34,824 nucleotides of DNA from a virus: the IMG/VR virus record IMGVR_UViG_3300022200_000176, positions 1-34,824 of that record. One strand, given 5' to 3'. Below the pieces are notes generated by a model, which did not search any database, was not told the DNA's origin, and saw only the letters and a list, made by a program, of their open reading frames with translations. Each line of letters begins with the position of its first letter. Position 1 is the first letter of the stretch. Positions 1-34,824 of the stretch are shown here, one piece after another. A program made the position numbers and the translations under genes.

Positions 1-1725
1 GTTATAGTTCTTAATTTCATAATCATAATTTCTTAATACGTCTTTAGCATAATCATATTTTTTAATAAAAACATCTAGCCCTAGAAGTCTTAACATATTA
101 GTGGCTCTTGCAGCTGGTCGCTGTTGAATAAATTCACTATCCCCGTTTTGAGTAGACAAAGTTGTAGTAATAAAATCTTCATAAGATCCAATTGCATTTC
201 TAATTATTTTTTCAGTTTCAGTTCTTTGAGTCTCATTTAGATTTTCCCATTTACCATTTTCATTTTGTCTTTTCAAATCAACATCAGTTCTAGTATGAAT
301 ATAAGCCCCTGACTTCTGATATTTTTTCTCTGATTTTCTTTCTAATCGGTAAATAATTCCTTTAATATCTAATTCTAAAATCACTTTACAATATTCGTCA
401 TCAATATTTTTATTTATTAATTCTTCGTTTTTTACATTGCGAGTTATTTTGTTGAATAAAGCATAAAGAATAGCGTCAATAATTACAGATTTTCCTACAG
501 CATTTTCACCGAATAATCCCACAATTCCTTTTGTCTTTTCAAAGTCCAATTTAACTGGTGAACCGTAAGACATAAAGTTTTCTATTTCAATAGATTTCAA
601 AGACCAATTACAATTAGTAAAATCCTCAAATTCATTTTTAACTACTTTTTCATGAATATTAAAATCGAGTTCTTCTAATTTCAAAATAGTTTTCTCGTCA
701 ATGTTTTCTATTTCTGACCATTTACGAAGTAAAACTTTTTGGACGTTGAAATCATTAACATTGATTAATCCATTAAATTCAATTTCCTTTTTTGAATTGG
801 ATATTGAAGGTCTAAACAATAATTGAATCGAAGTTACTCCATATTTTTCTTTGATCATGGAATTTAATTTTATGATTTCGCTTTTTGAAATTTGATCTGC
901 TGCTGAAGGCCAAATAACTCTTACTCTACATTTTTCAGGTAAAGATAGATCTGGAAGGATTCCTCCGTCTGCATGAATGGTAAAAAATCCATATTGATTT
1001 TCTAATCTTCTAAATTCAACATCAAAATTATCTGGTTCAATATGCCAAACAAGATATCCTTTTTCTAATTCTTCTCCGTGATTTTGTTGGATCAAACTAC
1101 CAGGATACCACATAGTTCCATCAGGGCGAATTGACTGACGTTTGTGAATATCCCCAAGCATTACATAATCGAAATTTTCAAAAGTATGCATTGAAACATC
1201 TGCATTATCCAGACTAAAATTATTATCAAGAACACATCCTTGAACCGATCCATGATAAAGCGCAATATAAATGTTTCCAGTTTTTTTCTGATCTTTAGTT
1301 AATCGGAGATATGGTTTATCATCAAGAAGGCTGTTGACCCCATAAATAATTCCAGGGCTGGGATTTCCTGGTACTTCATGATATCCGGTTTTTTCATAAT
1401 AGGTCAAACCAAATCCATAATCTTTAACCGAATTTACAATTGGGGTTAAAGCATCCAATCGATCCTGATTTGACATATTCATATCGTGATTTCCAGCTAT
1501 TAAATCAACCGGGGCAATTTCTAAAAGATTCTTGAAAAAATCAGTTGTAAGCACAACAAGTTCTGGAGACATTGTAATCTTCGAATGAACAATATCTCCA
1601 GCTAATACAATTCTATCTACATCCACTTCGGCTAAATCATCATAAAGTTTTTCAAATACTTCTTTATATTCTTGTTGACGATCTTTAAGCCTAATATGAA
1701 CATCAGCAATATGGGCTATTTTCAT
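1..1725 (-). CDS. SbcD-SbcC (Mre11-Rad50; T4 gp47-gp46) fusion, 3' end outside window
   Basis: One open frame of 575 codons runs from ATG at 1725 to the window edge without a stop. Residues 1-330 are an SbcD/Mre11 nuclease: D8-x-H10, GDxxH at 43-47, GNHD at 78-81, H158 and GDIH at 191-194 are the metal-binding phosphoesterase motifs. From about residue 376 the same frame becomes the N-terminal lobe of SbcC/Rad50, with Walker A GENAVGKS at 406-413 and a Q-loop-like glutamine at 526. In T4 these are separate neighbouring genes, 47 then 46; together they resect DNA ends for recombination-dependent replication. I checked all codons across the junction (residues 330-400) and found no stop and no internal start with a Shine-Dalgarno sequence. 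The ATG overlaps the primase TGA (ATGA), so translation is probably coupled. The coiled coil, zinc hook and Walker B half would lie beyond the window. Confidence 0.93.
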   Translation of the reverse strand, partial: MKIAHIADVHIRLKDRQQEYKEVFEKLYDDLAEVDVDRIVLAGDIVHSKITMSPELVVLTTDFFKNLLEIAPVDLIAGNHDMNMSNQDRLDALTPIVNSVKDYGFGLTYYEKTGYHEVPGNPSPGIIYGVNSLLDDKPYLRLTKDQKKTGNIYIALYHGSVQGCVLDNNFSLDNADVSMHTFENFDYVMLGDIHKRQSIRPDGTMWYPGSLIQQNHGEELEKGYLVWHIEPDNFDVEFRRLENQYGFFTIHADGGILPDLSLPEKCRVRVIWPSAADQISKSEIIKLNSMIKEKYGVTSIQLLFRPSISNSKKEIEFNGLINVNDFNVQKVLLRKWSEIENIDEKTILKLEELDFNIHEKVVKNEFEDFTNCNWSLKSIEIENFMSYGSPVKLDFEKTKGIVGLFGENAVGKSVIIDAILYALFNKITRNVKNEELINKNIDDEYCKVILELDIKGIIYRLERKSEKKYQKSGAYIHTRTDVDLKRQNENGKWENLNETQRTETEKIIRNAIGSYEDFITTTLSTQNGDSEFIQQRPAARATNMLRLLGLDVFIKKYDYAKDVLRNYDYEIKNYN

Positions 1726-2669
1726 AATGTTGCAATTGCTGCATCAAGCTCGTCAAATGGCTGTGCAGACTTGATCAAAGAAATAATTCCGGTTTGTCCC
1801 GAGTTATTATAAATTTCCGACAAATCGTTAAACTCATTATACCTAGATTTTGGTAAAATGTAAACCTCGCAACCAATACCTATCAGAAATCTTGCTACCT
1901 TTATTTCTTTTTCTTTTCCAGTTTTATCGGCATCAAATCCTAAAATTACTGTAGATTTATTATAGATTAAATTCTTGATCAATCTACTATAACTTCTAAT
2001 GTTGGTTCCGAGAATTGGAATCGCATTATAACATACGATGGCATCAAATACACCTTCTGTGATCATAATAGGTTTATTCCAATCAATAAACTTTTCACCA
2101 AAAATAACTTCATCTTTTTTAAGTCGGGGATTTTTATATTTTAATTTTGAAGTACCATAAAAATCTCGAGCAATAAAATAATCTATTTTACCCGAAAGAG
2201 ATTTAGATGGGATGATAATTCTATTTTTATATTTTCCTGTTTCAGCATAACACATATCCCAGCGATCGATTATCTTTTGATTGATATTCCGTTTTTTGAG
2301 ATAGTTAATAGCTGCTGTATAGTTTAATGAATCATCCCATCTAAATTTTAATGATCTAAAATCGTCTAAAGATAAAACTTCCTCTTGGGGTTTTTCTTTT
2401 TTTATTGGACGATAATTCGAGCTTAAATTTTCAAATTCTAAAATTTGTCTTGGAGTACCATGATCAGAAAAAAGTTTCTTTAAACTTCCTCTATATCCAC
2501 ATGCCCAACAATGAAAAACCTTTTTGTCTAAATTAACAAAGAGATGAAATTTATTTCTATTGTCATCACAATGAGGACAATTATATTGAAGATCGGGTTT
2601 ATCCCTAGAACTACTTTTTGGAAGTCCAAATATCTCATATAATAAACTAATCAGTAGTGGATTGTTCAT
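1722..2669 (-). CDS. DnaG-type DNA primase (zinc finger plus TOPRIM)
   Basis: A 315-residue protein that should make RNA primers for lagging-strand synthesis, the role of gp61 in T4. The N-terminus has a zinc ribbon: C31, H33, C34 and then C54-x2-C57. The TOPRIM core follows, with the TEG glutamate at about 205 and the metal-binding DAD at 246-248. It is close in length to T4 gp61 (342) and shorter than bacterial DnaG, with no room for a helicase domain. GGAG lies 7 bases before the ATG. Its 5' end overlaps the RuvC-like gene by 23 bases and its stop overlaps the nuclease start by 4, so the three form one operon. A fold-level assignment as primase is safe; specific equivalence to gp61 is inferred. 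Confidence 0.9.
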   Translation of the reverse strand: MNNPLLISLLYEIFGLPKSSSRDKPDLQYNCPHCDDNRNKFHLFVNLDKKVFHCWACGYRGSLKKLFSDHGTPRQILEFENLSSNYRPIKKEKPQEEVLSLDDFRSLKFRWDDSLNYTAAINYLKKRNINQKIIDRWDMCYAETGKYKNRIIIPSKSLSGKIDYFIARDFYGTSKLKYKNPRLKKDEVIFGEKFIDWNKPIMITEGVFDAIVCYNAIPILGTNIRSYSRLIKNLIYNKSTVILGFDADKTGKEKEIKVARFLIGIGCEVYILPKSRYNEFNDLSEIYNNSGQTGIISLIKSAQPFDELDAAIATL

Positions 2670-3201
2670 TCAGTTTCTCCAAATGAGCTAAAGCAATGAT
2701 AGCAGAATCAGCCATATCATAACATTCTTTGCGAGGCTTTCCTTCATTTTTTCCTCGAGAAATAGCTGGCCAATCAATATCAGTATATTTTTTTGCAATT
2801 TCAGTCCGAACTAATTCTTTTCGATCTGATCCTTTTGGGAATCTTAAATCGGGGAAAGATAATTTTCGAGCTGTGTTCACATTATAATATACTGGAGTTT
2901 GATTGTAAATAAATTTTGTCATCATTGATACCATTCCGTTAAACATAGAAAGTTTACTCAGAATTTGTGCTCTAGAAAACCCCTCTTGAAACATAACTAA
3001 TGGTTCTTCAATTGCAATATGTGATACTAATCCCTCATAATCTTTTAATATTTCAGCTACAGCCTCAGCTTTATCAAACAAAGTTTCTAATTTACTGAGT
3101 GAAATATATGATAGATTATGGAGATTCCCCTTCTTATCTATGATACAGTATCCAACAACTGAAGTGCTAATGTCCAATCCGAGAATTAATTCGTTATTCA
3201 T
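2647..3201 (-). CDS. RuvC-like Holliday junction resolvase
   Basis: A 184-residue RNase H-fold protein. The first strand carries GLDIS with D10, the second acidic site is IAIEEP (E65/E66), and the C-terminal helix carries YDMADS (D162 and D165); this is the RuvC catalytic pattern D-E-D-D. RuvC enzymes cut four-way DNA junctions; in a phage this would trim branches before packaging or resolve recombination intermediates. T4 uses the unrelated endonuclease VII (gp49) for this job. It is the first gene of the recombination operon, with a very strong AGGAGG 8 bases before the ATG. The 379-base non-coding stretch upstream presumably contains its promoter. Substrate is inferred from family only. 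Confidence 0.85.
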   Translation of the reverse strand: MNNELILGLDISTSVVGYCIIDKKGNLHNLSYISLSKLETLFDKAEAVAEILKDYEGLVSHIAIEEPLVMFQEGFSRAQILSKLSMFNGMVSMMTKFIYNQTPVYYNVNTARKLSFPDLRFPKGSDRKELVRTEIAKKYTDIDWPAISRGKNEGKPRKECYDMADSAIIALAHLEKLNEQSTTD

Positions 3202-3330
3202 AAAAGTCCTCCTAAACTAAGCTTTTTTGGTTTTAAAGCATCGTAATTTCCTCGAACGTCCTATAGTCCATGAATGGGTATTAAATTAATCTGACGTTGA
3301 AAAAATGCTCTTTTTATATAGGTTTATAAC

Positions 3331-3342
3331 CAATGCGCATTG
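3331..3342. promoter_or_regulatory. Perfect 12-base palindrome, possible operator
   Basis: CAATGCGCATTG is a perfect palindrome. It sits beside TATA-like sequence on the minus strand and about 130 bases upstream of the RuvC-like start. The size and position suit a dimeric repressor or activator site, but no binding protein is identifiable and a chance palindrome is possible. Confidence 0.3.
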
Positions 3343-3378
3343 AAGTAATACGTCTGTTTGCTTCCATAATAAATATCT

Positions 3379-3413
3379 AAATCTTTTTTAAACTTTTTTC
3401 GAAAAAAAGATTT
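3379..3413. repeat. AT-rich nested inverted repeat
   Basis: Arms AAATCTTTTTT (3379-3389) and AAAAAAGATTT (3403-3413) are perfect inverted copies separated by 13 bases. A second palindrome around TTCGAA (about 3394-3407) overlaps the inner edge of the right arm. It could form a cruciform or an RNA hairpin, or be an easily melted DNA element upstream of the replication and recombination genes. Function unknown. Confidence 0.6.
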
Positions 3414-3537
3414 ACTTTTGCCTTTAGACCCCGATATAATCCGTCAAGACGGCGACGGCTCTGGCGCCTGGGCACACTGGACATCTGCACATATACACAT
3501 ATACAGAACAGAACATATATAATATTATTAATAATAC

Positions 3538-3577
3538 AAACAGAGACCCAAAGATTATATTCCCTGAGTCTCTGTCT
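3538..3577 (-). terminator. Rho-independent-like terminator of the structural gene cluster
   Basis: It lies just after the stop of the last fibre gene. On the minus strand AGACAGAGACTCA pairs with TGGGTCTCTGTTT over 13 positions, two of them G-U pairs, around a 14-base loop. The G-U pairs would be C-A mismatches on the plus strand, so the hairpin favours the minus transcript. The following tail, GTATTATTAAT, is only moderately U-rich. Confidence 0.7.
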
Positions 3578-3580
3578 TTT

Positions 3581-4753
3581 TTATAGATTCAATGAAACTT
3601 TAAAGGTTAATGTATCCAATTTACTTTTTTCAACTGGTTCACTTAATTTTGCATAGGCTAACGGAATATCATCTTCATCATATAAAGCAATTTCAGTTAT
3701 CCATATACTATCTGCTTCTTCAGGACGATAATATGCCCTAGCATGATTGTAAGTATGATTAGCAGTTGAATTGAATTCATTCTGACCCGCATGACAGAAA
3801 TAGATCATTTTATAATCATGGGTGACAGTTCTGTACGTAACAGAAGCTCTTGATGGGGCATAGGCCCCTGAGAATGATATTTCTTGTCGGACGGTTTGAT
3901 CAGTATTTAATACACCTGTTGTGGTATTATATGCTCGGATATTTGAAGTATTTGCAGTCCATACTTGAGCACCATCATAAAGACCTGGAATATCAGCAAT
4001 CAAATCATCTCTTCCATACATATCAAATATGATAAATATTCCTTTTTCAAGAAATGCTATTCCCAGAGGAGTATCTCTCCCATCATCACCGTGTGACCAA
4101 TGAGTTGCAGCAATATGGGGATCAGTTGTGTCAACTTGGAAATGATCCCAACTTGTTGCATCGACATTAGGATTTGCTCCACCATCTACTTGCCCAGTAT
4201 ATGGGTGTTCTCCGTCGGTAATATATGACCCAACGTTTCCAGTTCCAACTGTATTTCCAAATAGATAACATGATGCACATCCATAAACACTATTATCATA
4301 TTCATTCGCTGCAATATATGTTACTCCCTGAGAGTTTACATAAGGAGATCCATTAAAAGTCGATCCATAAAGATAGAAAAAATTTCCGGCGGTATCAGTT
4401 GGAACAGCCATCCTTAATGTTGAACCATCAATATATGATCCACATTCGCTTTCAGGCATCACTGCAATTATCATTCTTTTGGCGTTATAATAATCAGTTA
4501 ATGTTCCAAATGCCTTCCACCATTCTTCCTCATCTGATCTTGCTATACCAAATGAATGAAAAAGATTCTTTAGTTCATCGGTTGCAATAGACCAGTCTGC
4601 AGTTCCTCTTTCAACCATATACCAAGACAAATATGTATCCCCTGGGTTTGTTGTATCCCCTGATGCAGTTTTAAAGGTGGAATAAGTTTTTGTACTTCCC
4701 TTAAATGTATCATCGGAAGATAAAGGTTTAAATACTGTAATCGGATTAGCCAT
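3581..4753 (-). CDS. Tail fibre-like virion protein, second cassette copy
   Basis: A 390-residue protein, last gene of the tail cluster. Its C-terminal 70 residues (NEFNST..., ITEIALYDE..., AKLSEPVEK) match the C-terminus of the 693-residue protein encoded at 5397-7478, so the two share a terminal module. The central part (around residues 50-130) contains an aromatic acidic segment with DEEEWWKAF. No catalytic motif is seen. Tyr, Thr, Gly and Asn are abundant, as in extracellular beta-rich fibre proteins. AAGGAG stands 9 bases before the ATG, and it follows its small partner (4767-5387) after 13 bases. I infer a role in the distal tail or receptor contact; no specific family was recognised. 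Confidence 0.75.
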   Translation of the reverse strand: MANPITVFKPLSSDDTFKGSTKTYSTFKTASGDTTNPGDTYLSWYMVERGTADWSIATDELKNLFHSFGIARSDEEEWWKAFGTLTDYYNAKRMIIAVMPESECGSYIDGSTLRMAVPTDTAGNFFYLYGSTFNGSPYVNSQGVTYIAANEYDNSVYGCASCYLFGNTVGTGNVGSYITDGEHPYTGQVDGGANPNVDATSWDHFQVDTTDPHIAATHWSHGDDGRDTPLGIAFLEKGIFIIFDMYGRDDLIADIPGLYDGAQVWTANTSNIRAYNTTTGVLNTDQTVRQEISFSGAYAPSRASVTYRTVTHDYKMIYFCHAGQNEFNSTANHTYNHARAYYRPEEADSIWITEIALYDEDDIPLAYAKLSEPVEKSKLDTLTFKVSLNL

Positions 4754-4766
4754 TTTTCATATCTCC

Positions 4767-5387
4767 TTAAAATATAAGTCTTACGTTCATTGCAGTTCGT
4801 TTATTGGTCGATCTTCCAGTGATTGTAATTACAATATCTGTAAATGCATCCCCAACACTCCCGACGAGTTGTGTAAGTTCATTTATTGAAAGATTCCCAA
4901 TAAATGTAAGAGTAAATTGGGCTCCAATTTTTTGGATAGTAAATGCTCTATCGAAAACTTCATCGGAAAGAGAAGTTGGATTCTGAAGTTCATAATAGTA
5001 ATCTTCACTATAATTTTCACCAGTAGGCCATTGAGTTGAAACATTAAATACTAAAGTATTTCCCTCTGAATTAGATCCAATTGAAAATTCTCTATCGACT
5101 GGTCCTGGTTCATTATCAAAGAAAATAACAGGAACTCCCGGTCTGAACATTCCCTTATATAAAACTAAACTTCGTGGCCTAGGTTTGAAGCTTCCAGTTT
5201 CGGGAACATGACCTGAATCAAGTGGGCCTGTAGTTGGAACTGCTTTATAATCTGTATCGGAATCACCAAGTCCAAATTTAGTAATAAAGGTCCCATCCCC
5301 CTCAATTAAATTATAAAGCCTTTGCTTTCCTTTGAAAGTCAATTTAGCTTCAACATTGACAGTTGTTGCGCTTTCTATAAATCCCAT
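4767..5387 (-). CDS. Small fibre-associated virion protein, second cassette copy
   Basis: A 206-residue protein that is a diverged paralogue of the 178-residue protein at 7487-8023. Shared features in order are an N-terminal L-T-x-x-G-(K/R)-(Q/K) stretch, FGLGDSDTDY near residues 38-47 against FSFGDSEIDY, and VSTQWP near the middle. The N-terminal pattern resembles that of phage tail-collar or fibre-adaptor proteins, in which LT-x-x-G is followed by a GD(S/G) turn. It probably joins or folds with the fibre protein encoded next. GGAG lies 7-8 bases before the ATG. The role is inferred from pairing and context. Confidence 0.75.
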   Translation of the reverse strand: MGFIESATTVNVEAKLTFKGKQRLYNLIEGDGTFITKFGLGDSDTDYKAVPTTGPLDSGHVPETGSFKPRPRSLVLYKGMFRPGVPVIFFDNEPGPVDREFSIGSNSEGNTLVFNVSTQWPTGENYSEDYYYELQNPTSLSDEVFDRAFTIQKIGAQFTLTFIGNLSINELTQLVGSVGDAFTDIVITITGRSTNKRTAMNVRLIF

Positions 5388-5396
5388 TATATTCTC

Positions 5397-7478
5397 CTAT
5401 AAATCTAATTCCAGTTTGACTACAACGAATTTTTGATCGTTCTTTTCGAGAGGTTTACTTAATTTTCCATACATTAATAATTCATTGTTCTCGTTATATG
5501 CTCCAACCTCGGTTATATAAACCGAGTTTCCTTCAACATGAGTTGGGTTTTGAGTAGAATTGAATTCGTTATTTTTAGCAACACAAGTTGCTCCTAATTT
5601 ATAAATACTTGATTCAAGATTTCCAGACATATATCCAAAGACAAATAATTGATCCCCCGCAGTATAATTTGATACACCTTTATATACTAATGCCGAAGAC
5701 GGATCTGCCCAAGTAGTACTCGACATACCCCCAGTATAAGTTTCAGTTAATTCAGTTCCTGCTGAAAATGTTGTATTAAGATACACGGAGTTTTCTACTT
5801 TCCAACTAGTAATATCTAAGCTAGTTTCAGAAGTCCCTGTTGCAATATATATCATTCCCCCATTTGAATTTCTAGATATACCGTAATCTTGTGCAGCAGT
5901 ATTTACAACCCAAGGACTTTCTTCTACAAATAGTTGAATTTTTGAATGATGGATTGTTGGGGTAAATACTGCATAATTTGCACATGGATATTTTCCATAA
6001 TAACCACCCTCACCAAATGTCCTAATATTTCCAGAAGCGTAAGCTGGACTAGAGAATTGGTTATAATCATAAGTAATAAAGTAAGTAATTCCTGTTTCAA
6101 CCCATCCGCCTGTAGCATCTAATTGAGAAATAATTGGTTGTGGTAAAGTATAATTACCAAATGAAGCAGCTTCAAGTGCTTGATTTATTTCAGGATCATC
6201 AATAATTGCTACTTTAAGATCATAGAAGATTCTACCTATAATATCACTTGAACTTAAAGCTCCATTTCTCAAATAGTTATATCTTTGCCCAGAAACGGGA
6301 TCTAGCATAACGGATCCGGCTGAGTCATAAAGCTTAAGTCCAGTAGTTAAAGATCCATGATACATAATTGTCGGTAATGAAATGTATTGAGTTCCAGGAG
6401 CTAAAGCTTCAGCAGTACTTAAATCGGTTCCAGTTGGGAAGATCAATGCTTTAAGTTGACCCAAACTATTTGTTTCACTTCCAATTGCCATTCCAATTAC
6501 TCCATTAGCTGAAGCATTTTCATTGAAAGTTCCCCCATCAAACATTTGTTCTCTTAATTGATCCATCCCAAATTTTATTTTTAGCCAGCAATTTGCAGGA
6601 TTATCAAAAGCATTTCCCGCATAAGAAGTAGTAGAATCTGCAGTAGTATTAAGTATTACCCATGCGGGTAATGCTGCTTGATCAGCTTCTTGTCTAAGGG
6701 GAATTCTTTTATCAACATTGAAAGTCCAGAATTCTTCGTCATAAGTAATCCCTGTTGGATTATACATTAACAATTGTGGAATACCATTTGAATTTGGAGT
6801 AAACCAATTTCCAAAATAATGTTCTGATTGTGTTGCACCTAATGTTGCTGTTGTTGCTGTTGATAATAATGGAATTGCAATTAAACATTTTGAATAATCA
6901 ATTGAACCGCTATATGTTTGCCACCAAGAAGTCATTCCACTAGATCCATCAATTTGATATACTCCAGCACCGGTAAATGTTGTCATAGCAGAATATGGGC
7001 CAGTACTAGTCATTCCACTAGTTAAAACTTGAGTGAAAAATATTCCACTGTCATTTCCTAAAGAATCTAATGAGTAATTTAATTCTGTACTTGAGCTCAA
7101 GGGAAATTGGGTTTCATAAGTTGATCCAGTTAAAACCTGACGGACAACTTGAACTTGACCTGGTTCGAATCTCTTTGTAGTAAAAAGCCCGAATTGTTGG
7201 GTAGAATCGCTTTCTCCTGAGGAGCTATCAGCAAATACAGTTATTGACTGTGAAGATGAAGTTGTTTGACCATTGATTGAGAAAATTTTCAGAGATACTT
7301 GATAAACTCCATCAGATAAAAATTGATGAGTAGGATGAATTTCAGTAGATTGAGATCCATCTCCAAAGTCCCATAATACAGAGGTAAAATTTCCTGTAGA
7401 AGTGTTATTAAAATTAACTGTCAATGGTGCTACACCAGTTTTAATTGACGCAGTAAATAATGATTTTAATTCAGCCAT
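5397..7478 (-). CDS. Tail fibre-like protein with N-terminal PKD domain, first cassette copy
   Basis: A 693-residue protein. Residues 7-83 form a PKD domain, shown by PLTVNF, WDFGDG at 36-41, the HPTH motif at 48-51 and YQVSL. PKD domains are immunoglobulin-like beta sandwiches of extracellular proteins that often act as spacers or bind polysaccharide. The rest is Ser, Thr and Gly rich with no catalytic motif. The C-terminus (NEFNST, ITEVGAY, GKLSKPLEK) matches the end of the 390-residue protein at 3581-4753. AGGG lies 8 bases upstream of the ATG. I infer a tail fibre or baseplate-attached adhesin; whether it is the receptor-binding protein cannot be decided from sequence. Confidence 0.8.
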   Translation of the reverse strand: MAELKSLFTASIKTGVAPLTVNFNNTSTGNFTSVLWDFGDGSQSTEIHPTHQFLSDGVYQVSLKIFSINGQTTSSSQSITVFADSSSGESDSTQQFGLFTTKRFEPGQVQVVRQVLTGSTYETQFPLSSSTELNYSLDSLGNDSGIFFTQVLTSGMTSTGPYSAMTTFTGAGVYQIDGSSGMTSWWQTYSGSIDYSKCLIAIPLLSTATTATLGATQSEHYFGNWFTPNSNGIPQLLMYNPTGITYDEEFWTFNVDKRIPLRQEADQAALPAWVILNTTADSTTSYAGNAFDNPANCWLKIKFGMDQLREQMFDGGTFNENASANGVIGMAIGSETNSLGQLKALIFPTGTDLSTAEALAPGTQYISLPTIMYHGSLTTGLKLYDSAGSVMLDPVSGQRYNYLRNGALSSSDIIGRIFYDLKVAIIDDPEINQALEAASFGNYTLPQPIISQLDATGGWVETGITYFITYDYNQFSSPAYASGNIRTFGEGGYYGKYPCANYAVFTPTIHHSKIQLFVEESPWVVNTAAQDYGISRNSNGGMIYIATGTSETSLDITSWKVENSVYLNTTFSAGTELTETYTGGMSSTTWADPSSALVYKGVSNYTAGDQLFVFGYMSGNLESSIYKLGATCVAKNNEFNSTQNPTHVEGNSVYITEVGAYNENNELLMYGKLSKPLEKNDQKFVVVKLELDL

Positions 7479-7486
7479 AATTTTCC

Positions 7487-8023
7487 CTATGTTATATTAA
7501 GAGTTAAAGTCGCATACTTGCCTGAAGTCTCGCCCTTTACTCTTATATATGTTGTTCCAACAACACCTAAAGTTCTGAATGTTGCTGTTGAAGTGTCAAT
7601 TGAAGTTGCGATATTGAAATCATAATCTTCAAGTGGCCCTAAATTTGTCCATGAATATCTTTCAATATAGTTTCCATCTACAGGAGGCCATTGTGTTGAA
7701 ACACTAACTGTAATATCCGATTGATAAGTTGTCAAATTTAACTCAGTAGAAGATAATTGAATAACTGCATTTCCAGTAGGCTCAATTCCAGATGCATACA
7801 CTTTATATGTTAAATCATTTAATCCGGGTTCGGGATCTAAAATTTCTTGAGCTTCAATATCTGCAGTATTTAAATCATAATCAATTTCTGAATCACCAAA
7901 AGAAAATTTAACTAAGTCGAAAATATTATCAAGTTTAAATCCTTGTGCTATTAATTTTCTTCCTGCATTTGTTAATCGAAGAGAAACAACAGGGCTTGGA
8001 TCATCGTTATTTAAAAATGGCAT
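7487..8023 (-). CDS. Small fibre-associated virion protein, first cassette copy
   Basis: A 178-residue protein, paralogue of the 206-residue protein at 4767-5387 (shared LTNAGRKL-type start, FSFGDSEIDY and VSTQWP). It is followed 8 bases later by the PKD-containing fibre protein, so the two genes form a unit that is repeated downstream. The C-terminal third, rich in Thr and Val with a GTTYIRVKGE stretch, looks like a small beta sandwich. The ribosome binding site is weak (GAAAG region inside the end of the upstream gene), so translation may depend on the gene before it. The likely role is a connector between baseplate and fibre; this is inferred. Confidence 0.75.
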   Translation of the reverse strand: MPFLNNDDPSPVVSLRLTNAGRKLIAQGFKLDNIFDLVKFSFGDSEIDYDLNTADIEAQEILDPEPGLNDLTYKVYASGIEPTGNAVIQLSSTELNLTTYQSDITVSVSTQWPPVDGNYIERYSWTNLGPLEDYDFNIATSIDTSTATFRTLGVVGTTYIRVKGETSGKYATLTLNIT

Positions 8024-8029
8024 TATCTA

Positions 8030-11000
8030 TCAACTTTCTTCAAATATTGTTCCATCTCTAGGGCCAGGAGGACCTGGATCCGGAGCTGCTGGTTCAGTAT
8101 CAATTTCTCCATCACTAGAGTTAGTTCCGTCCCATGGGCCGGTTACTACTATTCGGGGTTCAGTAGTATTAAATATTTCTAAATTTATTCCAAATAAATT
8201 TTTCTTATTTCTGTAATTAGCAATTCTCCACCAATAAGCGGTATAAGGTTCTAATACAGATTCATTTGTGTATAAATATCCATCGTCAGCATAATCTTGA
8301 ACAATAATTGGAACTGTAATTCCAGATCTAGTCCATAGATTTTCTGTTAAAGATAAGTATGATGAATATTCACCTCCATCAATAGTTCCAACATAGTGTA
8401 CAGAAGTATATCCAGTCCACCATGCATCAGGTTCTAATGCTATTTGTGATGAACTAATCCAACCAGAATATCCGGATCCTGGGCCAAGATTCTCTTTCCA
8501 GTAATTACCAGAATCTCCTCCCCCTTCCCAATAATCAACCCAATCAGTAAATCCAGTCCAGTCAGCTGGTAGTTCATCATAATAGCCGCTAACTTCATAT
8601 CCATAAATATTTGAATAAGATTGCCATCCGCTTAGAACATAAGTCCCGCCTGTATCTCCTGTAAATTGGAAACTATTTAATTGATCCGTATACGTTGATT
8701 GTCTTAACCCGTATGTTGTTAATCCTGTCATTGGAAGATAATGAATTTCTAATCTATCTGAATCTCCAACACCATTAAAAGTAACAAGAGCTGCAGTAGT
8801 TTGCATCATACGATATGGAGCATAATATCCATTAGCATCTAATGGAGCTGTCTCAATTATTGGTTCATTTGCTTTTCTGAAGAAAGTAAAGTTCCTTCCA
8901 TAATAAGTTATATCATTTAAGATTTGTTTCTTATATCCGGTAGAAATTAAATCATGTCCACTATAATTGTCAATTCCTTCTTGATCCCCCCAAGACAAAG
9001 GAGCCGATGTTGATAATTGAACCCGATAGAAATATTCGTTTTTATCTTTAAGGATTGGTTGGTTTAAACTATCAATTCCACCAAATGTTATTCCCCCACT
9101 TAAAGAGATTGTGTTCTCTGTTAAAGCAGCCATATTCATTGTTGGAAGTCCCCAAGTAATCGTTTCTAAACTTTGATACCCATCATTATCAAATTTTTTA
9201 ATTTGTCTCGGGGTTGCCCAATTATAAAAAGAAATTATTTTATTGAATTTAGCTCTGGTATGGCTTTCAGTTACTCGATTTATTAATTGGTAATAATTAG
9301 AATTTAAACTATAATTTGGATTTATCTTTAAAAATTCTAATATCAAAATAGAAGCAAAAGCATACTCAACTGGATAATCAATAATATCGCTCATAATAGC
9401 AATTGTTATTGATCGATTTATTTTGTATTGATTAATATCGGGAGTAAATTCAATATTATCGGATATTATTCCTTCCCAAATATCTTGATACTGAGGATCA
9501 TTAAGATTGACTTGACTCCATAATTGACATAGATTAATTAACCCATTATAAGACTGATGTGCATTAGAATAACAAGCATATAATTTTCCTAGTATTCCGG
9601 AATTTATATAGTTTTGCCAATTAATTCCACTTCCATTTTCGCCCATTGGTAAATAGAATAATCCTATTTTAGGATAGGTCTTAATTTCATTATTGCTATA
9701 ATTTACACTCTCAATTTTTACTGTTTGATTTAAATAAGGAACATAAGAAGAATTGATATTGATATAATCACCGTTTTCTAAATTAGAAACGTATGATAGT
9801 TTATAAACCCCAAAATCATCATATTCAGCAATTACATTTAATATTGAGTATTCTTCTTCTGAAAAAATCAAAGAGGATCCGGACTGTTCAAAAAGCTCTA
9901 ATTTTATTTCAGTATATCCACTTTCAGAAATATTAGTTGCTGAAAATGGAAGTTGAATTGATGATTCGTTACTTGAAATAATAAGCTGATCAGAATATTC
10001 AGTTAGATTATCAGATCCAACTCCATGTCCTCCCCATTTGCCCGTTCCAGATATTGGCTCAATACTAGGACTGTTTATTGCTTTAGTTGATCCTGAATCT
10101 AGCAGTGAAATCGAATTTGTAATCGATGTTATGGAATATGTATCCGAGATTTCAGAAATCAATTCAGCCGGATAAGTCATGATATTAACTTCATCAGAAA
10201 GGGTAACTTCTTTTGATCCAGTAGTTATAAGGGGAATTATTTCGTCTTCTAGTTTCTGAGTTTTATTGCTTGTTAAATTCAATAAAGAAATATTTGCATC
10301 ATTAGTATTAATTTTAGTTATAACAGGAGTAATGAAATCTAGTGGAACTTCTTCATTAAATGGCAGGGTCTTAGCAGAAAGTTCACTTGTATTCCAAATG
10401 TGCTTTTGTCTATTCCAGAATTGATTTCGATATAGAGTTCCGGTTGACAATACCTTAGTTGATGCCGGCAATAACTTTTCAGCAATTACTGCCCAGTTGT
10501 CATCTAAGAAATCAATATAAGGCTCTAAAGTAGTTAATGACCAGGGAGTAGCAGCATTATTATAATATTCAATTCCCTCATTTTCAAGTAAAGGATATGA
10601 AGAATTGTATCTTGCGTATCCATCAGAGGGAATTAGATTTTGAATAATATTTTCATACCATAAAGTTTCATCTGGTTGGCTTAATCCAGAGAATGAAACT
10701 ATTTCTCCATTAACATTTTCAACCCCATCATGATCACCCCAACCCCAATCATAAAACTCATATTCAATAGCACCAATTGGATCAAGATTGAGTTCTAAAT
10801 ACTTGGTGTTTCTTAAACCGGGATAAGGATAATCTTTGATTTCGCCAGTTGTTGGAATTACATATTTTCTTTCTCCTGCATCGGTATGAACTACTATTTT
10901 AGATGGAGCTACAATATATCTTCCACTATTTCTACCATCGATATTCTCTATTATTTCGGAGATTGTAAACAGTCTTTCAGGGATTCCATAAATGTTTGCA

Positions 11001-12139
11001 AACATTCTCAAACAAGATTCAGTTCCTTTACGTTTATAAAGATAAACCAAATTTGCAAGTATTCTTCTCCATCTTTCAAAATCAACATCTTTACCTGATA
11101 TTAATTGTTGGGAATATCCAGTAACATAATTATCAAATGTTGGATAAATATACGTGCTAAGATCACTTTGATTTAAATCCCTAGCTAAAGACCAATTCCA
11201 TTGATTTGCTAATAATAGAACAAGATCATCGGGAATGTGATTATAATTTTCGTATCCTATTGTGTGAAGATCTGAAATTGCATCTTGATATTTTTTTATT
11301 TCATCAAAATTTCTAGCATAAGTTGAAACTAATTTATATGCAAGTTGAGTATCACTATCTAGAATTTTTTGTCCTTCAGGATATAATTTCCTCCACATAA
11401 TCTCGGTGGTTTCATTATCAATGAGAGTTGCTTGAGTTAATTCCGTATTAATAAAAGTATTATACGAGCTTCCTTCACATATCAATATATTGTTAACAAT
11501 TGAATCTCTTGGCCAATAGTTATCTTTATCTATTGGAGGTTCCAATAATGCTTTTTCGTAATCAGAAAGACTTGCAAAAAAAGGCTTGATAACTTGATCT
11601 GTTGGGGATACAATATAATCACAATCTCCACCTACTGGTTGACCATCGAGATAAAGAATCATATAAGTTAGACCAGTAGTATAAGTTTCAATAGTGAAAA
11701 TATTATTGATGTCACTTCCGGATAATTCATATAAGGAATATTTTGTAATCTCGTTCTCTTGTAAACCAACTGATCCATACATATAAACATTATTCGAATT
11801 AAACATTAATGAGGTAGTACCAGTTGTGGCAGATAAAATAGCAAAACCATTTGGATAATTCGTTTTGATGTTATCAATAGCGTAAGAAATAATAGCATAT
11901 ACCGAACCAAAATATGCCATATTAGACATAACAGTTTCATTAATCGGTAATTTAGCTTGATCGTTATCAATAAAGCTTTCGTCAATTTTTATAGTTGGAT
12001 CTGTTTCTAATAGATCTTCGAGAGATTTATATCCGCTTTTAGTTCCATCCATTGATACTGAAACGATCTTAATTTCAGGACTAGGAGCTGATTCAATTTC
12101 ATCATTAAAGATGTCAAAGCTATCATCAAATAGTTTCAT
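8030..12139 (-). CDS. Large baseplate wedge protein, gp7/gpI-like
   Basis: A 1369-residue protein. Residues 350-395 read FERWRRILANLVYLYKRKGT followed by SCLRMFANIYGIPERLF, the pattern of the P2 gpI-type baseplate domain (W/R-R...L...Y..KGT...L). This region is also near the size and gene-order position of T4 gp7, which follows gp6. The region before it (200-350) is helical and acidic. The part after it is a long, beta-rich, Gly/Tyr/Trp-rich stretch, and the last 30 residues are rich in Pro and Asp. It would anchor the wedge and carry peripheral modules. GAGG precedes the ATG, which overlaps the upstream stop by one base (TAATG). gpI-likeness rests on motif memory; a profile search would settle it. 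Confidence 0.7.
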   Translation of the reverse strand: MKLFDDSFDIFNDEIESAPSPEIKIVSVSMDGTKSGYKSLEDLLETDPTIKIDESFIDNDQAKLPINETVMSNMAYFGSVYAIISYAIDNIKTNYPNGFAILSATTGTTSLMFNSNNVYMYGSVGLQENEITKYSLYELSGSDINNIFTIETYTTGLTYMILYLDGQPVGGDCDYIVSPTDQVIKPFFASLSDYEKALLEPPIDKDNYWPRDSIVNNILICEGSSYNTFINTELTQATLIDNETTEIMWRKLYPEGQKILDSDTQLAYKLVSTYARNFDEIKKYQDAISDLHTIGYENYNHIPDDLVLLLANQWNWSLARDLNQSDLSTYIYPTFDNYVTGYSQQLISGKDVDFERWRRILANLVYLYKRKGTESCLRMFANIYGIPERLFTISEIIENIDGRNSGRYIVAPSKIVVHTDAGERKYVIPTTGEIKDYPYPGLRNTKYLELNLDPIGAIEYEFYDWGWGDHDGVENVNGEIVSFSGLSQPDETLWYENIIQNLIPSDGYARYNSSYPLLENEGIEYYNNAATPWSLTTLEPYIDFLDDNWAVIAEKLLPASTKVLSTGTLYRNQFWNRQKHIWNTSELSAKTLPFNEEVPLDFITPVITKINTNDANISLLNLTSNKTQKLEDEIIPLITTGSKEVTLSDEVNIMTYPAELISEISDTYSITSITNSISLLDSGSTKAINSPSIEPISGTGKWGGHGVGSDNLTEYSDQLIISSNESSIQLPFSATNISESGYTEIKLELFEQSGSSLIFSEEEYSILNVIAEYDDFGVYKLSYVSNLENGDYININSSYVPYLNQTVKIESVNYSNNEIKTYPKIGLFYLPMGENGSGINWQNYINSGILGKLYACYSNAHQSYNGLINLCQLWSQVNLNDPQYQDIWEGIISDNIEFTPDINQYKINRSITIAIMSDIIDYPVEYAFASILILEFLKINPNYSLNSNYYQLINRVTESHTRAKFNKIISFYNWATPRQIKKFDNDGYQSLETITWGLPTMNMAALTENTISLSGGITFGGIDSLNQPILKDKNEYFYRVQLSTSAPLSWGDQEGIDNYSGHDLISTGYKKQILNDITYYGRNFTFFRKANEPIIETAPLDANGYYAPYRMMQTTAALVTFNGVGDSDRLEIHYLPMTGLTTYGLRQSTYTDQLNSFQFTGDTGGTYVLSGWQSYSNIYGYEVSGYYDELPADWTGFTDWVDYWEGGGDSGNYWKENLGPGSGYSGWISSSQIALEPDAWWTGYTSVHYVGTIDGGEYSSYLSLTENLWTRSGITVPIIVQDYADDGYLYTNESVLEPYTAYWWRIANYRNKKNLFGINLEIFNTTEPRIVVTGPWDGTNSSDGEIDTEPAAPDPGPPGPRDGTIFEES

Positions 12140-14205
12140 TAAACGTCCTCATCATCAAATATAAATTCATCATTTATATTAACACGATAATCTATAATAT
12201 TTCCATCTGTTTCTTCAGTTGATAAAGTACCCATCGAGAATGTTTTATACACATTTCCTGCATAATCATAAATTTTCATAATTCCAGAAGTTCTATCCAT
12301 TGACCGTTTTCCATATAATGAATAACTTAATGTTTTAGAATTATGTTCAACTAAATTCACTTCTATTAACTGAGACTCAAATGAATCTGGCCAAATTTTA
12401 GCTATCAAATTATTTCCATCTAAATCTAGATCTTCATTTACATAAGGGGAAACTTTAAGCTTTTGTCCTGCTGAATTATGTAATGATCCTACAATTTTTT
12501 TAGTAATTCCTAGGGGGGTTCCATCACTACTGAAAAATTCTATATTCCATCCATAGAAGAAATTATCTCTTGTTTGAGGAGTTTTCATAATTTCTCTATT
12601 GCCTTCAAATTCCGAAGGAACTATTAAAATATCCCCTTCAATACTTCCAATTTCTATTCGTGTTTGAGGAGGTCTAATAGAGAAAATATATTGTCCTGGA
12701 TCTGACAAACTGGAAATATTCAAAGTCAAAATTCCAACTTCATTTGAAAGAGTAAATTGATTAAAGTTTTTCCAATCTTCAATTATTGATCCATCTTTTA
12801 TTGAGGTATGTTTTACTTCTAATTGTTCGTTACTAACTCTTGCTTCTATTTTTGAATTAATGGAATTAGTATTGTCAAAGGTATTAATTCTGTCAATAAC
12901 AGCTTGCATTTTATCAGTTAAAGAACTGATAGTTGTTGTTACTGTATTCCACAGATTCTCATTTACCATTGTCATTAGTTTTTTTAAGAATCTTATATTT
13001 TGAAGAATAGCTAATTGGGCTGTATTTTGAACAATGCCATCACCAGGACCAATTACTCCGTCTTCATCATTATTAGGATCATATTCATAAGAAAGATTGA
13101 TAGCATAAAATACTAATTCATCACCTTCATTTGCTGTATATCTCCAATAATAATAGGGATTTTCAGGCCCGTTAGTATCATATGTTTTATAAATTGGAAC
13201 TGCACGTATTGGTAATACTGATGTCGGAGTTGAGGGGGGTAATACATAACCTATAACTCCATAATCATTCCAATTGTCTGATGGGGTCGAATTATCTGGA
13301 AGATAAAATGAGGATTGTCTTCTATATATATCTTCAGGCACTTTTCTTCTTGCTAGTCCCAGTGGGACCATTGGGTATGTTAATTCAAGATTATTAATTG
13401 GAGCACGATCTAAAATTTTCCAATCATATTCCCCTTGATAAGAGTTACCATTAATAACATCCGGGGTATTTGGAAATTTAATTAATTCATTTTCAATTCC
13501 CTGATTTGGATTTGGAACAATTCTTGACCAATATTCTCCTCGTGCATAATTTAATACTCCAGCATTAAATAATTCCCTTGTATAAACATCATAGGTATTT
13601 CTACTCACTCCTTGATTTACAGAAGAATCAGTATCACATAAATTCCAAATTAAATCAATAGAAGTATAAGATCCTTGCCAATTATACCATTCATTAATAT
13701 CGGATTCATTAGTAGATTCAACTAACATATCCCGGGTTATTCTTAATGTATCAAACCCTTCTTCAGCTCTAAATTGATATGGAGGATTATCTGCAGTAAA
13801 ATCATCGATAAGGGCAGGATTAAAATTTTCATCAACATGAACCCAACCATCGTCAAATTTCTTACTTATAATATAAACGGAAAAAGTATCATTGACATTC
13901 AGATTTTTGAATGTTGCATAATGTTGTCCTGGTGGTAAGATAGCAATATCATGAATTTCTTGTTCATTAAACTCAGGATTTGGAGCCTGGTATATATTTT
14001 TCATCAATAAGATAACAAATCCGCCATCTTCATCAGCAACAATATTATCTCCTGTTTGGTTTATGACTACTCTCATATCCCAAAATTCAATATTAACAGT
14101 TTCTCCTTCTAACCCCCTTAATGGAGCATATCCAAAATTTGTTTTTTTCAAATGGACTGGAATTACTTTTTCTTTATCACTATATAAAAATTCATATTTT
14201 TGCAT
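12139..14205 (-). CDS. Virion structural protein, baseplate-associated (family not recognised)
   Basis: A 688-residue protein between the 336-residue protein and the gp7/gpI-like wedge. The N-terminal 150 residues look like beta sandwich material with GGFVILLMKN and PPGQHYATF. A short helical stretch near 400-445 (LAILQNIRFLKKLM and following) may be a coiled coil or trimerisation helix. The C-terminal half is again beta-rich. No enzyme motif was found. AGAGG precedes the ATG. The two junctions (a 1-base gap upstream and a 1-base overlap downstream) show that it is co-translated with its neighbours. It occupies a place where T4-like phages keep wedge or fibre-attachment proteins; a more specific name is not supported. 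Confidence 0.65.
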   Translation of the reverse strand: MQKYEFLYSDKEKVIPVHLKKTNFGYAPLRGLEGETVNIEFWDMRVVINQTGDNIVADEDGGFVILLMKNIYQAPNPEFNEQEIHDIAILPPGQHYATFKNLNVNDTFSVYIISKKFDDGWVHVDENFNPALIDDFTADNPPYQFRAEEGFDTLRITRDMLVESTNESDINEWYNWQGSYTSIDLIWNLCDTDSSVNQGVSRNTYDVYTRELFNAGVLNYARGEYWSRIVPNPNQGIENELIKFPNTPDVINGNSYQGEYDWKILDRAPINNLELTYPMVPLGLARRKVPEDIYRRQSSFYLPDNSTPSDNWNDYGVIGYVLPPSTPTSVLPIRAVPIYKTYDTNGPENPYYYWRYTANEGDELVFYAINLSYEYDPNNDEDGVIGPGDGIVQNTAQLAILQNIRFLKKLMTMVNENLWNTVTTTISSLTDKMQAVIDRINTFDNTNSINSKIEARVSNEQLEVKHTSIKDGSIIEDWKNFNQFTLSNEVGILTLNISSLSDPGQYIFSIRPPQTRIEIGSIEGDILIVPSEFEGNREIMKTPQTRDNFFYGWNIEFFSSDGTPLGITKKIVGSLHNSAGQKLKVSPYVNEDLDLDGNNLIAKIWPDSFESQLIEVNLVEHNSKTLSYSLYGKRSMDRTSGIMKIYDYAGNVYKTFSMGTLSTEETDGNIIDYRVNINDEFIFDDEDV

Positions 14206-14206
14206 G

Positions 14207-15217
14207 TTAAGCCTCTACTACTTTAAATTCAAATCTATCATTTGAAGTATAATAAACTGCATCATCAATTTTATATCTGAATTCAATTTGATATTTGTGT
14301 TTGTAATAAAAGTAATCAAACATAATGGTCAACCTATTCCCATATGAATCACTATAAGGAACAGTATCCCAATCTTTAAATGTAAATTTATTATTTCCAT
14401 CAATTAAAGAAATTCTAAATTCTAAATTATCAATTGTTACTTCTGTTGAAGTATATTTTTGATAAATTTTTAAAGGAATATTTGCAATACCGTAATTTGG
14501 ATATGATTCCAAAAGATTCGGTATAGTGATTTTATAATCAACATCATATCCAGACATTGTTATACCTGAAGATGCTGAATATGAATCAGTCCATATCAAT
14601 TCTATATATGGTTTAAAATATGTGTGTGTTTTTTCTGTAAAAAATTTGGCTATAGTTTTATTTTCACCAGTTAAAGCCTCATAATCATCAGTATATTTTA
14701 CAATTAAACCGAAGTTATTACCTGTAAAATTGCTCCATAATTCTATTTCATCTGTTACGTCTAAAGATAAAACTTCATTGGCAGCATTATAATGACCAGA
14801 AAATACTTGGTATAAATAGTCTCCACCTGCTGAAGCCCATTCTGTTAAAGTTGCCGCAGATGTCCAATTACTAAATCCAGCAGTCCCACCAATAAAATTA
14901 TATCCTTCACCTTCATCCCAATCTTGTTGAACAACCCCAACTTCAAGATCAAAGCTATTTGCAAATACTTCGTCTGTCTCTAATCTTATTGGATAACATG
15001 GATATAATTTTAATGTTGCTGTTGTTCCAGTAATATGAGGAACATATCCTAATTGATATTGCTGATTATATCCAGAAAATTCAAATCTAATTAAATGTCT
15101 AGTTACTCCATCTTCTCCATACCATAATTCCATCACTTCATTTAATCCTGTATTTATTGTTGGAGTGTTTTGAATTAATGTGTTGGATTTAGATGGGTAA
15201 AGCCTGTATGTTCCCAT
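14207..15217 (-). CDS. Virion structural protein, beta-sandwich (DNRLRE-like pattern)
   Basis: A 336-residue protein starting MGTYRLYPSK. This start (15217) is chosen because GGAGG stands 8 bases upstream; an ATG 15 bases further up has the GGAGG inside its own reading frame. The first 220 residues (LIRFEF, ATLKLYP, VVQQDWDEG, LSLDVTDEIELW, KPYIELIW) resemble the carbohydrate-binding-like beta sandwich with a DNRLRE-type layout found in surface proteins. The remainder is also beta-rich. It begins a separate seven-gene structural transcription unit after the giant lipoprotein gene. Membership of the virion is inferred from context. Confidence 0.7.
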   Translation of the reverse strand: MGTYRLYPSKSNTLIQNTPTINTGLNEVMELWYGEDGVTRHLIRFEFSGYNQQYQLGYVPHITGTTATLKLYPCYPIRLETDEVFANSFDLEVGVVQQDWDEGEGYNFIGGTAGFSNWTSAATLTEWASAGGDYLYQVFSGHYNAANEVLSLDVTDEIELWSNFTGNNFGLIVKYTDDYEALTGENKTIAKFFTEKTHTYFKPYIELIWTDSYSASSGITMSGYDVDYKITIPNLLESYPNYGIANIPLKIYQKYTSTEVTIDNLEFRISLIDGNNKFTFKDWDTVPYSDSYGNRLTIMFDYFYYKHKYQIEFRYKIDDAVYYTSNDRFEFKVVEA

Positions 15218-15245
15218 AAAAATATCCTCCAAAGATATCTGTGTG

Positions 15246-15275
15246 ATTATAAATATTGATAAAAAAATTATTCAA
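15246..15275 (-). promoter_or_regulatory. Candidate sigma70-type promoter for the tail gene unit
   Basis: On the minus strand TTGAAT (15270-15275) and TATAAT (15246-15251) are separated by 18 bases. Transcription would begin near 15239, leaving a short leader with the GGAGG of the 336-residue protein gene. No perfect T4 late promoter (TATAAATA) lies on this strand here, so the sigma factor that uses it is uncertain. Confidence 0.4.
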
Positions 15276-15286
15276 GTAAATCTCTA

Positions 15287-18200
15287 TTACCAAATTGGCC
15301 ATCCATCACTTGAAATTAAAATTTGTGGTGTTGATGTTGTTGAATCAACAACGACATATTCATATGGATAATTTGTTATGTCTGTAAGCTTAACATACCC
15401 TTTTGTATATCTCCTATAAAGCGTGTCTCCAATTGCATATGCTGTATTGTCTGTTGGGAATCCTAAATCAAGTCTTCCATATGGAGATCTCAATAAGCTC
15501 CAAGGATAGCGTCCCCCTGCGGCAACTGGATTTGTTGCACTTATTGTTGCCGTTCCTGCCCCAATAAGAGATGCGGCAATTAATGGACCTTCTGATGGAG
15601 TTGTACCATCTTCTGCCATACCCTTGACATCCCACATTAAAAGTGGAGTTTCTAATATATCTTTTGACAAATAATTTGCATATGTGTCATAAGCGTTTTC
15701 CCAATCTGTAGCATCATCTGGGAAGGCAGAATCAACATATTCCATCATAGCCATATCAATTGTTCCAGCAAATGAACTTGATCTATATGCTAAACCATTT
15801 ACAGCAATAATAAATTTGTCTGTATTTATTCCTCTTCGTATTTTAGAAACCAGAGAATCACAAGAAGCTTGATAATATGCAAGTTCATCTAAATATTCTG
15901 GTCCATCTGTATCTGAAACTACACCATCATTATCCAAATCCATAACGGATCTACAATTGCCATCGGGATAACCATTGTGTGCCCCACATGGCCAATTTGG
16001 ATAACTTCCGTAATTTATAAAGTCAAAGAATATTCCAGTATAATCGTCTAAATTTCCACTACTATTAATTCTTGTTACAATAAAGTTTGATATAGAATCA
16101 ACCGCCGCAGGAGAGGAAAAGTTGACAAGTAAGTTATGCCAATCATCATAAAGAACATAAGGAACTATTACATCCAATTCATCCCGCAAATAAAAGTCAT
16201 TGTCATTCACAAGATCATAATAATCCCTTTTCCATGATCCAACTGGATCATCTGCCCAATCTTCTGAGACTCCCCACAAATAAAAATAATCAAGTAATAT
16301 TATGTCATCATTTCTTGTTCGTAATGAATCCGTCATACCAGTGAGAACTGTCCAATAATCTTCATTGAACAATTGGAAATGAAATTGTGCTACATCTAAA
16401 GATGCAATACTGTCATAATCTGCTGATGTGAACTCTTCTGTATATGTTGATTGTTGATAATTGGAATATACTGGAAATGAGTCAAAAGAGAATAAGCTTG
16501 CAACTTCACTACCACCTAATGTATGAACATATGTTCCAACTTTCTGAACATTAACTTCAACTTGGGATCCCCATAATATTACAGATCCACCAACATCTGG
16601 AGTTGCATCACCTGCTGGCATATATCTGAAATCATATGTGTCTTGTAGATTGCTAACAACCCATCTGTCAACCACAATGTGAACTCTATACCAACCATCT
16701 CCAATACTCTCAATACCATAATCCATTATATTGTCTGAATCCACATAAACTGGAACTCCAGTGTCTATGTTGAATCTCATATAGCATAAACCATCTGGAG
16801 ATCCAACAGTTTGATCATAAACAGCTAGTCGTTGTATATCTGTTGTTGGTGTATCTCCAGCTTTTACATAAATGCTTGCAACAATTGTTTCAGCACCAGT
16901 TAATGTTATTTCATCGGTAACAATTTGGCTAAATCCAGTTGTGCTTCCATTGATTGTAAATTCTGTTGCTGTAGATCCACCTTCAGGATCAGTTGCAATA
17001 TCAGTATCATAATTTGACCAAGACCAAGTTGCGGCATCAAAGTCTTCACTATCTGCCACAAGATTTGTATCTGGTGGTTGAACCTGGAACCATCTGATTC
17101 CAGCACAGTGCGTACCATACACAATTCTTGGATAATCAAATACCGATGAAGATGTGAATGTAACAGCACCACGATTTGAACCAAGACCAGATGAAACATC
17201 GTCTGTATATAATTGCGTGAATCTACTTCCATTTGTAGCCGAAGCATCGTAATACCATAATCCACAATGATCAGCCAAATCATTTTCTCCACCACTTAAC
17301 CACATATAAACATTGTCTGGATTATATGGGTCAACCATGAGATTCCCTGGTTCAAAAATATGCTCATTTGCACTATAGTCTGTTCCATATCGACCATTCA
17401 AAATAGGGTTGTCGGCAACTAGAACACCAGGGACTTGATCTGAATACAATGCATAGTCTGCATCAACACCATTTTGATTGTTACATAGTCTGGTAACCGA
17501 AGCATGAACAGCCGATGCGCTTGCATTCGTTGGATCGTCCATCACAAACAATCCACCGTGATTTCCTGCTCCACCTCTTGAAGCAAAGAATAATTTTTCT
17601 CCATCTGTGGCGAAGGTTTTCAAGTCCTGTTCAACAGAGGAAAATGCTGGTCCCCAACATTGGGTCCATGTACCAGCACCATCCAAATCATTATAGTAGA
17701 TTCCAGAACACCCATCACCTCTCATACCCAAGAATAATCTTCTTCCAATCAATGCCATTGATTCATACCCTTGACTTGCCAAACCATATGTTTCATCAGG
17801 AATACCAGCAGAATCAACATCTGCAAATGACCAATCTGATCCATTCCATGTTGCCTTCATGACACCAGTTCTTTGAACTTCTTCTTCTGGAACCCAAACT
17901 GCAACACCAACTCCAGCTTCATCACCAAGAAAATCTCCATTTGTTGAATCAATTGTAAATGTAGAACCAGTGAATGATGAATAATGAAGCTTAACTGTTG
18001 TACTATCATCTCTTGTTACATATAATGAACCTTGCTGATTCAAAGTTGAACCATTGACATTTGAAACTGTTGTGGCAATGTCTTGTGAAACAACAACGGA
18101 TGTTATATTATCTGTAGTTAATGCTGTGGCTAAATTAAAACTATATTTATTCTGACATATACTCATATTATATTTTGAGTAAGTAAAGAACAGTTCTTCA

Positions 18201-21200
18201 TTAACTGGATCCCAAACGTGTTGGTGTCCCAAAAATTTGAAATCGTCAATATTCTCAATAGCATCTGTCATTTCATATGCTTCCATGGTTCCATCATCAT
18301 TTGAATCCCAAAACATAAACATATTATTCCATAGCGTTCTTTGGATAATATCTCCACCAGTTATAACAACAGCATCATTTCCTGAATCATTGAAGTTTCT
18401 CAAGACAATAATTCCCCCTGATTCAGTATTTGGAAATTCTGTTGTTAATGGTCTATCCGTTCCATCCCAAACTCCATCATTATAATCAGAACACGCTTGG
18501 AAAGTTTGTAGTGGATGATTCTTCTTTATCCAATCCCAATCAATGCCATCTGTGGTGTGTGGTCCAAGATCCCCAGCAGAATACCAAAGTTGTCCATCTG
18601 TATTGATAACTCCTGCCCCATTGAAACACGTTTCATCATATCCTGTACCTCTGAAATAATCTGCATCGGTTGGGTGTGCTTCTGAGAATCCATTTATCAC
18701 AGTATTCCACCCATCCTCTGTCATCAATATTCTAGCATTGATATGAGCCAGATTTCTTTGTGCTGTTTCTGGATCAATAACCATTTCAAATATTGATTGA
18801 ACTCCCCATGCTGAAGGAACTTCATAAAGAAATTCTGTCAATGGTGGTTGTGGTTGTGCTGTGTTGTTTGCATCACCATAGAGATATAACAATGGTTCCC
18901 AAGTTGCAACCCATGGATCTTTATCTGAGCTGTCAACAATAACTCTTGAGTATCCCATTCTACCCATTCTATCGCCTACGAAAAGTGTATCTTGAGTTGT
19001 TGCGTTTGCCTCATGTCCACTTATGTACGTTGCAACCAAGTATGGATATTCGGTAGGGGAATCAACAGTATAATTTGGATGAAATGGTTTTTCACCAACC
19101 AACCAATCTCTTATGTTTCCCCAATCTGAATACCAGAAATTGAATTGTGTATTGTCACCAACAAATCTCCATTCTGGTGAAACTGCTCTAACATCTGGGC
19201 AACGGTAAAGACCACTTGATCCATCCCAATCCCATTCTGTATTGACTAGCGCACAATATCCAACACCAGCACTTGTCAAGAATACTGAAACGACTCTGTT
19301 TGGATGTGCATCTGGACTGCTATGTGATCCAACTGTTCCATCTTGATTCCAGTCTGGCGTTACTATATTCCCATCATAGTCATACCATGTTGCGCCATCC
19401 CCCAAGTCTTTCCATGATGTGTTGTCCCATAGCACTGGACCTTTGTAATTGGATGCACAAAGAACTAATGTATCAGAAGCAGATGTCACCATTGATACAT
19501 CATTAATCTGTCCATAATCAACTTCCCATACTACCCATTTACATAATCCAGCCGCTTCATCTGTATAGTCAAGTTTATAGAGTGCATATAGCCCTGGTCC
19601 ACCATTTCGAACCATATCCTCATCATCACCATGTAAGTAAACACCCTCTGGATATGTTCCAGCGGCATATTGTGTTTCTGGATATGCATTGGATCTTTCC
19701 CATCTATATCTTCCAGGTGCGGCAACAACACAATCTTTACCATCCCAATCCAATGCTGAAAATCCTATAGAAGAATAATATGATTGTGCAGTATCCCAAG
19801 AAACAGCATTGAATGAAGTATATCTAAGTTCGTCCGTTGGTGTTATTGTTTCCCAAACGTTCAAGCCTTGGACAACACTTTTGACATCCATTTCAAATAT
19901 TCCTCCAAAGGTAGCACTCAATGCGCCTTCGAAATATGAATTCTTCACTGCAATAATATCATTCACATAATAATTTTCAACTTCATCTGATGTTTTTAAT
20001 CCATAATTCCAATTAATAAATGTCTGACCATAATCTTGAGATGCATACACACCAGAAACATCGGCACCAACAAGCACAATAGATTCATCATGTAAAATTG
20101 CCCCACCATGTAGCCAACCACCACCAGGAAATTTTGGAGATACATTTAGATTTGAAGCAAATGGAATTTCTGGATCTGGTCCTGGAACATCTCCACCACC
20201 ATCATCGCCACCATCTCCAGTATCACCAGGGGACCATGGAGTTACGATATTAAATGTTTGTCTTGGTCCAGAAGTTATGCTTGCGTATGTTGGATTGTTT
20301 GGATTGGATTGCCAAGCAATATCTTCACTGACTCTATACCACCAATCACCAGGATGGGTTTCTGGAAAATCCCAATAGCTTTGATATCCCCCTGGAGTGA
20401 AATATATTCCAGCATCAACTAGCTTTTTTATCATCTGACCATAAGCTTGTGGGTTTGATGGGTATGTTCCATCTGGTCCAAGACTAACGTCAAAAGTATT
20501 ATATACATTATTTCTAATTCCAGCAATTAAAAGTAATGAACTATCAGTTGTGGATGGAGTGAATGCTGTTCTGAAACTATTGGCAACTGTTATGACAGAA
20601 TCAACATTCGAATAATTTACATTGTCAAAGAAAAATCCCATGCACGAGTAATCAACAAATTGTGAAGAGTTGTAATTTCCATTGTCGTTATAATCTTCAA
20701 GAATCTTATCACCACTTAATACTGTTTGGATTCCTGCTGAATGAAAAGCATCAACCCATGCATCGTAATATGCATTGAATCCTTCCATTTCAACAGCGGT
20801 ATAGGTGTCAATCGTTTTTCCTAATTGCAATGGGTCTGCATTAAGTGAAGCAATATAATCTGGATCGTCTGTATATGGTTTCCATGAATCTTGATCGTAA
20901 CCATCAAAGAAAACTCCGAACTTAATATTATCAGTGTCTATCGAATATCTATTTGTCAGAGTGTCTATATATGCTGCAGTTAAATTTGCGGCATTGGTGA
21001 TATAAGATTGTGAAACTGCCAACCTTGGATCAACATAACGACAAGAATTATTTAAATCATAAAATCCCCGTCCTGAAGTATCCTTTGCCAATGCTCCAGA
21101 ATTTAAAAATGTCAGATACCATGTTTGTTTGAATAAAGTTTTATTTCCAGTTGGAACACTTGACCACCTTGTGTATAAATTATCCACATCTATATCAATG

Positions 21201-21496
21201 AGAATCAAACCATGAAATCCATCGTCTATTGATTTGTCTATCCAATCAGAAGCTTTTCTTGTTGCTGGAAAAATGTTTTCAGCGTCCATTATCATGACAC
21301 CAGCACTTGACCAATTTTTAACGTATTTGTCAACCCAATCTGAAGTATTCCATTTCATTCGATATGAAGTAGAATCTGCTTCCATATAAACTCGATTGTC
21401 TTTAATCGTTCTTAAATTATAATCTTTTGTAATACATCCGGTCAGAACCATCATTGTTAATAATGCTAACCAAATTCCAGTGAATATTCTTTTCAT
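15287..21496 (-). CDS. Giant multidomain lipoprotein with glycoside-hydrolase-like, beta-propeller and carbohydrate-binding-like regions
   Basis: A 2069-residue protein. The start at 21496 is chosen because GGAG lies 6-7 bases before it and it begins a textbook signal: MKR, a hydrophobic stretch, then the lipobox LTGC with the lipidated cysteine at 21. Residue +2 is Ile, predicting outer-membrane sorting. Residues about 35-415 look like a TIM-barrel glycoside hydrolase-like domain (FFDGYD near 199), followed by a Gly/Asp/Pro linker (419-445). Residues 449-1470 resemble a BNR/Asp-box beta-propeller (SQDYGQTF near 489). Residues 1485-1660 resemble a carbohydrate-binding beta sandwich, and 1680-2010 form a second barrel-like domain (FFDFINYG near 1822). 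It lies alone between a terminator and the next promoter. A Sec-exported lipoprotein is unlikely to be an ordinary tail fibre; surface polysaccharide binding or degradation, or exclusion of other phages, is inferred. Confidence 0.85.
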   Translation of the reverse strand: MKRIFTGIWLALLTMMVLTGCITKDYNLRTIKDNRVYMEADSTSYRMKWNTSDWVDKYVKNWSSAGVMIMDAENIFPATRKASDWIDKSIDDGFHGLILIDIDVDNLYTRWSSVPTGNKTLFKQTWYLTFLNSGALAKDTSGRGFYDLNNSCRYVDPRLAVSQSYITNAANLTAAYIDTLTNRYSIDTDNIKFGVFFDGYDQDSWKPYTDDPDYIASLNADPLQLGKTIDTYTAVEMEGFNAYYDAWVDAFHSAGIQTVLSGDKILEDYNDNGNYNSSQFVDYSCMGFFFDNVNYSNVDSVITVANSFRTAFTPSTTDSSLLLIAGIRNNVYNTFDVSLGPDGTYPSNPQAYGQMIKKLVDAGIYFTPGGYQSYWDFPETHPGDWWYRVSEDIAWQSNPNNPTYASITSGPRQTFNIVTPWSPGDTGDGGDDGGGDVPGPDPEIPFASNLNVSPKFPGGGWLHGGAILHDESIVLVGADVSGVYASQDYGQTFINWNYGLKTSDEVENYYVNDIIAVKNSYFEGALSATFGGIFEMDVKSVVQGLNVWETITPTDELRYTSFNAVSWDTAQSYYSSIGFSALDWDGKDCVVAAPGRYRWERSNAYPETQYAAGTYPEGVYLHGDDEDMVRNGGPGLYALYKLDYTDEAAGLCKWVVWEVDYGQINDVSMVTSASDTLVLCASNYKGPVLWDNTSWKDLGDGATWYDYDGNIVTPDWNQDGTVGSHSSPDAHPNRVVSVFLTSAGVGYCALVNTEWDWDGSSGLYRCPDVRAVSPEWRFVGDNTQFNFWYSDWGNIRDWLVGEKPFHPNYTVDSPTEYPYLVATYISGHEANATTQDTLFVGDRMGRMGYSRVIVDSSDKDPWVATWEPLLYLYGDANNTAQPQPPLTEFLYEVPSAWGVQSIFEMVIDPETAQRNLAHINARILMTEDGWNTVINGFSEAHPTDADYFRGTGYDETCFNGAGVINTDGQLWYSAGDLGPHTTDGIDWDWIKKNHPLQTFQACSDYNDGVWDGTDRPLTTEFPNTESGGIIVLRNFNDSGNDAVVITGGDIIQRTLWNNMFMFWDSNDDGTMEAYEMTDAIENIDDFKFLGHQHVWDPVNEELFFTYSKYNMSICQNKYSFNLATALTTDNITSVVVSQDIATTVSNVNGSTLNQQGSLYVTRDDSTTVKLHYSSFTGSTFTIDSTNGDFLGDEAGVGVAVWVPEEEVQRTGVMKATWNGSDWSFADVDSAGIPDETYGLASQGYESMALIGRRLFLGMRGDGCSGIYYNDLDGAGTWTQCWGPAFSSVEQDLKTFATDGEKLFFASRGGAGNHGGLFVMDDPTNASASAVHASVTRLCNNQNGVDADYALYSDQVPGVLVADNPILNGRYGTDYSANEHIFEPGNLMVDPYNPDNVYMWLSGGENDLADHCGLWYYDASATNGSRFTQLYTDDVSSGLGSNRGAVTFTSSSVFDYPRIVYGTHCAGIRWFQVQPPDTNLVADSEDFDAATWSWSNYDTDIATDPEGGSTATEFTINGSTTGFSQIVTDEITLTGAETIVASIYVKAGDTPTTDIQRLAVYDQTVGSPDGLCYMRFNIDTGVPVYVDSDNIMDYGIESIGDGWYRVHIVVDRWVVSNLQDTYDFRYMPAGDATPDVGGSVILWGSQVEVNVQKVGTYVHTLGGSEVASLFSFDSFPVYSNYQQSTYTEEFTSADYDSIASLDVAQFHFQLFNEDYWTVLTGMTDSLRTRNDDIILLDYFYLWGVSEDWADDPVGSWKRDYYDLVNDNDFYLRDELDVIVPYVLYDDWHNLLVNFSSPAAVDSISNFIVTRINSSGNLDDYTGIFFDFINYGSYPNWPCGAHNGYPDGNCRSVMDLDNDGVVSDTDGPEYLDELAYYQASCDSLVSKIRRGINTDKFIIAVNGLAYRSSSFAGTIDMAMMEYVDSAFPDDATDWENAYDTYANYLSKDILETPLLMWDVKGMAEDGTTPSEGPLIAASLIGAGTATISATNPVAAGGRYPWSLLRSPYGRLDLGFPTDNTAYAIGDTLYRRYTKGYVKLTDITNYPYEYVVVDSTTSTPQILISSDGWPIW

Positions 21497-21610
21497 TACT
21501 TCTCCATTGTTGGTCTCCATATAAAAAACACCCTTTTTTTAAGCTTCTTTACTAAATATCTCCGGCCAATAATAATCTATTAAGAATGATAATAAAATGA
21601 ATCTAGACAC

Positions 21611-21646
21611 AAAAAAAGGCCCTGACATATAATTTTATCAGGACCT
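21611..21646 (-). terminator. Strong Rho-independent terminator
   Basis: On the minus strand AGGTCCTGAT pairs with GTCAGGGCCT over 10 positions (two G-U pairs) around a 10-base loop and is followed by seven T residues. The G-U pairs make it strand-specific. It ends the small-gene cluster after the 108-residue protein gene and isolates the giant lipoprotein gene. The remaining 115 bases up to that gene's start show no clear promoter pair. Confidence 0.88.
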
Positions 21647-21664
21647 AGGAGTATTATCATAATG

Positions 21665-21991
21665 TTAAAGTTTTTTAGGATTAAGTAATTTATATATTCG
21701 ATCTTCAAATTTTCTTCTATGTTTTTCAACCATAGATTTTTCTTTAGAAGTCATTTTATCAACACCCCATTGATCTGTTTCATCTTGCCAATAACCAGTT
21801 CTATTCATCCAATCAATAATTATATGTTTGGCCATTTCTCTAGCAGATATATCCACAGTTTCAAATTTATCCTCTAGATCATTCCATTTCCACTTTTTAA
21901 TGGCCATTTCATTTAACTGATCTCTTGAATGAGTTTTTAAAATCTCATCATTTATTCCAGCCATTCTCAATATTCTTTTTTGTTCAGACAT
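21665..21991 (-). CDS. Small charged phage protein with MSE...AGI N-terminus
   Basis: A 108-residue helical, charged protein. Its first 13 residues (MSEQKRILRMAGI) match an internal start in the gene at 23497-24198 (MSENQRMKELAGI) at 7 of 13 positions. An LNE tripeptide follows at residues 26-28. The C-terminal half is basic (KHRRKFEDRIYKLL). AGGA occurs twice upstream of the ATG. It overlaps the 60-residue protein gene by 8 bases and is the last gene before the terminator at 21611-21646. No family recognised; an internal head protein is one possibility (see findings). Confidence 0.7.
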   Translation of the reverse strand: MSEQKRILRMAGINDEILKTHSRDQLNEMAIKKWKWNDLEDKFETVDISAREMAKHIIIDWMNRTGYWQDETDQWGVDKMTSKEKSMVEKHRRKFEDRIYKLLNPKKL

Positions 21992-22166
21992 TATTTTTTC
22001 CTATTCCTTTACATCTCATAATTGTTTCCCCAAGTTCTATAACTAATCCGTGTGGTAAATTTTCTTCAAGTATATGTAACATATTCAATGGAAACCATGC
22101 TAATTTATTTTCTTTTGCTAATTCTTGTGAGTATTCTCTAATGGCTTGTTCCATTTTGTATGACAT
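21984..22166 (-). CDS. Small hypothetical phage protein, 60 aa
   Basis: A 60-residue protein, MSYKMEQAIREYS at the N-terminus, with an amphipathic helical start and a short hydrophobic middle (LAWFPLNMLHIL). AGGAG stands 5 bases before the ATG, and the stop overlaps the next gene's start by 8 bases, which together support real translation. Function unknown. Confidence 0.6.
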   Translation of the reverse strand: MSYKMEQAIREYSQELAKENKLAWFPLNMLHILEENLPHGLVIELGETIMRCKGIGKNNV

Positions 22167-22202
22167 AAATCTCCTGTCTGTTATGGGTTATTTTGTTCCA
22201 TT

Positions 22203-22481
22203 TTAATCTACATATTTAAGCGCTACATTTATTTGATCAAAAATTTTATCCCATGCTTTTTGAAACCGTTGAAAATTTTTACTTTGATCTGCCTTGTTTT
22301 CAATATCATCCATCATATAATCTTTTATTGCTTGTTCGAATGCACCCAATGATATTTCTATTTCATCTGCTGCAGTTGTTACATCCCTATAACTTGAAAA
22401 TCTTTTAAATGTCAATCCCCGACCTTCTTGTATTACATTAGGATTTAATTTTTCATTTAATTGTCTTATTCTATCTTCCAT
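22203..22481 (-). CDS. Small helical phage protein, 92 aa
   Basis: A 92-residue, almost wholly alpha-helical acidic protein. The N-terminus MEDRIRQLNEKLN contains an LNE site at 8-10 and IQEG at 17-20, both of the (L/I)-x-E form cut by T4-type prohead proteases. GAGG lies 6 bases upstream. Its start shares one base with the stop of the upstream DUF3008-like gene. No family recognised; grouped with its neighbours as possible head-interior proteins by inference. Confidence 0.65.
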   Translation of the reverse strand: MEDRIRQLNEKLNPNVIQEGRGLTFKRFSSYRDVTTAADEIEISLGAFEQAIKDYMMDDIENKADQSKNFQRFQKAWDKIFDQINVALKYVD

Positions 22482-22924
22482 TATTTCCTCGCTCTCGGAT
22501 ATTTTTTATCAAATTGTTTCAATATTTCTTTTGCTTGTTTTTTGTCTATTCTTGTTTTCATAAATTCATCGGCCGATATAATGATCATTTCGGCAGCAAA
22601 ATCATCTGGTTCATTCAAATCAACATTCTTATACAATAATTCAATAAATTTGTCTACATCTAATTTTGCTTCAACAATCATATTCAAAGATTCATTCAAT
22701 CTTTTCATACGTTCATCACGACAATCTATCCAGTCATATGATTCTTTAACCTTTTCTGGTAAGTCATCATGTTTTGTTTTAGCAAAATCTTCCAAATCTT
22801 TTTCACTCATGCTATCGTACATTTCCTTTGCCGCTCCCTGGAGTTCGGAAGCTTTCATTTCTCCACGTTTCGCGGCCAAAGCCATTCCAGCAGCTCTTTG
22901 TTGGTCTTTACTTTTACTTGGCAT
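22481..22924 (-). CDS. DUF3008-like N-terminal domain fused to a helical C-terminal region
   Basis: A 147-residue protein. Residues 1-60 (SKSKDQQRAAGMALAAKRGE near the N-terminus, then EMYDSMSEKDLEDFA and KHDDLPEKV) match the DUF3008 family of small proteins of unknown function, normally only about 60-70 residues long. From residue 73 a second segment begins with MKRLNESLN, the style of start seen in neighbouring small genes, and continues as a mixed helical domain with ADEFMKTRID. AAGGA stands 9-10 bases before the ATG. The segment at residue 73 has no ribosome binding site of its own, so it is read as a fusion. Function unknown. Confidence 0.75.
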   Translation of the reverse strand: MPSKSKDQQRAAGMALAAKRGEMKASELQGAAKEMYDSMSEKDLEDFAKTKHDDLPEKVKESYDWIDCRDERMKRLNESLNMIVEAKLDVDKFIELLYKNVDLNEPDDFAAEMIIISADEFMKTRIDKKQAKEILKQFDKKYPRARK

Positions 22925-22935
22925 AATTTAATTCC

Positions 22936-23133
22936 TTATGATTTCCAATTATTATAAACTTCCATTATAATGTTATATGCTTCTTCTAGTTTCTTTTTAT
23001 TTTTTCCACTTGCATGTCTCAATGCAGTTCGAACTGCCTGGGCCGCATTTTCAACAACTGTTCCAAAACTCTCATTAAGAGTTTCTTCTTGTAATGTTTG
23101 TTTAATTAGTTCTTTTAATTCAGATCTTTTCAT
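22936..23133 (-). CDS. Small phage protein with MKRSELKELIKQ N-terminus
   Basis: A 65-residue protein. The start at 23133 is preferred because AAGGA lies at a proper distance; starts at 23142 and 23193 would add a very basic extension. The N-terminus MKRSELKELIKQTLQEE is an amphipathic helix ending in LQE, a possible prohead protease site, and resembles the short leading helix I associate with many marine phage proteins (memory, not verified). The remainder is helical (AAQAVRTALRHASG, KKLEEAYNIIMEVY). Function unknown. Confidence 0.65.
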   Translation of the reverse strand: MKRSELKELIKQTLQEETLNESFGTVVENAAQAVRTALRHASGKNKKKLEEAYNIIMEVYNNWKS

Positions 23134-23240
23134 TATGTACATCCTTTTTGTTTTTCTTTTCAATCTCTTTTTCAAGATATATTTTTCCACCATCGTGGAG
23201 CTCTTTCCTTCACCTGGAGGAATTCATTACAAACAGTTCC

Positions 23241-23519
23241 TCAATTTTGGGGTTCATCTTCTTTTACGTTAAGACTGTCAACAATAGTTAAATATAATTC
23301 TCCATATGCTTTAACCGTTGATAAATTGATTGGGTTATTAAAATTATCTCTCAAGTATACTTCAAATTTTGCTAAAGCATTTAAAATATCTAAACTTGGT
23401 TTTTGCTTATCCGACATTATAATAGGCTCCTCTATTTTTTTAATTGTGTTTTTTTGTAAAGCCTGTTCGGCTCTATTCTTTAATAATTCTTCTTTACTAG
23501 TCAAGATTTCGCCTTTCAT
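23241..23519 (-). CDS. Small hypothetical phage protein, 92 aa with possible internal start
   Basis: A 92-residue protein overlapping the end of the 233-residue protein gene by 23 bases. The first ATG (23519) has only a weak binding site (GAAG). An in-frame ATG at 23417 (MSDKQKPSLDIL) is preceded by GAGGAG at an ideal 9-base spacing and would give a 58-residue product. The longer form adds a charged helix (KEELLKNRAEQALQK). Either or both may be made. No family recognised. Confidence 0.6.
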   Translation of the reverse strand: MKGEILTSKEELLKNRAEQALQKNTIKKIEEPIIMSDKQKPSLDILNALAKFEVYLRDNFNNPINLSTVKAYGELYLTIVDSLNVKEDEPQN

Positions 23520-24198
23520 CTTCTATACGGGTATATTTTAAATGAGACCATGCTTTACGCAGTCCGTCATTTATTTTATATAATCGAGTTACATGAGCCC
23601 AATCATCCTCAGCAGTTTCTTTATCATGCTCTGTCTTTATTTTTTTTAGCATACTAGAAATTTCCTTAGTTATACTTAAGGCTAATTTGTATTCTACATC
23701 GAATTTTTGAGATTGATATTTTGTTACTTCTTGTATACCAGCCAGCTCTTTCATTCTTTGATTTTCTGACATATTATTTTCCTTTTTTAATTGCATAAGG
23801 CCCTTCATCTTTGATGATCCATAAACATTATAATAAGTATAATCACTATTCGGAATATAATAATACTTCCCGACTTTGTACGCATCTTTATATGGTTCTG
23901 ATTTTAATTCACCCTTTATCTTAACCTTTTTTCCATTCTTTTCCATATATGATTTCATTGCTTTAATGCCATCATTCTTTTTGAAAGAATAGAGAACATC
24001 ATTTGGGTTTATTAAATACATTGTAACTGGTGGAGTATAAAATTCAATGCCATCGAGTCTTCTGAATTTTTTGGACATTTCCTTTCTTACTCTCCAAGCA
24101 CCAAAAACCGTATCGTACCAAGATGGGAACTTTGCTTCATATCCCATTTCTTTATTGACTGAATTGCCAATCGCCTTTACATCATCAATCATTGCCAT
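23497..24198 (-). CDS. Two-part phage protein after gp6; C-terminal part may be translated separately
   Basis: A 233-residue protein. Residues 1-142 are a compact, Lys/Tyr-rich domain (PPVTMYLINPNDVLYSF, YYYIPNSDYTYYNVYG) of unknown family. At residue 143 a segment beginning MSENQRMKELAGIQE starts a helical, charged region of 91 residues that looks like the free-standing small proteins downstream. GGAG 10 bases before the first ATG lies in the end of the gp6 gene, with a one-base overlap (TAATG). A good internal ribosome binding site precedes Met143. It may be a fusion of two formerly separate genes. Virion localisation is inferred from position. Confidence 0.7.
   Translation of the reverse strand: MAMIDDVKAIGNSVNKEMGYEAKFPSWYDTVFGAWRVRKEMSKKFRRLDGIEFYTPPVTMYLINPNDVLYSFKKNDGIKAMKSYMEKNGKKVKIKGELKSEPYKDAYKVGKYYYIPNSDYTYYNVYGSSKMKGLMQLKKENNMSENQRMKELAGIQEVTKYQSQKFDVEYKLALSITKEISSMLKKIKTEHDKETAEDDWAHVTRLYKINDGLRKAWSHLKYTRIEDERRNLD
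23770..23785 (-). promoter_or_regulatory. Internal ribosome binding site and start inside the 233-residue gene
   Basis: AAAGGA followed by AAATAAT and ATG at 23772 gives a properly spaced Shine-Dalgarno site in frame at codon 143. The following residues match the real N-terminus of the protein at 21665-21991. This suggests a second, 91-residue product, but no experiment is available. Confidence 0.45.
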
Positions 24199-26063
24199 TA
24201 TAATGCTGCTCCTTTGATATCCTTTGTTGGATATTTGATTTCAAACATTCCAGTAATAGGTGCTTTTATTGCGTTATTAACTGGGGTAATTCCTATTTCC
24301 CCATTTTGTGCAATATATGCTGCATCTCTTAAATTAAAATTAGAGCTATTTATTGCTAGAACATCAGAGGAATAATCTCCTCCTATTTTGTTTACAAATT
24401 CTAGATTAACAACATTAATAACCCCTGGCATTTCTCTTAATAATTCATTTATTTGTGATATATAAATTGTTTCATTCATTTGCCAATTCTCTACAGCGAA
24501 ATGATTCTTTAGCATTTTTATTGCACTAACTAAAACTTCTCTTTTATTATATGCCGCATCTATTTGTAATGTGAAATTAATTCCAATATTGATTATTCTT
24601 CCATCATAAATATTAACGAAGTCATTCAAGATTTTATATTGGTGTAAATACGCAGCTAAATTATATTTTAAGGTATCATTTCCCGAATTAGAAAGCAGTC
24701 CTGTTTCATCTCTCGTTAAAATATAAAGAGCAGTATTCATAGATTCCGGATCAGCTTGAGCATAACATCTGAATATATTTCCATAAGTAGAAGGCATTAA
24801 TTGTACTCTTGAAATATAATCATCTACTGTAACGCACCTGTCTTGACTAGAGAAATGTTTTTTAGCATATTCTTTAATTTCTTCTATAGTTTCAAAATCT
24901 CTTCCTCCAACAGCTGGGACTGGATTTGTAACTGAAATAGATTGAACCAAAGAAGCATATTTTGCTGAATCAACTCCAGCACCGCCCGGAATATAATCAA
25001 CCTCTTTATATTCAACTTGGGTTATTTTATTCATTCCTATATTTGTATTCATTCCTCCGCCAGTTTTATATCTACATTGTATATAAGTTCCGGGCTCAGG
25101 AATGCTTCCCAATGAATCATTATTGAGGAGATTCGCAGCAGTCATACCTGAAATACCGTTTAATAAATAAGTACTGAAGTTATCATAGTCTTTGACTCCG
25201 GCTCCAAAGGTTAACCAAATGTTTCCATATTCGTCATAATCAGTTACGAATCTCTGAGCTGTATATTTCCAGTAACCTTCAGATTTAGTTCCTCCAGTGG
25301 ATGTATCAATAAACACTCTTTCTTGAGCTAATGTATCCATCTCATACCAAACTAGATTATCACCAGCTTCGGTCCAATCAACCTCATTTTCAGGAGTAAA
25401 TCTTGTTGAAGTTGAAACTACATTTTGAATAGAAATAATCGAAGTGTCATCTTCATCTGGTGTCCATTTAAAGAATGGTATACCCCTATCGTTTGTTATT
25501 TCAACACGTGCTGTTTTTATCTCACCAGCAAAAGCAGCAACAGTTTTTGTAAATTTATAAGATTCAATTTCGTTTGAATTATTATAATTTGGAACAATAG
25601 TTCTATTAATATTCCCCGCTAAAGAAAGATGGCTATTAAAATCTATTGGTTCTAATACTTGATAGGTGATTCCATTTGTTCCTTTAGCTTTAAATCCGCT
25701 CTTAAGAGTAATCAAATAATCTTCATCGTAAGTATCTCCGAGAGTTGGAACATCCATACTAACATTTAAAAGAGTAACTGCCCCTGTTTTTCCTCTTGGT
25801 TTATATCCAAGATTTTTAGCAAGTTGAATTACTGAGGATCTATTAACTGCAGTTTTTAAAAAGACCTCATTAAATTTTGTATCAACATGATAAGAAAGGA
25901 TATCCCCAACATAAGCATTTAATTCAACAAGCATCATTCCGACAGTTGCTTCAGAAAAATCATTATATTGTTCTGGATAATAAACTTTTATATATGTTTG
26001 TAGATCATTTTTTAATGATTCAAAATCCCTATTATGATAATTGAATTTCATTTTATTAGCCAT
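24198..26063 (-). CDS. gp6: Baseplate wedge protein, gp6-like (baseplate J family)
   Basis: A 621-residue protein close to T4 gp6 in length (660). The N-terminus (FNYHNRDFESLKNDLQTYI, then FSEATVGMMLVELNAYVGD, then LAKNLGYKPRGKTGA) is the recognisable baseplate-J/gp6 pattern found in T4-like phages. The C-terminal part includes the segment VGGRDFETIEEIKEYAKKHF and the SQDRCVTVDDY motif, which is typical of J-family wedge proteins. gp6 dimers form the inner ring that holds the baseplate together. It follows the gp25-like gene by 3 bases, the same order as in T4. The binding site is weak (AAGAG), so coupling to gp25 is likely. Confidence 0.9.
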   Translation of the reverse strand: MANKMKFNYHNRDFESLKNDLQTYIKVYYPEQYNDFSEATVGMMLVELNAYVGDILSYHVDTKFNEVFLKTAVNRSSVIQLAKNLGYKPRGKTGAVTLLNVSMDVPTLGDTYDEDYLITLKSGFKAKGTNGITYQVLEPIDFNSHLSLAGNINRTIVPNYNNSNEIESYKFTKTVAAFAGEIKTARVEITNDRGIPFFKWTPDEDDTSIISIQNVVSTSTRFTPENEVDWTEAGDNLVWYEMDTLAQERVFIDTSTGGTKSEGYWKYTAQRFVTDYDEYGNIWLTFGAGVKDYDNFSTYLLNGISGMTAANLLNNDSLGSIPEPGTYIQCRYKTGGGMNTNIGMNKITQVEYKEVDYIPGGAGVDSAKYASLVQSISVTNPVPAVGGRDFETIEEIKEYAKKHFSSQDRCVTVDDYISRVQLMPSTYGNIFRCYAQADPESMNTALYILTRDETGLLSNSGNDTLKYNLAAYLHQYKILNDFVNIYDGRIINIGINFTLQIDAAYNKREVLVSAIKMLKNHFAVENWQMNETIYISQINELLREMPGVINVVNLEFVNKIGGDYSSDVLAINSSNFNLRDAAYIAQNGEIGITPVNNAIKAPITGMFEIKYPTKDIKGAAL

Positions 26064-26066
26064 GGG

Positions 26067-26489
26067 TTATATACTCTTTTCTATTTCGATTTGATCTTTT
26101 ACATTAGGATCCACTTTTAAACTAAATTCAATAGTCAAGGTCACTCGATTATATTCTAATTCAGTAAGATCTTCTTTAAATCTTACATCATCAATATTAA
26201 TTCCCGGGATCCATCTATCCGCTGCATTTCTAATTTCTAACTTAAGGTCATTATAAATATTATTTGTCATAGGTTCGAATAATAATGCTTGAATGTTTGT
26301 TCCAAATTCAGGAAGCATAACCCTTTCGCCAACATTAGTAAAAATAAGCGTATAGAGTTGACTTTTATACATTGAAATTGAATTATTTGTCATTCTCAAT
26401 ATATTGCCCTTAAAAGATTCCTTTATTGGATTCTGGACGCTAAAAGTTCTATCTGTATCTAATATTTGGGATCTTTTCCTACTCATCAT
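26067..26489 (-). CDS. gp25: Baseplate wedge protein, gp25-like (GPW/gp25 family)
   Basis: A 140-residue protein with the family signature GERVMLPEFG at 54-63 followed by NIQALLFEP, and a C-terminal beta hairpin. gp25 connects the baseplate wedge to the sheath and starts sheath polymerisation in T4; the same fold forms the base of other contractile injection systems. Two adjacent ATGs (26489 and 26486) overlap the upstream TGA; which is used does not alter the protein beyond one Met. It precedes gp6 as in T4. Confidence 0.92.
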   Translation of the reverse strand: MMSRKRSQILDTDRTFSVQNPIKESFKGNILRMTNNSISMYKSQLYTLIFTNVGERVMLPEFGTNIQALLFEPMTNNIYNDLKLEIRNAADRWIPGINIDDVRFKEDLTELEYNRVTLTIEFSLKVDPNVKDQIEIEKSI

Positions 26490-26884
26490 CGATGCCTTAC
26501 GTTATGATTTAAAATGTATGAATCCATATTGGATCTATAATTATTTGCTTCAGTGAAGAACGTATTGATTGGAGGAGCATTAGGGGGATGTTGATGGGTT
26601 ACTAATTTATCTATAATCCATCTTAAAATTTCTACTAATCTTTCCCCATAAACAGTAGATTGGGTTTCTCCTCTTGGTAAAGGGGAATCAGTTGAAAGAT
26701 TATTTATTTGCTCTGCAATTAAATCAATTTTTTTAGAAATTGCATCAAGAGTCATATGAGTATGAGGATCTTCGTCATTAAATTTTAATAAATCCGTTGT
26801 AATGATTATTGATTTATCCCCATTTAAATTGATAGAATTATTTGGTCTGCCCCTTAAAGCCACTGTTGTGTAATTATAATCCAT
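26486..26884 (-). CDS. Baseplate hub-associated protein (family not recognised)
   Basis: A 132-residue protein beginning MDYNYTTVALRG. The start at 26884 is chosen because GGAG is 10 bases upstream; the frame is open for 15 more codons. Residues 10-35 (RGRPNNSINLNGDKSIIITT) look like short beta strands, as in a beta-helix or spike turn. The middle is helical, and a histidine/proline-rich part with HQHPPNAPP lies near 99. It overlaps the OB-fold gene by 11 bases and the gp25 start by 4 bases. Since T4 gp5 joins its OB fold to a spike, this neighbour may supply a missing part; this is inference. Confidence 0.65.
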   Translation of the reverse strand: MDYNYTTVALRGRPNNSINLNGDKSIIITTDLLKFNDEDPHTHMTLDAISKKIDLIAEQINNLSTDSPLPRGETQSTVYGERLVEILRWIIDKLVTHQHPPNAPPINTFFTEANNYRSNMDSYILNHNVRHR

Positions 26885-27269
26885 TTTTAGGAATCTCCAA
26901 CTTCTTAATTGAATCATTGAAGCTTTCAAATTCAGCAGAATCTGAGGATCTTATTGGTCCCATGTAGAATCTTCCTTCATTATTATTCCAAGGATTTCGA
27001 AGGAAAACTATAACATGTTCTCCTGGTAATGGTAACATAAAAAATCCAGACGGATTTAAACTAATACACCATTTAAGATCTTTATCCGCAACTTTTGAAT
27101 CCTTACTTGAAATTCTTGCCTGAATTCTTTTATTCCCTTTTGGATCATCATTGTTAATAACTACAGCACTATAAAAAGAATTAGTAATAGGAGCTATGGC
27201 ACTATCGGGAGGGATTACTTTTACTTGATCTAAATCCCGAAATAATTCTTTTCTACGATTCTGTGACAT
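26874..27269 (-). CDS. Baseplate hub OB-fold protein, gp5 N-terminal-like
   Basis: A 131-residue protein. The start at 27269 (MSQNRRKEL) is chosen because GGAG lies 10 bases upstream; two other in-frame ATGs upstream have no binding site. The sequence VVINNDDPKGNKRIQARIS, W-C-I-S-L-N-P-S, then FFMLPLPGEHVIVFL and EGRFYMGPI is the OB-fold pattern of T4 gp5 and related hub/spike proteins (PLPGExV...F). T4 gp5 has 575 residues with lysozyme and beta-helix domains; here only the OB fold remains. It sits just upstream of gp25, close to T4 order. Confidence 0.8.
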   Translation of the reverse strand: MSQNRRKELFRDLDQVKVIPPDSAIAPITNSFYSAVVINNDDPKGNKRIQARISSKDSKVADKDLKWCISLNPSGFFMLPLPGEHVIVFLRNPWNNNEGRFYMGPIRSSDSAEFESFNDSIKKLEIPKNGL

Positions 27270-27432
27270 TGTCTGCATGCTCCAATAAAGCAACTAATTC
27301 ATCATTAACTAGATTAAATTCCTCTAATTCAGGGGAAATTCTTTCATAGATTTTTTCTAGTTTATCAGAAAGAAATCTGATTCTTTCTTTTATTTGCTTC
27401 TCATTAAGAATCTCAAAATTATATTCACTCAT
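27253..27432 (-). CDS. Small acidic helical protein, 59 aa
   Basis: A 59-residue frame, MSEYNFEILNEKQIKER at its start, with GGAG 8 bases before the ATG. It is an amphipathic acidic helix (LSDKLEKIYERISPELEEF) and could form a coiled coil. Its start overlaps the upstream stop as ATGA and its end overlaps the OB-fold gene by 17 bases, so it is well embedded in the operon. Function unknown; a chaperone or small wedge component is possible. Confidence 0.75.
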   Translation of the reverse strand: MSEYNFEILNEKQIKERIRFLSDKLEKIYERISPELEEFNLVNDELVALLEHADNVTES

Positions 27433-27680
27433 TTAATACTCCCGGGTCTACCATAACCTTTTCCATTATGAACTTCCAAACTTCCAGGAGAAGAAGAAAT
27501 CCCTTTTGTATTAACAACTGTATTAACTTCCCCATAAGTAGTAATTTCATCTACTATTGCTTTTACTATTAGATAAACCAAATTAGAAGTATGGGACGGT
27601 ACTCCATTATATTCCGGATTTATTCCAATATCAGAGAGTTTACTAACAACATTTCTAGTAATTCTATCCGGATCAATCAT
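27429..27680 (-). CDS. Small virion-region protein, 83 aa
   Basis: An 83-residue protein starting MIDPDRITRNVVSKL. The start at 27680 lies 6-7 bases after GGTGA; an alternative 12 bases upstream is possible. The middle is a hydrophobic helix (NLVYLIVKAIVDEI) and the end is glycine-rich (HNGKGYGRPGSIK). It overlaps the previous gene by 8 bases. Located between the sigma factor and the hub genes, so a virion component is a fair guess, but no family was recognised. Confidence 0.65.
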   Translation of the reverse strand: MIDPDRITRNVVSKLSDIGINPEYNGVPSHTSNLVYLIVKAIVDEITTYGEVNTVVNTKGISSSPGSLEVHNGKGYGRPGSIK

Positions 27681-28044
27681 CTTCATCACCAATTACTTTT
27701 AATTGAGTACTCAGAGCTTCTATTTCAGCACGATCCTCATCAGTTAGGGTTTCTTCTGGATCCATCTTTACTAATACATCCGATAGAATTTTAGCAATCT
27801 TTAAAGCATTCTCAGTTGATTTAGCTGCACTACCCAAAAATTTAGTTAATGCATCTGAAAGCTGTTCGACCATCAATTGGATTTCCAATCCGCTCATTGC
27901 TCCATCACCTTGAGCTCCCTGTAATAATAAAGCCAAAGTATCGTGATGTTGTAAAGCCATTTCTCTATCCTCATCAACATTTTGCATGATATAATTGAGA
28001 ACTAGTTCTAAGCTTTTTTCATCCAATTTTATTTGAGGTTTCAT
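27673..28044 (-). CDS. Acidic helical protein next to the late sigma factor, 123 aa
   Basis: A 123-residue protein that is helical, strongly acidic and ends in GDEDD. It contains SGLEIQLMVEQLSDALTKFL and a C-terminal helix with DEDRAEIEALSTQL. AAGGAG 10 bases upstream lies within the end of the sigma gene, one base away. T4 late transcription also needs the co-activator gp33, and position and acidity would fit a transcription partner, but I see no gp33 motif. Function unknown. Confidence 0.6.
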   Translation of the reverse strand: MKPQIKLDEKSLELVLNYIMQNVDEDREMALQHHDTLALLLQGAQGDGAMSGLEIQLMVEQLSDALTKFLGSAAKSTENALKIAKILSDVLVKMDPEETLTDEDRAEIEALSTQLKVIGDEDD

Positions 28045-28045
28045 T

Positions 28046-28732
28046 TTAGTGATTCTCCTTGCAAGTATTTTTAAAGATCTGATTGATCTTATTCATAGCA
28101 GCTGTTATTTCTTTGGTTTTTAAACCAGTAAATTCCTTCATAATAAAATAAAATTGTCTTTTATTTTGAATGTTCATATATTGATAATTATTCAATAAGT
28201 AAACAACAGCCTCTCCTATCTTATAAATATTTGGCTCGAGAGAAATATTGCTATTCAATATCTCTTTAATATCACTTGCAACTAATTTTAATAAAAATTC
28301 ATTTGAACCTAGATCCTTTTCAAATTCATGGTCTATACATAATTCCTGCTCCATTTCAAATCCAACAATATTTTCAATATCTATAGATTGTATTTTTTGT
28401 TTATAATGTTTATTGCTCTTAGCAATTAAATCGTTTTTAGCAATGGTTCCAAAATAGGAAAACGATTTACATCCTCTTTCGGGATTAAATTTTCTCATTT
28501 TCTGAGTTACAACGGACATACAATCATAGATTTGTTCTTCGGGGGGAATTTCAGGAATAGCAAGATTATAGGTGAACATAATGTTCTCAACGAGCTTTTT
28601 TAGAGGTTCATATAAGGTCTCTGTAAAAATTCGATCGGCCTGTGGGTGGCCTGCAGGATATTTTAAGTATTCAATAACGGCTTTTTCTTCTATAGGACCC
28701 CAGTATTCTTTTTTCTTTCTTTTTCGTAACAT
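28046..28732 (-). CDS. gp55: Late-transcription sigma factor, gp55-like
   Basis: A 228-residue protein. The segment FNPERGCKSFSYFGTIAKND (83-102) is sigma region 2.1-2.4-like: the pattern ...FSYF..I..N.L is the helix that binds core polymerase and the -10 element. The length is close to T4 gp55 (185), which directs host polymerase to late promoters when tethered to the sliding clamp. It stands at the head of the baseplate genes. Curiously, the ATG has no Shine-Dalgarno sequence at proper spacing: AGGAG lies 21 bases upstream and fits only a short out-of-frame ORF. No in-frame upstream start exists. Assignment to the gp55 class is by motif and context. Confidence 0.8.
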   Translation of the reverse strand: MLRKRKKKEYWGPIEEKAVIEYLKYPAGHPQADRIFTETLYEPLKKLVENIMFTYNLAIPEIPPEEQIYDCMSVVTQKMRKFNPERGCKSFSYFGTIAKNDLIAKSNKHYKQKIQSIDIENIVGFEMEQELCIDHEFEKDLGSNEFLLKLVASDIKEILNSNISLEPNIYKIGEAVVYLLNNYQYMNIQNKRQFYFIMKEFTGLKTKEITAAMNKINQIFKNTCKENH

Positions 28733-28769
28733 TGTATTGTAATCACTTTCATTCTCCTATTATAATGTT

Positions 28770-28790
28770 GGGGAGAGTTAGACTCTCCCC
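28770..28790. terminator. Perfect hairpin between glycosyltransferase and sigma factor genes
   Basis: GGGGAGAG and CTCTCCCC form a perfect 8-base stem with a 5-base loop. The T run (28795-28800) is on the plus-strand side, while on the minus strand the hairpin is followed by AACATTATAAT without a U tract. It may stop antisense transcription, protect the end of the upstream mRNA, or partly terminate. A TATAAT box on the minus strand at 28759-28764 would start transcription after the AGGAG, giving the sigma factor a leader without a binding site. Confidence 0.5.
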
Positions 28791-28798
28791 GTAGTTTT

Positions 28799-29569
28799 TT
28801 AATTTAATACTCTATCTTCTTTAAACATGTATTCTCTTTTACAATGCTTTAACCATTTTTCTCTTTCTTCCTGAGAGAGTTTTTTCTGTTGCTCAAAGGC
28901 TCCTTCATCTCTTTTATAATGGAATCTTGCAATCTTAGGAATACTCTTTACAATAGCTCCTTCATAAATGAATCTAGTTATTAATTCATAATCTGCAAGA
29001 ATTTCAAAATTGGTTTTAAAATATCCGTATTCATCAAAACATCCCGGTTTGAAATATGCTCCATTCACAAATGCAAAATTAGCTTTAAGAATCATATTGA
29101 AATCCATGATACCATAATCATCTGCTAATCCTGCAGCAAAAGGAGCTTCATTCAAAACAGTTAAAAAAGTAAATTGATCTTTATTTTGATCTGACTCTTT
29201 ATTATCAACAACAACTGCAGCTAGAGGTAAAAATACATCTGCTTCCAGTTCTTCAAAATAAGGAATAATCGCATCATGTGCTGGGGCAGATACTGTATCA
29301 TCAAACTCTAAAATAGAAATAAATTCTACTTGATCTTTTAAAACTCCAATTCCACCATTTACTAAATTTGGATAAGAAGTATCATGACTTAAAAATTGAC
29401 CTACATGATCAAAATTTAAATCCCCTTTATTTTCTTCAATCCATTTAGCAATTTCTTCATTTGTTGAAATACAAATTAAAGTACTTTCCCTATCTACAAC
29501 CGATTTTAAAGCTCTAAAAACTAAATCGTTTTTTTCATGAATCGGTATAATATATCCAAACTTTTTCAT
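28799..29569 (-). CDS. GT-A (family 2-like) glycosyltransferase
   Basis: A 256-residue protein with a GT-A-type N-terminus: FGYIIPIHEKNDLVFRAL, then a strand ending in SILEFDDTV at 85-93, whose DD would bind the metal of a nucleotide sugar. The family 2-like acceptor region is marked by AFVNGAYFKP and DYELITRF. It shares a TAATG junction with the next-upstream glycosyltransferase, so the two should act in one pathway. Targets could be modified bases in phage DNA (as in T4, but with unrelated enzymes), virion proteins, or host surface glycans; the sequence does not decide. Confidence 0.75.
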   Translation of the reverse strand: MKKFGYIIPIHEKNDLVFRALKSVVDRESTLICISTNEEIAKWIEENKGDLNFDHVGQFLSHDTSYPNLVNGGIGVLKDQVEFISILEFDDTVSAPAHDAIIPYFEELEADVFLPLAAVVVDNKESDQNKDQFTFLTVLNEAPFAAGLADDYGIMDFNMILKANFAFVNGAYFKPGCFDEYGYFKTNFEILADYELITRFIYEGAIVKSIPKIARFHYKRDEGAFEQQKKLSQEEREKWLKHCKREYMFKEDRVLN

Positions 29570-30690
29570 TATTCACCCTCCTTAGGTTCTACAACTTCGA
29601 GCTGAACTTCAGGAGTCAACTCTATTATTCGGTTAACTTCTTCAATTCTTTCTTTGAGATATTGTTCATGAACATTTAAAATTGAATTTCTCTCTGCGTC
29701 AGCAGTATATCTTTCACAAGCTTCTTCCATTGCCATATAGGTTTCATTTGGAACACTATTCATAATAAATGCTTCGATCATATTTCCCAAAGCTAAAGCT
29801 AGACGAACAATATCCCCATTTGGGGCTAGCCAAGTATTTTGAGGATTCATAAATTCTACTCCACCAACTCCATCCCAGCCAGCAACGAGGCATCCCGATC
29901 TCCATGCTTCAATAGGTGCAGTTCCTAAAGAACTAGCTTCATCAAAATGAGCATAAAATTGACTTTCTCTCATTGCTTGAGCAAAAGTATCTTTATCCAT
30001 TCCGCTCAGTTCAACAAATTTGATAAATCTGAAATAAGGAAATAATGCATAAAAAGTTTTAATTACATTATATGCTTTTTGACCCCCATCCCTACTTTTA
30101 ATAAAAGCAATTTGCATTTTTTTATCGCTGGATTTTTCTGGGGGAAAATATACTTCAGGATCTCCAACTTGGCAAGTTACTTGTTTAAAGTTGAGAAAAG
30201 GCATAATCAATCTTAAATAATTTGTTTGACTTTGGGAAATACTTAGACAGTCTCTTATTCCATATGAGTCCCAATATATCCCGGGCTGTAATGCGTTCAA
30301 AACATAATACCAATTCAAACAATATACGACTTTTTTACATGGGGCATTTCTTAGATTCTCCATTAACTGAGGAAATCCTTCTGGGATAAAAAAGAAGTCT
30401 TCTAGATTTACTTGTAGATTCTTATTGTCCAAATATTGGATATTAATATCGATAAAATTTCCTTCTTCATCTTGATCGAACCAATCTTTCAGCCATTCAG
30501 GAACAAATCCGTTTTTTTGATGAACAATAATTGCATTATATCCTTCTTGATTTAATCTTTTTACATGATTATAAATCCATTGAATACCACCTGAATGTTT
30601 TTCAAAATCAGGAAGAAAGAAATAACATTTATAATCTCCCTTTTCTAATTTTGATATAACATTTTTTAAATCTTTTTTTGTTACTGCCAT
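29569..30690 (-). CDS. GT-B (family 4-like) glycosyltransferase
   Basis: A 373-residue protein. The segment FDEASSLGTAPIEAWRSGC (249-267) followed by GWDGVGGVEF is the donor-binding loop of GT4-type enzymes, where the second glutamate contacts the nucleotide sugar. The spacing of the two Glu residues (251 and 261) is longer than the usual EX7E. The N-terminal domain has the HSGGIQWI motif (GG near 34) and FFFIPEGF. It lies one base after the HAD phosphatase gene and overlaps the GT-A gene by one base. Cytosolic; sugar and acceptor unknown. Confidence 0.78.
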   Translation of the reverse strand: MAVTKKDLKNVISKLEKGDYKCYFFLPDFEKHSGGIQWIYNHVKRLNQEGYNAIIVHQKNGFVPEWLKDWFDQDEEGNFIDINIQYLDNKNLQVNLEDFFFIPEGFPQLMENLRNAPCKKVVYCLNWYYVLNALQPGIYWDSYGIRDCLSISQSQTNYLRLIMPFLNFKQVTCQVGDPEVYFPPEKSSDKKMQIAFIKSRDGGQKAYNVIKTFYALFPYFRFIKFVELSGMDKDTFAQAMRESQFYAHFDEASSLGTAPIEAWRSGCLVAGWDGVGGVEFMNPQNTWLAPNGDIVRLALALGNMIEAFIMNSVPNETYMAMEEACERYTADAERNSILNVHEQYLKERIEEVNRIIELTPEVQLEVVEPKEGE

Positions 30691-30691
30691 T

Positions 30692-31279
30692 CTAAAACTC
30701 TCTTTCGATTTTTAAAATATCATAAATGTCATTAAACTTCCCATTGGCGATATCCAATGTTGGGCAGTCAATGTGTTTGTTAAATTCATATGGAACTTTG
30801 ATAGCAATTCTATCAGGATCTTTATGAACCTGTTCCAAAACTTGGGGACAATCGTCAATATAAACATCAAATGGAATATAATCAATTTTGTCCTGCATTG
30901 TATCAAAGAATTGATATTCCTTTATTTTACATCCCATTTTTGAAAGCCAGTGAAGAGTTGCGATGATAGATTTATCCTTTTGAACAGAAGCTATAACAGC
31001 TTGATGTCCTTGAGCCTTACATGCTTTTGCAAATTGATTTAAATCCCCTATAACAGATCTGTGAATTCTTGGGGACATCGCAAATAATTCAAAAGGTCTT
31101 GTTTCATATAACCATTTTATTGTTTCGTCTCTTCCAATTACAGGATCTAAGGATTGATAGTCTTTGCCCTTAAGCTCTAAAAATTTTTCAATATGATCTG
31201 GGAAATCCTCCTCAAAATATTTTTCAATTTGGCTTTCTAGATCACGAAGAGTCCCATCGATGTCAATTGCTATAATCAT
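30692..31279 (-). CDS. HAD-superfamily phosphatase, possible 5'(3')-nucleotidase
   Basis: A 195-residue protein starting MIIAIDIDGTLRD. The start at 31279 is chosen over an ATG 15 bases upstream because GAAAGG is 7 bases before it. HAD motifs: D6-x-D8-G-T (nucleophile and acid), S98 in ASVQ (motif II), K131 (motif III) and YIDDCPQ (D142, D143, motif IV). Family members dephosphorylate nucleotides or sugar phosphates; a C1 cap helical insert (15-75) resembles deoxyribonucleotidases. The link to the two glycosyltransferases could mean sugar-phosphate or nucleotide turnover. It follows a terminator, so it begins a new transcript or depends on read-through. Confidence 0.78.
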   Translation of the reverse strand: MIIAIDIDGTLRDLESQIEKYFEEDFPDHIEKFLELKGKDYQSLDPVIGRDETIKWLYETRPFELFAMSPRIHRSVIGDLNQFAKACKAQGHQAVIASVQKDKSIIATLHWLSKMGCKIKEYQFFDTMQDKIDYIPFDVYIDDCPQVLEQVHKDPDRIAIKVPYEFNKHIDCPTLDIANGKFNDIYDILKIEREF

Positions 31280-31296
31280 ACTATAACCTTTCAATT

Positions 31297-31331
31297 AAAA
31301 AATTGCAGAGGCTGTAATAACCTCTGCAATT
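31297..31331 (-). terminator. Rho-independent terminator
   Basis: On the minus strand AATTGCAGAGG (31321-31331) pairs perfectly with CCTCTGCAATT (31301-31311) around a 9-base loop, followed by a short T run. It ends the transcript of the early gene at 31380-31916 and lies only 18 bases upstream of the HAD gene start. Confidence 0.87.
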
Positions 31332-31379
31332 AATATATACTTTTTAAAATCAAATGTAAATAAAAAATTTAAAAAAAGT

Positions 31380-31916
31380 TTAATTTATAATGACACAATT
31401 CCCATCATTAATAGCAGTATAATGGGAATAAAAATATCCTTCTCCAGAACTTTTTTTATTATAATTCATAAAAGTTTTCGAATCAATTATCAATTCAAAT
31501 TGAACGTCAAAATATTCTTCGTCCTCAAAAATAATGTCCCCAACTAAAAGATAATCAGTTTTTTTGATTCCATTTTCAACAAAATGAGTAAAATTCAATC
31601 CTTGATGTTGATAATCTAATTGATAACTGAGCCATCTACTATTAGCACGTTTCTTTTTAACTTCAATATTCCCAAACGGGGATTCAACATCAAAATCATA
31701 ACCTTCATGAAGAGTCCCATTTAAAACTTGAGCAGCAGCCATTTCAATAATAGTTCCTTCTTCTGTATTCTTATAAATTTGATTATAATCTCTACCGTTT
31801 TTATTTCCATTGAAAATAGAATGCGCTTGTCTTTCAATCCCTTTATATGAGATTTCATTTTTATATACTCGATGAACGCCCTGAAGGGCGTTCACCATAT
31901 CTTGGCTAAATTTCAT
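31380..31916 (-). CDS. PD-(D/E)XK-like nuclease candidate
   Basis: A 178-residue protein. E58 lies in a helix (GTIIEMAAAQVL), followed by D74/D76 in YDFDV and then IEVKKK with E85-x-K87. That order, E helix, D, then ExK on the next strand, is the restriction-endonuclease-like active site. Phage members cut host or foreign DNA or process branched DNA. GAAAGG precedes the ATG, 3 bases after the previous stop. The C-terminal half has no recognisable target domain. Alternative: a structural relic with coincident residues; a fold prediction would decide. Confidence 0.55.
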   Translation of the reverse strand: MKFSQDMVNALQGVHRVYKNEISYKGIERQAHSIFNGNKNGRDYNQIYKNTEEGTIIEMAAAQVLNGTLHEGYDFDVESPFGNIEVKKKRANSRWLSYQLDYQHQGLNFTHFVENGIKKTDYLLVGDIIFEDEEYFDVQFELIIDSKTFMNYNKKSSGEGYFYSHYTAINDGNCVIIN

Positions 31917-31919
31917 AAC

Positions 31920-32189
31920 TTACCTTTCGTTTGAAATAACTCCCAATCCCGAACCATTTAAATAAGTATTTGTAATGAAGGATAAAAGGTCAAAATGGTT
32001 TCTGGTATTATCAAAATTCCTAAAGAACTTATACCGATAATTATCGCTCATACTCATATCGTCCATATTGCTTTCAATATAATCTCTCATAACTTGACGA
32101 TCCAAAGTCATAAGATAATCATAATTTTCTGAAAGCCAATATGCAAATGATTTTTCAAAATTGGAAAGATCTTTTTGTTGCTTCTTCAT
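31920..32189 (-). CDS. Small hypothetical phage protein, 89 aa
   Basis: An 89-residue protein, acidic and Tyr/Asn-rich (AYWLSENYDYLMTLDRQVMR near the N-terminus, then SMSDNYRYKFF). AGGA lies 10 bases upstream of the ATG. It begins 11 bases after the stop of the 53-residue protein gene and is followed by the nuclease candidate after 3 bases, so these are co-transcribed. No family recognised. The base composition is AT-rich, unlike the gene just upstream. Confidence 0.65.
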   Translation of the reverse strand: MKKQQKDLSNFEKSFAYWLSENYDYLMTLDRQVMRDYIESNMDDMSMSDNYRYKFFRNFDNTRNHFDLLSFITNTYLNGSGLGVISNER

Positions 32190-32200
32190 TTCAGTTTTTC

Positions 32201-32362
32201 CTAGAATTTGATTTCCTCAACATCCCGAACGTCGAAATGATAGTCCTTACCCTGATCATCTCGCGCCCAGAAAGAGCCGTATTCGTCAACGGGAGTGATG
32301 ACGTGAAAACTGAAACCGTGGATTATAACCTTGCTAGCGGTGTTGATCATTTCGGGGCTCAT
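32201..32362 (-). CDS. Small hypothetical phage protein, 53 aa
   Basis: A 53-residue frame beginning MSPEMINTASKV and ending in DVEEIKF, with AAAGGAG 7 bases before the ATG. Composition is about 46-50% GC, clearly richer than the neighbouring 89-residue protein gene. The content (FHVITPVDEYGSFWARDDQG) suggests a small beta-rich domain. It sits 11 bases after the next-upstream gene. Function unknown. Confidence 0.7.
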   Translation of the reverse strand: MSPEMINTASKVIIHGFSFHVITPVDEYGSFWARDDQGKDYHFDVRDVEEIKF

Positions 32363-32373
32363 TGGATTCTCCT

Positions 32374-32568
32374 TTACTTACTGGGCTTAAAACGTTCGAT
32401 AGCTTCTTCGTGAGTTTCACCTTCGAGCAAACCAATAAGAGCCAACTTATGATTGGAAGCGTGCCAATCAAAAATCAGATCGTGCATTTCACCGGATTTA
32501 ATAACGGACCGGCGATTGTAGCGATAATCGACGAGAATGCCCTGAGTTGAAACTTTAATGGTCGACAT
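32374..32568 (-). CDS. Small hypothetical phage protein, 64 aa
   Basis: A 64-residue protein, basic N-terminus (MSTIKVSTQGILVDYRYNRR) and a helical C-terminus (GLLEGETHEEAIERF). AAGGAG stands 9 bases before the ATG. First gene after the promoter at 32612-32641, so it is likely an early gene. No family recognised; moderately GC-rich. Confidence 0.65.
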   Translation of the reverse strand: MSTIKVSTQGILVDYRYNRRSVIKSGEMHDLIFDWHASNHKLALIGLLEGETHEEAIERFKPSK

Positions 32569-32611
32569 TTCTAAGCTCCTTGAGTAAAGGCTTTGTTTAA
32601 CTGATAGGTCT

Positions 32612-32641
32612 ATTATAAGGCTTTTAGGGGGTAATTGTAAA
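32612..32641 (-). promoter_or_regulatory. Sigma70-type early promoter
   Basis: On the minus strand TTTACA (32636-32641) and a perfect TATAAT (32612-32617) are 18 bases apart. Transcription would start near 32605, 37 bases upstream of the 64-residue protein gene. It matches host consensus at 11 of 12 positions and probably drives the unit ending at the terminator 31301-31331. Confidence 0.7.
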
Positions 32642-32706
32642 TAAAAACTAGGAATAATTTAAACTATTTCCAAAATAAGCTAAATTGTTTATTACCATAT
32701 ACATAA

Positions 32707-32735
32707 AGACGCGCTATACGTGTGTATAAGCGCGC
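32707..32735 (-). terminator. Imperfect GC-ended hairpin, possible terminator
   Basis: GCGCTTATAC and GTATAGCGC pair with one bulged base around a 4-base loop, flanked by more G/C. The following minus-strand sequence TCTTTATGT is only weakly U-rich. It lies between two TATAAT boxes and would separate the upstream gene set from the promoter at 32612-32641. Confidence 0.4.
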
Positions 32736-32813
32736 CAATATTTGTTAAGGCTATTATATGGGGCCTCTTATTTAAATTGAGTACAGAACGTGTAATAGCG
32801 TGATACAAGTAAA

Positions 32814-33005
32814 TTATAAGGCTTTCCACTCACACCATTCACCAATAGTTCCCAGCCCTTGGAGCCTTGCCTCCCCCTTGGGCCTAACCCATAGTTTACC
32901 ATTTAGGTGCTTAATGATTTCAACCTCAGTTTTCCAGTCATAAATTGTATCTCTAAGCATATATCTTCCAGCTTCTGTCGGCTTTTCTTTTGTCCATTGT
33001 TTCAT
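32814..33005 (-). CDS. Small hypothetical phage protein, 63 aa
   Basis: A 63-residue protein of the type WTKEKPTEAGRYMLRD...GEWCEWKAL, resembling small phage proteins with a W...KPTEPG.Y pattern (often called DUF551-like; from memory). Its start overlaps the stop of the RNase H-like gene as ATGA. The stop codon lies inside a TATAAT sequence on the same strand. Function unknown; the tryptophan-rich fold is beta-rich. Confidence 0.65.
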   Translation of the reverse strand: MKQWTKEKPTEAGRYMLRDTIYDWKTEVEIIKHLNGKLWVRPKGEARLQGLGTIGEWCEWKAL

Positions 33006-33559
33006 TTTATACCCTTCTTTCTTTTTCCAAAAGGTCTTCCCCTTGCAGGTTTGGTTCCTCTTGTGTGACGATCAGCAACGATGCTGGCAACGAATGCATG
33101 AGGCTTTGTTTTGCAAACCCAACCCATTGATTCAATCCAGCCCTTAACGGCATCATGAACTTCGTGAGACTTGTTCTCTTTATTCTTCCCAGCATAAGAG
33201 TTCACATCAGCATGAACCTCAAATGGAATATCCAATTCCGAAAAAAGTGGCTCCATTTTTTGTCCAAGCTTTATTGCTAACTCTGCTTCACGAAGAAGTC
33301 TTTGTTGACGATTATTATATCTACGCTCAATATGACGAACATAAAAAACCCGTCCACCTTTACCAGAAGCACAATCATCGTAATGATGAATAGCAACACA
33401 CTGAACAAATGATGTTCCTCTTTGTCCAAGGTTCTGACCATCAACACCAATGTATGCTATAACGGCACCACCAGCATCGAGTGCTAATTGGTTTTCTTCA
33501 CGAATAGCTTCGTAAATGTCCTCAATAGGAATTCCTTCAAGTGTTTTCCAGTCTGCCAT
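33002..33559 (-). CDS. RNase H-like protein of the YkuK/DUF458 type
   Basis: A 185-residue protein. IAYIGVDGQNLG (D40), KGGRVFYVRHIERR, the REAELA helix (E91), HADVNSYAG (D118) and a C-terminal part with VKGWIESMGWVCKTKP and VASIVADRHTRG (D163) follow the pattern of Bacillus YkuK (DUF458), predicted RNase H-fold proteins. The acidic residues at each strand end are kept. The family's biochemical activity is not established to my knowledge; nucleic-acid cleavage or binding is inferred from the fold. The C-terminus is strongly basic (RGRPFGKRKKGIK). It is joined by overlap to the 63- and 76-residue protein genes. Confidence 0.72.
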   Translation of the reverse strand: MADWKTLEGIPIEDIYEAIREENQLALDAGGAVIAYIGVDGQNLGQRGTSFVQCVAIHHYDDCASGKGGRVFYVRHIERRYNNRQQRLLREAELAIKLGQKMEPLFSELDIPFEVHADVNSYAGKNKENKSHEVHDAVKGWIESMGWVCKTKPHAFVASIVADRHTRGTKPARGRPFGKRKKGIK

Positions 33560-33789
33560 TATTCAACTCTCTCTAAGTTAACTCCATAATCATGAAATAG
33601 ATCCATGAGATCAAAAAGCATTTTCTCATACATTAAACAAGTTTCTTCGTCCCCATGGTCAGCATTATTTCTGTAATTGTTTTTAATATTCCACAATACA
33701 TGCCACATACCCCATGCCATATCATGAACGGCAATTGAAGATTTTTCATTTGGATCCGTTGGGTCGAACTCATAAATAATTTTAGCCAT
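33559..33789 (-). CDS. Small hypothetical phage protein, 76 aa
   Basis: A 76-residue acidic helical protein with many aromatic residues (MAWGMWHVLWNIKNNYR) and an acidic C-terminus (LMDLFHDYGVNLERVE). GGGAG lies about 9 bases upstream. The stop and the RNase H-like start share one base. No family recognised. Confidence 0.7.
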   Translation of the reverse strand: MAKIIYEFDPTDPNEKSSIAVHDMAWGMWHVLWNIKNNYRNNADHGDEETCLMYEKMLFDLMDLFHDYGVNLERVE

Positions 33790-33801
33790 TATTTTCTCCC
33801 T

Positions 33802-34158
33802 TTAAAAATGCCCACATCCATCGCCATCAATGGTAGGATCATCGGCGTCCTCCTTCGGCAGATTGGGCTTCCCCGTGATAATGGTGTCGTAGACACATGA
33901 CGGCATGATATGGTCCATGAAATAGCGGTCGCTATATAGTCCTGATCCATCAGTCCACATCATCGAATCTGGGGTTACGCTGATGTACCTCCATATCTTT
34001 GGCTTCTGTACCAACACTCTCCACGCCGGTGGCTCCGGGTCCGTCTTGTCAGACACCACTGGAATGACGATTTCGCGCATGGCCCATGCCAAAACCAATA
34101 CGGCGAGCAGCTGGGCGAGCGCTATCCAGTAAAGCGGGTGTGATTTAATCTTGGCCAT
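33802..34158 (-). CDS. Single-pass membrane protein, GC-rich
   Basis: A 118-residue protein with a membrane segment at about 9-26 (LYWIALAQLLAVLVLAWA) after a short basic start, predicting a cytoplasmic N-terminus and an external C-terminal domain of 90 residues with C88 and C115. There is no lipobox. Composition is about 55% GC, against about 30% in the sigma gene, so it was probably acquired from a different source. It overlaps the coiled-coil gene by 14 bases. Function unknown. Confidence 0.65.
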   Translation of the reverse strand: MAKIKSHPLYWIALAQLLAVLVLAWAMREIVIPVVSDKTDPEPPAWRVLVQKPKIWRYISVTPDSMMWTDGSGLYSDRYFMDHIMPSCVYDTIITGKPNLPKEDADDPTIDGDGCGHF

Positions 34159-34561
34159 CGCCGCCCTCCTTCGGCATGACGACTACGGTGACGGGTTGAT
34201 CTGGCATCAGCGGAACCTCTGTAACGGTAAGCCATGATGAGTTGTCCTGCATATACACCCGCCCCTCCACCACAGCCAACGGCTTGCGGGTGTCGGAGAG
34301 GATGGCCTTCAGGCCCATCATTGTACGCCTGGGGATGTAGTACATATTTCCATCGGAAAACTCCTTTATCTGCGCCACCCTGGCCTCAAGTTCGGCAATA
34401 CGCTTTTCGTATTCAATTTCTTTCCCACGAAATTCCATCACAACCTTATCATTGTCATCAATACTCTTTCCAATGATAATAGCTTGCTGTTTAATTTCAT
34501 CTTCAAGTTCTGAAATGCGGGCCTTTAAATCCCCAACCCCGTGGTCATCATAATGGTTCAT
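34145..34561 (-). CDS. Coiled-coil protein, chimeric base composition
   Basis: A 138-residue protein. Residues 8-70 are a charged heptad-like coiled coil (ISELEDEIKQQ..., IAELEARVAQI). Residues 70-138 are a small beta-rich domain ending in VTVVVMPKEGG. The first 120 bases are AT-rich like the phage average, while the rest is about 55% GC, so the gene looks like a recombination product. Its start shares one base with the previous stop. It is encoded with the membrane protein downstream; an interaction is possible but not shown. Confidence 0.65.
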   Translation of the reverse strand: MNHYDDHGVGDLKARISELEDEIKQQAIIIGKSIDDNDKVVMEFRGKEIEYEKRIAELEARVAQIKEFSDGNMYYIPRRTMMGLKAILSDTRKPLAVVEGRVYMQDNSSWLTVTEVPLMPDQPVTVVVMPKEGGDGQD

Positions 34562-34695
34562 TATTCAATCCCTTCAAAAACAACAATGATTTGTTTAACC
34601 TTCAAATACTTTTCGGAGAAGTCAACATCAATAGGAAGTCTTAATGATCCCATATCGTAATCTGTAAAATCCCTATTTCCACTATCACGTTTCAC
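34561..34695 (-). CDS. Small hypothetical protein, 44 aa, GTG start
   Basis: A 44-codon frame from GTG at 34695 (start uncertain), with LRLPIDVDFSEKYLKVKQII and a VFEGIE end. Its stop overlaps the next ATG as TAATG, and its GTG overlaps the previous stop by one base. No good ribosome binding site precedes the GTG; an ATG at codon 15 is the alternative. Confidence 0.5.
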   Translation of the reverse strand: MKRDSGNRDFTDYDMGSLRLPIDVDFSEKYLKVKQIIVVFEGIE

Positions 34696-34769
34696 TAATC
34701 TTCATTATACGACATTGCTAAAAGAATGTATACAATTATTATCATAATAATAACTTTAATTAAAATCAT
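34695..34769 (-). CDS. Possible 24-residue membrane peptide
   Basis: A tiny frame MILIKVIIMIIIVYILLAMS plus four residues, almost entirely hydrophobic. GAGGA lies 13 bases before the ATG and the frame starts 2 bases after an upstream stop. It fits a single transmembrane helix, but AT-rich codons (ATA/ATT) can give such strings by chance. Confidence 0.35.
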   Translation of the reverse strand: MILIKVIIMIIIVYILLAMSYNED

Positions 34770-34771
34770 CG

Positions 34772-34824
34772 TTAATATAATTCCTCATCTGATTTATATA
34801 AATCTTTAAGTGTTACTTCAATCC
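34772..34824 (-). CDS. C-terminal end of a gene entering from the right (partial)
   Basis: The last 16 codons of an open frame (IEVTLKDLYKSDEELY) ending in TAA at 34772-34774, two bases before the next small frame. Too short to identify. Confidence 0.45.
   Translation of the reverse strand, partial: IEVTLKDLYKSDEELY

Follow-up and report, generated by a model that had tools for sequence, protein, structure and literature searches.

Does the reading frame that leaves the left end of this phage contig encode Mre11 and Rad50 as one polypeptide, and if so, what kind of enzyme would it be? The window (all 34,824 nucleotides of IMG/VR virus record IMGVR_UViG_3300022200_000176) begins with a minus-strand frame at 1-1725 that stays open for 575 codons and exits the contig at base 1. 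We consider it very probable that a contractile-tailed phage encodes here a single-chain Mre11-Rad50 of the R555-like kind, the frame being the 5' part of the gene; the product is ~1050 aa long in relatives and would act as a 2+2 DNA-end machine.

Domains of the window gene

The Mre11 nuclease and capping domain occupies residues ~1-305 (window 811-1725, minus strand), as assigned from Pfam Metallophos (residues 1-195), PHROG_100, an AlphaFold (AF2) model and Foldseek, where the Mre11 part of the model matched T. maritima and E. coli Mre11. The Rad50 N-lobe and the start of its coiled coil follow at residues 375-575 (window 1-603, minus strand), identified by AAA_23 (378-567, 1e-15), PHROG_77 and archaeal Rad50 structures. 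PHROGs matches place SbcD at residues 1-298 (1e-31) and SbcC at 350-565 (4e-23), and the PDB sequence matches were to Thermotoga and Pyrococcus Mre11 for the N-terminus and to archaeal Rad50 for the C-terminus.

The metallophosphoesterase active-site motifs of Mre11 are complete, with D8xH10, GD44xxH47, GNHD at 78-81, H158 and GDIH at 191-194 all lying where the preliminary description had put them, as do both motifs of the Rad50 N-lobe, namely Walker A (GENAVGKS, residues 406-413, window 487-510, minus strand) and the Q-loop glutamine Q526 (window 148-150, minus strand). The catalytic residues and the G411-K412-S413 of Walker A are invariant in 81/81 aligned fusions, and Q526 is kept in 80 of the 81. 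Mre11 precedes Rad50 in one frame with zero stops between the domains, and the same description's claim that the nuclease runs stop-free into the Rad50 N-lobe is borne out by the 575-codon open frame and by the Pfam and PHROGs domains. At the level of sequence it is well supported that the window gene encodes a single-chain Mre11-Rad50; its Rad50 C-terminal half lies beyond the window, and we infer it by analogy with relatives (loci L005-L084).

Fused relatives and known systems

A scan of viral contigs with the window protein alone as query found zero relatives; a scan with an alignment of three fusions returned 600 candidate stretches, 589 of them relatives of the query, and the 80 best loci were retained. 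These best 80 of 589 come from many independent metagenomes, and in all 80 the frame passes from Mre11 to Rad50 with no intervening stop. A stop codon is present in 68, at ~1030-1073 aa (among them L015, whose 5' end is open), and the remaining 12 run off the contig end. Complete relatives contain the coiled coil, the hook and the C-lobe, the last, home of the signature motif and Walker B, with conserved S959, G960, E962 and D989-E990. Single-ORF fusions of SbcD and SbcC, for which the preliminary description had proposed a database search, were thus found both in the 80 kept contigs and in isolate and assembled phages. The fusion is one annotated gene of 1066 aa in Microcystis phage Mel-JY01, a 735-kb phage has it as a single 1202-aa open frame, and one-gene fusions are also annotated in Tenacibaculum phages pT24 and PTm1, Sphingomonas phage PAU and Chryseobacterium phage MA9V-1.

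In 10 related records the SbcD profile matched the fused gene in nine and the SbcC profile in all 10, and this profile search found no separate split SbcD/SbcC pair among them. An apparent second SbcD in a 190-kb relative was rejected as a split gene, being a near-copy of the 5' region of the fusion at the contig end. The end of the 190,528-base contig behind L041 (L096/L097) repeats, in diverged form (~85-92% DNA identity), the stretch with which this contig begins and with it the first part of the fusion gene; this near-copy is perhaps a strain-mixed circular closure. A genome scan gave 12 loci, all in metagenome-assembled genomes and mostly on short contigs that could be phage, and a plasmid search gave weak partial matches only.

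In a quick, small and weakly rooted tree built on Mre11 and the Rad50 N-lobe, which carried long-branch warnings, the fusions were parted from five split phage pairs by one change (SH-aLRT 99). The window protein fell within a group of 32 phage fusions (support 91), and its nearest relative among the kept loci, L005, is 38% identical. Foldseek with the model of a full-length relative, L013, listed giant-virus fusions first, the best being that of Tupanvirus, a mimivirus relative (1379 aa, 26% identity).

The preliminary description had implied that the single-chain architecture is novel, which it is not: Mimivirus R555 and twelve other Mre11/Rad50 fusions were described in 2011, in a set that includes Bacillus phage 0305phi8-36, plasmids and eukaryotes (Yoshida, Claverie and Ogata 2011, PMC3175470). 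In the same study, viral fractions proved rich in R555-like sequences, primase genes were noted on the scaffolds that carry these, and a phage origin was argued for many of them (PMC3175470). This description and the giant-virus Foldseek matches assign the window fusion to an already known type, of which it is a further R555-like example and, by itself, one additional member. The full-length genes on phage contigs confirm that the fused form is common among phages of the environment, as had been concluded in 2011 from short metagenome reads. What the present data add is how many full-length phage genes there are, together with the conserved motif at the join and the link to the primase.

With the R555 type the window gene shares an N-terminal Mre11 and C-terminal Rad50 in one ORF, a retained helix-loop-helix, a linker near the predicted length and an occurrence on aquatic viral scaffolds that frequently carry primase genes, but it belongs to a phage, and its relatives have ~1050 aa as against 1351 aa in R555. 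Mel-JY01 and the huge phages LR756508 and LR756501 have the same fused architecture while being merely ~27-34% identical to the window protein, and in Mel-JY01 and LR756508 a primase lies upstream of the fusion, as in the window. The LR756508 fusion, unlike that of the window, is interrupted by an inserted ORF. This insert of ~1 kb (L003, 6580-7650, in the 484-kb phage) sits just past GDIH and holds a 305-aa ORF with Cys-rich zinc-finger-like repeats; it is possibly a homing-endonuclease intron, and an Rfam search of the interrupted gene for an intron gave nothing convincing. PHROG_35725, labelled 'metallo-phosphoesterase', and the similarly annotated genes of pT24/PTm1, PAU and MA9V also encode Mre11 then Rad50 in one ORF with a CxxC hook, but at ~1300 aa these annotated genes are longer than the window kind and form a distant branch, and the annotated neighbours shown for the pT24/PTm1, PAU and MA9V fusions include no primase. 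T4 gp47 and gp46 and the Herelleviridae SbcD and SbcC have the same domains and presumably the same role in recombination-dependent replication, but are encoded by two genes and branch apart from the fusions (SH-aLRT 99).

The join and what it implies

The halves had been described as connected by a short tether at about residues 330-375. In the AF2 model of the window protein (mean pLDDT 83.9), two helices (326-339 and 344-368) precede a Rad50 strand (374-382); in that of full-length L013 (pLDDT 84.9) the helices span 325-340 and 344-359 and the strand 371-380, and a coiled coil leads out to the hook near 723-726 and returns to the C-lobe. Since the two helices appear in both models, the supposed tether is mainly the standard helix-loop-helix by which Mre11 docks on Rad50 (residues 326-339 and 344-368, window 622-750, minus strand), followed by a short linker; about residues 326-361 belong to this Mre11 element. 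The pTM values of the models are low (0.58 and 0.46), so that their domain placement is unreliable, and cis and trans packing of the helix-loop-helix are both compatible with them.

By alignment of 81 sequences the linker lies at residues ~362-374 (window 604-642, minus strand), its first residues overlapping the second helix in the window protein model, and the true linker is ~5-12 residues long. Its family motif, R-N-x-x-W, is near-invariant (N371 in 77/81 and W374 in 79/81 sequences), reads T-N-C-N-W in the window protein and places N-x-x-W immediately ahead of the first Rad50 strand. The spacing of anchors across the join, from Q329 to N383, is 53-57 residues in 80 of 81 sequences. In the T. 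maritima complex the Mre11 C-terminus lies ~28 A from the Rad50 N-terminus, a distance that 9-12 residues could bridge (PMC3175470), and the phage linker agrees with that estimate.

The gene sits at the end of a contig in a metagenome-derived record, where an assembly or sequencing error might have joined adjacent split genes. We give this reading virtually no weight and rejected it: 80 other contigs share the join, with its conserved length and N-x-x-W, and isolate genomes share the architecture, and it is this recurrence in independent relatives that excludes an artefact. A stop or frameshift between residues 330 and 380 had been named in advance as the observation that would count against a fusion, and none of the 80 kept relatives has a stop within the match.

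A genuine fused frame might still yield a separate Rad50, either by translation from an internal start on the same mRNA (TTG376 or ATG385) or by cleavage of the finished chain into an ordinary two-subunit complex. Although TTG376 is positioned where canonical Rad50 begins, none of the in-frame start codons between residues 303 and 390 of the window protein (TTG303, TTG348, TTG376 and ATG385) has a ribosome-binding site at usable spacing. At the join, a start codon is absent in 36/80 relatives, an ATG with a ribosome-binding site occurs in 0/80 and any start with such a site in 1/80, in a test that is only moderately sensitive since the same simple motif precedes just 31 of 79 assigned gene starts. 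The separate Rad50 start that the preliminary description had held up as a counter-indication was therefore rejected as lacking such a site here and conservation in relatives, and we regard it as very unlikely. Cleavage seems to us just as improbable; the linker residues are predicted to lie outside regular structure in full-length L013, but the conserved linker length and N-x-x-W are unlike a disposable spacer, and no protease was identified.

As a single-chain enzyme, two copies would dimerise through their Mre11 domains and ATPase heads into the usual 2+2 machine, which would open and resect DNA ends while the phage genome is repaired and undergoes recombination-dependent replication. What gp46/gp47 and SbcCD do is established, and as the active sites of the fusion are intact, its most likely function by analogy is to resect and open DNA ends for phage recombination and replication. 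The fusion would hold the normal contact between the helix-loop-helix and Rad50 nearby and would ensure that both halves are made in equal amounts and inherited together. Split Mre11-Rad50 complexes are already equimolar (2+2), and the stoichiometry fixed by the fusion is thus a minor change; the constraint on the nuclease-to-ATPase switch put forward in the preliminary description is conjectural. The ~1050-aa single-chain form might lend itself well to work on the gating of the nuclease by the ATPase.

Hook tips and gene neighbourhood

Among 72 relatives that reach the hook tip, 44 have CX2C, 19 have CX6C and nine are other or unassigned; L005, the nearest relative of the window protein, has a CX4C tip, and all split phage Rad50s and larger fusions examined have CxxC. 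L068 (7873-11010) and L079 (ORF from 67) are 91.6% identical overall and 90-100% identical over their Mre11 and ATPase parts, but only ~40% identical at the hook tip (near residues 680-780), where one has CX2C and the other CX6C. Their DNA identity is mostly 78-98% outside the tip and 40-53% at the tip, a pattern that would fit a modular exchange of the hook. The tips of L041 and L076 (85% identical) also differ, with CX3C in one and CX6C in the other. These non-CxxC hooks and tip-divergent, near-identical fusions are more unusual than the fusion itself, and are seen in relatives, outside the window. A speculative extension, which we consider unlikely, would place the window in a large phage family of single-chain Mre11-Rad50 proteins with an exchangeable zinc-hook tip, in which hook compatibility behaves as if selected, for example against mixing with the Rad50 of a competitor or host.

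Upstream of the fusion lie a DnaG-type (Toprim) primase (window 1722-2669, minus strand; PHROG_47 4.8e-44, Toprim_2, DNAG_N) and a RuvC-like Holliday-junction resolvase (2647-3201, minus strand; PHROG_827/159, weak matches). The primase stop overlaps the fusion start codon (ATGA), which suggests that the fusion is expressed together with replication and recombination genes. In 62/83 loci a primase homologue is encoded on the strand of the fusion and no more than 1 kb upstream of it, and a resolvase homologue is also found upstream of the fusion in L003 and others.

T4-type gp6- and gp25-like baseplate genes are present in the window, and gp6 homologues were found in 10/10 related records tested; these genes support a contractile-tailed phage. 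The label 'T4-like' given in advance holds for the baseplate genes, but not for Mre11-Rad50, which is fused and groups with other fusions and not with T4 gp47/gp46. Elsewhere in the window, a 693-aa protein with an N-terminal PKD domain (5397-7478; Pfam PKD_4 3e-13) is possibly a virion surface protein, and a frame at 31380-31916 with a weak match to T4 DenB-like endonuclease IV (PHROG_1360, 6e-6) adjoins an NT5C-type deoxyribonucleotidase at 30692-31294.
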